This document shows, piece after piece, positions 1 to 64,000 of a stretch of DNA of 64,000 nucleotides (position 1 is the first letter of the stretch; each line of letters opens with the position of its first letter). The stretch spans positions 372,001 to 436,000 of the forward strand of contig NZ_JARKMX010000004.1 in assembly GCF_029360705.1 (NCBI RefSeq). Direction: 5' to 3'. Under the pieces are notes generated by a model. That model saw only the letters and a list, made by a program, of their open reading frames with translations. It had not been told where the DNA came from and made no database searches. Source of the stretch: Paraflavitalea pollutisoli (lineage in GTDB: Bacteria; Bacteroidota; Bacteroidia; Chitinophagales; Chitinophagaceae). A program made the translations under genes and the position numbers.

Positions 1-1
1 T

Positions 2-1306
2 ATGAATACGGCCAAGCGCGTGTTCCTGGAGCTGGAAGCGCAGTCACTCATCGAGTCCAAACCACAGGCGGGGTATTTTGTCAGCCAGTTGCCTTACCAG
101 CGCTTACCCTTGCCGGCAACCAGCAGTCCGTCTGCCGTCGGCAGCCTGGCAGCACCAGTAGAACTGTTCAGTAGGGTGTATGCCACTCGTGGGCGCAAAA
201 ACCTCACATTATTTTCCATGGGTGTACCATCATCATCACTTTTACCCCTGGCGATGCTGAATAAGGCTATCGTGCAGGCTACCCGCGACTTGCCAGGCGG
301 CGGAACGGAATATGAGCCCACCCAGGGCAACGAATCATTGCGCCGCATGATCGCTTTGCGGGCAATCAACTGGGGCGGCAAGCTGCGGGAAAGCGATGTG
401 ATCACGACAGCGGGCGGCATGAATGCCCTGGCGTTTAGCCTGATGGCGGTAACAAAGCCGGGCGATACCCTAGCGATAGAGAGCCCCTGTTACCCCGGCA
501 GTTTGCAGCTGGCTATCAGCCTGGGATTGAAAGTGCTGGAGTTGCCTACGCATCCTTCCACCGGCGTAGAGATAGAGGCGTTGAAAAAGGTAATCCGGAA
601 GATCGATTGCTGCCTGTTGGTACCCAATTTCAATACGCCATTGGGCAGCTGCATGCCGGATGCGCATAAGCAGGAAGTGGTCAACCTGCTGGCGCAACAG
701 GATATACCACTCATCGAAGATGATATTTATGGCGACTTGTATTTTGGCGCACAGCGACCGAAGTGCTGCAAGACCTATGATGCGGCCGATAATGTATTGT
801 TGTGCAGTTCCTTTTCAAAAACACTCGCGCCGGGTTACAGGGTCGGCTGGGTAGCGCCAGGCAGGTATAAAGACCGGTTGCTGACCTTGAAATATGCGCA
901 CGCGATCTCATCCTCTACCATCACGCAGGCAGCGGTAGCCAGCTTTTTACAATCCGGCCGGTACGACCTGCACTTGCGCAAGATGCGCACCACGCTGCAG
1001 CAAAACTATCTGCAGTATGTACAGGCGATCGGTGACTACTTTCCAGCCGATACCAAAGTGAGCAGGCCCCAAGGTGGTTTGGCGATGTGGGTCGAGTTCA
1101 ATCGCCAGGTAGATACGGGCGGGCTGTTTGACGCGGCGCTGAAACAAAAGATCAGTATCTCGCCAGGCCGCATCTTCACCTTGCAAGATCAGTTTAATCA
1201 CTGTATGCGGCTGTCGCTGGGCCTGGTTATCACGCCGGAAGTGCGGCAAAAATTAAAGGTATTGGGCAGGCTGGTTAAAAACGAAATACCTGGTCCAGCT
1301 CGATGA
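2..1306 (+). CDS. MocR/PdxR-type regulator with aminotransferase domain (5' end cut by window)
   Basis: The first 30 residues are the end of a GntR winged helix (NTAKRVFLELEAQSLIES, then GYFV), followed by a class I/II fold-type I aminotransferase domain. The PLP-binding lysine is Lys273 of the visible part, in SFSKTLAPGYRVGW. LVPNFNTPLGS and EPTQGNESLRR are typical of the MocR group. Such proteins usually sense pyridoxal phosphate or an amino compound and regulate a nearby gene; the target is not visible here. The reading frame is open to the left edge, so roughly 50 more N-terminal residues (the rest of the DNA-binding domain) should lie outside the window. Its 3' end overlaps the convergent downstream gene by 32 bp. 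Confidence 0.88.
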   Translation: MNTAKRVFLELEAQSLIESKPQAGYFVSQLPYQRLPLPATSSPSAVGSLAAPVELFSRVYATRGRKNLTLFSMGVPSSSLLPLAMLNKAIVQATRDLPGGGTEYEPTQGNESLRRMIALRAINWGGKLRESDVITTAGGMNALAFSLMAVTKPGDTLAIESPCYPGSLQLAISLGLKVLELPTHPSTGVEIEALKKVIRKIDCCLLVPNFNTPLGSCMPDAHKQEVVNLLAQQDIPLIEDDIYGDLYFGAQRPKCCKTYDAADNVLLCSSFSKTLAPGYRVGWVAPGRYKDRLLTLKYAHAISSSTITQAAVASFLQSGRYDLHLRKMRTTLQQNYLQYVQAIGDYFPADTKVSRPQGGLAMWVEFNRQVDTGGLFDAALKQKISISPGRIFTLQDQFNHCMRLSLGLVITPEVRQKLKVLGRLVKNEIPGPAR

Positions 1307-1913
1307 GGTGTTTGCCGGTCGAAAGTTGCGTAGGTGCCTTCGCCATTTTTTCGGCCAGCAAGGCCGTAGGCAGCGGACGAAACTTCCTGACCAATCCGAT
1401 ACCATTGAGGAATCGGAGGAGGCCGGCTGAGATACGTTCTCCCAGGCGGTCCGTGTCTTTTCGTAACAACAAGCCGGGTCTGAAAACAATGTATTGATCA
1501 AAATGAAGGGCAGCCATCGCCTCTTCGAGCTTACCTTTCATGCGGGAGTAAAATACCCTGCTGGCGGATGAAGCGCCGTAGGCCGACAGCAAGACCATCG
1601 AAGGAACCTGGTTGGCTTTTGCAATGGTGGCAAATTGAACAGGGATCTCATAGTCGATATGCCATTGGTTGGCTTGCGAGCCGGCGGTCTTGAGCGTGGT
1701 GCCCAGGCAGGAAAACCATACATCGCCCTGGATATGATGAGCGACGGTCTCCAGGTGGTCAAAGTCTGTAACGATCTCTACCAGTTTGGGGTGATGGATG
1801 TTTCGAGCACGGCGTACGAACGCCACCACGCTGGTATAGGCCGGATCCTGCAGCAGTAAGTTGACAAGGTCTTTTCCGGTAGCCCCGGTGGCGCCGATGA
1901 TCAGTGCTTTCAT
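1275..1913 (-). CDS. NAD(P)-binding atypical SDR oxidoreductase (TIP30/YwnB-like)
   Basis: This 212-residue protein opens with the Rossmann dinucleotide loop GATGATG (residues 7-13). It carries SCLGTTLKTAG and the FYSRMKGKLEE segment, which supplies the Tyr/Lys pair expected in TIP30/HTATIP2-like atypical short-chain dehydrogenases. No signal peptide is seen, so it should be cytosolic. The substrate cannot be told from the sequence. It lies downstream of the DJ-1-like gene but beyond a hairpin terminator (1944-1967), so it probably has its own promoter. Its C-terminus overlaps the convergent MocR gene by 32 bp. Confidence 0.88.
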   Translation of the reverse strand: MKALIIGATGATGKDLVNLLLQDPAYTSVVAFVRRARNIHHPKLVEIVTDFDHLETVAHHIQGDVWFSCLGTTLKTAGSQANQWHIDYEIPVQFATIAKANQVPSMVLLSAYGASSASRVFYSRMKGKLEEAMAALHFDQYIVFRPGLLLRKDTDRLGERISAGLLRFLNGIGLVRKFRPLPTALLAEKMAKAPTQLSTGKHLIELDQVFRF

Positions 1914-1943
1914 ACGATGATGCGTGTTTGTAGTGATAAAACA

Positions 1944-1967
1944 CAGGACCAGGTAATCCTGGTCCTG
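1944..1967 (-). terminator. Hairpin terminator downstream of the DJ-1/PfpI gene
   Basis: A perfect 10-bp stem (CAGGACCAGG / CCTGGTCCTG) with a 4-base loop. On the minus strand it is followed by TGTTTTAT. It sits 13 bases past the stop of the DJ-1-like gene and before the start of the next gene, as expected for intrinsic termination of the minus-strand run. Confidence 0.6.
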
Positions 1968-1979
1968 CTCAAAGCTAGC

Positions 1980-2771
1980 TTATTTTTTAAGCAACCAACT
2001 TTCTACAGCCCGTGAAAAATCGGCCACATCGATTGGATGCCGGCTAGTCACGAGGTTGCCATCGGTGACTACCGGTTGCTCCAACACGGTGCCGCCTGCA
2101 TTCTTCAGGTCTACCTGGATATTCCAGTAGCCGGTCAGTTTTTTACCCTTCAGAATATCCGCAGAGGCCAGCACTACCGGTGCATGACAGATCGCCGCGA
2201 TCAGCTTGCCCGACTTGTTGAAGTCCTGTACGAATTTGATCACGTCCTTATCGTACCGGAGATTATCCGGGTTCCAGGCACCACCGGGAATAAATACCGC
2301 ATCGTAATCAGTGACCTTGATCTGGTCGGCGGTTCGGTCAAACTTGATCCAGCCCACCGGCTGCAGGTACTGAATGGCCATGATATGTGTCTTCGACATT
2401 TCCGGATAGCTCAGCCCATACCGGGCGGGTGCCGGGTTGAATTTGGGCGCTACAATGTCGACGGTGGCTCCCAGTTGTTTAAAATACCAGACTGGTCCCG
2501 TCAGTTCAATTTCTTCAAAACCATCTGCCGCGATCACGGCAATTTTCTTACCCTGCAAGGTCTTTTTGGTGACGGGGGTAAAGAAAAAAGCTTTCAGGGC
2601 TTCGTTGCCAGGGGCGTTCAATAGTTGGGTGACCGGCATGTTGACGACGGCCGCCGAGGTGCCCAATTGGTTGATCACTTCCAGTTCGTGTGACGTCGAC
2701 TGTGCCTGGGCGGTAATGGCCGCTGATGTGCTGAGCAAACCCGTCAGCATCATCCGATTCATTTGTTTCAT
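1980..2771 (-). CDS. Exported DJ-1/PfpI family protein
   Basis: DJ-1/PfpI (class I glutamine amidotransferase-like) protein. The nucleophile elbow is AAICHAPVVLAS, with Cys195 and His196, and the acidic partner region is ADGFEEIEL near residue 87. Members act as glyoxalase/deglycase, chaperone or protease; nothing here decides between them. I chose the ATG at 2771 because it gives a signal-peptide-like start (MKQMNRMMLTGLLSTSAAITAQAQ). An in-frame ATG at 2831 would overlap the upstream gene and bury that signal. A linker of about 45 residues precedes the domain. It is probably cotranscribed with the ABM protein upstream. Confidence 0.88.
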   Translation of the reverse strand: MKQMNRMMLTGLLSTSAAITAQAQSTSHELEVINQLGTSAAVVNMPVTQLLNAPGNEALKAFFFTPVTKKTLQGKKIAVIAADGFEEIELTGPVWYFKQLGATVDIVAPKFNPAPARYGLSYPEMSKTHIMAIQYLQPVGWIKFDRTADQIKVTDYDAVFIPGGAWNPDNLRYDKDVIKFVQDFNKSGKLIAAICHAPVVLASADILKGKKLTGYWNIQVDLKNAGGTVLEQPVVTDGNLVTSRHPIDVADFSRAVESWLLKK

Positions 2772-2814
2772 TTGCTTATTTTTTGTGTTGATTAAATACT
2801 GTTTAATGAGAAGA

Positions 2815-3552
2815 TCAGGGTGCGATCCCAATGAGCCTGTGCAGGCCCTTTTCGAAAGGCTGCTGTTTGATACTGGTATGCAGGTAATCGATCACCGGTT
2901 GTATGGGCGGAAAGGTCAGGTGATACTGGAAGGCCGCTTCATTCCTGAATTTTTCATAGGTGACAAACTGGGTGCTGTCATTTTCCAGCTGCGATAGCTG
3001 GTAGTTGATCACACCCGGTTCACTGCGGAACTGTGGCATGGCTTGGTGATAGACGGCTTTGAAATGACTGGCGGTGCCAGGTTTGGCATCTACAAACAAC
3101 ATGATCGTCAAAGGCCGGTCTTCCGGAGCCGCCGCCCGGCGCCATTGTTGGGGCGATAGGGGCTCCAGGTCTTTGACCAGGATGAGCCTGGCCGGTTGCT
3201 GCAGGGATTGTTGTGATAACGCGGTGATGGTTTTGTACGCGTTGCCATGACTGGCTTTATCGAGTGCTGATTGATTGGTCCATCGTTCAATGATCCACAG
3301 TTTCGTACTGTCGGCTTCTTCCTGAAAAGCCTCTGATAAGATATTGCCCGGTGCCTTGGTCGATTCACCGATGTAGTGACGGACTGCCTGTCTGAAGGAG
3401 ACCAGTGAGGCTGGTTTTACTTCGTACCGGATCAGCCGGGCAGCGGGTGGTTGAGCCATTGCCCAGCTGCCGGTCAGCAGCAGACTCGTCATGGCCATGG
3501 TGCGCGTGGCCAGTACGCTTCTCCATCTTTTCATTAACCTGGAATGTTTCAT
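2815..3552 (-). CDS. Exported protein with two ABM (antibiotic biosynthesis monooxygenase-like) domains
   Basis: After an N-terminal signal (TSLLLTGSWAMAQ) the 245 residues hold two ferredoxin-like ABM repeats. The first runs at about 40-130 (RLIRYEVKPASLVSFRQAV ... WIIERWTNQSALDKAS) and the second at about 145-230 (PLTIMLFVDAKPGTASHFKA ... VTYEKFRNEAAFQYH). ABM domains in this arrangement often handle quinones or reactive small molecules, and the nearby flavin oxidoreductase and hydrolase fit that. The true start may be the internal ATG of MKRWRS, since several Met codons precede the signal. Function is inferred from the fold only. Confidence 0.82.
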   Translation of the reverse strand: MKHSRLMKRWRSVLATRTMAMTSLLLTGSWAMAQPPAARLIRYEVKPASLVSFRQAVRHYIGESTKAPGNILSEAFQEEADSTKLWIIERWTNQSALDKASHGNAYKTITALSQQSLQQPARLILVKDLEPLSPQQWRRAAAPEDRPLTIMLFVDAKPGTASHFKAVYHQAMPQFRSEPGVINYQLSQLENDSTQFVTYEKFRNEAAFQYHLTFPPIQPVIDYLHTSIKQQPFEKGLHRLIGIAP

Positions 3553-3580
3553 GGTTTGATGTTTAAGTGTGTAAGCATGG

Positions 3581-4363
3581 TTATTGGCCGATCTTCAGCA
3601 GCAATCTGGCGACCTCCTGCGGTTGCGACAGAAAGGGTGAGTGGCTGGTGTTGACGGTGTACACCGTTTTGATAGCTGCGGCAGCGATCATGCGGTCCTG
3701 CAGGGCAGGGGAGATGACGATGTCCTGCAGGGTTTTGATGTATACCTTCTCTACGGCCCCAAAATGCTCGGCTGTCAGCATTGCCTGGCTGGTGAAGGGA
3801 ATAGCTGGTTCTGCACGGTAATGACGCTCTACGAGCTCCTGAACAGCCTTCGGGCCATCGGGAATAAAGAGCTGGAGCAGGCTGTCGCGCCGCACGTCCA
3901 GGGTCAGTTTATCGGCAGAAGGTACCAGCACGGGCCCCAGCTGGGAACCGGGATCCGAAAAGGCCAGGTCGGTCAGGGCCTGTCCGGAGGCCGGCAAAAA
4001 GGCGCCGATATACACGAGCCGGCTGATCTTTTCGGGCACTTGCTCGGCCACCTGGCTGATGACCATGCCGGCCATGCTGTGGCCCACCAGGATTACTTTA
4101 CCAGTTGCATTCGCCATCGTTTCGATGACTTTGTCACGATAACTGCCGATACTTAAAGTGTGTGTTGGCGTGTTGTCGCTGCCATGTCCGGGTAGTTCTA
4201 CCACCAGTACCTGGTGGCCTTTGCTGACGAGGTCCGCCTTGACGGCATCCCATACGTAGGGAGCCTGCCAGGAGCCATGTACCAGTACATAGATACTGGT
4301 CTGGGACGGAGAAGATGAAATGGCCGATGCCGCTAATAGCAGGGAAGAAAATAACTGTTTCAT
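3581..4363 (-). CDS. Exported alpha/beta hydrolase
   Basis: Alpha/beta hydrolase of about 260 residues with oxyanion motif LVHGSW, nucleophile elbow VGHSMAG (Ser96) and a C-terminal His in NTSHSPF. It resembles the plant esterase/methylketone-synthase type. I placed the start at 4363 because MKQLFSSLLLAASAISS forms a signal peptide; upstream codons would run into the next gene. It is 32 bp downstream of the NAD(P)H oxidoreductase gene and 28 bp upstream of the ABM gene, so these are likely one transcript. The ester substrate is unknown. Confidence 0.88.
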   Translation of the reverse strand: MKQLFSSLLLAASAISSSPSQTSIYVLVHGSWQAPYVWDAVKADLVSKGHQVLVVELPGHGSDNTPTHTLSIGSYRDKVIETMANATGKVILVGHSMAGMVISQVAEQVPEKISRLVYIGAFLPASGQALTDLAFSDPGSQLGPVLVPSADKLTLDVRRDSLLQLFIPDGPKAVQELVERHYRAEPAIPFTSQAMLTAEHFGAVEKVYIKTLQDIVISPALQDRMIAAAAIKTVYTVNTSHSPFLSQPQEVARLLLKIGQ

Positions 4364-4395
4364 TGCTGTTAATTTATAAATGATGTGATGGTATA

Positions 4396-4983
4396 CTATT
4401 TCAGTTGCTGTCCCAGCCGGGTTACTTTTTGTAGCCACTGGGCCCGCAGGGGAGGGGTCGATTTACGGATGAATCCAAACGTGCTGAAGCGAATGGGATC
4501 GAAACCCACATACCCGAAGACGATGTCTTTGAGGATCTGGTATTGCGATGCCCGGTAGATCAGGTAGAACCACCATTTGGGCGTATCCATCGTGACCAGC
4601 AGCCGGAGGCTTTTACCTTTGAGCAGCTTGTCCGGAAACAGCTTGCCCGACTGGTGTTTGAAGGCGAAACCAGGCAACAAGATCCGATCGATAAACCCCT
4701 TCAACAGCGCGGGCATAAAGCCCCACCAGTTGGGATACGCGATCACCACATGGTCGGCCCAACGGATCAGTTCCTGGGCGTCCACCAGGTCTTGTTCCAT
4801 AGTCATGGTATCGCCCTTTTTATAACCGTCGGCCAGGTTGACATCGAAGTCGAGCCGGGATATATACAGGGTTTTACAGGTGGCGCCTGCTGCCAGGGCG
4901 CCTTGCCGGTAAGCATCGAGCAAAGCATTACAAAAGGAGGCTTCTGAAGGATGCCCGAGTATGAGTAAGATTTTCTTTGCCAT
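4396..4983 (-). CDS. NAD(P)H-dependent flavodoxin-fold oxidoreductase (NQO/KefF/MdaB type)
   Basis: This 195-residue protein begins with ILLILGHPSEASFCNALLDAY, the FMN/FAD phosphate-binding start of the NQO1/KefF family. The hallmark AYPNWWGFMPALLKGFIDR is at about 94-112. It likely performs two-electron reduction of quinones or electrophiles in the cytosol using bound flavin and NAD(P)H. A perfect dyad (5039-5054) lies 56 bp before the start codon, between this gene and the Crp/Fnr-type regulator gene just upstream. This suggests that the regulator controls this gene and the three after it. Confidence 0.9.
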   Translation of the reverse strand: MAKKILLILGHPSEASFCNALLDAYRQGALAAGATCKTLYISRLDFDVNLADGYKKGDTMTMEQDLVDAQELIRWADHVVIAYPNWWGFMPALLKGFIDRILLPGFAFKHQSGKLFPDKLLKGKSLRLLVTMDTPKWWFYLIYRASQYQILKDIVFGYVGFDPIRFSTFGFIRKSTPPLRAQWLQKVTRLGQQLK

Positions 4984-5038
4984 TGCAGTTCGTGTTTGTT
5001 TGATACTGCAAAGCTCCTAAGGATATGAAGGGGGCACC

Positions 5039-5054
5039 TGACACAAATGTGTCA
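5039..5054. promoter_or_regulatory. Putative Crp/Fnr-type operator
   Basis: TGACACA-AA-TGTGTCA is a perfect dyad. Read as TGACA-N6-TGTCA it has the same half-site and spacing layout as CRP and FNR/HcpR sites. It lies 4 bp past the stop codon of a Crp/Fnr-family gene and 56 bp upstream of the NAD(P)H oxidoreductase ATG, a position where an activator or repressor would act. Binding by the neighbour is inference. Confidence 0.5.
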
Positions 5055-5058
5055 AAAA

Positions 5059-5649
5059 CTATTGATGGGCCAGTTTCTGCCGGATGCGGGTCAATGTTTG
5101 CCGCTCGGTACCGAGAAAACTGCAGAGTTGTGATATAGAGATGCGGTTGAATAGCGTTGGTTGTTTGTCGATGAAATCCAGGTAACGTTCTTCCACTGTT
5201 TGAAAGATGAAACTTTCAATGCGCGCCTGCTGCCGGTTCAGGATCTCTTCGGAGATCAGCCTGCCGTAACGTTCAAATGCCGGAACATGCTGATAGATCC
5301 ATTGCAGGTTCTGCCAGCTAAGACAGATCATCGTAGTAGGTTCCAGGCACTGAATGGCATACCGACTGGGCTGTTGTGTCACGAAGGCCGGATAATGCGT
5401 GGCATAGTCGCCTTCGGCATAAAATCCAACAGTGATCTCATGACCTTCCTGGTCAATGAAAAAGGAACGTACCAGTCCATGGGCAATATAGCCGATGGCT
5501 TTCTGCACTTTGTCTGCCTGAATGAAATAGTCTTTCTTTTTCAGTTCCTGGCTGGTGAGCCTGGCAGCAAACAAGTCCACTTCCTCCTGGGTTAGGTCGG
5601 GGCAAACGACCCGTACCGATTGCAGCAGTGTATGTATACCTGGTTCCAT
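5059..5649 (-). CDS. Crp/Fnr family transcriptional regulator
   Basis: A 196-residue regulator with an N-terminal cyclic-nucleotide-binding beta-roll (KKDYFIQADKVQKAIGYIAHG, then SFFIDQEGHEITVGFYAEG) and a short C-terminal winged helix (ISISQLCSFLGTERQTLTRIRQ). There is no Cys cluster for an Fe-S centre, so it is not an O2-sensing FNR; the ligand is unknown. This length is normal for Bacteroidota members. The start at 5649 (MEPGIHTLLQSV) is preferred; the frame runs on to 5760 but would then overlap the upstream gene and add a non-family tail. Its likely site lies directly after its stop codon. Confidence 0.9.
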   Translation of the reverse strand: MEPGIHTLLQSVRVVCPDLTQEEVDLFAARLTSQELKKKDYFIQADKVQKAIGYIAHGLVRSFFIDQEGHEITVGFYAEGDYATHYPAFVTQQPSRYAIQCLEPTTMICLSWQNLQWIYQHVPAFERYGRLISEEILNRQQARIESFIFQTVEERYLDFIDKQPTLFNRISISQLCSFLGTERQTLTRIRQKLAHQ

Positions 5650-5722
5650 GTGCGCGCTTTTTCTTCCCTGCCAAATTATCACAAACTGGCTGTTTTTCAA
5701 GGGGCTCTCTGGAATGCCCGGG

Positions 5723-6292
5723 TCAATCGGTCTGTTCGGGTGCCGGCATATCAAATCCATTCAGGATCATTGCAATCAGGCTATAGCCACCAATCAGAAA
5801 AAAAAGCTCCGCCACCGGGTCCTTCCCCAGCACCGTTACAGCGTGCCGGTACGTGGCCTCCGGTACCCCACGCCCCCTGGCCAGCGTGGCGGCAATGATA
5901 TGGGCGATGTCTTCAGCTGCCGTCAGGCCATAAGGATGACTTCCGGCTGAAAGGGCCGCAATATGGCGGGGCGAAAGGCCGAAAGCAGCCGCCATGATCT
6001 CGTGTGCATACAATTCGAACCGCGCACCCAAGGCGCTCCCTACGGTGAGGATCGCTACTTCACGAACCGATTTGGGCAGGGTGGCGTATTGGTCGAGTGT
6101 ACGAATAAAACTCAGCGCGGGTATGCCAAACTGTGGGTACTGCAGCATGGGAGGAAAAGGCCCCAACAGTGCTCCGGCTGCATTCATCATGAGTACCTGC
6201 CCCTGGCTATGGCCTATCAGGTGTGCGATCTCGTCATGCACATAACGGGTTTCGGGAGGTAAGTCTCCCGGAGGTATGGGTTTGATACGCAT
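5723..6292 (-). CDS. Carboxymuconolactone decarboxylase family protein
   Basis: This 189-residue all-helical protein has the CMD signature around residues 70-110 (LPKSVREVAILTVGSALGARF, then ELYAHEIMAAAFGLS). It lacks the CxxC of AhpD-type peroxidase partners, so decarboxylase-like or structural roles are more likely than disulfide chemistry. It follows the cupin gene by 16 bp on the same strand, so the two are probably cotranslated and may act on the same small molecule. The substrate is unknown. Confidence 0.85.
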   Translation of the reverse strand: MRIKPIPPGDLPPETRYVHDEIAHLIGHSQGQVLMMNAAGALLGPFPPMLQYPQFGIPALSFIRTLDQYATLPKSVREVAILTVGSALGARFELYAHEIMAAAFGLSPRHIAALSAGSHPYGLTAAEDIAHIIAATLARGRGVPEATYRHAVTVLGKDPVAELFFLIGGYSLIAMILNGFDMPAPEQTD

Positions 6293-6308
6293 GTAGGTTG
6301 ATTAAAGA

Positions 6309-6878
6309 TTAAGAAAGACCGTCGGCAAACTGTCCATCGATCAGGATGAACGCCATGCGGCAAATATGAGCCGAGCGATTGGCCCAGGCATGGTTGGTGC
6401 CCCGCTGTACCACGATGTCGCCCGCTTGCAGGGATACTTCATCGTGGTCGAGTACCAGGGTGATCTCCCCTTCGAGCACGATACCGTAATCGATGGTTTG
6501 CGTGCGGTGCATCAGGGGGTGTGGTGCGCCCGCTGCAGAAGTGGAGGCTTTTTCGTCACCCATCGACCTGAACTTATCGGCCGCATCGGCACCGGATAGT
6601 TTGCGGATCTCTTCACCTTCCGGGGGAAACTCGATCACGCGCAGCCGGGTTCCCTGTTTGGGTGGCGGTAATACCAGGCCTTCTTCATCCAGTGCGCCAG
6701 GTTGTGCATGGATGATAGCGGGCGTATGCTGTGTACGCCATATTTCGAAGAAGGTGGGACCCCCGGGGCCACCAATCAATTGCGTATGTACAGGAGGGGC
6801 GTCGGAAACTACCATGGCTTTGCCGGTTTCATCGTGACCGGTCACGATCCGCCTGAAGGTGTTGGATGTCTGTGGCAT
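6309..6878 (-). CDS. Cupin domain-containing protein
   Basis: A 189-residue protein with one conserved cupin barrel at about 120-185: TIDYGIVLEGEITLVLDH, then GDIVVQRGTNHAWANRS, with the His of motif 2 present. The N-terminal half resembles the first domain of gentisate-dioxygenase-like bicupins but lacks clear metal ligands. It may bind an aromatic or acid substrate, or be a small-molecule-binding protein. It is 11 bp downstream of the 2TM gene and 16 bp upstream of the CMD gene, which indicates an operon. Confidence 0.85.
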   Translation of the reverse strand: MPQTSNTFRRIVTGHDETGKAMVVSDAPPVHTQLIGGPGGPTFFEIWRTQHTPAIIHAQPGALDEEGLVLPPPKQGTRLRVIEFPPEGEEIRKLSGADAADKFRSMGDEKASTSAAGAPHPLMHRTQTIDYGIVLEGEITLVLDHDEVSLQAGDIVVQRGTNHAWANRSAHICRMAFILIDGQFADGLS

Positions 6879-6889
6879 GTTAAAGGGAT

Positions 6890-7114
6890 TTATTGGTTAC
6901 TGGATTTCTTGAATACAAATACACCGAGGTAATGAAACAGCAGGCCAACTGCCCAGGCTGGGGTCGACCATAAAGGCCAGGGATAACTGCTGTCGGTCAG
7001 GTACCACACGAGCCAGATGGCGGGTGTTGTCAGTACGAACACGATCAGGTGGATGCGAAACCCTTTCGCGGGATTGATGGGCGTGTCGTTGTCCCAGTTG
7101 GTGGAATGCGTCAT
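6890..7114 (-). CDS. 2TM domain membrane protein
   Basis: A 74-residue protein with two predicted membrane helices, about residues 20-38 (IHLIVFVLTTPAIWLVWYL) and 48-66 (TPAWAVGLLFHYLGVFVF), typical of the 2TM family common in Bacteroidota. Start 7114 (MTHSTNWDND) is chosen over an in-frame ATG at 7156 because the extra 14 residues do not fit the family. It heads the cupin-CMD operon. Function is unknown; other family members are attached to LytTR regulators or stand alone. Confidence 0.75.
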   Translation of the reverse strand: MTHSTNWDNDTPINPAKGFRIHLIVFVLTTPAIWLVWYLTDSSYPWPLWSTPAWAVGLLFHYLGVFVFKKSSNQ

Positions 7115-7239
7115 ATGATTGGTTTTACACCAACTGTCCATATGCATGCCATTCACCCGGGAAAAGTCAGGTGGAGGTATAAGGGGTTGATAATGAGTTG
7201 CATTGCCGTGTTGTGTACAGCAATGGCAAACCCAGTGAT

Positions 7240-7285
7240 CCCCGAAATAGACGGGGGAATGTACTGCAGCCCCGAAATTATCGGG
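7240..7285. repeat. Two copies of a CCCCGAAAT...CGGG dyad 30 bp apart
   Basis: CCCCGAAATAGACGGGG starts at 7240 and CCCCGAAATTATCGGG at 7270, each with outer arms that pair. They lie between the stop of the sigma-54-type response regulator and the 2TM operon. They could be weak terminator hairpins for the regulator gene or paired operators for the operon. Confidence 0.4.
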
Positions 7286-7290
7286 TGCCC

Positions 7291-9270
7291 TTATTTATCG
7301 TCGGGGTAATCGATGAAGTCTTGCCGTTTGATGTTCAGCCTGGCCATTTTCGATTCGAGGGTACTGGGTTTGATATTCAGCAGGGCAGCGGCGCCGCCAA
7401 CACCACGGATACGTCCTTTGGTTTTTTGGAGGATGGCAGAAAGGTATTCCCTTTCGGTTTGTTGCTGAATATGTTTTACTTCTTCGAAGGTATTGACGGT
7501 GGTTTTACCGGCAGGCTCAGTGTCTGTCGGGGTAATTTGCCGCATCAATTGTAGCTTTGACCGGCCATCGTTGAGAACGACCGATTGCTCGATGATGTTC
7601 TCCAGTTCACGGATATTGCCGGGCCAGTGATAGCCATACATCTTTTCCAGCATGATATCGGCGATACCATGAAAGGGTTTGTGGAGGGCTTGGCAGAATT
7701 TGTGGGCGAAAAAGGTGGCTAAAGCCTCGATGTCGTTTTTTCGCTCGCGCAGCGGGGGCAGGGTAAGCGGAAATACATTGAGCCGGTAGTACAGATCGAG
7801 CCGGAAATTGCGGGCTGCTACTTCCTGCTCGAGGTTACGGTTAGTGGCCGCCACGATGCGCACGTTTACTTTGATGGGCGCATTGCCGCCCACATACTCG
7901 ATCTCCCGCTCCTGCAATACCCGCAACAATTTCACCTGCATGCTCAAGGGCAATTCTCCGATCTCATCCAAAAAGATGGTGCCACCTTCAGCCAGTTCAA
8001 ATTTCCCTTTGCGTTTGTCGATCGCACCGGTAAATGCCCCTTTTTCATGACCAAACAGTTCCGATTCTATCAGGGTAGCCGGGATGGCTGCGCAATTCAC
8101 TTTAATGAATGGGCCTTTCTTCCGGGGCGATAACACGTGAATGGATTGAGCGACCCGCTCTTTGCCGGTGCCGCTTTCTCCCAAAAGCAGTACGGAAGTA
8201 TTGTAAGGCGCCACCTGCGCCGCGAGATCCAGGGCAGACAGCAGGGAATGGTGATTGCCGATGATGTCCTTGAAAGGATTTTTGCTGCTGTCTTCTTCCG
8301 GGTTGTCTTTCCCTTGACCAGCGCGGCGATTGACCATAACCGCAGCAGTTTCGGTATACACGGTATTGTTGGCGATGGCTTCCAACACGGGCTTTAACCG
8401 GTTCAGCAGCACAATATGATCCGTGAGGTAGGTATCGGGTTGACGGCTGTAAAAGAAATAATGCACAGACAAGCCATAGCCCAGCGCGACCGGAAAAACC
8501 AGGTACGATTCCAGGTGCAGCATATCCATCCATTTGCTTTGCAACCAATGCTGGTGCGCAACTGCGTCATCCAGTTGATAGATCCGCGCAATGTTTTCGC
8601 TGTCGGTTTTACGGAGGAGGGCGGAAAGGCCTTCCTTATCGGACCCGGTCATGTTTATCCATTCCTTTTCTTCGATCAGTTGGTATTCATCAAAGCCCGT
8701 ACGAACATAGGTGGTATCCGTAAGCTGAGTGGTGTCAAGCGGCCTGATGCCGCCACTGATGCAATCAAAAGGAATATGGGATTGCAGGATTGTAGCCATT
8801 TTCAGCAGCGATTGCCGGCTATCCCAGGTGGTGCCGGCGATCTGCGTAAGCTGTTGCTGCAGTTTTTCTTCCCGCCTCAATTTCGATTCCAGGCTATGCT
8901 GGTGCAGGTACCAGGCAATTTCCAGCGCTACCAGCAGGTCTTGCTCCCTGATCGGCTTCACCAGGAATCCATAAGGCTCTGTTTTCTTGGCCTCTTCCAG
9001 GATGGATTGGTTGGCATTCGCCGATAGGTAGATAAATGGGATATGATCTGCTTTCAGTTCCCGGGCGATATCGATGCCGGATAATTTACCTTTTAGCCGG
9101 ATGTCGAGTAATACAAGATCGGGGCGGACTAGTTGCATCGATTCTTTGGCTTCGCGTGCTGATGCAGCGATCCCCTGTATGGCATACCCGGCGCCTTCCA
9201 GGATCAGCCGCAGGTTGTTGGCGACAATGAACTCATCTTCTACGATCAGTATTTGCTTACTCCTGTTCAT
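7291..9270 (-). CDS. Sigma-54-dependent response regulator (REC - linker - AAA+ - Fis HTH)
   Basis: A 659-residue NtrC-like activator. The receiver domain is at 1-125 (acidic Glu11/Asp12, phospho-acceptor Asp56 in LVLLDIRLKG). An unassigned segment of about 170 residues at 140-310 may be a GAF-like sensor. The AAA+ domain follows, with Walker A GESGTGKE (Lys370), the sigma-54 contact loop GAFTGA near 409 and FLDEIGELP. A C-terminal Fis-type helix-turn-helix is at about 615-650. All ATPase and sigma-54 contact motifs are intact. Its ATG overlaps the end of the upstream kinase gene by 14 bp, so the two form a translationally coupled two-component system. Pairing a TPR/HisKA_2 kinase with an NtrC-type regulator is typical of this phylum. 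Confidence 0.95.
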   Translation of the reverse strand: MNRSKQILIVEDEFIVANNLRLILEGAGYAIQGIAASAREAKESMQLVRPDLVLLDIRLKGKLSGIDIARELKADHIPFIYLSANANQSILEEAKKTEPYGFLVKPIREQDLLVALEIAWYLHQHSLESKLRREEKLQQQLTQIAGTTWDSRQSLLKMATILQSHIPFDCISGGIRPLDTTQLTDTTYVRTGFDEYQLIEEKEWINMTGSDKEGLSALLRKTDSENIARIYQLDDAVAHQHWLQSKWMDMLHLESYLVFPVALGYGLSVHYFFYSRQPDTYLTDHIVLLNRLKPVLEAIANNTVYTETAAVMVNRRAGQGKDNPEEDSSKNPFKDIIGNHHSLLSALDLAAQVAPYNTSVLLLGESGTGKERVAQSIHVLSPRKKGPFIKVNCAAIPATLIESELFGHEKGAFTGAIDKRKGKFELAEGGTIFLDEIGELPLSMQVKLLRVLQEREIEYVGGNAPIKVNVRIVAATNRNLEQEVAARNFRLDLYYRLNVFPLTLPPLRERKNDIEALATFFAHKFCQALHKPFHGIADIMLEKMYGYHWPGNIRELENIIEQSVVLNDGRSKLQLMRQITPTDTEPAGKTTVNTFEEVKHIQQQTEREYLSAILQKTKGRIRGVGGAAALLNIKPSTLESKMARLNIKRQDFIDYPDDK

Positions 9271-11677
9271 TGCCGTGATTGGTTTGTGGGTTGAACCGGA
9301 TCGTTATATGTAATCCCTGGCGGTTTTCCATCCGCAGCGATCCTTCCAACTGGCGGGTAAGGCCATGCATCAGGCTAAAACCCAATGAATCGCTTTTGTT
9401 GATATTGATTGCCTCCGGCAAGCCGGTGCCATTATCGGCAATCTCCAGCAATAGATGGTGGTCATCGGTTTGCTTCAGGCTCACACGGATAATACCTTGC
9501 CGGGTTCCGGGAAAAGCATATTTCACGGCATTGACAATGCCTTCGTTGAGGATCAGGCTCAGGGGGATTGCCTGGGCAACATCCAGCCACACCGGGTCGA
9601 TGTCCTGTTCGATCACAGCGCGCGAACCGGTATCGAAGCTTTCCTGCAGGTAACTGATCAGTTCGTCGATGTACTGGCGCATGTCGATAGAAGCAGAATT
9701 GGCCGTTTGATAGAGCTTTTGATGAATGAGGGAAATGGCATGCACCCGGCGCTGGCTGTCATTGATGGCGTTGAGTGCCGCATCGTTATCGATGTATTTG
9801 GATTGTGAATTGAGCAGGCTCATGATGATCTCCAGGTTGTTCTTCACGCGGTGATGGATCTCTTTCAGCAGCCAGTCCTTGTCGGCCAGCAAATCCTGCA
9901 ACTGGCCGTTCTTGTCGGTGATGAGCTGGTTGCTCTTTTTTCTCAACCGGCTCTGGCGATACAACAGTACAGCAATGATCAGCACCGCCGCAATGCCGGC
10001 CAGGGTTAGGTTCCTGATCAACCTGGATTGTTTCGCCTGCTTGTTGAGTGCGGTGATCTGGTTCTCTTTTTCCTGCGTCTCGTATACCACCTGCAGTTCT
10101 TCCGCCTGCCGGATCTTGGTTACCTGGAAATTGGAATCCAGCAACCTGGCATATTGCCGGTAGTGGGCTACCATCGCCGGTTTGTCGTCCAGGGCAGAAT
10201 CGATCTGGATCATAAATCGATAGTTGGCTACATCATTCATGAGGCCCCGGTCGGCCGTAGTGGGTGCCGTAAAATGTAAGGCCGCATATTCCCGGGCTTT
10301 CTGGTATTGACCGCGTGCAAAATAGATCTGTGCCTGCAACTCATGGATCGAATTTCTCCGGAAGGGCCCCCTCACGGCTTCCATGACGGTTTCCAGTGAA
10401 TCCAACGCCGGTAGATACCGCTCGGCAGCATCCGGCCGATGCAGGTATAGCTCACAATTGGCGAGGATCAGCTTGTAAAAGAACTGGTCCGCAACGGCGG
10501 TCGGTAGGCCTACCCGCTCGGTAACCGTTTTAACCAGCGCCAGGGCTTCCTGCACACGGCCGCTTTCACCCAGCTCGAGGACCAGGTTATTCAACATCAG
10601 GTAGGCGGATGGATTACGGTCGATTATAAAGCGGTCAATGGCTTTGCGCGCCATGGTCGTACTGGCCGACGACCGGCCTTCTGCCGTCATCAGCAGCGAC
10701 ATACGACCATAAAAATAACCCCAGGCCAGGCTGTCGCGACAGGCTTCTGCCACCCGGATTGTTTGCCGTAGATAGCGCAGCGGCTCCCCAAATTTTCCCT
10801 GAAAGAAGGTGACCATGACCATCGTTTCCGAGTTGTAATGGATATAGGGATAATGGATGGCTTCGCAGAGCGAAAGCGCTTTCCGGAAAATATCGTACGC
10901 TTCTTCCAGGGCACCCATTACAATAAGCAGGTAGCCCCGGTCTGTCAGCATATTGATCGCGCCTTCCGTATTGCCCAATTGCAGGTACCGTGTGGCTGCG
11001 TCCTGCAGGTCGTTGATCTTTCTTTCAAAGCTGGTAGGGGTAGGCACCGTATACATACCACGGAAGGCGATGACCCTTGCTGCTGTTTCCTGATCTCCCG
11101 ACTGCCCGCACTCTTTGAGCAGCACTGTACAGATCGAATCGCCCCGCTTGTCATTCCCCTGCAAATAGACTTTGGCCAGCAGGCACAAGGCGATGCGCCG
11201 TAGCTTGTCTTCTTTTTGTGTGCGGCTGGTGGCTATTGCCTGGTGCAGGTAATGCGCCGTGCTGTCTTTGTAACGGTCATAGCTGGCCGGCTGAAAAGCA
11301 TAATAGGCACCCAGCAACAGCAACTGTTGCAGACGTTGGTGGCCGGTAGTGCCGGAAAGCAAACGAACGCCGGTGGCGGCATCGGCCCGGTCGATCCAGC
11401 CTGCCTGCCTGGCGAGCTGTTCATCGCCGAACCCTTCTGCCAAAACCGAAAACCGGCTCAGGCCCAATGAACGGGCCGCCAGTATCAAACAGCTATCCTG
11501 GTCGGCCAGGGCTTCTTTGCCAACAAAAAGATAGGTGGAGCTAAGCCACAGGTTCAATCGTTGCCAGGAAGGTTTATCGTTGGAGGGCGGATAAAACGTG
11601 TAGGTGGCCGCCGGTTGTGATCGGAGGGATAGTGATAATAAAAAGGATAGCGCGCTCAGGAGAATCGCTTTGTGCAT
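9257..11677 (-). CDS. TPR sensor histidine kinase, HisKA_2 type
   Basis: An 806-residue sensor kinase. It has an N-terminal signal peptide (MHKAILLSALSFLLSLSL), a long periplasmic helical TPR-like region to about 540, one membrane helix at about 553-572 and a short coiled linker. The HisKA_2 phosphoacceptor segment is KEIHHRVKNNLEIIMSLL (His608 or His609), followed by a HATPase with N box LILNEGIVNAVKYAF, G1 box EIADNGTGLP and G2 GFSLMHGL. The TPR part may sense protein partners or envelope state. The stop overlaps the start of the response regulator gene. No second membrane helix is seen besides the cleaved signal. Confidence 0.94.
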   Translation of the reverse strand: MHKAILLSALSFLLSLSLRSQPAATYTFYPPSNDKPSWQRLNLWLSSTYLFVGKEALADQDSCLILAARSLGLSRFSVLAEGFGDEQLARQAGWIDRADAATGVRLLSGTTGHQRLQQLLLLGAYYAFQPASYDRYKDSTAHYLHQAIATSRTQKEDKLRRIALCLLAKVYLQGNDKRGDSICTVLLKECGQSGDQETAARVIAFRGMYTVPTPTSFERKINDLQDAATRYLQLGNTEGAINMLTDRGYLLIVMGALEEAYDIFRKALSLCEAIHYPYIHYNSETMVMVTFFQGKFGEPLRYLRQTIRVAEACRDSLAWGYFYGRMSLLMTAEGRSSASTTMARKAIDRFIIDRNPSAYLMLNNLVLELGESGRVQEALALVKTVTERVGLPTAVADQFFYKLILANCELYLHRPDAAERYLPALDSLETVMEAVRGPFRRNSIHELQAQIYFARGQYQKAREYAALHFTAPTTADRGLMNDVANYRFMIQIDSALDDKPAMVAHYRQYARLLDSNFQVTKIRQAEELQVVYETQEKENQITALNKQAKQSRLIRNLTLAGIAAVLIIAVLLYRQSRLRKKSNQLITDKNGQLQDLLADKDWLLKEIHHRVKNNLEIIMSLLNSQSKYIDNDAALNAINDSQRRVHAISLIHQKLYQTANSASIDMRQYIDELISYLQESFDTGSRAVIEQDIDPVWLDVAQAIPLSLILNEGIVNAVKYAFPGTRQGIIRVSLKQTDDHHLLLEIADNGTGLPEAININKSDSLGFSLMHGLTRQLEGSLRMENRQGLHITIRFNPQTNHGNEQE

Positions 11678-11769
11678 GTTTTCCCTTTTTGGGCAGTCTG
11701 GTTAATAGGAGTTTGTAGCGGGTACTGGTACCAATAGGCAGTTGTTATTAAGGTACTGCAATTGGAAGT

Positions 11770-11797
11770 GCCGTGAAATGGGTTATCCATTCACGGC
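11770..11797 (-). terminator. Near-perfect hairpin after the dehalogenase-like hydrolase gene
   Basis: GCCGTGAAATGG faces CCATTCACGGC (one unpaired base) in the 200-bp gap between the hydrolase stop (11880) and the kinase start (11677). There is no T-tract on the minus strand, so intrinsic termination is uncertain. I see nothing else in this gap. Confidence 0.35.
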
Positions 11798-11879
11798 GTG
11801 CTTCCCAAGTTAGGCAATTCATAGCTGATGCCAAAAATTGAATGTCTTTTTGACGGTTGTTGACCGCGTCCGTTGACGG

Positions 11880-12743
11880 TTATACGCCTGCGGCGACAAA
11901 CCGGTCGATCTGTTCTGCAACGAAGTGGTGGTGTTCTTCAAGCAGGAAATGGCCGCCTTCAACCAGTATGACTTCCGCACCGGGCAAGTCTTTCGTATAG
12001 GCGTTGGCGCCGGGGGCAATGAACATGGCATCGTAGATACCCCAGATCACCAATGCCCGCGGCTGGTGTTGCCGGAAATATTGGTGCCATGTTTCATACA
12101 GCGCAATATTGCTGCCATAGTCCCGGAATAAAGCCAACTGTATAAGATCGTTGCCAGGCCGGTTGAGGTAGTACTGGTCGAGGCTGTAACTATCCGGACT
12201 TACCTTACTGGCATCACCAGCCCCATGCAGGTATTGAAACCGGGTAGCGTCGATGCTCAGGAAGTAGCGGGCCCTTGCTTCGTTGGCTGGTCCCGCATCC
12301 TGAATATAGGCTGTCAATGGTTCCAGCAAATCACCCAGCCCTTCCAGGTAGGCATTGGCATTTTGTATAATGAGCGAGCGGATCAGCCCGGGACGGCGGG
12401 TGGCGATCCGCATACCGATCGGACCACCATAGTCCTGCATGTATAAGTGGATCGCTTCCAATTGCAGCTGATCGATGAACCGTTCAATGACGGTCGACAG
12501 GTTATCGAAGGTATAAGCGAAAGTTGATATGTCGGGCGAGCTGCTTTGACCAAAGCCCGGATAGTCAGGAGCAACAACATAATATTTCTCCGCGAGTGCT
12601 GCTATCAAATCGCGGTACATATGCGAGGAGGAAGGAAAGCCATGCAACAACAGCAGGGTGGGTTGCCCGGGTAAGCCTGCCTGGCGGTAAAAGAGGGAAA
12701 CGCCATCGATGTCGATCGTTTTGTACAAAACCTGTTGTTTCAT
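11880..12743 (-). CDS. Alpha/beta hydrolase of the haloalkane dehalogenase/epoxide hydrolase type
   Basis: A 287-residue alpha/beta hydrolase with HGFPSSS (oxyanion region) and MQDYGGPIG, which places an Asp (Asp104) rather than Ser at the nucleophile elbow. That is the mark of haloalkane dehalogenases and epoxide hydrolases. The C-terminal GGHFLLEEH gives the catalytic His. No signal peptide. Substrate class (C-halogen or epoxide) cannot be decided from the sequence. It lies 33 bp downstream of another hydrolase gene on the same strand and may share its transcript. Confidence 0.9.
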   Translation of the reverse strand: MKQQVLYKTIDIDGVSLFYRQAGLPGQPTLLLLHGFPSSSHMYRDLIAALAEKYYVVAPDYPGFGQSSSPDISTFAYTFDNLSTVIERFIDQLQLEAIHLYMQDYGGPIGMRIATRRPGLIRSLIIQNANAYLEGLGDLLEPLTAYIQDAGPANEARARYFLSIDATRFQYLHGAGDASKVSPDSYSLDQYYLNRPGNDLIQLALFRDYGSNIALYETWHQYFRQHQPRALVIWGIYDAMFIAPGANAYTKDLPGAEVILVEGGHFLLEEHHHFVAEQIDRFVAAGV

Positions 12744-12776
12744 ATTGAATCCGTTTTTAGTGTGTCAAAAAAGGTA

Positions 12777-13796
12777 CTACCTGGCATCGGCCTTAAACCT
12801 GCCCGCATCCACATCCAGTAAGAAGGTGGTGAGTGCCTGGAAATAACGTGACTGGTCGTCGTACATCGCCATATGACTTCCTGCAGGACACAGGTAAGTC
12901 CTGGAGTTCGGAAGCAACCGGCCTTCCCGGCGCATACTTTCCGGGTTCATTTCATCTTTTTCACCGCCCAACACCAGCACGGGCGTCTTGATAAGAGGTA
13001 GTCTATCCCAGAATTCCCAGTTTCTGAAATTACCGGTAACATGAAATTCATCTACGCCCTGCATCTGCGTGTAGATGGTGGGATTTACTTTTTTGAATGC
13101 CCGCAGCAGCGGCTCCGGCCATTGGTCCAGCGGCAGGCGGCAAACCACCTGTGCATACAGTTTGTTCATCAGCAGTTCCGAATACAGGGGCGAGGTATAC
13201 TGCCCGAGCCTGTCCAGGGAATCGAATACCATTCTGTCTCTTTCGGAAAAGAGGTTGTGCTTAAGTGTGTCGAGGTAACTGGTAAAGTCATTCATGCCGG
13301 CTGTCATATTCGAGAATACCGCGCCTTTCACGGCCGAAGGATATTTGGTCAGGTACTCCATCGCCAGCAACGCTCCCCACGAGTGCCCTACGAGATAATA
13401 TTGATCGAGGCCCAGCCCTTTCCTGACCTGTTCCACCTCTTCCACGTACCGTGCGATATTCCAAAGCGACGTGTCGGTGGGTACATCTGAATAGCCGCTT
13501 CCCAGCTGGTCGTAATAATAGATCTCCATACCTGCCGGCGGGAGGAAGTCCTGGAAGCATTCCATATAGTCATGCGAAAAGCCCGGGCCACCATGCAGCA
13601 ACAATACTTTGATGTTGCCCTTTCCGATCCGTTGGGTCCACACTTTGTATTTACCGTCTACGGTGATTAATCGATTGCCGCCCGTCAGTATGCTGTCTGT
13701 AGCGTGGACGTTTGAAGTGGCGTATTGTTCCTGGCGACGGCCGCAACCGATCAGGGCGGCCAAAACCAACAGTTGAATAGTGTATTTCATGTGCAT
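12777..13796 (-). CDS. Proline iminopeptidase-like alpha/beta hydrolase lipoprotein
   Basis: A 339-residue protein with a lipoprotein signal (LLVLAALIGC, lipid Cys18). The hydrolase domain has the HGGPG oxyanion motif (68-72) and elbow VGHSWGG-like VGHSWGA (Ser139), both typical of the proline iminopeptidase/tricorn-interacting-factor group. The C-terminal His is in PAGSHMAMYDD. It should be a membrane-anchored exopeptidase or amidase outside the cytosol. Met3 at 13790 is an equally good start. Outer-membrane versus inner-membrane location cannot be told. Confidence 0.9.
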   Translation of the reverse strand: MHMKYTIQLLVLAALIGCGRRQEQYATSNVHATDSILTGGNRLITVDGKYKVWTQRIGKGNIKVLLLHGGPGFSHDYMECFQDFLPPAGMEIYYYDQLGSGYSDVPTDTSLWNIARYVEEVEQVRKGLGLDQYYLVGHSWGALLAMEYLTKYPSAVKGAVFSNMTAGMNDFTSYLDTLKHNLFSERDRMVFDSLDRLGQYTSPLYSELLMNKLYAQVVCRLPLDQWPEPLLRAFKKVNPTIYTQMQGVDEFHVTGNFRNWEFWDRLPLIKTPVLVLGGEKDEMNPESMRREGRLLPNSRTYLCPAGSHMAMYDDQSRYFQALTTFLLDVDAGRFKADAR

Positions 13797-14002
13797 TGAT
13801 GAAAGAGCGTCAAAGGTGCGCCCGGTAGCCGGTATCGTAAAATCACTGGAATCATAGCGGCTGTTAAAAAAATAATAGCCGGCTATCAGTCGCGCATTGC
13901 GCTTTGTATCCGTTGCTATCAGAAAAATGCGTAGCAGTATTAGTCAGGTGATTTGCCAGTTGGTTGTCAGCAATACAATTTTGTGTCACACAAGCACCCA
14001 CT

Positions 14003-15028
14003 ATGATCATTCATAAATTTCTTTCCTTGTCTTCGATGTATGCCTTTACCGGACGGGTACTGTGGTGGCTTGCCGGATGGGTAACACTGGTCGCAGTAGT
14101 CTATCACTATACCGGTTGGCCATTTATGGCAATACCCTGGTTGCCACTCTCCCTGGTGGGCGTTGCGGTGGCTTTTTATGTAGGCTTCAAAAACAGCCAT
14201 GCCTATGACAGGCTGTGGGGCGCCACCCGCATTTGGACGGGTATCGAGAACAATAGTCGCAAGATGAGCACGATGATCAAGCATTACCGGTCCGACGATC
14301 CTGCTGCGGACGACAGCCTTACCCTGCGAAAGGAACTGATCTACCGGCACATTGCCTATCTCTATCAATTGCGCGCGCAGTTGCTGGAGCCTGCTCCCTG
14401 GGAGCACGTCAGCCTGGGACATGCCTGGGGGATGCGGTACAATAACCGGCGCAGGCATGAACAACTGAACGCGCTTTTCCGGCAGGAGTTGGCAGAGGTC
14501 GACGGACGCCCTTATTTGTCGGCCGCGGAGTGTGCCGCCTTGGAAGGGTACGCCAACAAGGCCGCTCAATTGCTGGATCAGCAATCTAAAACGGTCCAGG
14601 AGTTGTATCGGCGCAAGGCGATCAATATGCTGCAGCAGGCAGAGTTGCAGGGCGCCATCGGACGTTTTTATGATGCACAGGGCGAGGCGGAGCGGATCAA
14701 GCAAACGCCTTTTCCCCGGAAGTATGCCAGCTTCAGCTTTGCCTTCGTTTGTATTTTTCTCTTCTTACTTCCCTTTGGGGTGATCGGCGCTTTCAGTGCA
14801 TTGGGCGCGGCTGGCACCTGGCTCAGTATACCCATTGGCATCGTCATCGGTTACATCTATGCAGCGATGGAAATGGTTGGCGACTATTCTGAAAATCCCT
14901 TTGAAGGGTTGCGTAACGATGTGCCCATGCTTTCTATCTGCCGGTCAATCGAGATCGACCTGTTGCAAATGATGGGCGATACGGGGGTGCCTGCCCCGAT
15001 TACACCGAAAGGAGAAGTGTTGTTGTAA
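14003..15028 (+). CDS. Bestrophin family anion channel (YneE-like)
   Basis: A 341-residue membrane protein of the bacterial bestrophin/RFP-TM family. There are two helices near the N-terminus (residues about 18-65: LWWLAGWVTLVAVVYHYTG, then LPLSLVGVAVAFYVGF), the conserved NSHAYDRLWGATRIW block, and two later helices (FSFAFVCIFLFLLPFGVIG, then GTWLSIPIGIVIGYIYAAM). The ENPFEG motif near the C-terminus matches the family gate/calcium-clasp region. It likely forms a pentameric anion channel. I prefer the ATG at 14003 (MIIHKFLSL) over an upstream in-frame start at 13964. Its neighbour downstream is an exported hydrolase 35 bp away. Confidence 0.9.
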   Translation: MIIHKFLSLSSMYAFTGRVLWWLAGWVTLVAVVYHYTGWPFMAIPWLPLSLVGVAVAFYVGFKNSHAYDRLWGATRIWTGIENNSRKMSTMIKHYRSDDPAADDSLTLRKELIYRHIAYLYQLRAQLLEPAPWEHVSLGHAWGMRYNNRRRHEQLNALFRQELAEVDGRPYLSAAECAALEGYANKAAQLLDQQSKTVQELYRRKAINMLQQAELQGAIGRFYDAQGEAERIKQTPFPRKYASFSFAFVCIFLFLLPFGVIGAFSALGAAGTWLSIPIGIVIGYIYAAMEMVGDYSENPFEGLRNDVPMLSICRSIEIDLLQMMGDTGVPAPITPKGEVLL

Positions 15029-15063
15029 CGGATTTAACTATTCACCATTTTAATTTTTTGAGC

Positions 15064-15861
15064 ATGAAAAAGAGATTGTTTTTTGTGGGCGCAGGACTGG
15101 CCATGTTAAGCCTGTCGTTTGTCGTCAGCACCTCAGCCACGCGTTCCGCTGCGAACGGACAACCAGCCGATAAACCAACCATCGTATTGGTACATGGCGC
15201 CTTTGCCGATGGATCGTCCTGGAATAAGGTCATCCCGCTGCTGCAAAAGCAAGGTTACCAAACCATCGCCGTTCAAAACCCGCTGACATCGCTGGGAGAG
15301 GATGTAGCATTTGTAGAGCGCGCCATTGCCGAGGCGCCGGGTAAAGTAATATTGGTAGGACACTCCTGGGGTGGTGTCGTTATTACCCAGGCAGGCAACC
15401 AGGAGAAGGTAGGCGCATTGGTATATGTCGCGGCTTATGCACCGGATGAGGGGCAAAGCATCGAAAGCCTGCATAAAGAAGCAGCTGCCCAAAAGATCCC
15501 TGAAGTACCCGGCCTGGCAGATCCCGTGGTGACGGATGGCTTTATCCGGTTGAAGGAAGACGCGATCATCCAGCACTTCGCTCAGGACCTGCCTTTGCAG
15601 GACAGGAAGAACATTGCCGCCGGCCAGGGACGTTTTCATGTAAGCACGATCGGGGCAAAAGTATCCAATCCGGCATGGAAGGCGAAGCCAAGCTTTTATG
15701 TGGTAGCAGATAATGACCATATGATTCCCCCGCAGCTGGAAAGCAATATGGCCAAGCACATAGGCGCCACTACTTACCACGTACCCGCCAGTCATGTCGC
15801 CATGTTGGCCAAGCCCGATAAAATAGTTGAAGTGATACTGGAGGCTGCCAAAAAGCAATAA
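15064..15861 (+). CDS. Exported alpha/beta hydrolase
   Basis: A 265-residue protein with signal peptide (RLFFVGAGLAMLSLSFVVS), oxyanion region LVHGAFADGSSW, nucleophile elbow VGHSWGG (Ser101), and a His in VPASHVAML near the C-terminus. This type is widespread in soil bacteria and annotated as alpha/beta hydrolase or esterase EstC-like. The ATG at 15064 is used; a TTG two codons earlier is less likely. It probably shares a transcript with the bestrophin gene. Confidence 0.9.
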   Translation: MKKRLFFVGAGLAMLSLSFVVSTSATRSAANGQPADKPTIVLVHGAFADGSSWNKVIPLLQKQGYQTIAVQNPLTSLGEDVAFVERAIAEAPGKVILVGHSWGGVVITQAGNQEKVGALVYVAAYAPDEGQSIESLHKEAAAQKIPEVPGLADPVVTDGFIRLKEDAIIQHFAQDLPLQDRKNIAAGQGRFHVSTIGAKVSNPAWKAKPSFYVVADNDHMIPPQLESNMAKHIGATTYHVPASHVAMLAKPDKIVEVILEAAKKQ

Positions 15862-15966
15862 GCCATCGCAAATTTCAATTTGCCAGTGTTTTGGTGATGA
15901 AGTCCGGCCATGGTAGCGCAATAAATGTTACATGATTTTCTTTTATCATTTTTGCTGTAAATGGTA

Positions 15967-15974
15967 TAAGTTTG
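15967..15974 (+). promoter_or_regulatory. Possible -7 promoter element of the ECF sigma gene
   Basis: TAAGTTTG matches the Bacteroidota -7 consensus TAnnTTTG and lies 20 bases before the GTG start of the sigma factor. No clear TTG element is seen at the expected -33 position, so support is partial. Confidence 0.3.
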
Positions 15975-15993
15975 CGGTAACAACCATGCTACT

Positions 15994-16599
15994 GTGGCCG
16001 ACTTGACCACCCTCCCAGACGACTTCATACCTTCTCTTTCTGTAGGCGATCCTGCCGCATTGGACATATTGATCCGATCTTATTACGCTGTCCTGTGCCG
16101 TTTTGCGGAAAACTTTCTACCCGATGCTTCCCTGGCTGAAGATGTAGTACAGGAAACCTTTATTAAGTTATGGAAGTCAGACAAGTCCTTCACATCGACC
16201 GAAGCGCTTAAAGCCTATTTATATACCATCACCCGCAATGGTTGCCTCGACCTGATCAGAAGCAGAAACCGTTTACACAACAGGCACCAGCAATCAACGG
16301 CCAGTCAGGAGCCAGTGATGGAGTCGGTGCTGTCTGCCATCATCCGGGCCGAGTCGCTGGCTGCGATCTACCAGGTGGTCAACGATATGCCGGAAAAGAT
16401 GCAGCAGGTATTCTTCCTGAGCTATGAGGAAGGAATGTCTGTAAGCCAGATTGCTGCCCACCTGGGGATGAACCTGAAAGCCGTCAAAAAGCAAAAGTAC
16501 AAGGCCCTGGTGGCGTTGCGTAGCCGTTTTGCCAAACAAGAAAAACCACTATTGCTTTTATTGCAGGCCCTTGCCCTGCTGGGGGAACGGCACGCTTAA
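15994..16599 (+). CDS. ECF RNA polymerase sigma factor (FecI-like)
   Basis: A 201-residue sigma-70 family factor. Region 2 runs at about 15-90 (SYYAVLCRFAENFLPDASLAEDVVQETFIKLWK, with the DVVQETF helix), and region 4 at about 125-175 (MPEKMQQVFFLSYEEGMSVSQIAAHLGMN). It belongs to the Bacteroidota group paired with FecR and SusC. The only plausible start is GTG at 15994 (or TTG at 16003). It lies 66 bp upstream of fecR. It should direct transcription of the SusCD pair, probably after signal transfer through the STN domain of the receptor. Confidence 0.93.
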   Translation: MADLTTLPDDFIPSLSVGDPAALDILIRSYYAVLCRFAENFLPDASLAEDVVQETFIKLWKSDKSFTSTEALKAYLYTITRNGCLDLIRSRNRLHNRHQQSTASQEPVMESVLSAIIRAESLAAIYQVVNDMPEKMQQVFFLSYEEGMSVSQIAAHLGMNLKAVKKQKYKALVALRSRFAKQEKPLLLLLQALALLGERHA

Positions 16600-16613
16600 A
16601 AAAATTACTACCA

Positions 16614-16632
16614 CCCCGGGGTCGAACCGGGG
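16614..16632 (+). promoter_or_regulatory. Hairpin between sigma and anti-sigma genes
   Basis: CCCCGG pairs with CCGGGG across a 7-base loop, preceded by A-rich sequence just after the sigma stop codon. It may attenuate transcription between the sigma gene and fecR or be part of a promoter for fecR-susCD. Role is inferred from position only. Confidence 0.35.
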
Positions 16633-16665
16633 CGTGCGGCGTTATATAAATACCATCATGCAGTT

Positions 16666-17874
16666 ATGACGGAATCCAACGAAAGCGAATTACCCTATAT
16701 CCAGGCGATCCAGCTGGGTATACTGGTACACAAGGTGCGCGAGCAGGAACCATTGACGGACGAAGAGCAGCAACAATTGACTGCCTGGCTGAACGCCGAT
16801 CCCGGCCGCGAGCAATTGCTGGCAGAACTGGTTGATCGCACACAGGTCCTAGCAGCTTTGAAGTCGATGACAAAGTTTGACGCCGACAAAGCCGTGGCCG
16901 CCATTTTTACCGCGATCGACTCACCGCCTGCCCCGGTCGTCAAATCCTGGAAGCGCTGGATAAAACCCCTCGCTGCGGCGGCCTCTTTGCTATTGCTGGC
17001 CGGCGCCGGCTGGTGGTTGTATGAGCGACAGCGCGGACCGCAGCCCGGTGATGCCACGACAGCCGGCATTGTACCCGGCTATACAAAAGCAGTGGTAAAA
17101 CTCGTCGATGGCCGGGAGCTGGCACTGGACAGTCTGCAAAACCTTTCCTTGGGCATGCAGGGAACCGCCCGCCTGCTACAGGATCATGGCCGGCTGGTGT
17201 ATACCACAACGGGTGCTGGACCTGTAGTCTACAACTCCGTCATTACACCACGGGGTGGTCAGTACCAGGTCTCCCTGGCAGATGGTACGCAGGTATGGTT
17301 GAATGCAGCTTCATCCATTACCTACCCAACCACCTTTGGGGGTAATAAACGGGAAGTGACAGTAACCGGTGAAGCATTTTTCAGTGTTGCCAAAGATCCC
17401 TCCAAACCATTTTTTGTAAAAACCGGCGCTATGCAGGTACAGGTTGTGGGCACCGAGTTCAACATAATGGCTTATCCCGATGAAGCGGCCATCCGGACAA
17501 CACTGGTGTCGGGTGTCGTAAAAGCTTCCAATGGCAGGCAGGAGCTGACCCTCCAGCCCGGTGAGCAAGCGGTACTGTCACGCCAGTCTGACAATTTGCA
17601 AACCACCCGATCGGGTATCGACGAAGCGGTAGCCTGGCGTACCGGTAAGTTCTGGTTTGAAGATACCAATATGGCGGCGATCATGCGCCAGGTAGCCCGG
17701 TGGTACGATGTGCAGGTCGAATTCCGCGGTAAGGCATCCGATATAGGATTCAGCGGGCAGATATCGAGGCAGAAACAATTGGCCGACCTGCTGATGATCC
17801 TGTCTGCCACCCGCGAGGTTCATTTCGAGATCAAAGACAACAAGACCATCGTAGTGATACCCGGACCTCAATAA
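16666..17874 (+). CDS. FecR family anti-sigma factor
   Basis: A 402-residue membrane-spanning anti-sigma. The cytosolic N-terminal helical region is at 1-95, one membrane helix at about 101-119 (LAAAASLLLLAGAGWWLYE), then the periplasmic FecR beta domain (TPRGGQYQVSLADGTQVWLN, VTVTGEAFFSVAKD, FNIMAYPDE) and a C-terminal DUF4974-type domain (WRTGKFWFEDTNMAAIMRQ, DIGFSGQISR). It should hold the upstream sigma factor inactive until the STN domain of the SusC receptor signals. It follows the sigma gene and precedes susC by 19 bp. Confidence 0.95.
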   Translation: MTESNESELPYIQAIQLGILVHKVREQEPLTDEEQQQLTAWLNADPGREQLLAELVDRTQVLAALKSMTKFDADKAVAAIFTAIDSPPAPVVKSWKRWIKPLAAAASLLLLAGAGWWLYERQRGPQPGDATTAGIVPGYTKAVVKLVDGRELALDSLQNLSLGMQGTARLLQDHGRLVYTTTGAGPVVYNSVITPRGGQYQVSLADGTQVWLNAASSITYPTTFGGNKREVTVTGEAFFSVAKDPSKPFFVKTGAMQVQVVGTEFNIMAYPDEAAIRTTLVSGVVKASNGRQELTLQPGEQAVLSRQSDNLQTTRSGIDEAVAWRTGKFWFEDTNMAAIMRQVARWYDVQVEFRGKASDIGFSGQISRQKQLADLLMILSATREVHFEIKDNKTIVVIPGPQ

Positions 17875-17893
17875 ACCTATTTTACCCAACCAG

Positions 17894-20800
17894 ATGATAC
17901 CTGTAAATCGCGCGGCAATGACCCTTCCTGTTCCTTTTATGCGTTGCAAACTTTCCGGCACCAGGCGTATTCACCTGTTGTTGCTGGGCCTCGTATTGAT
18001 GTCATCGGTACCGGCATTTTCCCAGCAGGTACGTATTGCCGGTAAAGACCTTCGTCTCGAACAGGTATTTGCGGAGATCAGCAAACAGACCGGGCTTGAA
18101 TTCTTCTATCCAAGCGTCTTGCTCAAGCAGGCACACCCGGTATCGCTACCCGATCAACCAATGCAGGTAGAAGGCATCCTGACCTTGTGCCTGCAAGGGC
18201 AGGGACTGGGTTTCAGCATCAGCAATGGCACGATCATTATTTATAGAACACAAAACAATGTACCGGCCGAAAAGCAGCCGGTAGAAGAGGATCCATTCGT
18301 GGAGATCAGGGGGCGGATAGTAGACAGTCATGGAGCACCGGTGGAGATGGCTTCGGTGGTATTGGGACGCACCCGGACGGGAACATTGACAGATCCCTCC
18401 GGATCCTTTATCCTGAAAATGAAAGCGCCCCAACTGACCGATGTATTGACCATCAGTTTTGTAGGACTGAAAGAACTGCAGGTGGCACTGGCCGGTAAAA
18501 CGAATGTCGGTCAGTTGACATTGCAACCAGCCGACCATGCACTCGACGAATCCGTCGTGATGGCCTATGGTGCTACTTCCGAGCGGTTTCGTACCGGTGA
18601 TATTACCACCATCCGGGCGGCGGAAATAGAGAAAACGCCCTCGCTGAATGTCGTGGAGGCGCTGGCGGCCAGGGTGCCTGGTTTGTATGTCCGGCAAAAC
18701 GGCAGTAACCCGGGAAGCAGCTATAAGATGAATTTGCGGGGCGTCAATGTACTTCCCACTTTTGGCGCCATTCTGTCTGCAGGTACCGATGTGGTACATA
18801 CGCTTAGCAAACCATTGGTCGTTGTCGATGGTCTGCCCACCGCGCCCGACCTGGTAACCGATATTGACAAAAACCTGCTGACCAATCCACTCTCCGGACT
18901 CATAGGAGCAGGAGGCGACCGCGACCCCTTGTATTGGCTCAATCCTTCCGACGTAGAAAGCATCACCGTACTGAAAGATGCGGAAGCCACAGCCCTCTAT
19001 GGGTCCCGTGCCTCCAATGGGGTGATCATGATCACCACTAAAAAAGGGAAGCCCGGTAAAACATCCTTCCAGGTGACCGTTAATACAGGCATCAATGCGC
19101 CCGCGCGCCGGCTCAACCTATTGAGTACCCCACAATACCTGGCCATGCGCCGGGAGGGCTGGAACAATTCAATAGCCGCAGGGCTGCCCGTGAACGGAAG
19201 CAATAAGCCGGATGCACTCAATGCCTATGATATGCTGGTATGGGATACCACACGCACTACGGATTGGCAACACGAATTGCTAAGCAGCGCCCCGGTTTAC
19301 AATGCAGGCATGTCGTTGTCGGGCGGTCGCAAGACTACTGTGTACCGGCTGTCTGCCAACTACAACCATTTTACATCCTCCTATCCGCATGCCCGTGCTA
19401 CACCGGCCTTCCGGGACAGCAGGGCTACTTTTTCAGGCAGTGTGTCGACCCGCTCTGCCAACAACCGGCTGAAGCTGACGACATCAGCAACCTTTTCAAC
19501 CATTGCCTCCCGGCAACCTTCCCGCAGTCCCGATCCCTATATATTCCTGGCACCTGATGCGCCGTCTATATTCGACTCAGCAGGCGATGTCAACTACAAG
19601 GGCTGGTGGCAAGCGCGCGCGGGAGAGGTCGTAGGTGACAACAATCCGTTTAACATGCTGGCGGAGCATTTTCAGGACCAGCGAACCACCTTGTTTGTAC
19701 GTACGAAAGTATCTTACGAACTGATCCGGTCATTGGTCTTTGCGGTAAATGCTGGTTACGCCGATAGCAAGGGTACACAAACCATCACGAAGCCTTCGTC
19801 GGCCAATGACCCGCGTTATGCATTGATACGGCAGGCGAGTTTTGGACACAACAAGCATACCGGTCTCAGCATAGAGCCAGAGTTGCGCTATAAAGTGCGG
19901 TGGGGGCGGCACCACCTGGAGTTACTGGCAGGCGGCGGATTTCAATCGGATGACCAGGAAGGCACCATTGAAGATGCCAGCGGGTATACGGCAGATGACC
20001 AGATGAACTCAACAGCTGGTGCTGCCCTTGTTATAAAAACAGGCGAGGCCGTAGAACGTAAATCCATTGCAGCGTTGGGGCGGTTGTCTTATCGCTATGC
20101 CGATGAAATACTGGTGGACCTTTCGGGGCGGCGCGATGGTTCGAGTAGCTTTGGCCCCGGCCGCCGGTTTGGTAATTTCGGCTCCGTGGGATTGGGGTGG
20201 ATATTCACGAAAGCGTCCTGGATCAGGCAGCTACCGGCCATCAGCTTTGGAAAGATCCGGGGCAGTTACGGGATTACCGGTACACAAAGTGCCATTCCCA
20301 ATGCATACCTGTCTACCTACAGGCCGGCCAACGATTTTTATTGGGGAACCCTTCCGCCTTATGCTTATTATACCACCTATGGCAATTACCAGGGCATCAA
20401 TACCTATTCGGTGACCCGTGTCACCAATCCCTACCTGGGTTGGGTACAGTCTGTTGGCCTTGACCTGGGCATCGATCTGTACCTGTTCAAAGACCAGCGA
20501 TTGAAAGTATCCCTGCAATGGTATCAAAAAACAACCGGCAATCAAATCATTTCCAAACCGGTCAGTACGGTGACCGGCGCTGAGACCTATTACGCGAATG
20601 CGCCTGTTAAGGTAAGGAACCAGGGCATAGAAGCCATCATTGATTATGCGTCAAAGCCCAATCGGGCAGGCTGGCAGTGGTATGTGCAGGTGAATGGAGC
20701 CGCCAACCGCAATCAACTGCTGTCTTATCCTGGGCTTGAAAATTCACCGCTCCAAAGCTTCTACGACATTGGGCAACCGTTGGTTTATCAATCCCTGTAT

Positions 20801-21382
20801 CCCGCCTTTCTGCAAAAAGAGACAGGTGTTTATTCGGTGGTCGATCCCAACGACCGCAATGCGCGGGCGGTGCCGGTAAAAGTGAGCGATTATCCGGCAT
20901 TTACCGGCGGTGTGCAAACAGGCATTTCCTGGAAGAATATTTCCTTGTCGGCATCGTTGGCTGTTGCCAAACAAAAGGGATTCACCAATATGCAGGGCAC
21001 CGCCTATCCGGGCCTGCTGCCGGCAGGATCGTTGAGTAACCAACCCGTGGCCGTGATCAATGACCCGCGCTGGCATAGCGTGGCGGACTCAACGATAGGA
21101 GGCGCCTTTCATGCGGCAGGTGTGAGCTACTTTCAGTCATTGGATATCTACTGGAACGATGCCTCGTATGTCGCCATAAAAAATGCAACGCTGACGGTGG
21201 GCATGCCATCGGCCTGGCTACGCAAAACAGGTATTCAGGCATTTAGTATATATGCACGGGCAGAAAACCTGGCCTTTATTCCACTATCCGGGTACCGGGG
21301 TATTAACCCTGAGCAGCCTGGCCTTACCACACAACTTCCGCTCCGGATGTTATTGGTGAGTGGCTTAACCATCAACTTATAA
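17894..21382 (+). CDS. SusC/RagA-type TonB-dependent receptor with STN signalling domain
   Basis: A 1162-residue outer-membrane receptor. Signal peptide is near residues 25-46. The STN domain is at about 47-122 (IAGKDLRLEQVFAEISKQTG), a carboxypeptidase-regulatory-like domain at 136-215 (VEIRGRIVDSHGAPVEMASV), the plug at 225-350 (LDESVVMAYGATSERFRTGD, ITVLKDAEATALYGSRASNG), and then the beta-barrel. The STN domain links it to the FecR/sigma pair just upstream. Ligand is unknown; no glycoside hydrolase gene is in the operon, so it need not be a polysaccharide system. The frame is intact throughout. Confidence 0.96.
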   Translation: MIPVNRAAMTLPVPFMRCKLSGTRRIHLLLLGLVLMSSVPAFSQQVRIAGKDLRLEQVFAEISKQTGLEFFYPSVLLKQAHPVSLPDQPMQVEGILTLCLQGQGLGFSISNGTIIIYRTQNNVPAEKQPVEEDPFVEIRGRIVDSHGAPVEMASVVLGRTRTGTLTDPSGSFILKMKAPQLTDVLTISFVGLKELQVALAGKTNVGQLTLQPADHALDESVVMAYGATSERFRTGDITTIRAAEIEKTPSLNVVEALAARVPGLYVRQNGSNPGSSYKMNLRGVNVLPTFGAILSAGTDVVHTLSKPLVVVDGLPTAPDLVTDIDKNLLTNPLSGLIGAGGDRDPLYWLNPSDVESITVLKDAEATALYGSRASNGVIMITTKKGKPGKTSFQVTVNTGINAPARRLNLLSTPQYLAMRREGWNNSIAAGLPVNGSNKPDALNAYDMLVWDTTRTTDWQHELLSSAPVYNAGMSLSGGRKTTVYRLSANYNHFTSSYPHARATPAFRDSRATFSGSVSTRSANNRLKLTTSATFSTIASRQPSRSPDPYIFLAPDAPSIFDSAGDVNYKGWWQARAGEVVGDNNPFNMLAEHFQDQRTTLFVRTKVSYELIRSLVFAVNAGYADSKGTQTITKPSSANDPRYALIRQASFGHNKHTGLSIEPELRYKVRWGRHHLELLAGGGFQSDDQEGTIEDASGYTADDQMNSTAGAALVIKTGEAVERKSIAALGRLSYRYADEILVDLSGRRDGSSSFGPGRRFGNFGSVGLGWIFTKASWIRQLPAISFGKIRGSYGITGTQSAIPNAYLSTYRPANDFYWGTLPPYAYYTTYGNYQGINTYSVTRVTNPYLGWVQSVGLDLGIDLYLFKDQRLKVSLQWYQKTTGNQIISKPVSTVTGAETYYANAPVKVRNQGIEAIIDYASKPNRAGWQWYVQVNGAANRNQLLSYPGLENSPLQSFYDIGQPLVYQSLYPAFLQKETGVYSVVDPNDRNARAVPVKVSDYPAFTGGVQTGISWKNISLSASLAVAKQKGFTNMQGTAYPGLLPAGSLSNQPVAVINDPRWHSVADSTIGGAFHAAGVSYFQSLDIYWNDASYVAIKNATLTVGMPSAWLRKTGIQAFSIYARAENLAFIPLSGYRGINPEQPGLTTQLPLRMLLVSGLTINL

Positions 21383-21391
21383 CCCCTTGTT

Positions 21392-22792
21392 ATGCGTACG
21401 AGCAAACTGGTGTATGTGACAACAATATGGCTGCTGCTGACGTCAGGCCTGACGGCGTGTAATAAACTACTGGATGTGTCCCCGTCCGACGAAACAACCA
21501 TCGATGACATGTTTGGTGACAGCGCATTGGCGGAGGCTGCCGTAGCAGGGATCTACAACAATATGAACAGGCAGGGACACTTTGAATGGAGTGGTCTTTC
21601 CTATAATACTGCCCGTTCGGCAGACGAAGCAATATGGAAATCATTTTTTCCGGATTACTTTGCAGCGAATACCCTGACGTATACGGATAACGATGTCAGA
21701 ACCATGTGGAGCCAGGGATATAGTAGCCTGTTTACCATCAATACCTGTATCGCAGGACTGCAGGCAGCCACCAAACTTTCTCAACCTCAGCAAAGCAGGT
21801 TGTTGGGCGAGGCGATGTTTTGCCGGGCATTCACCTATTTTAACCTCGTCAATACCTGGGGAGATGCTATCCCCCTCATCACAACCCCCGATGCACAAGC
21901 AAACCAGGTGGCCAAAAGCGTTCCCCGCCAACAGGTATACGACCAAATGATCGCCGACCTGGTACAGGCTCAGTCATTACTGACAGTGGTCTACGCGGGC
22001 ACGGACAGGGTTCGCCCCAACCTCATGGCCGTCCACGCATTGCTGGCACGGGTATACCTGTACCAGGGCCGGTTCGGGGAAGCAGTCACGCTAAGCAGTA
22101 CAGTCATCAACAGCAATTTGTATACGCCCTTGCCCAAGCCAGCCGCTTTATTCCTGCGGACTGGCAAAGAAACCATCTGGCAACTGATGCCAGGAAAAGA
22201 CAAGCTGATGGAGCCTGTGGGCGACGCCCTGATATACCTGGGTACACCTACGATGTTAACGCGTGAACTGGCCGCCGCCTTTGAGCCGGGTGATTTGCGG
22301 CGTAAGGCCTGGGTGACAGACCAGCCCCTGCTGGGGCAATCATTTACCACAGCGTGTAAATACAAAAATCTTGCTGACAACAACGATCCGGTATCGAACG
22401 AATATTACATCGTATTGAGGCTGGCCGAACAGTACCTCATACGTGCCGAAGCCAATAGCCGACTGGGCAACACGGCCTTAGCCATTGCAGACCTCAATAT
22501 CATCCGCGAACGTGCGGGCCTGCTGGCATTATCCGCTTCCCTGGATCAGCAACAATGTATGCTGGCGGTGGAGCAGGAACGACGGGTAGAGTTATGTACC
22601 GAGTGGGGGCATCGTTGGTTCGATCTCAGGCGGTGGCCCGGCCTTGTAAATCCTTCCCGCACCAGGGCAGACGAAATACTCGGTGTACTGAAGCCTGATT
22701 GGCAACCCGCCAGTCTATGGTATCCCGTGCCACAACGCGAGTTGCAGCTCAATCCATTCCTGGTTCAAAATCCCGGCTACCCGGCCCGGTAA
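21392..22792 (+). CDS. RagB/SusD family nutrient-binding lipoprotein
   Basis: A 466-residue SusD-like surface lipoprotein with signal and lipobox LLTSGLTAC (lipid Cys23). SusD signatures are the TPR-like helical N-terminal core (AVAGIYNNMNRQGHFEWSG) and the C-terminal block WGHRWFDLRRWPG plus YPVPQREL. It is the lid of the SusCD transporter and starts 9 bp after the receptor gene. At 466 residues it is a little shorter than average but looks complete. Confidence 0.95.
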   Translation: MRTSKLVYVTTIWLLLTSGLTACNKLLDVSPSDETTIDDMFGDSALAEAAVAGIYNNMNRQGHFEWSGLSYNTARSADEAIWKSFFPDYFAANTLTYTDNDVRTMWSQGYSSLFTINTCIAGLQAATKLSQPQQSRLLGEAMFCRAFTYFNLVNTWGDAIPLITTPDAQANQVAKSVPRQQVYDQMIADLVQAQSLLTVVYAGTDRVRPNLMAVHALLARVYLYQGRFGEAVTLSSTVINSNLYTPLPKPAALFLRTGKETIWQLMPGKDKLMEPVGDALIYLGTPTMLTRELAAAFEPGDLRRKAWVTDQPLLGQSFTTACKYKNLADNNDPVSNEYYIVLRLAEQYLIRAEANSRLGNTALAIADLNIIRERAGLLALSASLDQQQCMLAVEQERRVELCTEWGHRWFDLRRWPGLVNPSRTRADEILGVLKPDWQPASLWYPVPQRELQLNPFLVQNPGYPAR

Positions 22793-22994
22793 TGAGTCAT
22801 TTTTTATTTCTTCAAAGAAAGTGACAACCGGAGGGGGTCGATCCTTCCCGGGCGACGTTTATTATATATATGGGTTCAAAAACTTTATCCAGCTGGAGGA
22901 GCAGATCATGCTGGTAGCGGGTTCGGTGTATGGCTATGCCCACAACGAGGCCTTTACATTGTTAACCGAAACCGGTGCGAAATATGTCCAATGA
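22791..22994 (+). other. Possible coding remnant between SusD and the orphan STN gene
   Basis: A reading frame without a good start codon ends at a TGA at 22992-22994. Its last 45 residues (for example YGFKNFIQLEEQIMLVAG, then YGYAHNEAFTLLTE) look like real protein rather than random translation. It overlaps the start of the STN gene in another frame. It may be the 3' end of a gene whose beginning was lost, or chance. I do not recognise the family. Confidence 0.25.
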
Positions 22995-23343
22995 TCCAGG
23001 AGCCAGCAGGCCTGCGCGCCCAATACTGCGCAACATAAGCTTGTTGATGAAAGGGGTACTTTTTTTATTGACAGTTGCCTTGGTGCAGGTATGTTCGTCG
23101 ATCATTTCCCAGCGTGTCAGTATCGCTGGTGAGAACATGCCGTTGGAAACAGTATTGGCGGAGATCCGGAAACAAACGGGCATCGAATTCTTCTACCCAA
23201 GTGCATTACTCGAAACCGCCCGGCCGGTTACACTGGAGGTACATCAAATGCCGGTCGAAGAAGTACTGAAGATCTGTTTGCAGGGACAGGGACTTGATTT
23301 CAGCGTAAGCAGCGGAACCGTTATCATTTTTAAAGAAGAATAG
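22984..23343 (+). CDS. Orphan STN (secretin/TonB N-terminal) domain protein
   Basis: A 119-residue protein consisting of a signal-like helix (KGVLFLLTVALVQVCSSI) and one STN domain, then a stop. By hand alignment 44 of 76 positions match the STN domain of the SusC receptor 5 kb upstream (EIRKQTGIEFFYPSALL versus EISKQTGLEFFYPSVLL), so it looks like a partial duplication. A receptor would continue into the carboxypeptidase-like domain; here the frame stops right after IIFKEE. It could be a remnant, or a free periplasmic STN that interferes with FecR. A GTG three codons earlier (22975) is an alternative start. Confidence 0.65.
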   Translation: MSNDPGASRPARPILRNISLLMKGVLFLLTVALVQVCSSIISQRVSIAGENMPLETVLAEIRKQTGIEFFYPSALLETARPVTLEVHQMPVEEVLKICLQGQGLDFSVSSGTVIIFKEE

Positions 23344-23451
23344 GGATACTGCTGTCTGCTTTACGATCCACCAATGAAATGCATAGGTCCAATACTGCTA
23401 CAACCCGTTACTGGTTGTAATAAACCTTGATTTACTGTTCAACGATGCTGA

Positions 23452-23471
23452 CAGGCGGCGGAAGCCGCCTG
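23452..23471 (+). terminator. Perfect hairpin after the orphan STN gene
   Basis: CAGGCGGC pairs with GCCGCCTG over a GGAA loop; TTTTTGTTTTT begins 10 bases later. It may terminate the SusCD-STN transcript before the LysR gene (start 23510). The offset of the T-tract makes this uncertain. Confidence 0.45.
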
Positions 23472-23509
23472 CATGGAAGCTTTTTGTTTTTGAAAAAACT
23501 GATACTTAT

Positions 23510-24409
23510 ATGCTGAATCTGGAATGGTTTAGAACCTTCAAAGCGATCTATGAGACCGGCAACCTGTCGGCTGCAGCGCAGGTGCTGTTTATCTCCCAGC
23601 CTGGCGTGAGCTTACATTTAAGCTCACTCGAGACCTATACAGGATACCGCCTGTTTGACCGCGAAACCAGAAAGATGGTGCCTACCGAGCGGGGTACCAT
23701 ACTGTACAACTGGATCATCGAACCGGTCAACAGGCTGATGGAGGCCGAGCAGACCTTTCACCGCAATTCAATCGTGGAGAAGCCAACCATCAGGGTCGGG
23801 ATGGGATTTGAAACCTTCGAGTTTACGCTGGAAGAACACCTGGCTCAATTACCTTTCAACCTGATCCTCCGTTTCGGTGAATACCCGCAGATGGTGCACG
23901 ACCTGGACAGTGGCAAGCTGGACCTTATATTGACGCCGCAAAAAGGTTGGCAACCCAATCTTGAATACACGGCCTTCACCACCGAACGACTGGTGTTGGT
24001 CTGCGGCAGTGAAACAGATACCGGCACTTTTGAACAGCATGTACTTGGTAACGACCGCACCGCCATCCGGCAATGGCTGAAAGAACAGGTGTGGTATACC
24101 ACCACCGCAGATATGGAACACCTGAGAAGTTTTTGGCTGTCGAATTTCGATAGCCTGCCCGATGTGAAGCCCAATTATGTAGTGCCTTATTGCTGCTCCA
24201 TTTTACGTTGCCTGCGCAATGGAAAAGGGTTTGCGGTAATGCCCGATTTTCTCTGCCGCAAAGAAGTGGCGCAGGGAACCGTCAAGCTGGTATGGGAAGG
24301 TGATCCGCATGTCGAGAATACCTTGCATTTCGGCAAACGAAAGAAAACCATCCATGCAAAAGAGATCCGACAATTGGAGCAATTGCTCACCAGAACCTGG
24401 GCCGGATAA
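23510..24409 (+). CDS. LysR family transcriptional regulator
   Basis: A 299-residue LTTR. The N-terminal winged helix is WFRTFKAIYETGNLSAAAQ then LFISQPGVSLHLSSLE at 5-45, followed by a periplasmic-binding-like effector domain (TIRVGMGFETFEF onward). The effector and target are unknown. An AraC regulator gene follows 31 bp downstream on the same strand, an unusual pairing of two regulators with no obvious enzyme next to them. Confidence 0.93.
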   Translation: MLNLEWFRTFKAIYETGNLSAAAQVLFISQPGVSLHLSSLETYTGYRLFDRETRKMVPTERGTILYNWIIEPVNRLMEAEQTFHRNSIVEKPTIRVGMGFETFEFTLEEHLAQLPFNLILRFGEYPQMVHDLDSGKLDLILTPQKGWQPNLEYTAFTTERLVLVCGSETDTGTFEQHVLGNDRTAIRQWLKEQVWYTTTADMEHLRSFWLSNFDSLPDVKPNYVVPYCCSILRCLRNGKGFAVMPDFLCRKEVAQGTVKLVWEGDPHVENTLHFGKRKKTIHAKEIRQLEQLLTRTWAG

Positions 24410-24439
24410 TCGGTTGATGTCACCTCAAACTATATTTTT

Positions 24440-25309
24440 ATGACTGCATTTATTTTCGAAAAACAGACCTTTTTCAGTATACAACCGTTGAACGAATTAT
24501 ACTACGCAGAACCTGGTGCAACGCCGCCTGGTGTTATCGAGATCTACCTGGTATTGAAGGGGAAGATAATGGTGCATGGCGGCGGATCAGACGTGTCGCT
24601 GGATGCCAACCATTTGTACAGCCGGTTACGGCACAAGCAGGGCGAGGTCAGTCTGCATCCCGATGTCAAAGGGTATGTTATCCGCTTTAGTAAGAGTATG
24701 CTGTATAGCGGCGAACAGGAAAGCTACTGTTCCCATTTCTCGGCATTTCAGGCATTGGTTTTCCGGGGAGAAGCCATACAGCCAGGTGCTTCTTTCTTAC
24801 GGGAAGGGGAGAAGTTGTGCGATATGATGTATGCAGAATATTGTTACCATCCGGGATTCAGTTTACATATACTGGGCGGGTTCCTCAATATATTTGTGTT
24901 GCACCTGATGCGGGCAACCGATTGCTTTGTGCCGGTGTCGGGCAATGTCAGCCAGCATATGCTGGTCAGGAAATTCAATGCATTGCTGGAAGAGAAGTTC
25001 ATGACTAAAAGAAAGGTGTCGGAATATGCAGCCTTGCTATCGGTAACGGCCAACTACCTCAACGGTACGATCAAGCAGGCCACCGGTCAGTCGGTGGGAT
25101 TGCATATACGCCAACGCATCGTCTTGGAGGCAGTTCGCCAGGCCAAACTCAAGGGGGCTAGTTTGAAAGAAGTAGCGTATAGCCTAGGATTTCACGACAA
25201 TGCCCATTTTAGCCGGTACTTCAAAAAAACAGCCGGCAGGAATTTCTCCGACATCAAGCGACATCATTTCAACAATACACTTGTATCATTCAGTGGGGGC
25301 ATAGGGTAG
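24440..25309 (+). CDS. AraC family transcriptional regulator
   Basis: A 289-residue regulator with a cupin-like N-terminal sensing half (PPGVIEIYLVLKGKIMVHG) and a C-terminal double helix-turn-helix (KVSEYAALLSVTANYLNGTI, then SLKEVAYSLGFHDNAHFSRY), ending shortly after FKKTAGRNFSDIKRHH. Downstream is a small membrane protein gene (25470). The ligand and targets are unknown. It is likely cotranscribed with the LysR gene. Confidence 0.93.
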   Translation: MTAFIFEKQTFFSIQPLNELYYAEPGATPPGVIEIYLVLKGKIMVHGGGSDVSLDANHLYSRLRHKQGEVSLHPDVKGYVIRFSKSMLYSGEQESYCSHFSAFQALVFRGEAIQPGASFLREGEKLCDMMYAEYCYHPGFSLHILGGFLNIFVLHLMRATDCFVPVSGNVSQHMLVRKFNALLEEKFMTKRKVSEYAALLSVTANYLNGTIKQATGQSVGLHIRQRIVLEAVRQAKLKGASLKEVAYSLGFHDNAHFSRYFKKTAGRNFSDIKRHHFNNTLVSFSGGIG

Positions 25310-25469
25310 TGGCGTTTTCCCCCGCTGATGGGGCCTGTAGACAGGCTTCCACGAATACATAGTACACGCTATCCCAATTAGTTTTACGCGATGACAGCCC
25401 TTGTGTGCAAACAATTCAACAGAAATAAGGATGGCAGTCGATTTGCGTGGTGATGGGTAAACGTTAACT

Positions 25470-25787
25470 ATGACAATCCAGCCAGGTGAGTTCCCCGTGG
25501 TGGTACAGGCGTACCAGCCATCAGGTAGCGACGATCTCTTTGTGGCCGAGCAGGTTGTTTATAACCAGGCCGAAGCAGATGTATTTACTGCCCGACATTC
25601 GGGTTTACTGATAAAAGCGCGCAAGCCCAATACCAGCGAGCTGCAGACCGTACCCACGTATACAGCAGCGCCTCCACGCCGAAGAGGGGTAGGCGCCGGT
25701 TTCATCGTATTATTACTGCTGATTGCCCTCGTGGTGGCGGGTTTTGCAACAGGATGGATACAGCAAACATTCAACATCGATCTGTAA
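25470..25787 (+). CDS. Small single-span membrane protein of unknown function
   Basis: A 105-residue protein. The first 65 residues are polar (QPGEFPVVVQAYQPSGSDDL, YNQAEADVFTARHSG). A proline/arginine stretch (TAAPPRRRGVG) leads into one membrane helix (FIVLLLLIALVVAGFATGW) near the C-terminus. No family recognised. A strong hairpin follows its stop, so it ends a transcription unit. Codon pattern and the terminator support it being real. Confidence 0.6.
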   Translation: MTIQPGEFPVVVQAYQPSGSDDLFVAEQVVYNQAEADVFTARHSGLLIKARKPNTSELQTVPTYTAAPPRRRGVGAGFIVLLLLIALVVAGFATGWIQQTFNIDL

Positions 25788-26131
25788 AAGGTGCATTTTT
25801 AAGGAAAGCTAAACGGCAACGCCGCAGCGCAACACGCTGCGGCGTTTGTATTGAGTCGACTATGTACATCCAATGTTACGGGTAGGGTTTCCTGAGGTTT
25901 TTAGGCCCTAGCGGTATTCGCTGAAGGTATATGGTTTCCGGGCAAGGCTGCTCAACAGGCTCCAGCATTGTGGCTGGTTGAATCGATGCTTGTGATGGAT
26001 TTCTAATACGTTTCTAATAGCGCCGGAAAAGTAGGGACGCCACGGGCCCGGGCGGGCGGTCGATGTGGTAGTGGAAAGCCAGACCGGGCTGTTGCGGGGC
26101 GGATTTGGCCAGGGCGTACTATCTTGCAGCC
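25788..26131. other. 344-bp gap: terminator then no recognisable gene
   Basis: Holds the hairpin at 25817-25845 and then about 285 bp before the SBF-like transporter. I see no open frame with protein-like composition, no repeat and no convincing promoter in the rest. The transporter's promoter should lie here. Confidence 0.5.
25817..25845 (+). terminator. Strong GC hairpin after the small membrane protein gene
   Basis: A perfect 12-bp stem (AACGCCGCAGCG / CGCTGCGGCGTT) with a 5-base loop, 30 bases past the stop codon. The following sequence, TGTATTG, has only a weak T-run. Confidence 0.6.
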
Positions 26132-27145
26132 ATGATGGTACAGAAGATCAGGCAGTTTATGGGTAAGGCAGGGTTAGACTGGTTTATTTTGTCGTTGATC
26201 GGCATGATTGTACTGGCTTCACAATGGCCGGGACCCGGTGTGGCCGACGGCCCTTTCTCCATTTCGTCGATCGCCAATATCGGCATCTCCTTTATCTTCT
26301 TCTTTTATGGATTGAAGTTGAACCGCAGCAAACTGGTGGCTGGCCTCAGCAACTGGAAGCTGCATATCCTGGTACAGGCAGGAACGTTCATCCTGTTTCC
26401 TTTGTTGATCCTGGCACTCCGTCCCTGGCTCGATCAGGGTGATCTGCATATATTGTGGCTGGGTACTTTTTTTCTGGCAGCCCTGCCTTCTACAGTCTCA
26501 TCCTCGGTAGTGATGGTGTCGATTGCGGAAGGCAATATTCCGGCGGCCATCTTCAATGCCAGTATATCGAGCCTGATGGGCATCTTCATTACCCCGGTGT
26601 GGATGAGCATTGCTACGGAAGGGCAACAGAACAGTGTGGATATGAGCGATATCATCGTCAAGCTGTTGTTGCAGATCTTGTTGCCGGTCGTATTGGGACT
26701 GCTGCTCAACCCTACCAAGCTGGGCCAGGTCGCGGGCAAATACAACAAGCAACTCAAGTATTTCGATCAGCTCACGATCCTGGCCATTGTCTATACGGCC
26801 TTCAGCGAGTCGTTCGAGAAGGATATGTTCAGCAACCTGGGGATGTTGGAATTGTTGCTGCTGGGCGTTTGTATGCTGGCCTTGTTCCTGGTCGTCTATT
26901 ACCTGATCGGGTACATGGCCCATTTGCTGGGCTTCAACCGGGAGGACCGGATTACGGCCACCTTCTGCGGCTCCAAAAAATCGATCATTCATGGTACCGT
27001 CATGGCCAAGGTCATCTTCATGAATAGCCCCCTGACGGGTATATTACTGTTGCCAATCATGCTGTACCACGCATTACAATTAATTGCCGTGAGTATTATT
27101 GCACAGGGTATGGCCCGGCGCAAGCAGGCTGAAAAGGTCATTTAA
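26132..27145 (+). CDS. Bile acid:sodium symporter-like transporter (SBF/YfeH type)
   Basis: A 337-residue protein with about ten membrane helices. ISFIFFFYGLKLNRSKLVAG and the later TFCGSKKSIIHGT with an unwound-helix feel match the SBF-like (PF13593-type) group. Members move organic anions with Na+; the substrate here is unknown. I use ATG 26132 (MMVQKIRQF); a TTG nine codons earlier is unlikely. No cotranscribed gene is evident; the next plus-strand gene begins 65 bp later. Confidence 0.9.
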   Translation: MMVQKIRQFMGKAGLDWFILSLIGMIVLASQWPGPGVADGPFSISSIANIGISFIFFFYGLKLNRSKLVAGLSNWKLHILVQAGTFILFPLLILALRPWLDQGDLHILWLGTFFLAALPSTVSSSVVMVSIAEGNIPAAIFNASISSLMGIFITPVWMSIATEGQQNSVDMSDIIVKLLLQILLPVVLGLLLNPTKLGQVAGKYNKQLKYFDQLTILAIVYTAFSESFEKDMFSNLGMLELLLLGVCMLALFLVVYYLIGYMAHLLGFNREDRITATFCGSKKSIIHGTVMAKVIFMNSPLTGILLLPIMLYHALQLIAVSIIAQGMARRKQAEKVI

Positions 27146-27210
27146 CATTTTTATAGCTACTTCCAACGGCATGGCCTGTACTAAACGCCGGTATAGGCCG
27201 TTATGGTTCC

Positions 27211-28143
27211 ATGGCGTTAACCAATCGTCTGCTTTGTCCTGCCGTAATTATTCTTCATGTGTTGCTGGCTGGATGCCGGGAGGGAGGGGTGTCACCTCAA
27301 CTAGGGCTGGCCGATCACCGGCTCAGCGAAACGATTGACTACTTCAGTGAACAAAATAAGTATGTCCTTGCCTCACTTCAGGCGACTGCCAATGATCCAC
27401 ATTCAGTAGCAGCTTTTACCGCATTGGCCCCTCGGGTAAATCAGGTCGACGCCTTGTCGAAAACCCCGTTGCAGCAAATCGACTTGCTGGAGGACCTGGC
27501 CCGGCGCGATCGATTATATGGAAGCGAAGGAGCGTCTTTATACGACAGTATTCTGGCTTATGCCGACCGGGTGGTTTCGATCTTACAGGTTCCCGATACA
27601 GGACAACTGGGAATATTCCACGGACCTTTGCGAGTTGTCGGCAACACATTCCGGACAAAACTGCTAACGACTATGGGATTGCTGGAAGACAGCAGTGCCC
27701 TCGAATTGATCAGCAAAGCTCAATGGGCCGGCAGGTACGTCGATGGTGTGTCGACCCCGATAGCAGCCCTCCAACTAAAAACATTGAAAAATGACTTACT
27801 GCAGGCAGAATATGCGCTGTTGAATGACTGGTGGGCCGTAGTGTCGCCACCTGAAAAGCCTGAGGTTCACTACGCCCCACTAATTATAATGGACCGCAGT
27901 CGTGTGCAACCAGGGGAGCGCATCCGGGTAACAGTTGGTGTTAATGGCTATCGGACATTGAAAAATATGATACTGAAAGTGGGAGATACCCTGTTGGAGA
28001 AAGATAGTGAGGGGGTTTACTCACACGCCTTCCTGGCAGCGTCACCCGGCAAACGGGAGGTAACTGTAGATGTAAAATATGTCAATCCTGGTGGGGATAC
28101 CAATAAACTTTATAAAAAGCTGACCTACTATGTGGAGCGCTAA
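27211..28143 (+). CDS. GldM-like lipoprotein, copy 1 of 3 (N-terminal helical + first Ig-like domain only)
   Basis: A 310-residue protein with a lipoprotein signal (LHVLLAGC). The helical region at about 30-215 ends in STPIAALQLKTLKNDLLQAE, which resembles the four-helix periplasmic segment of GldM. It is followed by one Ig-like domain (SRVQPGERIRVTVGVNGYRT, EGVYSHAFLAASPGKREVTV) placed like the first beta domain of GldM. It lacks the N-terminal membrane helix and the last domains of real GldM (about 515 residues). The assignment rests on layout and motif rhythm, not on a search. It overlaps the next gene by 14 bp. Confidence 0.8.
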   Translation: MALTNRLLCPAVIILHVLLAGCREGGVSPQLGLADHRLSETIDYFSEQNKYVLASLQATANDPHSVAAFTALAPRVNQVDALSKTPLQQIDLLEDLARRDRLYGSEGASLYDSILAYADRVVSILQVPDTGQLGIFHGPLRVVGNTFRTKLLTTMGLLEDSSALELISKAQWAGRYVDGVSTPIAALQLKTLKNDLLQAEYALLNDWWAVVSPPEKPEVHYAPLIIMDRSRVQPGERIRVTVGVNGYRTLKNMILKVGDTLLEKDSEGVYSHAFLAASPGKREVTVDVKYVNPGGDTNKLYKKLTYYVER

Positions 28144-29080
28144 ATTTTTGCCTGTGGGTATGAAGATGCTTGTCGTCGCCTTACTGGCTTCGCAGGTCGG
28201 CTGCGGCAATGACGAGGTAGAGGACGCAATCGTACATACCGCACGATCATTGGAAGAAAGCAGACAGGTGATACAAAACATCAATAACCAGGTGCAGGTA
28301 TATCAGCGTAAACAATACAATGAGGCACGTTTTAATAGCCGGGAGTTGTATTGGGGACCTAAAATCAGGCGGTATCAGCTAGTAACGGATAGTCTCGTCA
28401 CTACCGTGCAGTGGATGCGTGAGCAGGTCGGGGGAATGAAGCCGGCGCCTTTTGTAACACAGTATACAGAGGACCTGGCGCGCCAATTCAGTCACTACAG
28501 GGAGGTGACCATCGGCTTGTTGCTGGATACCGCCCAGGCACCTTATTGGAGGTATCGGGAGGCTTATGTAAGGCAAGTGGCTGACATCGATACGTTGATG
28601 AGGACCTGGTGGAGTGAGCCTGCTGAGGCCGGTCAATGGAAACGTACGCTAAACCGGATAGATGTGTTAGCGGGGAGTAAAAATATTGCGGCCATACAGC
28701 GACTGCTCGATCTGTTGTTGTTGGATATTCAAATGATAGAAAGCAGGATCTATGAAGCCTTTGGAGAGGTGTCTGCCTCGCACGGGTTGTGTGGGTTCGG
28801 CAGGGATATTCCGATGGTGTTATTCCTATGTCAACACGTGGGGGTGGGAGACTCCGCCAGGGTGATGGCAGGGGTTGGTGAAACGGTGACAGCGAGATCG
28901 GTCAGGGTACAGATCGATACAACGGTGGCGGCCAGCAACCACGAAGGCGAGGTTATCCTGTCAATAAGAGCCAAGAGCAAGCCGGGACGTTATACCGTAC
29001 CGGTTTCGATCACCTGGCTGCGCCCCGATAGCACCTTACTTACCTGGACAAAAAACATACAATATGCCGTTGCTCGTTAA
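28130..29080 (+). CDS. GldM-like lipoprotein, copy 2 of 3
   Basis: A 316-residue paralogue-like protein with lipobox LLASQVGC. It has a long helical region (DAIVHTARSLEESRQVIQNI ... AAIQRLLDLLLLDIQMIESR) and a C-terminal Ig-like domain (GETVTARSVRVQIDTT ... KSKPGRYTVPVSITWLRPDS). Sequence identity to copy 1 is low but the plan and length are the same. Its start overlaps the stop of copy 1 by 14 bp; ATG 28160 (MKMLVVALLASQVGC) would give a tidier signal. Function unknown; perhaps an accessory envelope protein related to type IX secretion/gliding. Confidence 0.8.
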   Translation: MWSAKFLPVGMKMLVVALLASQVGCGNDEVEDAIVHTARSLEESRQVIQNINNQVQVYQRKQYNEARFNSRELYWGPKIRRYQLVTDSLVTTVQWMREQVGGMKPAPFVTQYTEDLARQFSHYREVTIGLLLDTAQAPYWRYREAYVRQVADIDTLMRTWWSEPAEAGQWKRTLNRIDVLAGSKNIAAIQRLLDLLLLDIQMIESRIYEAFGEVSASHGLCGFGRDIPMVLFLCQHVGVGDSARVMAGVGETVTARSVRVQIDTTVAASNHEGEVILSIRAKSKPGRYTVPVSITWLRPDSTLLTWTKNIQYAVAR

Positions 29081-30008
29081 AAGATGGTGGCTAAGGCTAG
29101 CCAAATGGATAGGCTGTGCGTTGTTGCTAATGCTGGTGGGCTGCCGTCAGCGCCATGCTTCCACCAATCCACTGATCGAAGGCCTGCGGGAGTCATCGCA
29201 ATTGCTGGCTATGGCCAATGAAAATGCTTGCCTGAATATGAAGGTCGAGGCCAACAGGTACTATGTTAGTGCCAAATTTGACATATGGCTGCCTAAGGCG
29301 CTCGCCGTGCAGAAGGAGGCTGACCGGTTATCAGTATGGTTGCGTAAGTTGGAACGCCAGGCGCAAAACGTAGAAGATACGAAAGCGCAATGGTTGGAAA
29401 AGGTTAGTGATAGCATTTACCAACAATTGGTACAGTTTCGTGATACAGTGTTGAATACTTTTGATACCAGTAGCCTTTCAGGCTATTCAGGGTTTTGCCG
29501 GCAAGTAAAGAAAGACGGGGCAAGTCGTAGCCGCCAATTTGCGCAACGGTTCAAATTGCTGCCTGGAGATACTGTGCCAATATCTATGTCGCATTACTTA
29601 TTGTCTTTTGAGGAGGTTACTAAACCCGCAGAGGTATTTGTAATATTGGAGGCAGCAGTAAATCGCACAGCTTATGATATCACAGAATATTGCATCGCAC
29701 AAACTGCGATTGGGTGTAATAATTTTTCTCAGGTTAGTGTTCTCGCTCATGCAAGCAGCAGCGCGGTAAAAGCGGGCCAGTCCCTCGAAATAACAGCAGG
29801 CATCGGGGAGTTTGGCTTGTCACGTAAACCGGTCATCGCAATAAACGGCGTGGCGCGCAATGCTGATCAAGAGGGCGTAGCGCAGTATTCATTTGTCGCC
29901 ACTGGCAAACCTGGAAAGTATATCCTGCCAGTCGTTATCAGTTTCGAAAGGCCGGATGGTGTCAGGGATAGTCTGACAAAAATGATCGAATATGCGATCG
30001 TGCCATAA
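29064..30008 (+). CDS. GldM-like lipoprotein, copy 3 of 3
   Basis: A 314-residue protein with lipobox LLLMLVGC after a basic N-terminus (KRWWLRLAKW). The helical region (LRESSQLLAMANENACLNMK, AKFDIWLPKALAVQKEADRL) has the W-P-KA-VQ-DRL rhythm seen after the first helix of GldM. The Ig-like domain (KAGQSLEITAGIGEFGLSRK ... TGKPGKYILPVVISFERPDG) closes the protein. It overlaps copy 2 by 17 bp, so all three are translationally coupled. Copies diverge strongly, which suggests old duplication or different partners. Confidence 0.8.
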   Translation: MPLLVKRWWLRLAKWIGCALLLMLVGCRQRHASTNPLIEGLRESSQLLAMANENACLNMKVEANRYYVSAKFDIWLPKALAVQKEADRLSVWLRKLERQAQNVEDTKAQWLEKVSDSIYQQLVQFRDTVLNTFDTSSLSGYSGFCRQVKKDGASRSRQFAQRFKLLPGDTVPISMSHYLLSFEEVTKPAEVFVILEAAVNRTAYDITEYCIAQTAIGCNNFSQVSVLAHASSSAVKAGQSLEITAGIGEFGLSRKPVIAINGVARNADQEGVAQYSFVATGKPGKYILPVVISFERPDGVRDSLTKMIEYAIVP

Positions 30009-30150
30009 TGGGCAACTTCACACACAAACCCGAACCGTCGAATACATCATCGATCTATAAATAGACTGGTGATCAATAGTTATGGGCACCCACCAACAAA
30101 ACGCCCGGAGGCAGGCGCGCTTTTTGCGGCAAAGTGCACAAATTATTGCC

Positions 30151-30510
30151 ATGACAACTCAACAGATTGCAGACAAGCTCGTCGCTTATTGCCGCAAAGG
30201 CGATTGGGAAAATGCCCAAAAGGAATTGTACGCCGACAATGCCGTCAGCGTAGAGCCAGAAGCCAGTCCCGCCTTCGAAAAAGAAACCAATGGGTTACCC
30301 GCCATCCTGGCAAAAGGAAAGAAATTTGACGACATGGTAGACACCATGCACAGTATCAAGGTGTCTGATCCCATTGTTGCCGGCAACTCCTTTGCCTGTG
30401 TACTCGATATGGATGCTACCATGAAAGGCCGTGGTCGCATGCCCATGAAAGAACTGTGCGTGTACACCGTGCAGGACGGCAAGGTGATCCGGGAAGAGTT
30501 TATCATGTAG
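30151..30510 (+). CDS. SnoaL-like / NTF2-fold small protein
   Basis: A 119-residue protein with the SnoaL-like NTF2 fold: TTQQIADKLVAYCRKGDWEN, then AQKELYADNAVSVEP, and a C-terminal beta section (MKELCVYTVQDGKVIREEFI). Such proteins bind or isomerise small hydrophobic molecules; many are orphan. I chose ATG 30151, since the in-frame extension to 30082 is unlike the family. It has an octamer repeat 3 bases after its stop and a terminator 85 bases downstream. Confidence 0.82.
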   Translation: MTTQQIADKLVAYCRKGDWENAQKELYADNAVSVEPEASPAFEKETNGLPAILAKGKKFDDMVDTMHSIKVSDPIVAGNSFACVLDMDATMKGRGRMPMKELCVYTVQDGKVIREEFIM

Positions 30511-30513
30511 AAA

Positions 30514-30545
30514 AAGCAACGAGGCAACCAGGCATCGAGGCTATA
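30514..30545 (+). repeat. AGGCANCN octamer tandem repeat (4 units)
   Basis: Units AAGCAACG, AGGCAACC, AGGCATCG, AGGCTATA run in exact 8-bp register starting 3 bases after the SnoaL stop codon. A related four-unit array begins within the stop codon of the MHS transporter at 56304. Confidence 0.7.
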
Positions 30546-30594
30546 AGAAGACGATGGCCGACTGGAATGCCCGCAGCATTTTTAAATCAGAAAC

Positions 30595-30632
30595 AAAAAC
30601 GGGAAGCACGATTCATCATGCTTCCCGTTTTT
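30595..30632. terminator. Bidirectional hairpin terminator
   Basis: A 13-bp stem (AAAAACGGGAAGC / GCTTCCCGTTTTT) around a 12-base loop, with T-tracts on both strands. It can serve the SnoaL gene on the plus strand. Confidence 0.8.
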
Positions 30633-30656
30633 ACTATACAGCTAGGGCCGTAAAAA

Positions 30657-30711
30657 ACATATAGAGCACATATAGAGCAGATACAGAAGACATATAGAGC
30701 ACATATAGAGC
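30657..30711. repeat. 11-bp tandem repeat, unit ACATATAGAGC (5 units)
   Basis: Units start at 30657, 30668, 30679, 30690 and 30701. Four are exact copies; the middle one is degenerate (AGATACAGAAG). The 11-bp period equals that of the unrelated arrays at 41.8-42.5 kb. Confidence 0.9.
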
Positions 30712-30814
30712 CGTCCGCTGATGGATGGTTATAGGATTGTCCGGTGTCTGCCAATGGGTCGTTACTATACCCGCCGTACCCGACCCGTACCGTATTCGTA
30801 GAGGGAGGGTATCA

Positions 30815-32167
30815 TTATTGTAGTCTTCCCTTACCCGGCTGCTCCGTCGATTGGATCCCCGGCTTCATACCGGGAAAAGCATCCAGTATCTTTTGCAATC
30901 GTTCCAGCTCATCGGGCTGCGTCAACGCCAGGTTGTGGTGCTCGCCCGGGTCATTCTCCATATCAAACAACTCCGTCACACTGTTGTTGCCCGCACCCGT
31001 CACCCGCAATTTCCATTTGCCCACCCGTACCGCCTGTGCCTGGTTGTGCACATAATAGATCGGCCGGTGTTCGATCGCCGCTTTCTTGCCCGTCAACAAG
31101 TCCACCACCGACTGACCATCATACTCACGGTCCGTCCGCAGCGGCAACTTCATCCATTCGGCAATACTGGGGAATACATCCAGTGACGATACAGGTGACG
31201 TAATCGTACGTCCACCCGTTACCTGACCCTGCCAGTAAAAGATAAACGGTACGCGGTGACCACCTTCATAGGTGTTTGCTTTCTGCCCCTTGAAGATGCC
31301 CGTGGTGCCCACATCCCAGGGTTTGGTATAACCATCGCCCAGCATGCGATCGGGAAAACCGATCCACGGACCATTGTCACTCGTGAAGATAAAGATGGTA
31401 TTGTTGGCCATTCCCTTCGCCTCCACGGCAGCCCACACGCGGCGCAGACTCTCATCCAGCTGCTCTACCACATCGCCATACAAGCCACCGGCCGATCGGC
31501 CCCTCCATTTCGCGGGCACCGCCAACGGCAAATGCGGCATGTTCTCCGCCAGGTACAAAAAGAAGGGTTGTTGTTTCGACTGACTATTGATGTATTTGAT
31601 CGCTTCCTGCGCGTAAGTCTCCGTGAGTGTCGAGTCTTCCGGACGAATAACCGCAGGCACCCGGTTGCGCCAGATCCGCGCCACCGTATCCGTCTTCACA
31701 TAGGGCGGACGATAATCATGGCTATAGAGGGTGCCAAAAAACTGGTCGAAGCCCTGCGCATTGGGATGGTATTCCGGTTTATCGCCCAGGTGCCATTTGC
31801 CCACGAGGGCCGTATGATAGCCGCGCTGCTTCAGCAACTCTGCCAGCGTAAATTCTTCATTGGGTAAGCCATTGGGAGCACCCGGACCAATCGGCACCGG
31901 CAAATTAAACCGCGTCGCATAGCGACCCGTCAGTAAAGAAGCGCGGGAAGGGCTACAGGTAGGAGAAGCGACCAGGAAATTAGTGGCCTTGATACCACGG
32001 TTGGCCATCCTGTCCAGGAAAGGCGTTTTGATGAGTGGACTGCCAAAACAGCTGAGGTCGCTGTACCCCATATCATCGGCAAACACCAGGATGATGTTGG
32101 GACGGGTCTGCGACCGGACAGCGCCAGCCATCAGCAGACCGGCGACCAGTAAGGTAGAAAACTTCAT
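30815..32167 (-). CDS. Secreted sulfatase (Cys type)
   Basis: A 450-residue sulfatase with signal peptide (KFSTLLVAGLLMAGAVRS). Metal ligands start at RPNIILVFADDMGYSD (Asp31/Asp32). The formylglycine motif is CSPSRASLLTG with Cys71, so it needs a formylglycine-generating enzyme that is not in this window. GKWHLG and SDNGPW blocks confirm the family. The start at 32167 is chosen for the signal peptide; the frame runs on to 32218, where it would overlap the antiporter stop. Substrate (sulfated glycan or aryl sulfate) unknown. Confidence 0.93.
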   Translation of the reverse strand: MKFSTLLVAGLLMAGAVRSQTRPNIILVFADDMGYSDLSCFGSPLIKTPFLDRMANRGIKATNFLVASPTCSPSRASLLTGRYATRFNLPVPIGPGAPNGLPNEEFTLAELLKQRGYHTALVGKWHLGDKPEYHPNAQGFDQFFGTLYSHDYRPPYVKTDTVARIWRNRVPAVIRPEDSTLTETYAQEAIKYINSQSKQQPFFLYLAENMPHLPLAVPAKWRGRSAGGLYGDVVEQLDESLRRVWAAVEAKGMANNTIFIFTSDNGPWIGFPDRMLGDGYTKPWDVGTTGIFKGQKANTYEGGHRVPFIFYWQGQVTGGRTITSPVSSLDVFPSIAEWMKLPLRTDREYDGQSVVDLLTGKKAAIEHRPIYYVHNQAQAVRVGKWKLRVTGAGNNSVTELFDMENDPGEHHNLALTQPDELERLQKILDAFPGMKPGIQSTEQPGKGRLQ

Positions 32168-32214
32168 GCCGCAAGGTAACCCATAATTACGGGCCATCGC
32201 AGCACAACCTTTTA

Positions 32215-33462
32215 TCATATCTCTTCCTTCGACAACACCTTGTTGGCCACCTTGCCGATCGACAACCCCTGCACAATGATGGAGAACACCACCACGAAAT
32301 AAGTAATCGCAATGATCGCCTGCTTGTAGGGACCATTGTCAATCGACAACGCCAGCGCAATCGACACCCCACCACGCAAGCCACCCCATACCAGGATCTT
32401 AATGGTGCCGCTGCTGAACTTGTTGCGGAAAGGGATCAGCTTCACCGGCAGCCAGATCGAAATAAAGCGGGCCAGCAATACCACCACGATGGCGATACTG
32501 CCCATTACCCAGTATTTATTAAGGTCGGGAATCAGCAACAATTCAAACCCGATGAAGAGGAACAGGATCGCATTCATGATCTCATCGATCAGCTCCCAAA
32601 ACTTGTTGACATAATCTTTCGTAGTGGGCGACATGGCCGTACGCTTGCCGTAGTTGCCGATCACAATGCCGGCAGCTACCATCGTCAGCGGACCCGAGAT
32701 ATGCATGGCATGGGCAATCAGGTAACCACCCATCACCACCGACAGCGTGATCAACACGGTCACATTGTAGTCGTCGATCTTGCGGATGGCATTGGAAGAA
32801 CCCAGCCCCAGCAAAGCGCCCAGGACAAAACCACCCGCCGCTTCCTTTACCAGCAACCAGCTCACGCTGCCGAATGAAGTATCGACTTCCGAACCCTGTG
32901 CCAGTTGCAGGATCACGGCAAACACGACGACCGCTACGCCATCATTGAAAAGCGATTCGCCCGCCACCTTTACTTCCAGCGATTTGCGCACATTGGCTTT
33001 CTTGAGAATGCCCAGCACCGCAATAGGGTCGGTCGGGGAGATGAGAGAGCCAAACAGTAAACAGTAAATGAAGGGCAGGTCGATATGGGAAAACTTAAAA
33101 ATATAATACAGGATAAACCCGATCGCGAAGGTCGATATCAAGACGCTTACCGTAGAGAACACGATGATCGGGGCTTTCTGCTCCTTCAGTGCTTTCAGGT
33201 TGATGTGGATCGCCCCGGCAAACAAGAGGAAGTTGAGCATAGCACCCATCAACACTTCGGTAAAGTCCACATCCATCAGCAACGTAGAGAAGTGCGTGAA
33301 GAACTTGGGAAACAAGCTACCACCAATAACCAGCAGGATCGAGCTGATCATCGCGATGATCATGACCCCGATAGACGAGGGCAACTTCAATACCCGCAGG
33401 TTGATATAAGCAAAAAACGAAGCCAGTACGATCAGGACAGAAAAGGAGTAGTATAATTCCAT
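32215..33462 (-). CDS. CPA1-type cation:proton antiporter
   Basis: A 415-residue membrane protein with about twelve helices. The CPA1/NhaP signature region includes LLFGSLISPTDPIAVLGILK (the S-x-TDP motif) and LFNDGVAVVVFAVILQLAQG (the FNDG motif). WGGLRGGVSIALAL matches the late conserved helix with Arg. It should exchange Na+ or K+ for H+ across the inner membrane. No cytosolic nucleotide-binding domain follows. It is upstream of and close to the sulfatase gene on the same strand (47 bp). Confidence 0.94.
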   Translation of the reverse strand: MELYYSFSVLIVLASFFAYINLRVLKLPSSIGVMIIAMISSILLVIGGSLFPKFFTHFSTLLMDVDFTEVLMGAMLNFLLFAGAIHINLKALKEQKAPIIVFSTVSVLISTFAIGFILYYIFKFSHIDLPFIYCLLFGSLISPTDPIAVLGILKKANVRKSLEVKVAGESLFNDGVAVVVFAVILQLAQGSEVDTSFGSVSWLLVKEAAGGFVLGALLGLGSSNAIRKIDDYNVTVLITLSVVMGGYLIAHAMHISGPLTMVAAGIVIGNYGKRTAMSPTTKDYVNKFWELIDEIMNAILFLFIGFELLLIPDLNKYWVMGSIAIVVVLLARFISIWLPVKLIPFRNKFSSGTIKILVWGGLRGGVSIALALSIDNGPYKQAIIAITYFVVVFSIIVQGLSIGKVANKVLSKEEI

Positions 33463-33554
33463 GGCACAAGTCGATTCTTTGTTCCTTTAAAAGGCGCAAA
33501 GATACGAAGCACGCAGGGGGCACTAACTTAGAATGATATTAGAATTGAATAAGA

Positions 33555-34373
33555 TCAGCTGTTGGCCAGCGATGTATCCGGTTGATTATCTGTTGTTTTT
33601 GGAGGCGCGCTGGGCAGTAGCGGTTGCAGCAGCTGGCCCACATAATCAGCGGGCAGCTTTTCTTTGATACCAAATTGTTCGGGCTCGTGCGGCGGACAGT
33701 AATGCGTACCAAACAACAGGTCCATCAGCGGCGACAGGTTGGCGTAGTTGCCCCGGTCCCTTTCCACGTCGTGGTGCCAGTGGTGCATTTCGGGTGATCC
33801 GATCAGGTATTTCAAAGGCCCCAGCGGCAACCGAACATTGGAGTGAATATAGATGGCCCAAATGCCCCGGAAGGCTACAATAGCGGCGAGCGACGACAGG
33901 TTAAAGCCGAGCAACATCGCCGGCAGGTTGATCAGTCCCACCGTATAGATCGAATCTAGTGGATGTTCGCGGTGCGCCGCCAGCCAATCCATATGCTCAG
34001 CGCTGTGGTGCACCTTGTGAAAACGCCAGAGAAACTCCACCCGGTGTTGCAGGCGATGCCCCCAATAGATAGCCAGGTCGCTCAGCAGTAATATTTCGAT
34101 CGACTGTAACCAGATGGGTTGGCGAGCAACTGTTGCGCGCAGCGTGCCTGGCAAAATGCCCTGCAACCATTGCTCCACGTAATTGAGCGCCCAGAGCACC
34201 AATCCATTCCACAGTAAATACTGCCCGAGAAAATAACACAGGTCCAGCAGCCATTGCGGCCGGAAGATCTTTTGGCCCGGCTTGGCCGGGAAAGCTTTTT
34301 CCATCGGTATAAATACCACCGCCAGAAAAAACAGGCTAACGCCCGTGCCGAGTAAGAGTTGTAGCCAATACAT
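33555..34373 (-). CDS. Sterol desaturase / fatty acid hydroxylase family membrane protein
   Basis: A 272-residue integral membrane di-iron enzyme. The His boxes are HRLQHRVEFLWRFHKVHHSAEH and HHWHHDVERD, with AHREHPLD between them. Helices flank the first box. The family hydroxylates or desaturates lipids; in Bacteroidota several copies act on fatty acids or sphingoid bases. It is 2 bp from the small membrane protein gene and follows LpxR on the same strand, so a role in outer-membrane lipid modification is plausible (inference). Confidence 0.92.
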   Translation of the reverse strand: MYWLQLLLGTGVSLFFLAVVFIPMEKAFPAKPGQKIFRPQWLLDLCYFLGQYLLWNGLVLWALNYVEQWLQGILPGTLRATVARQPIWLQSIEILLLSDLAIYWGHRLQHRVEFLWRFHKVHHSAEHMDWLAAHREHPLDSIYTVGLINLPAMLLGFNLSSLAAIVAFRGIWAIYIHSNVRLPLGPLKYLIGSPEMHHWHHDVERDRGNYANLSPLMDLLFGTHYCPPHEPEQFGIKEKLPADYVGQLLQPLLPSAPPKTTDNQPDTSLANS

Positions 34374-34375
34374 AA

Positions 34376-34759
34376 CTAGTGACGTTGACGATAATAGGCC
34401 TTGTTTTCCCGCTCTACGCTATCCTGTATAATAAGCAGCCGCTCCCGACTACGCCATACCCGCCGCAGCCGGGCAGTGTCTGCACGAAGTTTGTCCCTGA
34501 GCACGGGATTGGGCGTTCTCATCAGTATGATGCTTTTGGAGGTGGATAACCGATTGGGCGGAGAAAGTGAATCCTGTAAGAAGTCTAGCGCCAGTGAATC
34601 TTTGTATGCTTGTGGCAGCGTGTCAGTCGTTAGCACCGGCGCCGTGTTATCGGCAAACGACAACATCCGGTCGAGGTGGCCGGTGCGGTACGATAAGAAC
34701 AAGCCGATGAAAAGAACAAAGCAAATAAGGGTGAGCAATTTGGATAGCTTTGGCAGCAT
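34376..34759 (-). CDS. Small membrane-anchored protein of unknown function
   Basis: A 127-residue protein with one N-terminal membrane helix (LLTLICFVLFIGLFLSYRTG) and a polar, arginine-rich helical tail (LRDKLRADTARLRRVWRSRE). I do not recognise a family. The start at 34759 (MLPKLSKLL) gives a clean anchor; the frame extends to 34807. It is tightly packed between the LpxR gene (57 bp upstream) and the hydroxylase gene (2 bp downstream), which suggests an operon. Confidence 0.72.
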   Translation of the reverse strand: MLPKLSKLLTLICFVLFIGLFLSYRTGHLDRMLSFADNTAPVLTTDTLPQAYKDSLALDFLQDSLSPPNRLSTSKSIILMRTPNPVLRDKLRADTARLRRVWRSRERLLIIQDSVERENKAYYRQRH

Positions 34760-34815
34760 GCGTGGCGTATTTACCGGATAGATGCGAACTCCCGGAAAAT
34801 TACACAAAGGAATTT

Positions 34816-35829
34816 TTACCAGGCGATGTACACCGATACATTGCCAAATCCCTGTCCACCGATGCCCTTGAACATTGAGGTGGTGCTGCGTTGGGTGAAA
34901 GAGGCGCCAAAATTACCATGGGTCAATACGGCGCCCAGGTCGAGGTGACCCAGGATCTTGCGGCGCTCGAGGGTAATAGGAACATCATAGGGGCCGGCGG
35001 CTTCCGCGCCCTTGGAGGGCTTGTCGTTGAACACGCCGCCATCCAGCAGGGCATTGGTGATCATCCACTCAATACCGGGCTGCACCGTAAAATACAATTG
35101 CCAACGATTGGCGCGGCGCTTATCGATCGAAAATTGCGGGATCAGCCCGTCAAAATAGGGATTCATTTTACCAAAGCGCATCAGTCCCGATACGGCGAGG
35201 CTGTTTTGCATCGTACCCACCTGTGCCTGCCCCACACCGATGAATTCGAAGCCAGGAGCTGGTCGGCTCAATTGTTGACTGACACTGAAATTGTAATTGA
35301 GCAGCAGGTCTGTCGGTTTCTGGTAGTCCCAGCCGCGGGGTGGTTGGGCAGCAATAACCCGGTGTATCAGTTTCTGCAAGCCTTCGGCCATGGCTGGTGG
35401 CCCCATCACACCCAATAATAATTCCGATTGCAACGCCAGGCGGCGATGGGCATTGGCCGAATGCAGGCCACGAGTAATGAACAGGCCGCCTGAATAAGGG
35501 AAGTCCTCCCGGTCGGGCACACGCCGTACAATGTTGTCGGGGGTGATCATCTGGTGCATCAGGCTCCAGCTATGGGTATTCGTGCTTTGGGGGCCCGCCT
35601 GTGGGAAAAGTCCGGCGAGAAAAGGCCGTTTGCGGGGTACCCAGAAAAAGTCGAGCCGCGTGCCGTTGGTATAGCCCTGGTCGCTGCCCGGGTCAAACAG
35701 GTTCATAGCGTCATTGTCTTCGTATACCCGGATCAGGTACCGGTTCACGGGCGCCTCTTGTGCCTTGACCAGGGTGGCAGGCAGCAAGAGTTGCAAACCG
35801 ATCCATAAACGCCAATAAATCCGCTTCAT
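34816..35829 (-). CDS. LpxR-like lipid A 3'-O-deacylase (DUF2219)
   Basis: A 337-residue outer-membrane protein with signal peptide (LWIGLQLLLPATLVKAQ). The LpxR pattern is YEDNDAMNLFDPGSDQGYTN-GTRLDFFW near the N-terminus, with the paired Asn/Asp and Thr-Asn-Gly-x-R, followed by barrel strands and PYSGGLFITRGL. The family removes the 3' acyloxyacyl chain of lipid A in a Ca2+-dependent way. A typical member has about 300-370 residues. Start 35829 (MKRIYWRLW) is chosen for the signal peptide. It heads a short operon with a membrane protein and a lipid hydroxylase. Confidence 0.87.
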   Translation of the reverse strand: MKRIYWRLWIGLQLLLPATLVKAQEAPVNRYLIRVYEDNDAMNLFDPGSDQGYTNGTRLDFFWVPRKRPFLAGLFPQAGPQSTNTHSWSLMHQMITPDNIVRRVPDREDFPYSGGLFITRGLHSANAHRRLALQSELLLGVMGPPAMAEGLQKLIHRVIAAQPPRGWDYQKPTDLLLNYNFSVSQQLSRPAPGFEFIGVGQAQVGTMQNSLAVSGLMRFGKMNPYFDGLIPQFSIDKRRANRWQLYFTVQPGIEWMITNALLDGGVFNDKPSKGAEAAGPYDVPITLERRKILGHLDLGAVLTHGNFGASFTQRSTTSMFKGIGGQGFGNVSVYIAW

Positions 35830-35952
35830 ACTGATGTTGAATAAGTGCTTTATTTCCAGGCTGTCCGAAGGTACGTGACTGGTCGTTCCGTTACAACGGT
35901 TGATGAATGGAATTTGTTTTTCTGCCGTCGAAACTTCATAAACACGACATGA

Positions 35953-35983
35953 AAAAGGGGCCACCTGGTCAGGCAGCCCCCTT
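35953..35983 (-). terminator. Hairpin terminator after the aldo/keto reductase gene
   Basis: On the minus strand a GGGGG / CCCC-type stem encloses an internally paired loop and is followed by TTTTTCAT. It lies 18 bases past the stop at 36001. Confidence 0.65.
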
Positions 35984-36000
35984 TACGGTGGTGTATATTT

Positions 36001-36846
36001 TTATTTCGATAGCGCCTCGAACTCCGCGTCGCTGAGCACGATATCACCGGCAGCCAGGTTTTCCTGCAGGTGGCCGATGGAACTGGTACCGGGTATCAGC
36101 AAGATGTTCTCTGCACGACGCAACAGCCACGCCAGGGCGATCTGGGCCGTGGTGGCATTGTGCACCCGGGCAATGTGGTTGATCTTGTCCGACAAGCTTT
36201 CCGGACCGGAAGCCAATGGATACCAGGGTATAAAGGCCATATTTCTTTTGATGGTGTAGTCCAGAATGGGCTCCCATTGGCGGTCGCCCAGGTTATACCG
36301 GTTTTGTACGGATACGATGGGAACGATCTTCTCCGCCCGCTCGATCTGTTCGATGCCTACTTCCGAGAGGCCCACATACCGGATCTTCCCGGCTTTCACG
36401 GCCTCCGCCACCGGCCCCAGGGTTTCTTCGACGGGTACGTTGGCATCGAACCGGTGCAACTGCCAGAGGTCGATGGTATCGACTTTTAGTCGTTTTAAAC
36501 TGCCCTCGATATTGCTGCGGATGAACTCGGGGGTTCCTTTGGGGATCCATTGACCTGGGCCCGTTCTGTCGAAGCCGCCCTTCGTGGCGATCACCAGGCC
36601 TTTTTGATAGGGATGCAGGGCATCGGCGATCAATGACTCGTTGAGCTTCGGTCCATAAGCTTCCGCCGTATCGATGAAATTAACACCGCCGGCCACGGCA
36701 GCCTGCAATACCTTTTTGGCGTTTTCGCGGTTGTTGACCTCTCCCCAAACGCCGGTTCCGGTCAGCTGCATGGCGCCGTAACCCAATCTGTTTATGTTCA
36801 GTGTGCCACCCAGTTTCCAGGTAGTTGAAATTGTTTGTGTACTCAT
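36001..36846 (-). CDS. Aldo/keto reductase
   Basis: A 281-residue NADPH-dependent (beta/alpha)8 oxidoreductase. The catalytic tetrad is visible: Asp59 and Tyr64 in NFIDTAEAYGP, Lys89 in VIATKGG, His131 in LWQLHRF. The C-terminal cofactor region is LLIPGTSSIGHLQENLAAG. No signal peptide, so cytosolic. It reduces aldehydes or ketones; substrate unknown. It has its own terminator downstream. Confidence 0.94.
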   Translation of the reverse strand: MSTQTISTTWKLGGTLNINRLGYGAMQLTGTGVWGEVNNRENAKKVLQAAVAGGVNFIDTAEAYGPKLNESLIADALHPYQKGLVIATKGGFDRTGPGQWIPKGTPEFIRSNIEGSLKRLKVDTIDLWQLHRFDANVPVEETLGPVAEAVKAGKIRYVGLSEVGIEQIERAEKIVPIVSVQNRYNLGDRQWEPILDYTIKRNMAFIPWYPLASGPESLSDKINHIARVHNATTAQIALAWLLRRAENILLIPGTSSIGHLQENLAAGDIVLSDAEFEALSK

Positions 36847-36984
36847 GATGAAATCGTTTTAGATGCTGTATACATAAAATTACAACCAGGGAGGCAGGGT
36901 GGTTCAGTCGATCGCTTGCGCAATTCAATGCATTTCTTGTAAGATTCAAATAGGCGGGTATGGTGTTGGGGCAGTCGCCATACG

Positions 36985-38511
36985 CTAAGGTCGTGTACGG
37001 CCGGCCATTCTGATCTGCTCCAGCAACGCCTGCAATGCCTTTACTGTAGCAGGATGGGTAGTGGCGAGGTTCGTTTGCTCGCGCGGATCATGGGTGAGGT
37101 CGTATAGTTGGGGAACTTCACTATAGCCCGATTCTATATCCACACCTTCCAGGATGGCTGGTCCTTTACGGGGTTCGATGTACTTCCAGTTATCTTGTAC
37201 AAGGGCAAATGCACCGCCTTGCTCTACCAGCACAGAACGGGCTTTAGCAGACTTGCCGGTTAGCGCATCCCAGGCGTCGAAGCTGTCGGGAGCGTCTTCC
37301 TTGCCGAAGGATTGTTGGGTAAGCCGTGCCAGCGAATGCAGCAGGTCGACCTGGCAAACCAATGCATCGCTGACGCCGGGTTTGATATGACCGGGCCAAT
37401 ACATGATCCAGGGCACGCGGGTGCCGGCTTCGAAAGCGCTGTATTTGCCGCCGCGCAGGATGCCGGCTGGTGTATGTCCCTGTAGCTGGGTTACAGCGCC
37501 ATCCTGGTAGCCATCATCCAGTACAGGTCCGTTGTCGCTGGTGAAAAGGATGATCGTATTTTTTTCAAGGCCAAGCTGAACGAGGTGCTGGCGCAGCTGC
37601 CCAACAGTCCAGTCGAGCTGCAAAATGGCATCCCCCCGCAACCCCAGTCCACTTTTACCTTTGAACATGGTGGCTGGCATGCGGGGCACATGTGGTTCGG
37701 TAAGGGCAAAGTACAGGAAGAAAGGATGCCGTTGGTTCGTGTCGATGAAGGCTTTGGCTTTCGCCAGAAAGGTTGTCGACAATTCTTCATCCGTCCAGCG
37801 GGCAGCTTTGCCGCCGCTCATATAGCCTATGCGGCCGATGCCGTTGACGATAGTCTGGTTATGTCCCTGACCGGGTGATGACAACAGTTTCAGCAGCTCA
37901 GGGTGTTCTTTTCCGGTAGGGTCTGTGCCAATCTTATTTTTATAGCTGACGTGTATGGGGTCGCTGCTGTCGAGCGCTACAACCCGTTGGTTGTCGAGGA
38001 ACACAGTAGGTACACGGTCGGCGGTGGCCGGAAATATATAGGAGTAATCGAAACCTACTTCCAGTGGTCCGGGTTTCACAAGGTCATTCCAGTTTTTCTC
38101 TACTGTAGTTCCCAGGCCGAGATGCCATTTACCCACGATGCCCGTCTTGTATCCGGCCTTTTGCAGCATTGATGGAAGCGTGGTAGTACCGGGCTCTATG
38201 ATCAGTGCTGCATCGCCCGGCAGGATGCCGGTGCCATTCCTGCGCCAGGGGTATTGCCCTGTCATCAGTGCATACCGGGAAGGTGTACAGGTGGCGGAAG
38301 TGGCATGGCCATTGGTGAGCCGCAATCCGTGGCGTGCCAGCTGGTCGATATGGGGCGTTTGGATCCTGGTGGCGCCATAACAACTCAGATCGCCGTAACC
38401 AAGATCATCGGTCATGATGATGATAATATTGGGCTTGTCGCGCGACTGCCCCAGCACCGTTGCCGTGCATAATACAAAGACCGTAAGGCAGGTGAATGAA
38501 AGTCGGATCAT
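36985..38511 (-). CDS. Secreted arylsulfatase-like sulfatase (Cys type)
   Basis: A 508-residue sulfatase with signal peptide (LSFTCLTVFVLCTATVLGQ). Metal ligands are Asp35/Asp36 in IIIIMTDDLGYGDLSCYG, and the formylglycine motif is CTPSRYALMTG with Cys75. GKWHLGLG, FTSDNGPVLDDGY and LTEPHVPRMP support the arylsulfatase A-like group. It is not the closest type of the sulfatase at 30.8 kb: insert lengths differ. Start 38511 is set by the signal peptide; an open extension reaches 38661. It needs a formylglycine-generating enzyme located elsewhere. Confidence 0.94.
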   Translation of the reverse strand: MIRLSFTCLTVFVLCTATVLGQSRDKPNIIIIMTDDLGYGDLSCYGATRIQTPHIDQLARHGLRLTNGHATSATCTPSRYALMTGQYPWRRNGTGILPGDAALIIEPGTTTLPSMLQKAGYKTGIVGKWHLGLGTTVEKNWNDLVKPGPLEVGFDYSYIFPATADRVPTVFLDNQRVVALDSSDPIHVSYKNKIGTDPTGKEHPELLKLLSSPGQGHNQTIVNGIGRIGYMSGGKAARWTDEELSTTFLAKAKAFIDTNQRHPFFLYFALTEPHVPRMPATMFKGKSGLGLRGDAILQLDWTVGQLRQHLVQLGLEKNTIILFTSDNGPVLDDGYQDGAVTQLQGHTPAGILRGGKYSAFEAGTRVPWIMYWPGHIKPGVSDALVCQVDLLHSLARLTQQSFGKEDAPDSFDAWDALTGKSAKARSVLVEQGGAFALVQDNWKYIEPRKGPAILEGVDIESGYSEVPQLYDLTHDPREQTNLATTHPATVKALQALLEQIRMAGRTRP

Positions 38512-38753
38512 GACCAGGTAGTTTTGACTGATGAAACTACGATCTATGCTCCAGATCGTTGGTAGTATACTGCGATTAATTTGAGCAACCGGTTGTGCGG
38601 CGGCCAGCTTGCAGAAAGGGCTTATGAAGGCACCTAAGTGAAGTCGCAAACGGCCCGTCACAAGGTCAGAATGTCCCCCTGAAAATGTTGTGGGGTAATT
38701 CTACCTTGCAGCTACAAACACAGACTACCTTTTTATAACCTAAAACAACTTGT

Positions 38754-39284
38754 ATGAAAAAGTTCTTCAAGATTGCCGGCATCATTCTTTTATCGCTGAT
38801 CGTGCTGGTATTGATTGCCGGCCTCATGCTGCCGAAGAAAGTCGCACTAGAAAAAAGCATCACCATCAATGCGACAGGTGAGCAGGTATGGCAGCACGTC
38901 AATAACCTCGAGGCCTGCCATAAATGGAGTCCCTTTGTAGAAGAAGATCCCAATACGGTCGTTTCTTATTCGGGTCAATCGGGCACTGTCGGCTCTTCCT
39001 ATGCCTGGAAAAGCGAGAAAGTAGGCGAGGGTACGCAAACCATTACCAAACTGGAGCCAGGACAGCGTGTTGATTCGCACCTGCACTTTATAAAACCCTT
39101 CGAAGGGGAAGCGGATACTTATATCAAACTGACCCCTGCCGGCAATGCCACCAATGTAACCTGGGGATTCGAATCGGAATATAAATACCCGATGAACGTC
39201 ATGGGCAACCTGATGAAGGGAAGCCTGGGCGATATGTTCCAGAATGGATTGAACAACCTGAAGGAGCAATCGGAAAGCAATTAA
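38754..39284 (+). CDS. Membrane-anchored SRPBCC (START/polyketide cyclase-like) protein
   Basis: A 176-residue protein with one N-terminal membrane helix (FFKIAGIILLSLIVLVLIAG) followed by an SRPBCC fold (SITINATGEQVWQHVNNLEA, HKWSPFVEEDPNTVVSYSG). It belongs to the polyketide cyclase/dehydrase-like group that binds hydrophobic ligands. Such proteins are common in this phylum with no known substrate. The gene stands alone, 53 bp upstream of the GH43 gene. Confidence 0.86.
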   Translation: MKKFFKIAGIILLSLIVLVLIAGLMLPKKVALEKSITINATGEQVWQHVNNLEACHKWSPFVEEDPNTVVSYSGQSGTVGSSYAWKSEKVGEGTQTITKLEPGQRVDSHLHFIKPFEGEADTYIKLTPAGNATNVTWGFESEYKYPMNVMGNLMKGSLGDMFQNGLNNLKEQSESN

Positions 39285-39337
39285 TTGGGATCAACGGGCT
39301 GGCACCTATGTTGCATCGGTAGGATAAATATCCGACC

Positions 39338-40240
39338 ATGACAAACAATGTAACACCTGCCGGCAATCCGATCATTCGCCACCTGTATACCGCCGACCCT
39401 ACGGTGATCAGCTTCCAGGGGAAACTTTATTGTTATACCGGGCATGATGAACCGCCCGCAGGTGTCGACGATTATGTGATGAAGGATTGGCATTGTTTTT
39501 CCTCGGCCAACCTCATCGATTGGGAAGATCATGGGGCCTTACTGAAGGCCACCGATTTTACCTGGTCCAGTGGCGATGCCTATGCTTCTAAGGTCATTGA
39601 ATACAACAACCGGTTCTATTGGTTCGTGTCGGTAACGCACGCCACCATTCCAGGCAAAGCGATCGGGATCGCTGTGGCAGATCATCCGGCCGGACCTTTT
39701 GCCGACGCAAAAGGTTCGGCCCTGATCACCCAGGACATGATACCGGACCAGCACCTCGAAAAAGCCAACCTCGATCCCACCGTACTTATCGACGAGCAGG
39801 GTGCCCCCTATATCTACTGGGGCAACACGGTTTGTTATGCGGCACGACTCAGCGCCGACCTGCTATCCATCGATGGTCCCATACAGCGGGTGCCCTTACC
39901 CGGTTTTACCGAAGGGGCGCACCTGCACCACGCCAATGGCTGGTATTACTTATCGTATGGTTATGGTTATCCGGAGAAGGTGGCTTATGCCATGAGCCGC
40001 AACATCGATGGCCCCTGGGAATACAAAGGCATTCTCAATGAGATCGCTGGCAATTGTGCCACCAACAGGCCGGCGGTCATCGAATTCAAAGGGCAATCTT
40101 ATTTCTTCTACCACAATGGCGCCTTGCCCGAAGGTGGCAGTCACCGCCGCTCCGTATGTGTGGATGACCTCTATTATTTTGAAGATGGAACGATGAAGCG
40201 CGTAGCCATGACGACCGAAGGGGTGCAGGAAGTGCTGTGA
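39338..40240 (+). CDS. Glycoside hydrolase family 43 protein
   Basis: A 300-residue five-bladed beta-propeller glycosidase. The three catalytic acids of GH43 are in place: Asp20 (base) in YTADPTVIS, Asp146 (pKa modulator) in ANLDPTVLID, and Glu192 (acid) in GFTEGAHLHH. There is no signal peptide, so it should act in the cytosol on short arabinosides or xylosides. It lacks extra carbohydrate-binding modules. No SusCD pair is adjacent, but two sulfatase genes lie within 9 kb. Confidence 0.92.
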   Translation: MTNNVTPAGNPIIRHLYTADPTVISFQGKLYCYTGHDEPPAGVDDYVMKDWHCFSSANLIDWEDHGALLKATDFTWSSGDAYASKVIEYNNRFYWFVSVTHATIPGKAIGIAVADHPAGPFADAKGSALITQDMIPDQHLEKANLDPTVLIDEQGAPYIYWGNTVCYAARLSADLLSIDGPIQRVPLPGFTEGAHLHHANGWYYLSYGYGYPEKVAYAMSRNIDGPWEYKGILNEIAGNCATNRPAVIEFKGQSYFFYHNGALPEGGSHRRSVCVDDLYYFEDGTMKRVAMTTEGVQEVL

Positions 40241-40282
40241 GTTGATCCGTCAGCTGCCTCACAAAGCAATTGACCGATGAAG

Positions 40283-40339
40283 ATCAACCTGTTTGGCACG
40301 TGCAAATCAACTTGTCGGGCACGTGCAAGTCAACCTGTA
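40283..40339. repeat. 23-bp tandem repeat (2.5 units) containing CACGTG
   Basis: Units at 40283-40305 and 40306-40328 differ at 2-3 bases and end GGCACGTGCAA; a partial third follows. It lies between two convergent genes (GH43 and DUF763). CACGTG is itself palindromic. Confidence 0.75.
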
Positions 40340-40347
40340 GCTCCGCA

Positions 40348-41559
40348 TCAAAACAACGACAACTGATCCGACTTCGGCTTCTGCGGGGGCTTGGCTTCCC
40401 CAAACACCGTATTACCGCTATACTTCCATGACTCGTCTCTTTCCTGTTGCACCAGGGCATCGAAGTTGTCATTGGGTACAAAATCTTTCTCGGCCCTTGC
40501 GGCAATCTCGTGTAGTTTCTGAATGGCTTCCGCCTTATCGCTGTTGCCGATCTTCGCTTTTTGTACGGCGGTTTGCAGGATGCTGATGGTCTCGTCGTAC
40601 ACGTTCACCGGTACGGGGAAGGGATGGCCATCTTTACCGCCATGCGCAAAAGAAAAGCGGGCCGGGTCACGGAACCGTGACGGTGTGCCGTGTATCACCT
40701 CGCTCACCAGCGTCAATGATTGTAGTGTGCGTGGGCCTACGCCTTGTAAAGCCAGCAACTCCTCGAAATTGTTGATCCCACGGTCATGGGCCACCCAGAG
40801 TACGGAGCCGAGTCTTTTCAGGTCTACGTCTTTAGCATGTACTTCGTGGTGGTTAGGCATGATAAGCCGCTGGAAGTCGCGCACCATTTGCATCGGGTCT
40901 TCACCGGTGATCTGTAGGATGCCCTGGCGGGTGGTGCCTGCTTCGTTGGCGGTGAGGTTGAGGATGTCGCCCTGGCTGATGCCGCAGACGCCGGTATGTG
41001 GTTCCTCTACGAAAGATTGCACATTGGCCGAATGCCAGTGATAGCGGCGGGCCGTTTTGCTGCCGGGATTCATGCCTTGCTGTACCACGGTCCACTGACC
41101 GGTATCGCTCACGATGAAGTTGTGGGTGTAGAGTTGAAAGCCGTCCTGAACGGCTGTGTTGTCGACCTTGGCGCTGAGCTTGCTGGCATGTACCAGTTCG
41201 TGGCCATCAAGGCCGGTACTTTCAGCGAGGCGGGCCAGTTCGGCTGGTGTTTCGGTAGAAAACTTTCCTTTACCGCCGCAAATGTAAATGCCCAAGGAAG
41301 CGCCGTGGGGATTGATGGCGCGTTTGAGGGCGCCCATCACGGAGGTGGTGATGCCGGAGCTATGCCAGTCCATGCCCATGACGGCGCCGAGGCTTTGGAA
41401 CCAGAAAGGATCGGCGAGGCGGCGTAATACTTCTTCTTTGCCATAATCGGCCAGGATGGTTTCCGTGATCGCCAGTCCCAGCGAGGCCATTCTTTCCGCC
41501 AACCATTTTGGCACATATCCATAATGCAGGGGCAGGTCTGCAGAACCCGAACGTTTCAT
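40348..41559 (-). CDS. DUF763 domain-containing protein
   Basis: A 403-residue protein that begins MKRSGSADLPLHYGYVPKWL, the usual DUF763 start, and carries a helix-hairpin-helix-like stretch LLALQGVGPRTLQSL around residue 290. No signal or membrane helix. DUF763 has no proven function; the HhH motif hints at nucleic acid contact (inference). The start at 41559 is chosen by the conserved N-terminus; an in-frame extension to 41613 is not family-like. Downstream is a convergent GH43 gene. Confidence 0.88.
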   Translation of the reverse strand: MKRSGSADLPLHYGYVPKWLAERMASLGLAITETILADYGKEEVLRRLADPFWFQSLGAVMGMDWHSSGITTSVMGALKRAINPHGASLGIYICGGKGKFSTETPAELARLAESTGLDGHELVHASKLSAKVDNTAVQDGFQLYTHNFIVSDTGQWTVVQQGMNPGSKTARRYHWHSANVQSFVEEPHTGVCGISQGDILNLTANEAGTTRQGILQITGEDPMQMVRDFQRLIMPNHHEVHAKDVDLKRLGSVLWVAHDRGINNFEELLALQGVGPRTLQSLTLVSEVIHGTPSRFRDPARFSFAHGGKDGHPFPVPVNVYDETISILQTAVQKAKIGNSDKAEAIQKLHEIAARAEKDFVPNDNFDALVQQERDESWKYSGNTVFGEAKPPQKPKSDQLSLF

Positions 41560-41745
41560 GCCGATAAAGGTACGGAAAATGGGGCAGGGGGCTGGTGTGC
41601 CCGTGGGCTGCATGCAGAGGGACCAACAACCCGGGAGGCATCAAACAAATAACAAAAAGCCTGATTTGTCTACGGTTTTTGTTGCCTGATAGCACGTATG
41701 GCAGACTATTCCTTTCGGTATCTTTAGGGCTCAAATTTCCCTTTC

Positions 41746-41937
41746 ATGTGGCAAAAGTATATGTGTTGTATACTTTTATTGATCGTTCAGCTAACTGGCT
41801 CGTCCTGCAATAACAAGTTCAGCCATGGTCACAGTTATAGCCATATAAACCAGTACATTGCCTACGTATCGCCTACAGCTTGCCTACGCATTGCCTGGCT
41901 GCTCAATGAAAGCAGGCAATGTTTTCCCAGTGTTTAG
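41746..41937 (+). CDS. Possible truncated lipoprotein frame running into repeats
   Basis: A 63-codon frame beginning MWQKYMCCILLLIVQLTGSS-C, an acceptable lipoprotein signal with lipobox Cys21. After about 35 residues it enters the 11-bp inverted repeat array and soon stops. It may be the 5' stub of a lipoprotein gene invaded by repeats, or a repeat-derived accidental frame. No family recognised. Confidence 0.3.
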   Translation: MWQKYMCCILLLIVQLTGSSCNNKFSHGHSYSHINQYIAYVSPTACLRIAWLLNESRQCFPSV

Positions 41938-41964
41938 GCAATGTGTAGGCATATAGCAGGCAAT
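41858..41964. repeat. Inverted pair of 11-bp-phased arrays (ATTGCCT... / ...AGGCAAT)
   Basis: GCCT cores start at 41860, 41871, 41882 and 41893 (period 11). The reverse-complement core AGGC starts at 41914, 41936, 41947 and 41958 (spacings 22, 11, 11). Only a core of 7-8 bases is kept in each unit; the other 3-4 vary. The two arms could fold into a long imperfect hairpin. Confidence 0.85.
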
Positions 41965-42169
41965 CAGCGTAAATCCAGGTAACGTACTGAAGCGCAAATG
42001 CTTACCCGTAAATATACGAAATTAATTGAATGAAAGATGTTTGAAGTCCGAAAAGATTGCCAGCGTCGCCAAAATGCTCCGTTTTACCGCTATCGGTTAG
42101 TTAATGCCTGATTCAGTTATAAATAGTTTGCGCCTATAGCCGTGGACGGGCAGCGAGGCGCGTGATAGC

Positions 42170-42277
42170 GCTGGCAATGCCCTGGCAGTCCACTGCCGGT
42201 TTTCTGTCACTGCACAGGTGAAAACTGGTATTTCAGAGCAGTGCCAGAACTGTGACAGAGCATTGCCAGAGCAGGGG
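42170..42277. repeat. Inverted pair of 11-bp-phased arrays (CAGAGCA cores)
   Basis: Forward CAGA cores start at 42234, 42245, 42256 and 42267. On the other strand CAG cores lie at 42206, 42195, 42184 and 42173. Both arms keep an exact 11-bp step, with a spacer of about 28 bp between arms. Consensus is close to TGCCAGAGCAN. The unit sequence is unrelated to the array at 41858. Confidence 0.8.
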
Positions 42278-42362
42278 CATTGTGATCGGCATGACTAAAA
42301 TGCCCGTAAGCGGGCGTAAAATGACAAGTAAACCGTCGGCTACAGCTCTTTCACTGCCTTCC

Positions 42363-42428
42363 GACTGGTATCCCACTGGTAGGAGACTGGTATAAGACTG
42401 GTATGGAACTGGTATAACACTGGTACTG
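42363..42428. repeat. 11-bp tandem repeat with core ACTGGTAT (6 units)
   Basis: ACTGGT occurs at 42364, 42375, 42386, 42397, 42408 and 42419, exactly every 11 bp. The three flanking bases of each unit vary freely. No inverted partner array is seen nearby. Confidence 0.9.
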
Positions 42429-42456
42429 GCGCATTAGCATATACATACCATATCCG

Positions 42457-42507
42457 TAGGAGTGTACAAGCATCTCCCTGCGGGAAGGATAGGAGTGTGA
42501 TAGCATC
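42457..42507. repeat. Direct repeat TAGGAGTGTnnnAGCATC, 33-bp step
   Basis: Two copies start at 42457 and 42490; the 33-bp spacing is three times 11. It adjoins the ACTGGTAT array and may belong to the same repeat system. Confidence 0.65.
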
Positions 42508-42598
42508 CGGCGGCGAGCCAAACAGGATTTTAAGTCTGCCGCGATAGCTGCCGAATGCGGCCTGGACTTAAGGCAGGCTTAGCCAGGATCGGCGCGTG

Positions 42599-43351
42599 TT
42601 ACCGCAGCTTCGAGAACGGCAGCGGCTTCATGTACACCGATTCCAGCTTCTCGATGATCTTGCCGTCTTTTTCGGAGTTGTCGCGGGCAGAGATCCAGGC
42701 AGGGTCGGCCACAAAGGTCTTGAAGGAGTTCTTGCCCGCTTCTTCACTGGCATGCGCCAGCAGGTATACCAGCTTGGGTTGCGTGGTATCCTTTTCCACG
42801 GTCGTCCAATAGGCAATATTGGTCATGCCGTGTTTTTCAAACAGCTTGAGCGTATGGTCGCGGAAACGGGTGATGAGGGTGGGCAGCTTACCGGGGTTGC
42901 AGGTATAGGTTCGCAATTCGAAGGTGCGCTCGGGGCTCTTGACCGATGGCTGGATAACGGGCGATACATCGCTCACGGCCAGGAAGGTCGACACTACTTT
43001 GGCTACGATCTTGCCATTGGCTTCCGATTGTCCGGCCACCTGCTTCCATTCGGGATCGGCGCCGAAGGCTTTCCAGGAACTGTCGCGGGCTGCCCGTGAA
43101 GGATAGGCGAGTATGTAATACAGGGCACTATCCGCATTGTTGATGGGTAGCCAGTAGCCGATATTGGTCATGCCATGTTTTTCGAAGATGCGCGTGGTAT
43201 GGTTGGTAAACCGTTGTACCAGGTCATTTAGCTTGCCAGGATGGCAATAGTATATGCGCAGTTCGAAACAGCGTTGGTCGGTTGTTTGTGCTGATACCGG
43301 CTGTAATGCGGCCAGGAAAATGAAGAGGAGGATGACAGGCAGGCGTTTCAT
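42599..43351 (-). CDS. Secreted double NIPSNAP domain protein
   Basis: A 250-residue protein with signal peptide (VILLFIFLAALQPVSA) and two NIPSNAP repeats. The first is at about 25-125 (CFELRIYYCHPGKLNDLVQR, FEKHGMTNIGYWLP) and the second at about 140-245 (TFELRTYTCNPGKLPTLITR, FEKHGMTNIAYWTT). The repeats are clearly similar to each other. NIPSNAP domains have a ferredoxin-like fold; exported bacterial members have no established function. The upstream TPR gene's frame, as present, runs 128 bp into this gene. Confidence 0.9.
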   Translation of the reverse strand: MKRLPVILLFIFLAALQPVSAQTTDQRCFELRIYYCHPGKLNDLVQRFTNHTTRIFEKHGMTNIGYWLPINNADSALYYILAYPSRAARDSSWKAFGADPEWKQVAGQSEANGKIVAKVVSTFLAVSDVSPVIQPSVKSPERTFELRTYTCNPGKLPTLITRFRDHTLKLFEKHGMTNIAYWTTVEKDTTQPKLVYLLAHASEEAGKNSFKTFVADPAWISARDNSEKDGKIIEKLESVYMKPLPFSKLR

Positions 43352-45347
43352 GGAACGATTTTACGACCAAGCTATAATTTTTTACGAGTAGTGAAAAGTT
43401 TTTGTTGTCGGCCAGCGACCGGAAAGCCCAGTCTCCCTGCGCCAGAACCAACAGGGATGGGTTGAGCCCAATCGCCACCGTTAGCGATTGGATGGTTTGC
43501 GCCGGCCGGTTGAGCAGACTTTGCGACTGCGCCATTTTGTAGTAGGCCTCCCCGTTGCGGGGCGACAACCGGCAGATCTTCTCATAGCACAACAAGGCGC
43601 TTGCATGATCATTGAGGCTGATATAGCCTTCGGCCAGTTGGCTGAAATAGCCTACACTGGAAGGCCGCAGCCTCGTCAGCGCAGCATAATGGATCGTAGC
43701 TTCGGAATAGCGGCCCAGCCTGGTAAACAGGTCCGCTGCGCAGGCCAATACGTTCTCTGCTTTGGGGTCGTACGATAAGGCGTCCTGCAGGCAGTCGATG
43801 GCCAACTCATCTTGTTGCTGCTGCCGGTAGCAATCGGCCAGCGCGATCCAGGCTTCATGCATGCGGGGCGATATGGCCGTGGCCTCCCGGAAGCAACAGA
43901 TGGCTTCGCGGAAGCGCTCGTTTTTCAGGTGCACAAGCCCTTTATTGTGCAAGGCCTTCACATCCTGCCGGTCGAAGGCCAGGGCGTTGTCGAAGCAGAT
44001 GATGGCCGTTGCGTCGTCTTCCAGTACGAAATACAATTGGCCCAGCAAGTTCCAGATACCCGGATGGCTCGGGTGAACCTTGACCGCCTGGTGCAGGGTC
44101 TCCAGGGCGTCTGCGTAATCCTTGAATTGAAAGAATTCTTTGGCGAGAGATATTAGTACCTGGTCACTTTCCTGGAACTGCCGGGTGACCCGCCGGTAGG
44201 CCTCTTTCGCCTGGGTGGTATCCCTGTCGAGCAGACTGATATCGCCCAGGATGCGGTTCACGCAGGGATTGTCGGGATTGGCTTGCTGCGCCAGCGCGAT
44301 CAGTTGTCGGGCGCTGTCGGGCTGGTTATTGCGCATGGCAATGATGCTGTAGTGCGACAAGGCTTCGGCATAATCGGGTTTGATGGCCAGCGTTTGCTGG
44401 TAGTAGCTGCGTGCCGTTTGGTGATCGCGCATCATCATATAGCAATTGCCGATGCCAAACAGGGCTGCGGCTTTGTGTTGGTAGTCTTTGATCTTTTGAA
44501 ACAAGGCAATGGCCGATTTGTATTTTCCGCCCCAGTATTGCGCCGTACCACTCACCGAGTAGATCACGTAATCGATGGTTTCCATCCCGGCGCCGTTGCG
44601 AATGTCTTCCAGGCCATAGAAGTCGAAGATCTTGTATTCATGATCCAATAGGTCCTCTTCCATGTGCAGGCTCTTGCGATCGGTGCGGTAGTTGTAACAG
44701 ATCTTGTCGGAAGGTTTTCCTTCACAAGCCGCGAGCGAATACGATCCATACACGATCTGGTTGGCACCCGTGATCTTCATCAGGCTGTCGGCCATTTCAG
44801 TGGTAAAGTTGCGCAGATCGATGGAGTCTATGAAGTAGCGTGTTTGAATAAGCACGGAATCCTGCAGGCGCATGGCTTCCAGGCGCTGACGGATCACATA
44901 ACCGATATCATACGACATGCCCATGTATTCGCATTCCTTCCGGAAGGGGAGTATCAATACCTTGTTCCCTTTGACAGTTCGGTCAAAAGGGGGCGTGTTC
45001 CTGGTGATGGCGGGCGGTACCGCCATACGTGCCGTTTGAGCATTGACGATGGCGGTGATCCAGCAGCAGCACACCAGCAGCCCCAGGACGAAGTAGATGG
45101 ATTTGTTCAGTTTTTTGATGCGCAGGCGTTCGCCGTTTTTGCCCGTCCAGGGTAAGGCGCGATAACGCATCAGTACGAGCACGGTGACCGTCAATACGCC
45201 GCATATCGCCGTGATATAGGCTGCCGAAGTAACGGTCAGCCAATCCGCAATCGATGACAGGCTACGGCTATTACTACCCACAAAGGCGATGAAGGCGAGT
45301 GCGAGGGTGACTACCCCCAGCGAGAATTGTAACCATGGCTTTTTCAT
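43224..45347 (-). CDS. Membrane-anchored TPR protein (3' end possibly altered by a one-base deletion)
   Basis: A 707-codon frame. There are three membrane helices at about 8-105 (LGVVTLALAFIAFVG; ITAICGVLTVTVLVLM; YFVLGLLVCCCWITAI), then a TolB/FlgO-like domain (KVLILPFRKECEYMG, QRLEAMRLQDSV). About ten TPRs follow (for example YAEALSHYSIIAMRNNQPDS). The last 50 codons overlap the NIPSNAP gene and look unlike protein. One extra A in the A6 run (43378-43383) would end the protein in VKKL-stop at about 43372, 20 bp before the NIPSNAP start. Role: probably a scaffold or sensor in the envelope; unknown. Confidence 0.85.
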   Translation of the reverse strand: MKKPWLQFSLGVVTLALAFIAFVGSNSRSLSSIADWLTVTSAAYITAICGVLTVTVLVLMRYRALPWTGKNGERLRIKKLNKSIYFVLGLLVCCCWITAIVNAQTARMAVPPAITRNTPPFDRTVKGNKVLILPFRKECEYMGMSYDIGYVIRQRLEAMRLQDSVLIQTRYFIDSIDLRNFTTEMADSLMKITGANQIVYGSYSLAACEGKPSDKICYNYRTDRKSLHMEEDLLDHEYKIFDFYGLEDIRNGAGMETIDYVIYSVSGTAQYWGGKYKSAIALFQKIKDYQHKAAALFGIGNCYMMMRDHQTARSYYQQTLAIKPDYAEALSHYSIIAMRNNQPDSARQLIALAQQANPDNPCVNRILGDISLLDRDTTQAKEAYRRVTRQFQESDQVLISLAKEFFQFKDYADALETLHQAVKVHPSHPGIWNLLGQLYFVLEDDATAIICFDNALAFDRQDVKALHNKGLVHLKNERFREAICCFREATAISPRMHEAWIALADCYRQQQQDELAIDCLQDALSYDPKAENVLACAADLFTRLGRYSEATIHYAALTRLRPSSVGYFSQLAEGYISLNDHASALLCYEKICRLSPRNGEAYYKMAQSQSLLNRPAQTIQSLTVAIGLNPSLLVLAQGDWAFRSLADNKNFSLLVKNYSLVVKSFHETPACHPPLHFPGRITAGISTNNRPTLFRTAHILLPSWQAK

Positions 45348-45582
45348 ACACGCAAAATGATGAGTTTGGGAGATGGGTGGGCACGGATCGACTGCCAGCC
45401 CTAAGGGGCTGCTGATTTGATTAGCGTGAATAAGTGCGGCAATGGAACGGGTACAGGAGAGAATGGCCGGGGAAGAAAGTCCGGCTGCTTAAAGATACAC
45501 AAAATCCCAATCGCATTATTCCGGAATACCGTATGGCGAAAGGCTTGGAATGGGAGTGTAGGGAAGCGTTAAATAATTGAGT

Positions 45583-45590
45583 TACATTTG
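45583..45590 (+). promoter_or_regulatory. Possible -7 element of the leu operon
   Basis: TACATTTG fits TAnnTTTG and is embedded in the dyad GTTAC-N6-GTAAC. No convincing -33 TTG at the usual distance. Confidence 0.3.
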
Positions 45591-45641
45591 CGTAACGCGC
45601 CTAAACATAGTAAAATAGGTGGAGTGGGGAACTGAATAGAG

Positions 45642-45665
45642 CCCGCCCGAAATGCACGGGTCGGG
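45642..45665 (+). promoter_or_regulatory. Leader hairpin upstream of leuC
   Basis: CCCGCCCG pairs with CGGGTCGGG (one bulged T) around a 7-base loop. GGAAGTTTTC follows, but the T-run is short. It could be an attenuator stem. Confidence 0.4.
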
Positions 45666-45773
45666 TGGAAGTTTTCAACCAAATTATGATTTAGGTTGGA
45701 AAAAAGGAGGCTATATTCCTGTTTATCCGGATATATTTTAAGAAATTCGCAATTCTGTTTTAAATTCTAAAAA

Positions 45774-47177
45774 ATGAGTAAGACGCCTGCTACGTTATTC
45801 GACAAAGTATGGGACTCCCATGTGGTCAGGAAAATTGAAGATGGACCTGATGTGTTTTTCATTGATCGTCACTTCATTCACGAGGTGACCAGCCCGGTTG
45901 CTTTTCTGGGTCTGGAGAGCCGCGGTCTGAAGGTGGTATTCCCCGAAAAGACTTTTGCCACCGCCGATCACAATACGCCCACCATCAACCAGCACCTGCC
46001 CGTTCAGGACCCGCTGTCGGCCAACCAGCTGAAAGCCCTGGAGTCCAACTCCGCCAAATACGGCATTTCGCACTGGGGGCTCGGTAATCCCAAAAACGGT
46101 ATCGTACACGTAGTAGGACCAGAAAACGGCATCACCCTGCCAGGTATGACCATCGTGTGCGGTGACTCGCACACGTCCACCCACGGTGCTTTTGGCGCCA
46201 TCGCCTTCGGTATCGGTACTTCCGAGGTGGAAATGGTACTGTCTTCTCAGTGTATCATGCAGCCCAAGCCCAAAAAGATGCGCCTCGTGGTCAATGGCAA
46301 ATTGGGCAAAGGCATTACTCCCAAAGACGTAGTGCTGTACATCATCTCCAAACTGACGGCCGCCGGTGCTACCGGTTATTTCGTAGAGTTTGCCGGTGAG
46401 GTATTCGAGCAGATGACCATGGAAGGCCGTATGACGGTTTGTAACATGAGCATCGAAATGGGCGCCCGCGGTGGTATGATCGCTCCCGACGAAACGACTT
46501 TCAACTATATCAAAGGACGTGAGAAAGCGCCCAAAGGCGAAGCCTGGGACAAAGCCCTCGCTTACTGGAAAACCCTGAAGACCGATGAAGGCGCTACGTT
46601 CGATGTAGAGCACGTATACGATGCTGCCGACATCGAGCCGATGATCACTTATGGTACCAACCCCGGTATGGGCATGGGCATCACCAAGCATATCCCTACT
46701 GCTGCACAGGTAGGTGGCAGCAAAGCGAGCTACGACAAATCACTCGAGTACATGGGTTTCCATGAAGATGATGTCATGATCGGCAAGAAGGTGGATTATG
46801 TATTCATCGGTAGCTGTACCAACGGCCGCATCGAAGACTTCCGCGCTTTTGCCTCTGTGGTAAAAGGCCGTAAGAAAGCAGCCCATGTAACTGCCTGGAT
46901 CGTTCCCGGTTCGCATATCGTAGAAGCGCAGATCAAAGAAGAAGGTATCCTGGATATCCTCACCGAAGCTGGCTTCCAGCTGCGTCAACCTGGTTGCTCG
47001 GCTTGTCTGGCGATGAACGACGACAAGATTCCCGCCGGTATGTACGCCGTGAGCACCAGCAACCGCAACTTTGAAGGCCGTCAGGGACCTGGCGCTCGTA
47101 CCATGCTCGCCAGCCCGCTGGTAGCTGCTGCCGCCGCTGTGACCGGTGTGGTGACCGATCCCCGCGAGCTGATCTAA
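45774..47177 (+). CDS. leuC: 3-isopropylmalate/citramalate dehydratase large subunit
   Basis: A 467-residue aconitase-family subunit. The [4Fe-4S] ligands are Cys348 ([12 protein letters not shown]), Cys408 and Cys411 ([11 protein letters not shown]). The [10 protein letters not shown] and [11 protein letters not shown] blocks are present. With LeuD it isomerises 2- to 3-isopropylmalate; the same enzyme type converts citramalate to methylmalate. It is the first gene of leuC-leuD-cimA-leuB and lies 112 bp before leuD. Strong bias to GGT/CGT codons fits high expression. Confidence 0.97.
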
Positions 47178-47289
47178 GTGATCGCTTATTATTCGCCAGC
47201 AGCTTGCTGCCGGCTTTGTGTCGAACTGTCAATAACAAATTCAATCAACGGGGTCCATGCTGCTTGCATAGCCCATAGCTTCTAATAAC

Positions 47290-47886
47290 ATGGCTTACGA
47301 TAAATTTACCGTATTGAAAAGTTCCGCGGTGCCCATGCCGATCGAGAACGTAGATACCGACCAGATCATTCCCGCCCGTTTCTTAAAAGCCACCGAACGC
47401 AAAGGTTTTGGTGATAACCTCTTCCGCGACTGGCGCTTCAATGGCGACGATACGCCCAAACAAGACTTTGTACTCAACAATCCGATATACTCCGGCAAGA
47501 TCCTCGTCGGCGGCCGTAACTTCGGTAGCGGTAGCAGCCGTGAACACGCTGCCTGGGCCATTTACGACTATGGTTTCCGCTGCGTGGTATCGAGCTTCTT
47601 TGCCGATATCTTCAAGAACAACTCACTCAATATTGGTATCCTGCCGGTGACTGTAAGCCCCGCCTTCCTGGATAAGATCTTTACGGCTATCGAGAAAGAT
47701 CCCAATACTGAACTCGAAGTAAACCTGCCCGAGCAGTCGATCACGATCCTGGCTACCGGCGATAAGGAGTCATTCGATATCAATGGCTATAAAAAGCACA
47801 ACATGATGAATGGTTTCGATGATATCGACTACCTGCAGTCATTGAAAAGCGAGATCACCGCTTTTGCTGCCAACAGTCCCTACTAA
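47290..47886 (+). CDS. leuD: 3-isopropylmalate/citramalate dehydratase small subunit
   Basis: A 198-residue swivel-domain subunit with ENVDTDQIIPARFLK at about 19-33 and the GRNFGSGSSREHAAWAI block that completes the active site. Length matches bacterial LeuD. It is followed 20 bp later by the citramalate synthase-like gene, so they are cotranscribed. Confidence 0.97.
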   Translation: MAYDKFTVLKSSAVPMPIENVDTDQIIPARFLKATERKGFGDNLFRDWRFNGDDTPKQDFVLNNPIYSGKILVGGRNFGSGSSREHAAWAIYDYGFRCVVSSFFADIFKNNSLNIGILPVTVSPAFLDKIFTAIEKDPNTELEVNLPEQSITILATGDKESFDINGYKKHNMMNGFDDIDYLQSLKSEITAFAANSPY

Positions 47887-47906
47887 CAAACAGCCACTAA
47901 CGATTT

Positions 47907-49430
47907 ATGTCTTCCGCCCAGCGTTACATTGAAATAATGGATACGACACTCCGCGATGGTGAACAAACCAGCGGAGTTTCGTTTTCTGCTTCCGAAAAGC
48001 TAACCATTGCCCAGCTCCTGTTGACAGAAGTAAAGGTCGATCGCATTGAAATAGCTTCCGCCCGTGTGTCTGAAGGTGAATTTGCGGCTGTAAAGGCCAT
48101 CACCAAATGGGCCAAGGCCAATGGATTGCTGCATAAAGTAGAGGTGCTCACCTTTGTCGATGGCGATGTGTCTGTACAATGGATGCAGAAAGCCGGCGCC
48201 AAAGTGATGAACCTCCTCACCAAGGGGTCGCTCAACCACCTCACACACCAGCTCAAGAAAAAGCCCGAACAACATTTTGCAGAGATCGCTGCGGTGATCT
48301 CACTGGCTCGTAAGAAAGGACTGGAGTGCAATGTGTACCTGGAAGACTGGAGTAATGGCATGCGGCATTCCCCCGAGTATGTATTTCAGTACCTCGACTT
48401 CCTGCAGACGCAACCGGTAAAGCGGGTCATGCTGCCCGATACGCTGGGCGTGCTGATCCCCTCGGAAGTATATGAGTTTGTTTCGCAGATCGTACAACGC
48501 TATCCCAAGCTGCATTTCGATTTTCACGCGCACAACGATTATGACCTCGGTACTGCCAACGTGCTGGAAGGCATCAAGGCCGGTGCGCACGGTATTCACC
48601 TTACCATTAACGGCATGGGTGAAAGGGCCGGTAATGCACCGCTCGCCAGTACCATCGCCGTATTAAACGACTTCATGCCCGGGGTGAAGACGAGTGTAGC
48701 CGAGAATTCGCTGTACATGATCAGCAAACTGGTAGAATCTTTCTCCGGTTTCCGCGTACCGGTTAACAAGCCGGTGGTGGGGGAGAATGTCTTTACACAA
48801 ACGGCCGGGATCCATGCGGATGGCGATAAGAAGAATAAACTGTATTTCAGCGACCTGATGCCCGAGCGTTTCGGTCGTCAACGCAAATATGCCCTCGGTA
48901 AAACCAGTGGCAAAGCCAATATCGAAAACAACCTGGCGCAGCTGGGTATTCAACTGGCCGATGCTGACCTGAAGATGGTGACGCAGCGCATCATCGAGCT
49001 GGGCGATCGCAAGGAAGTGGTGACACAGGCCGACCTGCCGTACATCATTTCCGACGTGCTCAACAGCAAGGCGATCGAAGACAAAGTGAGTGTCGAGAAC
49101 TATGTTTTGACGCACTCCAAGAACCTGAACCCTTCGGCCACGGTGAAGATCAATATTGAGGGGGAACTGTATGAAGAGCATGCGCAGGGTGATGGCCAGT
49201 ATGATGCTTTCATGAATGCCCTCAAAAAGATCTATAAAAAGCTGAAACGGGAACTGCCGTTGCTGACGGATTATACGGTGCGCATTCCACCCGGTGGTAA
49301 AACGGACGCCTTGTGCGAAACCCTGATCACCTGGCGCCACAACGACAAGGAGTTCATCACCCGCGGTCTCGACAGCGACCAGACGGTGTCGGCGATCAAG
49401 GCAACGCAGAAGATGCTCAACCAGATCTGA
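47907..49430 (+). CDS. cimA: (R)-citramalate synthase-like protein of the LeuA/CimA family
   Basis: A 507-residue enzyme with a DRE-TIM barrel (TTLRDGEQTSG; Arg16, Asp17), metal ligands His207 and His209 in FHAHND, linker helices and a C-terminal LeuA-type allosteric domain from about 395. Residues Leu81, Leu104, Tyr144, Glu146 and Thr179 fall at the same numbers I recall for the pyruvate pocket and active site of Leptospira interrogans citramalate synthase. The YLEDWSNG and FTQTAGIHADGDKK stretches also match that type. It likely condenses pyruvate with acetyl-CoA. The alternative is 2-isopropylmalate synthase, since the operon holds leuCDB and no other leuA is visible. Confidence 0.85.
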   Translation: MSSAQRYIEIMDTTLRDGEQTSGVSFSASEKLTIAQLLLTEVKVDRIEIASARVSEGEFAAVKAITKWAKANGLLHKVEVLTFVDGDVSVQWMQKAGAKVMNLLTKGSLNHLTHQLKKKPEQHFAEIAAVISLARKKGLECNVYLEDWSNGMRHSPEYVFQYLDFLQTQPVKRVMLPDTLGVLIPSEVYEFVSQIVQRYPKLHFDFHAHNDYDLGTANVLEGIKAGAHGIHLTINGMGERAGNAPLASTIAVLNDFMPGVKTSVAENSLYMISKLVESFSGFRVPVNKPVVGENVFTQTAGIHADGDKKNKLYFSDLMPERFGRQRKYALGKTSGKANIENNLAQLGIQLADADLKMVTQRIIELGDRKEVVTQADLPYIISDVLNSKAIEDKVSVENYVLTHSKNLNPSATVKINIEGELYEEHAQGDGQYDAFMNALKKIYKKLKRELPLLTDYTVRIPPGGKTDALCETLITWRHNDKEFITRGLDSDQTVSAIKATQKMLNQI

Positions 49431-49522
49431 TGACGTTGCGCTGACAACAGGGTTGACCATAATCCTGTACCTTGCGGCTCCAAGATTATTTTATCCAAGA
49501 ATTTACAACATAACTAAACCTC

Positions 49523-50596
49523 ATGGCTCAAAAGCACATTCTAATCGTACCCGGTGATGGTATCGGACAGGAAGTAACAGCAGTTGGTAAACAAGTGCTG
49601 GACAAGATCGCAGCAAAGTTTGGACATACTTTTACGTACGACGAAGCCCTGATCGGTCACGTAGCGATCGAGGCTACCGGCAACCCTTTGCCCGATGAGT
49701 CACTGGAGAAGATGAGGAAGTCTGATGCTGTGCTGTTTGGCGCGGTGGGCCATCCCAAATACGACAACGACCCTTCGGCCAAGGTACGTCCTGAGCAGGG
49801 ATTGTTGAAGATGCGCAAGGAGCTGGGCCTGTACGCCAACCTGCGTCCCATCAAATTATTCGATGAGTTGCTCGGTGCTTCCAGCATCAAGCCAGAAATA
49901 CTGAAAGGTGCCGATATCCTGTTCTTCCGCGAACTGACCGGCGATATCTATTTCGGCGAAAAAGGCCGCAAGAACGATGGTGGTACCGCATATGATATTG
50001 CCGAGTACAGCCGTTTCGAAGTAGAGCGCATTGCGCGCAAAGCATTCGATGCTGCCCGTACCCGTCGCAAAAAGTTGTGCAGTGTTGATAAAGCCAACGT
50101 ACTCGAAACAAGCCGTCTCTGGAGAGAAGTGGTACTGCAGGTGGCGAAAGAATATCCCGATGTGGAACTGGAGCACCAGTTTGTGGATGCAGCGGCGATG
50201 ATGTTGATCAAAGATCCCCGCCGTTTCGACGTGGTCGTGACGGCCAACCTGTTTGGTGATATCCTGACCGACGAAGCGTCTCAGATCGCTGGTTCGATGG
50301 GTATGCTGGCTTCCGCTTCTGTAGGCGATGGTACCGGTGTTTATGAGCCGATCCATGGTTCCGCACACGATATCACTGGCAAAGGCGTAGCCAACCCACT
50401 AGCGTCGATCCTGTCTGCTGCCTTGCTGCTGGACATCTCCTTCGGTATGAAGGAAGAGTCGGAGCTGGTGATCACCGCCGTCGACAAGGTATTGAAAGCC
50501 GGCTTCCGCACGCGCGATATCGCCGATGCAACCACACCTGCTGATAAGATCCTCGGTACCGAGGCGATGGGTGTGGAAGTATTGAAGTATTTGTAA
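49523..50596 (+). CDS. leuB: 3-isopropylmalate dehydrogenase
   Basis: A 357-residue beta-decarboxylating dehydrogenase. HILIVPGDGIGQEV at the N-terminus, LRPIKLF, RELTGDIYFGEKGR and the metal-binding NLFGDILTDEASQIAGSMG are typical of LeuB. It oxidises 3-isopropylmalate with NAD+; LeuB also accepts 3-methylmalate in the citramalate route to isoleucine. It is the last gene of the operon and is followed by a perfect terminator. The 92-bp gap to cimA is the largest inside the operon after leuC-leuD. Confidence 0.97.
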   Translation: MAQKHILIVPGDGIGQEVTAVGKQVLDKIAAKFGHTFTYDEALIGHVAIEATGNPLPDESLEKMRKSDAVLFGAVGHPKYDNDPSAKVRPEQGLLKMRKELGLYANLRPIKLFDELLGASSIKPEILKGADILFFRELTGDIYFGEKGRKNDGGTAYDIAEYSRFEVERIARKAFDAARTRRKKLCSVDKANVLETSRLWREVVLQVAKEYPDVELEHQFVDAAAMMLIKDPRRFDVVVTANLFGDILTDEASQIAGSMGMLASASVGDGTGVYEPIHGSAHDITGKGVANPLASILSAALLLDISFGMKEESELVITAVDKVLKAGFRTRDIADATTPADKILGTEAMGVEVLKYL

Positions 50597-50608
50597 TCGA
50601 ATGAGCTT

Positions 50609-50654
50609 ACATAAACAAATGGGCATCCCGCGTGGGATGCCCATTTGTTTATGT
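50609..50654. terminator. Perfect 21-bp stem terminator after leuB
   Basis: Bases 50609-50629 pair without mismatch with 50634-50654 across a GCGT loop. Outer A/T-rich ends give T-rich tails on both strands, so it can also stop the convergent gene at 50696. Confidence 0.9.
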
Positions 50655-50695
50655 ACCGTGTTGCCCGGGAAATGGTCCTTTCATCGATGCAGCTG

Positions 50696-51361
50696 TTAAG
50701 GCAGCAGCGACAAGTTTGTGGATAGGGCTGGGGCAGTTGCCTTCTTGCCGGCACACCCTGTTTTTCTGCTTTGACCAACTAACATGCTACGCTGTTTTAC
50801 ATAAGGTGAAGCGATGCTTTCGACGGCGGTCGCCCAGGCATGGTTGTTGGGTGCGTTCGCGGAAGGGGGCAGCGATAAACGCGCCACCTCACTCGTATCG
50901 TACAGGCATTCCTGCAGTTCACCGTCGATCATCGTGAAGGAGAGTACGGTCCACGGCACTGTTCTTACGGCAGAGATGGCAGTTGCCTGTTGCCGCAGGT
51001 CGCTCGTGGTAAGGCCCGGGCAACTGCTGGCGCCACTGATGTCAAATACGAGACCAATATTGGTACTGCCTGGCTCATACGCGGCATCGGGGAAATACGA
51101 CGAGAAACTACCGGTAACGAAGACAGGGCTGACCCCTGCTGTTTCTATCAGGCACATGGCAGACTCTGCAAAGACATAAAAGGTATAATCGCCATTGATG
51201 CTGGCTGGTAATGAATCGCTGAGCGAGAGGCCAACGTAGTTGCCGTTAAGATAAATCCTTTTGGCGGGACAAGGATCCATTTGCCCCTGGGCCAGACTGT
51301 TGACGGGGCATGCGCATGCAAGGCTCCCGAGCAGGGAAACCCATAGAAACATTCTTTTCAT
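50696..51361 (-). CDS. Secreted protein of unknown function
   Basis: A 221-residue protein with a signal (MFLWVSLLGSLACACPVNSL) and a mature part rich in beta-type sequence and cysteines (DPCPAKRIYLNGNYVGLSLS, SGASSCPGLTTSDLRQQA, GELQECLYDTS). No family recognised. It could carry a lipid on Cys16 or Cys18, though no classic lipobox is clear. Upstream is an AT-rich 150-bp gap before the next minus gene. Confidence 0.65.
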   Translation of the reverse strand: MKRMFLWVSLLGSLACACPVNSLAQGQMDPCPAKRIYLNGNYVGLSLSDSLPASINGDYTFYVFAESAMCLIETAGVSPVFVTGSFSSYFPDAAYEPGSTNIGLVFDISGASSCPGLTTSDLRQQATAISAVRTVPWTVLSFTMIDGELQECLYDTSEVARLSLPPSANAPNNHAWATAVESIASPYVKQRSMLVGQSRKTGCAGKKATAPALSTNLSLLP

Positions 51362-51509
51362 TGGTGCGTGTTTTGATGATTGGTTTGATTGGTGTCACTG
51401 GTTCCCTGTAGTCTCTATAGTCTGGAGATGGCATGGTTGGTTAGGTCATGATAACGGGTTTGGTGAGTGAATTATAGATAACGGTATGTTAGCTGCCGGG
51501 ACGTTTGCT

Positions 51510-52226
51510 TTATAGGTTCATCGGGGGCATAATAACTTCGTAGGGACATTCCTTGATGTCGACGCCTTCAATCCGTGATTGCTCTATGGCTATTTTTAGT
51601 CGTTCGGAGATGATGACGTCTGCAAATAGACCAAAGAGCGGAATGAGATCGTAGTATTGGTTGATGGTGATAGAGCTGAGATGCATTCTCAACCTTTGTT
51701 GCATCCGCAAAGCATGCTGCCTGTTGTGTATTTCCTCTGCTGAGTGGAATCTTTCTTGCAGCGGTCCTTTATCGGTTTCTGTATCGACGTCTGTTACATT
51801 AAAGGTTAACGCATCGATTTGGACGGTCGATTCGATAGCTGTCCACAATAGGTTAAAGATAGAGTAGTCGAGCTTGTTTCCCTTGTAAAGTAGTTTTGCC
51901 GGATAAAAACGATGTGGCTGTGCAATGATGAATTGTTCAAGAATTAATTTGAAATGATCTGAGATTAACCATCCTCCTGGTTGGTCGCCTCCACTGAAGG
52001 AGAATATGTCGAGCAGTATCCATTCCCAGGTTGTTGGGTCGTCGTGGAATTGCCTGATCAGCGAGAAGTGATCAAAGAGCGGGGCGTTGTCAATCAACTC
52101 CTGGTCGTTCATCCTGGTGAAATATTCTTGCGATACCCGTACAGTTCGCATGTTTGCTGTAGGAATGACTTCTTCCCCGAAGTCAACGATCGATTGATGT
52201 CTAAGCGTATAAAACATATGGGTCAA
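51510..52226 (-). CDS. Imm11-like (DUF1629-type) putative immunity protein
   Basis: A 238-residue cytosolic protein whose C-terminus VIISERLKIAIEQSRIEGVD has the Ser-Glu-Arg ... Gly-Val pattern I associate with DUF1629/Imm11 immunity proteins. The N-terminal part has no clear motif. Its start overlaps the stop of the upstream gene by 26 bp. Being last in a run of unknown small genes of lower GC fits a polymorphic-toxin immunity cluster, but no toxin is in the window. Confidence 0.7.
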   Translation of the reverse strand: MTHMFYTLRHQSIVDFGEEVIPTANMRTVRVSQEYFTRMNDQELIDNAPLFDHFSLIRQFHDDPTTWEWILLDIFSFSGGDQPGGWLISDHFKLILEQFIIAQPHRFYPAKLLYKGNKLDYSIFNLLWTAIESTVQIDALTFNVTDVDTETDKGPLQERFHSAEEIHNRQHALRMQQRLRMHLSSITINQYYDLIPLFGLFADVIISERLKIAIEQSRIEGVDIKECPYEVIMPPMNL

Positions 52227-52800
52227 ATAGGTTCTTCAAATAGAAATGGTGGGTTGATTGTGGTAATGTAAAGGATGCCATTGGAACTTCCCAGTAAAGT
52301 CCTTCCGACTGATAATAGCCATCGGTTCTTATGGGTATATGGTTTTCCGGTAATGCCCGGTGCTGCCTGACCGCCGGCACCGGAAAGAGTAAGTGAAAGG
52401 GATGGCCCCGATCCATCAATAATTCGTGGTCGTTGATGATGGTGCACCCATACTCAAAAGTGCTTTGCATCGGGTTGTAATAGAATTGGAAAATTATGCG
52501 GTCCGGCAAGCCCGGCGACAAGGTGTAGGAACCACGTTCGTAATCGATTTTTTCCTGTGGCAAACCTTGTAAGTTGGGGGACTGGCCCTGCATATCCCCG
52601 ATTTTCCGCGCCTGCGACGATAGCGAGGATAAGTAAAGCAGAAAATCCCAATCGGGGTCGTGTGAGGTGGTACGAAAATAAGTACCGTCCTCTTCGAGCT
52701 TCAGGTATTCATAAGCGTATCCTTTTATCAGGCAGCCTGACAATTGCTTTTCAAAATAAACGCCGGGGGTGCGATAAAAGCCTTCGGTATTGATGGTCAT
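52201..52800 (-). CDS. Unknown protein in the putative immunity cluster
   Basis: A 199-residue protein made largely of beta-strand-type sequence with a repeated layout. GFYRTPGVYFEKQLSGCLIK at the start is echoed by GYYQSEGLYWEVPMASFTL near the end, so it may be an internal duplication. No signal or membrane helix. It overlaps the neighbours at both ends (4 bp with the propeller gene, 26 bp with the Imm11-like gene), so the three are translationally coupled. Confidence 0.72.
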   Translation of the reverse strand: MTINTEGFYRTPGVYFEKQLSGCLIKGYAYEYLKLEEDGTYFRTTSHDPDWDFLLYLSSLSSQARKIGDMQGQSPNLQGLPQEKIDYERGSYTLSPGLPDRIIFQFYYNPMQSTFEYGCTIINDHELLMDRGHPFHLLFPVPAVRQHRALPENHIPIRTDGYYQSEGLYWEVPMASFTLPQSTHHFYLKNLFDPYVLYA

Positions 52801-53801
52801 GGCGTGTTTTGTTGTTCGAATACATGCAAGTCGCCAGCATTGTCCATGACGAATAGCTTGTTTTGATAGAGCTGGATCTGAGCTTCATCTACAGGGATTA
52901 GCGTATTTCTACTTTTAAATTTGAACTTGTGAAGCCATTCGATACGCGCAGTTTCAATGTCGAAGACACCTATATGGTTTGTGCCAGCGATAAAATACAG
53001 CTTGTTGCCATAGATCTTTGCTTTTCTCATGAAGACAGTTTCCCCGGCTAGTTGTTGTAGAGATTGCGTGAAATCTATTTTTCTAATCACTTTGTTTTGC
53101 TCGATATTGATTTCTATAAAAGTTTCAAATCCAACCCCTAAAAATCGTGGACTGCCTGGAGCATATTGTAACATATCCGTTGTTACATTGGTGTTGTTGA
53201 ACTGCTGCCTAAGTTTACCTGTTTCAGCATCGTTCAGTAGAAAACTTCCATTGTTTAAGGTGATCGCTACAAGTTGGCCATATTGCCCAGCGAACGCTGA
53301 GAATTGGGCAGGTGCTGCCGTCGAAAAGCTGAATTCCCATTGCTTACCCTGGTCACCAATGCTGAGTGCGTAGCATTTTTCATATGAATCCAGCAAGATC
53401 CAGTTTTTTTGAACAAGCTGGTTGAAGTAACTATATGGGCGGTATGGCCATTGCTCCGCCAAAGTCAGGTCCCTGTTTAATAAACCAAAGGAGATTTTGC
53501 CATTGTCGATGATCGCAGTACCCAGATATTCGTCGTTGACAAGAAAGAATCCCTGGTTTACGCCGCTTAGAATTTGTTGCCAGGACTGAAAGTCGAATAT
53601 GGAATATTTGCCGGCCCAGTCTGTAATGATGATCTTGTTGTCAAAAAGCAGGTGGTCGAGTGGCTGGTCGTTTCCATATCTGTATGATTGATCATCTAGT
53701 AGTTTCACGCCTCTCGTGTCCCGGATCAATACGCTGCCATCGGGAAGAATGCCAAATCCATAGGCGGCAGGGCTAGGGATTCTTGTTAAGAATTTATACA
53801 T
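52797..53801 (-). CDS. PQQ-like beta-propeller protein
   Basis: A 334-residue protein with repeats typical of a beta-propeller (YGFGILPDGSVLIRDTRGVK; DNKIIITDWAGKYSIFDFQS; GNKLYFIAGTNHIGVFDIET; QNKLFVMDNAGDLHVFEQ). No signal peptide. It resembles propellers seen next to immunity genes in Bacteroidota, where the role is unproven. Its ATGA overlap with the next gene shows coupling. A broken small gene lies 58 bp upstream. Confidence 0.78.
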   Translation of the reverse strand: MYKFLTRIPSPAAYGFGILPDGSVLIRDTRGVKLLDDQSYRYGNDQPLDHLLFDNKIIITDWAGKYSIFDFQSWQQILSGVNQGFFLVNDEYLGTAIIDNGKISFGLLNRDLTLAEQWPYRPYSYFNQLVQKNWILLDSYEKCYALSIGDQGKQWEFSFSTAAPAQFSAFAGQYGQLVAITLNNGSFLLNDAETGKLRQQFNNTNVTTDMLQYAPGSPRFLGVGFETFIEINIEQNKVIRKIDFTQSLQQLAGETVFMRKAKIYGNKLYFIAGTNHIGVFDIETARIEWLHKFKFKSRNTLIPVDEAQIQLYQNKLFVMDNAGDLHVFEQQNTP

Positions 53802-53858
53802 AATGGATTTTTGGAAACATTGGTTGGTCTGGTGCTGCGATTGTGGTGATTGGGTGGC

Positions 53859-54153
53859 CTAGCCGATAAAAGAATGATCCAGTTTGGACCATTGCTCCCT
53901 GAATTCGTTGATGTCAAGTTCTACCTGCCAGAGAAGGTGAATATAATGGGTAGGCTGCCATGCTCTCTTTCGTACTGGTGGTAATGAGTCTTCTTACAAT
54001 TTGTACAGGTAAAACGGATTGAAAAGCCTTTATTGCCACCAAGCAAAAAGCTGGCACTGCCGTCGTCATTTCAATGTCGACATCTTTATAGTAGTCGATA
54101 GAGGATGCGTAGTATCTGATAAATCTTACTTCGGCGATCTTATTCAGTTGCAT
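53859..54153 (-). pseudogene. Small gene broken by two single-base deletions
   Basis: Reading the minus strand from ATG 54153, protein-like sequence moves through three frames: MQLNKIAEVRFIRYYASSID up to VDIE; then NDDGSASFLLGGNKGFSIRF and CTNCKKTHYHQYEREHGS; then HLLWQVELDINEFREQW and SFIG-stop at 53859. Adding one A at the AAA run (54069-54071) and one T at 53940-53941 joins them into 98 residues with a CxxC. No known family. It is the first gene of the immunity-like operon. Either it is a decayed gene or the consensus has two indel errors. Confidence 0.65.
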
Positions 54154-54304
54154 ATTGGTCGGTTTGGGCTTGTAGGGGTGGGTACGGGTCACCGTAATAT
54201 AATTATTTGCCGCGAATACAGCAAACAGACCGTATACGGACTTATGTGCTGTGATTTTCAGCACAATCCCTTGCCTGTTACCGGTTTTTTGCTAGGTTTG
54301 GGCC

Positions 54305-55018
54305 ATGCCCGACAATTTTATGGCCCAGTTGGAGTATTTCGCCAGCATCATTCCGCTCACGTACGTGGCGTTGTTTCACGTCATCAATCCGATCGGCTCG
54401 GGGGTGTTGTTTTACAATATTACGCCCGGCGCGGATGGTAAGGAACGTCGCCTGATGGCCCGTAAAGTGGCCATCAATGCCTGCATCATGCTTGTTGTGA
54501 TCCTGTTGGGGGGTATCTATATCCTGAAATTGTTTGGTATCACCGTGCCGATCGTGAAGATCTGCGGTGGTTTGGTCATCCTGGCTATGGGCTGGCGCTC
54601 ACTGACAAAAGATGAAGACGCCAACGACAGCGACGAAAAAGTAAAGATGGCCAACAGCATGCGTGGCTTTGAAGCCTATAAGAGCAAGTTGTTCTATCCA
54701 TTTACCTTTCCCTTTACCGTGGGGCCTGGTACCATCTCCGTAGCCCTCACCATCAGTGCCGAATCGCTCGTGCACCGGGGCAACAGTGCCAATAGCATGC
54801 TGCAGTTTGCCGGGGCGATCACGGCCATCATCCTGATCGCTTTCACCGTGTATATCTGTTACGGCAGTACCGACTTTGTATTGGGCAGGCTCACCCTTCA
54901 GATGCGCAAGGTGATCATGAAGATCTTCTCATTCATCCTGCTTTGTATCGGCGGTCAGATCCTGTTTGGTGGCGTAGAAGATTTTATCAAACAAGTGAGC
55001 AATAACCTGAAAGGCTAG
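54305..55018 (+). CDS. MarC family integral membrane protein
   Basis: A 237-residue membrane protein with six predicted helices and the MarC signature: FHVINPIGSGVLFYNITPGA near the N-terminus, then FPFTVGPGTISVALTIS in the middle. MarC proteins were once linked to multiple antibiotic resistance, but this is not supported; transport of an amino-acid-like solute is a guess. The next gene starts 3 bp later, so they form an operon. Confidence 0.93.
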   Translation: MPDNFMAQLEYFASIIPLTYVALFHVINPIGSGVLFYNITPGADGKERRLMARKVAINACIMLVVILLGGIYILKLFGITVPIVKICGGLVILAMGWRSLTKDEDANDSDEKVKMANSMRGFEAYKSKLFYPFTFPFTVGPGTISVALTISAESLVHRGNSANSMLQFAGAITAIILIAFTVYICYGSTDFVLGRLTLQMRKVIMKIFSFILLCIGGQILFGGVEDFIKQVSNNLKG

Positions 55019-55021
55019 GCT

Positions 55022-56305
55022 ATGCAAGCATCGAATGAGCGTATTTCCGTAGACAGGCTGAAGGCCATCATTGGCGGATCCATCGGTAATCTTGTGGAAT
55101 GGTATGACTGGTACGCCTATGCCGCCTTTGCCCTGTATTTTTCCGGATCTTTCTTCCCCACCGGCAATGCCACGGCGCAGTTGTTGAATACGGCCGGGGT
55201 CTTCGCGCTCGGCTTTCTGATGCGGCCCATCGGTGGTTGGTTGTTTGGCTGGCTGGCCGACAAACGTGGCCGCAAGATCTCCATGACCTGGTCGGTGTTG
55301 CTGATGTCGCTGGGATCGCTGATGATCGCCTGTACACCCACTTTTCACGCGATTGGTATCCTGGCGCCGGTGATCCTGTTGGTGGCGCGATTGCTGCAAG
55401 GCCTTAGCGTGGGTGGCGAATACGGTGTGTCGGCCACCTACCTGAGCGAGATGGCTACCCGCAATCGCCGCGGCTTTTATTCCAGCTTTCAATACGTAAC
55501 GCTGATCGGCGGTCAGCTGATCGCCCTGGGTATACAACTCATACTGCAACGCCTCCTGACGACAGACCAACTACACGATTGGGGCTGGCGTATTCCTTTT
55601 GTGATCGGCGCCATCTTATCGGTGGTAGCACTCTACCTGCGCAGCAGTTTGCAGGAGACACCTTCTTTCCAGCAACAAGGTGCAAAGGCCGATGTGAAAA
55701 AAGGTTCGGTCAAAGAGTTGTTGAAGCATCCGAAAGCCATCCTGACGGTGGTGGGGCTAACGCTTGGCGGCACCCTGGCCTTTTATACCTATACCACCTA
55801 TATGCAAAAGTTCCTGGTGAATACGGTACACCTGAGCAAGGAACAAAGTACGATGCTGTCCTTTATCTCCCTATTGTTGTTTGCTGCCCTGCAACCCCTG
55901 TTTGGCAGCCTGAGTGACCGCATTGGCCGCCGCCCGTTGCTCATGGGCTTCGGGATATTGGGCGTAGGGTGTACGGTGCCGTTGCTGACGGCATTGAGCC
56001 ATACGACATCGCTGTTCACCGCCTTCCTGCTACTGATGGCGGCGTTGATCATCGTCAGCGGCTATACCAGCATCAATGCAGTGGTAAAAGCAGAGTTGTT
56101 TCCAGCCGAGGTGCGGGCGCTGGGCGTGGGTTTGCCCTATGCCCTTACGGTAGCCATCTTTGGTGGCAGCGCCGAATATGTGGCGTTGTGGCTGAAGAAT
56201 GGCGGTCATGAATCGTGGTTCTATTGGTACATCACGGTTTGTATCGGCATTTCGTTGCTGGTGTATGTGACGATGAAGGATACGAAGCATACTTCGAAGA
56301 TATAG
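55022..56305 (+). CDS. MHS-family MFS transporter (alpha-ketoglutarate/dicarboxylate permease-like)
   Basis: A 427-residue protein with twelve helices. The MHS signatures are GNLVEWYDWYAYAAFALYF and RPIGGWLFGWLADKRGRK, followed by LLQGLSVGGEYGVSATYLSE. The loop-8/9 repeat is GSLSDRIGRRPLL. The family imports carboxylates with protons; substrate (KgtP-, ProP- or ShiA-like) is undecided. Its stop codon forms part of an octamer repeat array. Confidence 0.94.
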   Translation: MQASNERISVDRLKAIIGGSIGNLVEWYDWYAYAAFALYFSGSFFPTGNATAQLLNTAGVFALGFLMRPIGGWLFGWLADKRGRKISMTWSVLLMSLGSLMIACTPTFHAIGILAPVILLVARLLQGLSVGGEYGVSATYLSEMATRNRRGFYSSFQYVTLIGGQLIALGIQLILQRLLTTDQLHDWGWRIPFVIGAILSVVALYLRSSLQETPSFQQQGAKADVKKGSVKELLKHPKAILTVVGLTLGGTLAFYTYTTYMQKFLVNTVHLSKEQSTMLSFISLLLFAALQPLFGSLSDRIGRRPLLMGFGILGVGCTVPLLTALSHTTSLFTAFLLLMAALIIVSGYTSINAVVKAELFPAEVRALGVGLPYALTVAIFGGSAEYVALWLKNGGHESWFYWYITVCIGISLLVYVTMKDTKHTSKI

Positions 56306-56340
56306 GCATCAAGGCACCGAGGCAACAAGGCAGCGAGGGA
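56304..56340 (+). repeat. AGGCANCN octamer tandem repeat (4 units)
   Basis: AGGCATCA, AGGCACCG, AGGCAACA, AGGCAGCG run in exact 8-bp register from 56304, starting inside the MHS stop codon. A degenerate AGGGA follows. Related to the array at 30514. Confidence 0.8.
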
Positions 56341-56495
56341 ATACAGCAAGTGTTAGGGTACCGCGTAATGATGGATGCAAGTGTTGCTCTTAACATAAAG
56401 TTCATACTGTGTAGTGGTGATCCTGTGGCAGAACCTGTACTTTCGCGCCCGGTTAACGAACTGTTACCTGATCTGCCACCTGACCTATTTTTGAT

Positions 56496-57860
56496 ATGAA
56501 ACAAACGCTCCTGGCTGCTGCTTTCCTGGCAGCACAATGGCCGCTGCAAGCCCAACAGGCACAGCAGGCTACTCCCGATCAACACGTGATCCTCATCAGT
56601 ATCGATGGTCTTCGTCCAGAATTCTATAAGGACCCTTCCTGGAACATGGTGCACCTGCGCCAGGCCATGGCCGAGGGATCTTACGCCGATGGGGTGGATG
56701 GTGTATTCCCGACGGTTACCTATCCTTCGCATACGACGATGATCTCCGGTGTAAAACCCTTGAAGCATGGTATCTATTATAACGTGCCTTCAGAGCCCTT
56801 GGGTGTTACCGGCAACTGGATCTGGCAATACGAAAATATCAAGGTGCCTACGGTATTCAGCGTCGCAAAAGCGAAAGGACTGAAGACAGCCTCTGTTTTC
56901 TGGCCTGTATCGGTAGGCGGCCCTGCTACCTATAACATTCCCGAATACTGGTACCTGCCTGCGAAGAAAGGAGCCGAGCGTGTGATGACGAAGGCTTTGC
57001 AGGAACATGCCAACCCGCCGGGCTTGTACGAAGAGCTGGAAAAAAACGCCGTGGGTAAACTAGAAGAGATCGACTTTAACGGTGATTACCTGGGCATCGA
57101 TGAAAACCTGGCCCGCATGAGCGGCTACCTGATCCGTACCTATAAACCTTCCCTGTTGGCCGTGCACCTCGTCACGGTCGACCACTTCGAACATGAGCAG
57201 GGCCGTGATGGCGATAAAGTCCGTGCAGCCATTGCCGGTGTAGACCGCGCCATCAAAACCATTCGGGAAGCGGTGCAAAAAGCCGGTATTGAAAAGAATA
57301 CCACTTTCATCGTTACTGGCGATCACGGTTTTGTTGACATCTATGCAGCGCTGGCTCCGAATGTATTGCTGGCACAGGCCGGCTTGTATGATCCGAAGAA
57401 ACCCGAGAACTGGAAGGCTTATTTTCATCCGTCTGGTGGTGGCGCCTTTCTGCAACTGAAAGACAAGAACGACAAACAAACAAAAGATAAGGTATTGCAG
57501 CTGCTTAACGCGTTACCGGCTGCTCAACGAAATGCGTTCCTCATCAAGTCGCGTGAAGAGCTGGATGCAGTAGGTGCCGATGCTACCGCTGCTTTTGCGC
57601 TGGCTGGTCAGCAGGGATATACCTTCAGTGGTGCTGCTGCCGGCGAATTCGTTCGCGCTGGCAAGGGCGGTACACACGGTTTCTTCCCCGACTTCAAAGA
57701 AATACAAACCGGTTTTGTCGTATTCGGTAAGAACGTTAAAAAGGGTGCTGTCATACCACGTATGGGACTGGTGGATATAGCGCCACTCATCAGCAAGCTG
57801 CTGAACCTCGAAATGCCGGCCGGCGACGGTCTGTTGCTGAACGGGGTGCTGACCAAGTAG
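56496..57860 (+). CDS. Secreted nucleotide pyrophosphatase/phosphodiesterase (ENPP-like)
   Basis: A 454-residue alkaline-phosphatase-superfamily enzyme with signal peptide (LLAAAFLAAQWPLQAQ). The metal-binding VILISIDGLRPE (Asp37), nucleophile Thr75 in FPTVTYPSHTT and TGDHGF late in the chain place it with ENPP/NPP proteins. It should hydrolyse nucleotide pyrophosphates or phosphodiesters in the periplasm. It ends 30 bp before a terminator. Confidence 0.94.
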   Translation: MKQTLLAAAFLAAQWPLQAQQAQQATPDQHVILISIDGLRPEFYKDPSWNMVHLRQAMAEGSYADGVDGVFPTVTYPSHTTMISGVKPLKHGIYYNVPSEPLGVTGNWIWQYENIKVPTVFSVAKAKGLKTASVFWPVSVGGPATYNIPEYWYLPAKKGAERVMTKALQEHANPPGLYEELEKNAVGKLEEIDFNGDYLGIDENLARMSGYLIRTYKPSLLAVHLVTVDHFEHEQGRDGDKVRAAIAGVDRAIKTIREAVQKAGIEKNTTFIVTGDHGFVDIYAALAPNVLLAQAGLYDPKKPENWKAYFHPSGGGAFLQLKDKNDKQTKDKVLQLLNALPAAQRNAFLIKSREELDAVGADATAAFALAGQQGYTFSGAAAGEFVRAGKGGTHGFFPDFKEIQTGFVVFGKNVKKGAVIPRMGLVDIAPLISKLLNLEMPAGDGLLLNGVLTK

Positions 57861-57890
57861 TTTTTGTGAACGATATATAAGAAGAAGACA

Positions 57891-57917
57891 GGCTGCTCCG
57901 CAAGGGCAGCCTTTTTT
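57891..57917 (+). terminator. Intrinsic terminator after the phosphodiesterase gene
   Basis: GGCTGC pairs with GCAGCC across a 9-base loop, directly followed by six T. Confidence 0.85.
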
Positions 57918-57936
57918 GTGCAACGAATGCTGGCCA

Positions 57937-58680
57937 CTACGCGCGCCGGAGTTCTTCCTTGGCCTGGCCGATCCACTGGCGGTTGAGGCTTCTTTCGCGT
58001 GGGCTCAGGTGACCTGCTTCGTCGATCAGGGCCTTCAACACGTCCCGGGCTTCCTGTGCACGACCTGCCCGTTGCAGGAATTGGGCATATTCGTACCTGG
58101 CCTCGAAATAAGAGAAACGAACATTCATGCCTTTGAATTCCTGGTCGGCCAGCTGGCTGTTGCCGGTATGTTCCAGCGCAATGGCATAGAGTATATGTGT
58201 TTTGGAGCGGGCAAAGGAGGGCGTTTTATACAGCTTCTTTGCCAGGGGAATGACCTTTTCGTACTGCTTTTGGAGCGAGTAAGCGATGATGAGCTGTTTC
58301 AACAGGTCTTCGTTTTCTGTAAAGGCGCCCGTATAGCTGCCTTCGTACAAGTCCAATGCTCTACTGGTTTCCCCGGTAGCGAGATAGGCATCGGCGAGTG
58401 CCATGCGGTTGTTGAATGTATCGGAAAAACGAAGGTTCTCCTCGAGTTTACGAACAGTGCCAGTAGGGTTCAGGATAGAGCCCAGGTTGGCCTGTACCTG
58501 TTGCACATCCCGCCGGCTGAACATTTCCGTGAAAATATAAGCGATGCCGCCGATCAGGGGAAGAAACACGATGATCCAGATCCATTTTTGCTGGTTGCCT
58601 TTGCGGATGCAATGGATAACACAAATAACCTGTATGGCTCCGGTGATGTAGTAAAAGTTGGTGTCGAAGAAAGGGAACAT
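57937..58680 (-). CDS. PLDc_N-like membrane anchor with TPR domain
   Basis: A 247-residue protein. Two N-terminal membrane helices (FYYITGAIQVICVIHCIRKG; WIWIIVFLPLIGGIAYIF) resemble the PLDc_N module. A cytosolic helical TPR region of about 170 residues follows (NNRMALADAYLATGETSRAL; YEYAQFLQRAGRAQEARDVL). No catalytic HKD motif, so it is not a phospholipase. Start 58680 (MFPFFDTNFY) is used; an in-frame ATG lies at 58716. Likely a small scaffold protein. Confidence 0.87.
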   Translation of the reverse strand: MFPFFDTNFYYITGAIQVICVIHCIRKGNQQKWIWIIVFLPLIGGIAYIFTEMFSRRDVQQVQANLGSILNPTGTVRKLEENLRFSDTFNNRMALADAYLATGETSRALDLYEGSYTGAFTENEDLLKQLIIAYSLQKQYEKVIPLAKKLYKTPSFARSKTHILYAIALEHTGNSQLADQEFKGMNVRFSYFEARYEYAQFLQRAGRAQEARDVLKALIDEAGHLSPRERSLNRQWIGQAKEELRRA

Positions 58681-58715
58681 GGTTTGGGTTGTAGGGTCGG
58701 GGCCAAAAATATACA

Positions 58716-58874
58716 TCAGACGTGAATGATCAAATAGTAGTTGCCCACAATAGGCTGATAATTCCTGGCGGGTACTTCCTTTGCGCCCACCAGTCTGCCC
58801 AGTATCAGGCGGCTACGACGATTCATCAGTCCCTGGCTGATATTAATTGTATATTTATTAAAACTTTTTGTCAT
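58716..58874 (-). CDS. Possible 52-residue protein whose start overlaps a divergent start
   Basis: A short frame (MTKSFNKYTINISQ, then GLMNRRSRLILGRLVGAKEV, ending YYLIIHV) with protein-like composition. It begins at the same CATG tetramer that holds the plus-strand start of the FISUMP gene, so the two ATGs face each other. It would precede the PLDc_N-TPR gene by 35 bp. No family recognised. Confidence 0.4.
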   Translation of the reverse strand: MTKSFNKYTINISQGLMNRRSRLILGRLVGAKEVPARNYQPIVGNYYLIIHV

Positions 58875-59517
58875 GGAAAGTGCAGCCAGTCCATCCTGTT
58901 GGGCAATCGTCGCAATGACGTTCGTATCGATGCTGAGCAATGATCGTGCTCATGGGCAACCAGCGGTTGCTGTAGCGCCCGTCGCTCGTGATACGGTGGT
59001 GGTGGACCAGCAAGGACACCACTACGCAGTAAAAACGATGCAGGATGGGCTACAATGGATGACCGTCAACCTGCAAACGGTATTGCCGGGTTCTTTTTGT
59101 TACGACGATGCAGCAGCGCAGTGTGCCCGTTACGGACGATTGTATACGTGGAAGGAGGCAGGAGCCGGATGTGCTTTACTGGGATCAGATTGGCGATTGC
59201 CTACCGCGGCCGAGTGGCAGCGCCTGACCTTGTTGCAGGGACGTTTCAGCGGTGATACGATGGCGGCGCGTAGGCTGGCCTTTCAGCAACTGATGACAGG
59301 TGGTGCCGCTGGTTTTGAGGCAGTACTGGGTGGAGGCCGAGCGCCGGAAGGCGGTTATGCGCGGGGGGAGGCCCATGGCTTCTACTGGACATCTACTTCC
59401 CTGGATAGCTCGATGGCTTATTATGGCAATTTCGCGAAAGGATCGAAAGCATTATACCTGCAAACGGACGGCGAAAAGGAAGAGGCTTTATCGGTGCGTT
59501 GTGTGCGAGGGAAATAA
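58873..59517 (+). CDS. FISUMP-domain (fibrobacter succinogenes major paralogous domain) protein
   Basis: A 214-residue protein. The N-terminal stretch (CWAIVAMTFVSMLSNDRAHG) looks like a signal peptide. The rest shows the FISUMP pattern: VVVDQQGHHYAVKTMQDGLQ, WMTVNLQT, GRLYTWKEAGAGC, LPTAAEWQRL, GFYWTSTSLD and a final SVRCVRG. The domain is common on surface proteins of Fibrobacter and Bacteroidota; function unknown. Start at 58873 overlaps a divergent small gene; the internal ATG at 58915 is an alternative. Confidence 0.82.
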   Translation: MESAASPSCWAIVAMTFVSMLSNDRAHGQPAVAVAPVARDTVVVDQQGHHYAVKTMQDGLQWMTVNLQTVLPGSFCYDDAAAQCARYGRLYTWKEAGAGCALLGSDWRLPTAAEWQRLTLLQGRFSGDTMAARRLAFQQLMTGGAAGFEAVLGGGRAPEGGYARGEAHGFYWTSTSLDSSMAYYGNFAKGSKALYLQTDGEKEEALSVRCVRGK

Positions 59518-59561
59518 TTCATATACTACCTTCGCTATACATTTCATCGTTACACTTATAC

Positions 59562-60311
59562 ATGGTTTACCAGGAATTTCAGCCCGATAGCCGCCTTGCC
59601 GGTTTTGTCAGCAACTACTGGTGGTTTGAGAATACTACACCACAACCACTTGATTTTACCATCCTGCCCGACGGCTGCTTTGACCTGATCTTTCACCTGA
59701 AGGCTGGTAAGATTATCGAGGCGTCGCTGACAGGATTGTGGACCAGGCCGGTCGATGTTACCATCGAGCCCGGCAGCCAGTCCTTTGCGATCCGCTTCCG
59801 TTTGCTGGCCGTGGACTATCTTTTCCGTCAATCCATCGCTGCTATTTGTGATGGTGAGCGATCCGTAGCCACGGACTACTGGGAGGCCCACCAGGTAGAT
59901 ATGACCAACCAGCCGGCGGCTGTCGCCCATTTTGACCAGGTAATGGTTGCCATCCTGGCGGGCGGTAAGCCAGTGGACGCAAAAAAGCAGCAATTGTTTG
60001 ATCTGTTGCATCAAACTGGGGGTGAGCAAACCATCGATTGGTACGCGTGTCAGGTATTTTGGTCGGCCCGGCAGATCAATCGGTACTGCAATGAACGTTT
60101 TGGGATCTCGCTCAAACAATACTGTACCATTCTCAAGCTCTTCGCTTCTTTCCGGCAGATCAGGAAAGGACAACTGTATCCCGCCGGCAACTTCTTCGAT
60201 CAGTCACATTTTATCAAATACGTCAGGAAACTTACCGGCTGCAGCCCCCTGGAATTGTACCAGAATAAAAACGACCGTTTTTTACAATTGAAGATCCTGC
60301 CTGCCGAGTAG
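59562..60311 (+). CDS. AraC family transcriptional regulator
   Basis: A 249-residue regulator. The N-terminal part (QPDSRLAGFVSNYWWFENTT, LPDGCFDLIFHL) is of the DUF6597 type that often precedes AraC helices. The C-terminal HTH spans VFWSARQINRYCNERFGIS and FFDQSHFIKYVRKLTGCSP. Start 59562 (MVYQEFQP) fits the family; the frame extends to 59499 without support. It is 23 bp upstream of the VOC gene, which may be its target. Confidence 0.9.
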   Translation: MVYQEFQPDSRLAGFVSNYWWFENTTPQPLDFTILPDGCFDLIFHLKAGKIIEASLTGLWTRPVDVTIEPGSQSFAIRFRLLAVDYLFRQSIAAICDGERSVATDYWEAHQVDMTNQPAAVAHFDQVMVAILAGGKPVDAKKQQLFDLLHQTGGEQTIDWYACQVFWSARQINRYCNERFGISLKQYCTILKLFASFRQIRKGQLYPAGNFFDQSHFIKYVRKLTGCSPLELYQNKNDRFLQLKILPAE

Positions 60312-60334
60312 CTTTGTGGTTACAATCACCGACT

Positions 60335-60781
60335 ATGCGCATCAACAATATCACACTTCTCGTGAATGACTTCGACAGAGCTTATGCTTTTTACCATGAC
60401 ATCCTCGAACTGACCTGTACCTGGGGGAAACCAGGAGAGAATTTTGCCAGTTTCAGCCTGGGAGATGGAGCGGGAATCGCCATTTTCAAAGCCGAACTGA
60501 TGGCAATGGCCCTTCCCGGTTATCAAGCCAAACAGGCTGGTGCGCAAGGGGATAGTACGATGATCCTGGTACAGGTGGACAATGTGCAGGATGCCTACAC
60601 CAAGCTGTCACAGAAAGGCGTGGTGTTTATCGATACCCCGCAGGATATGGCTGCCTGGGGCATCCGGGTGGTGCATTTCCGGGATACCGAAAACAATCTC
60701 TTTGAACTGTATTCGGAATTGCCCAAAGAACAATGGTCGGAGGGATTGCAGGAAAATGCCAAACAATACACGGCAGAGTAG
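60335..60781 (+). CDS. VOC family protein (glyoxalase/bleomycin-resistance-like)
   Basis: A 148-residue two-motif VOC protein: RINNITLLVNDFDRAYAFYH at the start and a C-terminal half with VVHFRDTENNLFELYSE (metal-ligand Glu). Typical of glyoxalase-superfamily proteins with unknown substrate. ATG 60335 is chosen; an upstream GTG at 60314 overlaps nothing useful. Paired with the AraC gene upstream. Confidence 0.87.
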   Translation: MRINNITLLVNDFDRAYAFYHDILELTCTWGKPGENFASFSLGDGAGIAIFKAELMAMALPGYQAKQAGAQGDSTMILVQVDNVQDAYTKLSQKGVVFIDTPQDMAAWGIRVVHFRDTENNLFELYSELPKEQWSEGLQENAKQYTAE

Positions 60782-60822
60782 GCCAAACAAGTAGGCTATT
60801 GACCCACTGCCTGCCAATCCAG

Positions 60823-61596
60823 CTATTTATACTTCCGGTAGTACAGGAATACGGTGGCTTCTATGGCGCCCCATTTGCCTTTTTCCCATTTGGGAATATC
60901 CAGGTAGTCGTAGGTGTCTTTTTTACTGTATATCGTAAACGTGTAGTGCTTATTGTCTGCCGCAACACTGCGGTTGTTGACATACAGTACGGTAAACGTA
61001 CCGGGAGCTGCCAGCCGTGATAACTGTTTGCGCACCGTGTCGGTGGCTATTCTGATCCTGGGATCGGTGGTGAGGCGTGGTACTCTCAGGGTGAATTGTC
61101 CTTCGTGCCGTACTTTGTTGAGTTTTGAATACAGCAGGTTGCGATCGAGTTGTTGCTTTTTCAGGAATTGCTCGGCTTCTTCATTGGTCTTGAAGGTGGC
61201 GGTGACCTCTTTCACCCGTAAAGGGTTTTGTTTGGCGAGCTTCCTGATCTTTTTGACATCGTACGCATAGCTGCGTCCTTCATACAGGGTACAACCACGG
61301 ACCATGTCGAAGGTCCAGGATTTTACCTCGTTGTTGTTCTGCGACAAGGTGACAATATAATAATCCCGTGGCATTTGTGGGTCCTGTTCAGCTCCCGCTG
61401 TAAAACTGACGATCAGTTCCTTGATATCGTCGGGATTATCGATGATGAAATCCATTTTGTCGCTGTAGGGGTCGGTCTTGTAATAACCGATCAGCTTTGA
61501 TTTGTAGTTGATCGTCGAGGTGTCGAACAACACATATTGCTGGGCCTGGGCACCGAATGGTAGTAAAAGTAGTAGGTAGAGGTAAAATTTGTTCAT
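60823..61596 (-). CDS. Secreted protein of unknown function
   Basis: A 257-residue protein with signal peptide (KFYLYLLLLLPFGAQAQ) and a mature domain rich in charged beta-type sequence (DPYSDKMDFIIDNPDDIKEL, LYEGRSYAYDVKKIRKLAKQ, WGAIEATVFLYYRKYK). No family recognised. It follows the CDP-alcohol phosphatidyltransferase gene by 41 bp on the same strand. Confidence 0.75.
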   Translation of the reverse strand: MNKFYLYLLLLLPFGAQAQQYVLFDTSTINYKSKLIGYYKTDPYSDKMDFIIDNPDDIKELIVSFTAGAEQDPQMPRDYYIVTLSQNNNEVKSWTFDMVRGCTLYEGRSYAYDVKKIRKLAKQNPLRVKEVTATFKTNEEAEQFLKKQQLDRNLLYSKLNKVRHEGQFTLRVPRLTTDPRIRIATDTVRKQLSRLAAPGTFTVLYVNNRSVAADNKHYTFTIYSKKDTYDYLDIPKWEKGKWGAIEATVFLYYRKYK

Positions 61597-61637
61597 AGCA
61601 CGATGTGGCGATTGCCATTGTGGTTAAAGGTAAGATT

Positions 61638-62246
61638 TCAATTGAACAGTTTGTAGCGTTTGAATGTCTTTCCCTGCCGGCGTAGCCAGGCATGGTAACA
61701 GGAAGGTATATCGCACTCCGGTTTGGGCAGGAGCGAAGAGATGATGATCCGGTCCAGTTGGGAGACCAATCCCAGTGCCAGGCAGATGCGGAACAGTACA
61801 ACAGGCTGTTGACCGGCAAAGAAACTGGTGAAGGTGACGAGGAGAAAGAGTCCCCAGGTTTTGGAGGTCCAGTTGTGTGCGCAACCACTTTTCCGGAACT
61901 TGACGAAGTTGATGAGGTCGGAGATGGGCTCCAATACAAAAAGGGCGACGATCCAGTAAATATGTTCTTTCATCAGCTGGCCATTGAGTATCCACACGCA
62001 AACGCCTGCTGCCAGCCAGAACACAATATCGACATTGCCATCCCATTTGCGTAACCGGTTGTCCGCAACGCCCAGGTTGCGGGCGATGATGCCGTCAAAT
62101 ATATCGGACAGCAAGCCAGCCCAAAGGCAAGCTACCAGGAACCAGCCGCTCTGGTGGGTTTGTACAGTCCATAGCAGCATGACGGGGGCCAACAGGAGGC
62201 GGAACAGGATCAGCGCAAAGGGAATGGAGCGTTTTATTTTTTCCAC
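61638..62246 (-). CDS. CDP-alcohol phosphatidyltransferase family membrane protein
   Basis: A 202-residue protein with about five helices. The CAP motif region reads SDIFDGIIARNLGVADNRLR then KWDGNVD: the DxxDGxxAR and the final DxxxD are present, but the Gly expected before the last Asp pair is replaced. It may therefore be a divergent or inactive member. I place the start at GTG 62246, which overlaps the upstream transporter stop by 13 bp. The frame continues to 62345 but that part lies inside the transporter gene. Confidence 0.82.
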   Translation of the reverse strand: MEKIKRSIPFALILFRLLLAPVMLLWTVQTHQSGWFLVACLWAGLLSDIFDGIIARNLGVADNRLRKWDGNVDIVFWLAAGVCVWILNGQLMKEHIYWIVALFVLEPISDLINFVKFRKSGCAHNWTSKTWGLFLLVTFTSFFAGQQPVVLFRICLALGLVSQLDRIIISSLLPKPECDIPSCYHAWLRRQGKTFKRYKLFN

Positions 62247-63520
62247 GGTGATTTGATTGATAAGAGTATGATAAGTCCAGTGATGAAAAATATACTGAGG
62301 GTGGCTACACTGGCGCGCATGGAGCCGGTCAGCCATTCGATCCATCCAAATAAAAAAGTGCCGGCCACCACACCTACCTTATCCAGCACATCGTATACGC
62401 TGAACCAGGTGGCATATTCATGTTGCTCTCCCTGTATGAGGGTCGCAAAGGCAGAACGGGATAAGGCCTGTGTGCCGCCCATTACGAGGCCCACCAGGCT
62501 GGCCATGCCATAGAACTGTGTGAGGTTTTGTACCGAGTAACCAATACCACAGATCACCACCCACAGGATTAGTGCAATTCTTACCGCCATGATGTTATTG
62601 TACCTGTTGGCTACCTCTACAAACAGCCAGGAGCCGGCAATGGCGAGCACCTGCAAGGCCAGTATGACACCGATCAGGTGTTCGGTGGTGAGGTGCAGGG
62701 TCTTGGTGGCAAATACACTTGACATGCCCATGATGGTGGTCACCCCCATATTGTAAAAGAAAAAGGCCAGGAGGAACAGCCCGATGATGCGGTGCCCACG
62801 TGCCTGCCGGAAGGCTGTGCCGATGCGGACATAAGATTGTGCGATGATGGTGCGGGTGATCGGTTGGGTGTTGCTATCGGGTGGAAGTCCCTTGAAGGCG
62901 TACGCCGCAAACAGCCACCACCAGCCCCCGATCAACACAAAGGTGATCCGTACCGGTAGTGCCGACGCTATGCTGTCGCGGGGGAAGCCAAGTGGTTCGG
63001 CAAACCGGATCAGCACGAGGCAAAGGATGAGTGCGAGCAGGCCTCCCAGGTAACCCCAGGCGAATCCTTTGGCGCTTACGCTGTCGTAGTCGGCGGGTGC
63101 AGCGATCTCTGGCAGATAAGCGTTGTAAAATACTACACCCAGGCTATAGCAGGTGCTCGATACGAGGAATAGTGCGCCAGTGAGTACCATCGACTCGCCG
63201 GTAGCGAAAAAGAGCCCCGCGCAGCTAATGGCACCGGTGTAGGAAAACAAGCGCATGAACTTTTTCTTGTTGCCGGCATAGTCGGCAATAGACCCAAACA
63301 AGGGACTCAGCAATAAGATCATCAACGAGGCAAGCGAATACAGGTATGCATACAGTACTGAATTACCGATCGATTGCCACCAGGCAGGTTGCGTACCGCT
63401 GGTTGTCAGACTTAAAAAATAACTGGGAAAGATGGCCGAAGTGATGACGAGTGAGTAACTCGAGTTGGCCCAGTCGTACCAGCACCAGGCTTTGATCGTT
63501 TTGGTAGGTTTGCTTTGCAG
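62234..63520 (-). CDS. Atg22/UMF1-like MFS transporter without an ordinary start codon
   Basis: From the first ATG (63325) the frame gives only 363 residues and lacks the usual N-terminus. Upstream in the same frame, 65 codons read LQSKPTKTIKAWCWYDWANS and SYSLVITSAIFPSYF, the hallmark start of the UMF1/Atg22 family. No ATG, GTG or TTG exists there; the candidates are CTG 63520 or ATA 63523. With CTG the protein has 428 residues and twelve helices (GMSSVFATKTLHLTTEHLIG; GGTQALSRSAFATLIQGEQ). The family is thought to export amino acids or related solutes. Confidence 0.85.
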   Translation of the reverse strand: MQSKPTKTIKAWCWYDWANSSYSLVITSAIFPSYFLSLTTSGTQPAWWQSIGNSVLYAYLYSLASLMILLLSPLFGSIADYAGNKKKFMRLFSYTGAISCAGLFFATGESMVLTGALFLVSSTCYSLGVVFYNAYLPEIAAPADYDSVSAKGFAWGYLGGLLALILCLVLIRFAEPLGFPRDSIASALPVRITFVLIGGWWWLFAAYAFKGLPPDSNTQPITRTIIAQSYVRIGTAFRQARGHRIIGLFLLAFFFYNMGVTTIMGMSSVFATKTLHLTTEHLIGVILALQVLAIAGSWLFVEVANRYNNIMAVRIALILWVVICGIGYSVQNLTQFYGMASLVGLVMGGTQALSRSAFATLIQGEQHEYATWFSVYDVLDKVGVVAGTFLFGWIEWLTGSMRASVATLSIFFITGLIILLSIKSPWKK

Positions 63521-63616
63521 TATGCGGGGTTTGGCTGCTGCTAAAAATAAGGCGATTCTTTTACTTGATCAAATGGTGCAGCGCCTCCTGTCGTTTCTTT
63601 TTGCAGTAGAAATGTT

Positions 63617-63660
63617 AAAAAAACAGCGGGGCCTGTATGCAGATCACGGGCATCCCGCTG
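63617..63660 (-). terminator. Intrinsic terminator of the LuxR-type regulator gene
   Basis: On the minus strand CAGCGGG pairs with CCCGCTG over a 23-base loop and is followed by seven T (63617-63623). It lies 10 bases past the stop at 63671. Confidence 0.75.
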
Positions 63661-63670
63661 CCGGGCCTGT

Positions 63671-64000
63671 TTACCCTTTCAGCCATTTATGTTTATGGGC
63701 GAGGGAAATGACCTGCGCCCGCGAGTTGACGTGTAATTTATCGTAGATATTGGCGATGTGTTTGCGAATGGTCAACACGCTGACCTGTAGTTCCGACGCA
63801 ATCCTTTTCGCGTCCCATCCGCTCACCATATGCTGCAGTATCTCCTGTTCTCTCTCCGTGATATTGACGGGCAGTTCTTGCGTTTGTGTCTGGTCGGGCG
63901 CGGGGTTGGTGGCGCGGCTCAGCAATTGCAAGGCTTTGCGGGCGATCGCCGGACTCATGGGAGCACCTCCTGTTTGTAGTACTTCTACCACGGCCGCTTC
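63671..64000 (-). CDS. NarL/LuxR-type response regulator, C-terminal part (cut by window)
   Basis: The visible 109 codons hold the linker after a receiver domain (GGAPMSPAIARKALQLL) and a LuxR-type helix-turn-helix (NITEREQEILQHMVSGWDAK, RIASELQVSVLTIRKHIANI, YDKLHVNSRAQVI). The frame is open to the edge, so the receiver domain lies beyond the window. It probably pairs with a sensor kinase encoded further right. Confidence 0.9.
   Translation of the reverse strand, partial: EAAVVEVLQTGGAPMSPAIARKALQLLSRATNPAPDQTQTQELPVNITEREQEILQHMVSGWDAKRIASELQVSVLTIRKHIANIYDKLHVNSRAQVISLAHKHKWLKG

Follow-up and report, generated by a model that had tools for sequence, protein, structure and literature searches.

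Tandem repeats that hold to one size across differing sequences are a described feature of bacterial genomes, and it is beside this class that the arrays reported here are best placed. In the excerpted text of Subirana and Messeguer (PMC8161180), such repeats have a fixed size, differ in sequence and form several families per genome, as ours do, and the same authors also propose proteins that polymerise on DNA. Their repeats measure 20-21 nt (individual species, in many groups) or 52 nt (Firmicutes), in contrast with the 11-bp step seen here, and ours further differ in consisting mostly of four or five units, in often forming paired half-arrays and in recurring at orthologous sites. One repeat size likewise spans several unrelated sequences: lag 11 dominates, not 20-21 or 52 nt, and about a dozen unrelated unit families were told apart by eye in the consensus list. 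Since a class of constant size and variable sequence has already been published, we file the arrays as a variant of it. The original prediction, made from the DNA letters alone, that no described element has these properties was too strong, given these repeats, heptamer arrays (PMC4679880) and a MITE minisatellite (PMC4596501), all known here from parts of the respective articles. As far as the excerpts of the open-access literature extend, subscription papers lying outside its scope, no 11-bp arrays of such a kind are described.

The heptamer arrays of Beggiatoaceae, Cyanobacteria and Bacteroidetes, made of TAACTGA or other heptamers, are intergenic direct repeats like those found here and, again as here, are missing from shorter intergenic regions in close relatives; unlike ours, they have a period of 7, one named word and up to 43 copies (PMC4679880, in extract). 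The minisatellite is BrickBuilt of Porphyromonas gingivalis, a member of the same phylum, whose 19 copies are intergenic and dispersed like our modules. It carries a leader and a tail around its tandem units, where we see a leader at six copies of our module A plus a partial one and could establish no tail, and its single family with a 23-nt unit and 1 to 22.8 units contrasts with several families of 11-bp units, mostly four or five in number (PMC4596501, in extract). As for terminal inverted repeats of the BrickBuilt type, inverted arms are seen here in modules A and B. REP and BIME elements are also dispersed intergenic repeats with clusters of several kinds, but REPs are palindromes of 20-40 bp, in contrast with our longer 11-bp arrays, not all of which are palindromic (PMC6379681 and PMC3733652, in part). 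The arrays do not fit CRISPR, the units succeeding each other every 11 bp without unique spacers. The parC site of plasmid R1 reportedly comprises ten direct repeats. With its protein ParR, parC presents 11-bp direct repeats in two blocks, and both step and number are similar here, at least by the portions of PMC9426499 and PMC5016525 cited. The likeness is one of geometry: unlike parC, the present arrays exist in many chromosomal copies with different units.

The window, that is, the whole 64,000-nucleotide stretch of Paraflavitalea pollutisoli DNA under analysis, contains a 1-kb intergenic gap (41560-42598) flanked by two minus-strand genes, DUF763 on one side and NIPSNAP on the other. Clusters with an exact 11-bp period had been claimed at 41858-42507, and they are real. 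Tandem Repeats Finder reported period 11 at 41856-41896, 41931-41951, 42234-42274 and 42363-42425, the last of these scoring at periods 22 and 33 as well, and a lag scan with a threshold of at least 21 matches in 33 gave five lag-11 stretches (41853-41900, 41916-41964, 42165-42211, 42227-42284 and 42348-42431) along with two lag-22 stretches, while the remaining lags between 7 and 23 yielded nothing. Among 1,000 first-order shuffles of the gap, a single one produced one or more lag-11 stretches. Two details of the earlier description had to be corrected: the 33-bp direct repeat taken as a separate array is the ACTGGTAT array (42363-42425) read at three units, and the GCCT/AGGC and CAGAGCA clusters, which are indeed 11-bp arrays, actually each form a pair of inverted arms. 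The resulting modules are listed in Table 1. Between the arms of module A lies a conserved, asymmetric centre, GCTCAATGA followed by TTTCCCAGTG. A further array elsewhere in the window begins ∼17 bp past a terminator-like hairpin with a T-run (30595-30632, by eye), and a unit similar to its own, CTACAGAGCAC, occurs at two loci of the congeneric genome G003. The window also holds a 63-aa ORF on the plus strand (41746-41937), maybe a truncated gene or a chance ORF, that starts like a lipoprotein and extends into module A; a 23-bp tandem repeat on the 3′ side of the DUF763 gene (40283-40338); and an 8/16-bp tandem repeat, AGGCAACA, at 56304-56338.

Table 1. Arrays of the window and the leader of module A (window positions)
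Feature	Position	Strand	Sequence features
Module A	41853..41968	.	Left arm ATTGCCTACnn, right arm GTAGGCAATnn
Leader of module A	41972..42124	-	Conserved 5′ box, GCGGTATTAACTACC in several copies
Module B	42165..42284	.	Inverted arms CTGGCAnTGCn and GTGCCAGAGCA / GTGACAGAnCT
Module C	42348..42431	.	ACTGGTATnnn, six units
Further window array	30649..30714	.	ACATATAGAGC x5

All three modules of the gap turned out to be members of dispersed families. Querying the genome of origin (G000) with 861 bp of the window stretch returned 22 places, the window included; module B, with the consensus GTGCCAGA / GTGACAGA, has matches at seven other places (our own count over several searches), and module C matches elsewhere in the genome too. 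Beside the A, B and C places, fifteen G000 stretches revealed further families, among them GTGCCGAGCT with GGTCCTCG, TTCGGGA, AGACCTTAT and AGCTAAACCCT. An 11-bp autocorrelation scan of intergenic DNA, the check proposed with the original prediction, found arrays in excess of shuffles in this genome: 90,830 intergenic bases contain 18 lag-11 arrays, and also 18 at lag 22, and shuffled intergenic DNA fails to give arrays at a similar rate, with 6 lag-11 arrays in total over 40 shuffles (0.15 each, at most 1 per shuffle). Along a contiguous 776 kb of contig C1, noncoding arrays numbered 15 at lag 11, 17 at lag 22 and 6 at lag 33, compared with between 0 and 4 at any one of the remaining lags (5 to 44). 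A further six arrays of C1 with lag 11 lie inside called reading frames, where repeats mostly have lags that are multiples of three. A 400-kb piece of contig C15 held only 3 lag-11 arrays, indicating that array density varies.

Beyond this genome, a search of 59 genomes (own included, at most eight candidates scored per genome) matched the window stretch in G000 itself, at eight or more places in G002 and at one in G003, and in none of the 54 genomes outside the genus. Arrays with other units are present in all four other members of the genus, G001 to G004, and the claim of a period that is kept and a unit that changes is borne out in the genome of origin and across the genus. Samples from four other genera, few in number and each made of the first 20 kb of five contigs (100 kb), contained no noncoding lag-11 array in G006 and G010, two in G019 and again none in G013, which has eight arrays of period 7 and eleven of period 8. 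Several of these period-7/8 arrays form inverted pairs ∼70 bp apart, e.g., L139 from 8290 and L141 from 3739; at L139:8290 a variant unit appears, by eye, in the same register in both arms. The 11-bp step may thus be a lineage trait. A pattern scan of 84,980 genomes, a set from which the genus itself is perhaps missing, gave five single matches in unrelated records that we take as chance, and Rfam returned no match. In G001, we also noted 11-bp duplications within a TTGTCGAAGGG / CTTCGACAAG repeat (L073:13507-13573 and L076:12699-12759), which resembles what we take to be a widespread REP-like sequence.

The best dyad centres of the A and B clusters step by 5.5 bp, which puts both inverted arms in one 11-bp phase. 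Relative to the largest of 200 shuffles, a score of 10, dyad scores were higher for A (15 in the window, and 18), B (16), the CCTAGGG family (20), E (13 and 12) and C at L021 (15) and L019 (11), and within the shuffle range for C of the window (9), C of L011 (7) and D (8). Parsed by eye, D, C at L021, the CCTAGGG family and E in G003 appear to have about five plus four or five units. Twenty aligned copies of module A have a mean column identity of 74% and, ragged ends aside, an insertion of one base (L023) and a deletion of one base (L047). For the six copies with a leader, the array part showed 570 mismatches and 0 gap events at 1995 pairwise sites and the leaders 1309 mismatches and 41 gap events at 2690, counts that are not independent of each other and, for the leader, come from a partly uncertain alignment. 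Besides its conserved 5′ box, the leader itself has a TATATTTA/G box and then GTAAGC...CAATAGGTTAC. An nhmmer search of 2.19 Mb of DNA, some of it counted twice, placed it at full length at six sites, each adjoining module A, with one weak partial match (L020, E 0.022) that adjoins module A as well; the other A copies are without it. A TATATTT box precedes module A in seven copies, with no good second promoter box, as judged by eye, at the usual distance. The leader looks promoter-like, by eye only, and is possibly a promoter or a repeat end.

Unit numbers are bounded. Among 71 arrays, 44 have four units, 25 have five, two have six and none has more, with a detection floor of four units and counting that ends where the consensus changes; 22 of these arrays come from the window, C1 and C15, the remainder from loci picked for matches. 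Longer periodic stretches with a change of unit do occur, as at L046 (1060-1193) and in the two-part arrays of L009 and L021. An informative case is family F (consensus GTCTC[G/T]ATAAG), which is present in all five genus members and was read at 40 loci of these five species, 43 of 44 stretches passing the score cut. All five units are in frame in 31 of the 43 and two to four units in the other 12; an extra unit follows upstream in two and downstream in none. The 88 bp upstream of F are themselves 11-periodic (0.398 at lag 11 and 0.375 at lag 22, with 0.258 to 0.310 at lags 4-10), a periodicity that the 88 bp downstream do not share (0.274 at lag 11). A process that simply writes on in 11-bp steps, as had been suggested at the outset, does not fit these ends, and the dispersed copies, which suggest copying of whole modules, count against it too. 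Around the 40 F loci, ORF ends were 5′ in 42 cases, 3′ in 19 and unassigned in 19, a crude count to which we give no weight. At L228 (contig C91 of G001), two F arrays with different tags adjoin, five GTCTCG units being followed by GTCCGGATAAG units.

Between the F copies of one species, identity is slightly higher for units in matching positions than for units in differing ones (0.867 versus 0.847 in G000, 0.800 versus 0.775 in G001, 0.774 versus 0.761 in G002, 0.840 versus 0.830 in G003 and 0.822 versus 0.770 in G004), a small excess of 0.01 to 0.05 over the five species that weakly fits copying of whole F modules. Identity between F copies is 0.81 within and 0.80 between species (46 of 48 copies, those of G000 at L015 and L226 falling below the score cut), leaving species-wide concerted change of the family unsupported. 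Orthologous copies are no closer than others, with mean identities of 0.64 at L015 (four species) and 0.77 at a second locus matched by eye via its terminator, a pattern that mobile repeats would give too. L015 has family F in all five species in the frame GTC-nnn-ATAAG, and its middle triplet, read by eye, is mostly common within an array and different between most species: G000 has three units with TCT, G003 five with mostly TCG, G002 four with TCG and CCG, G001 five with CGG and G004 six with mostly GCT. Taken together, identities and triplets indicate that the consensus of F is held genus-wide while single arrays differ.

Array positions, too, recur between species. Orthologous sites of eight array loci, out of a set with at least eight more, had an 11-bp array in 14 of 31 comparisons with relatives, often with a different unit, compared with 5 of 114 comparison gaps of the same four genomes, defined as intergenic gaps of at least 100 bp in stretches not picked for arrays (the match-picked L075 and L079 being excluded). 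The corresponding Fisher P value of 1.5e-7 is an overstatement, since relatives share ancestry; counted by locus, 6 of the 8 have an array in at least one relative (P = 4e-4). All four relatives have one at L010, where G000 carries A and C, G003 CTACAGAGCAC, G004 CTACAGAGAAC, G002 GTTTACTTCAA, and G001 CATATCnnnCC plus TAAACCnATGC. The remaining loci gave arrays in four of four relatives (L015), two of four (L009 and L013), one of four (L021) and none of four (L012 and L014); for L009, L012 and L014, one flanking gene was aligned and the search covered 1.5 kb beside the aligned part. A terminator-like hairpin precedes the arrays of L013 in G000, G002 and G003, as judged by eye. The window locus itself, where absence from close relatives had been named as a point against the arrays, gave a divided answer, with an array in one of three relatives (G004 gave no DUF763 match): the neighbouring genes lie 65 bp apart in G002 and 50 bp apart in G003 with no array between them, and in G001 a 365-bp gap holds a different 11-bp array, TCTnTAnnnTC, with five units.

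The genes beside the arrays offered no common denominator. Ten genes flanking five array loci, nine of them with a Pfam match (DUF763, NIPSNAP, metallo-beta-lactamase fold, polysaccharide synthesis, Y-family polymerase, HipA_C, DPP IV, carbamoyl-phosphate synthase and M23 peptidase) and one without, have no shared theme, which argues against a single regulon and is compatible with chromosome-level roles or plain mobile repeats. Nor is there a clear orientation bias among array gaps of C1 (5 tandem, 2 convergent and 5 divergent of 12; 137, 40 and 65 of all 242 gaps) or of C15 (2, 0 and 1 of 3; 48, 16 and 28 of all 92).

Our best explanation, a tentative one that may well prove wrong, is that the arrays are intergenic modules acting as one-helical-turn platforms for cooperative DNA-binding proteins. 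Each module would comprise one or two half-arrays of some four to six 11-bp units, on which a cooperative protein would assemble, each helical turn taking up one dimer or domain; separate proteins of a common geometry would recognise the different unit families, binding would account for the fixed spacing, and the modules would have spread as non-autonomous repeats. By analogy, ribbon-helix-helix centromere-binding proteins and OmpR/PhoB-type regulators, the latter having a comparable one-turn site geometry, could serve as models. In excerpts of the respective articles, R1 ParR requires at least two 11-bp repeats (PMC9426499), PhoP of Mycobacterium tuberculosis binds directly repeated 7-bp motifs that stand 4 bp apart (PMC4832192), and omega/ParB sites consist of 7-10 contiguous heptads, the full effect requiring at least four (PMC9499535). 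The lag-11 excess, the bounded number of units, the sharp end of family F, the gap-free array part of six A copies, the lack of covariation between the spacers of A, the common frame of F at L015 and the recurrence at orthologous sites speak for such platforms; the lack of a strict unit number (three at L015 in G000 and six in G004, fewer than five in frame in 12 of 43 F stretches), the fact that dyad symmetry is not general, orthologous F copies no more alike than others, flanking genes of no common theme and the arrayless relatives at L012 and L014 speak against them. The early suggestion of binding sites stacked on one face of the DNA is the reading we favour, with the protein itself something we infer. 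The pattern is solid and the mechanism weak. A more far-reaching version, which we think unlikely, would make these arrays a genus-wide class of ∼110-bp platforms whose geometry (about five units per half at an 11-bp step) is conserved and whose positions are kept between species, with the unit or a homogenised tag such as the GTC-nnn-ATAAG triplet rewritten per locus and each tag recognised by a separate member of an expanded family of DNA-binding proteins.

Several of the same observations would also be expected of mobile or dispersed non-autonomous repeats of the REP/BIME or MITE type, such as BrickBuilt, that have no host function and whose 11-bp units serve their own transposase as recognition sites or reflect the founder's structure, an explanation that we find somewhat doubtful yet take seriously. 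Recognisable modules do lie in dispersed copies, several families cluster at one site, the window site is arrayless in G002 and G003, and the leader occurs only with module A. The Y1 family, however, offers no partner transposase, with two to three Y1 members in each genome of the genus versus none to nine in other relatives; no target-site duplication could be established, and independent mobile repeats would not be expected to give several unrelated families that share one step and are similar in unit number. Expansion of RAYTs as a driver finds no support, the Y1 transposases being without excess in the five genus members. Satellites born of slippage, in which tandem duplication prefers steps of 11 bp and functionless arrays appear and vanish, are a very unlikely source: none of the 71 arrays exceeds six units of one consensus, despite the longer unit-changing stretches such as that of L046, indels in the aligned A copies are as rare as described above, and the downstream end of F is sharp. 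This idea would explain why units are often homogenised within arrays, CGG in all five units of L015 in G001 and mostly GCT in G004 being examples, and why unit number varies from three to six at that locus, but simple slippage is rejected because unit numbers are bounded.

An 11-nt step would equally match one turn of an A-form RNA helix, and Rho-loading sites are spaced 11-13 nt apart; transcribed hairpins or Rho-loading sites nevertheless strike us as distinctly improbable. The inverted arms of A, B, E, the CCTAGGG family and C at L019 and L021 beat the shuffle maximum, the TATATTT box stands before seven A copies, and over all arm pairs of module A 74.1% of cells are paired versus 71.9% after shuffling (a level reached in 1 of 500 shuffles), a slight excess for which shared descent can account. 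Pairing of the A spacers with loop-side pairs, by comparison, is 62.1% versus 62.0% shuffled, without covariation; RNAalifold finds 12 pairs in module A, the covariation term being +0.14, nothing in Rfam matches, and a terminator-like hairpin stands ahead of several arrays (by eye, that of the further window array and those of L013 in the three genomes named). An RNA hairpin is not supported for the 20 copies of module A, the one module examined in this way, in view of the absence of compensatory changes in the spacers. We conclude that the array signal lies at the DNA level, with which transcription is still compatible. Wrapping or bending sites for a topological enzyme (gyrase-like) or a nucleoid protein that reads shape over sequence would suit the module span of ∼110 bp (by eye), and according to parts of PMC6379681 the Escherichia coli gyrase motif is periodic in both of its flanks (-63:-17 and 20:66) and BIME-2 elements are enriched in gyrase cleavage sites. 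Most unit bases are conserved within a family, beyond what shape reading needs, and we hold this possibility to be extremely remote.

If it is the spacing that is conserved and not the sequence, such an element escapes ordinary homology searches, in line with the empty Rfam search and a DNA query that retrieves its own families only. The published question of why some bacterial tandem repeats keep a constant size becomes testable here, since the genus provides natural comparisons in the form of sites that are orthologous yet differ in unit, and of one where five species share a family. If true, this would be a bacterial case of position and geometry persisting while the recognised sequence turns over.
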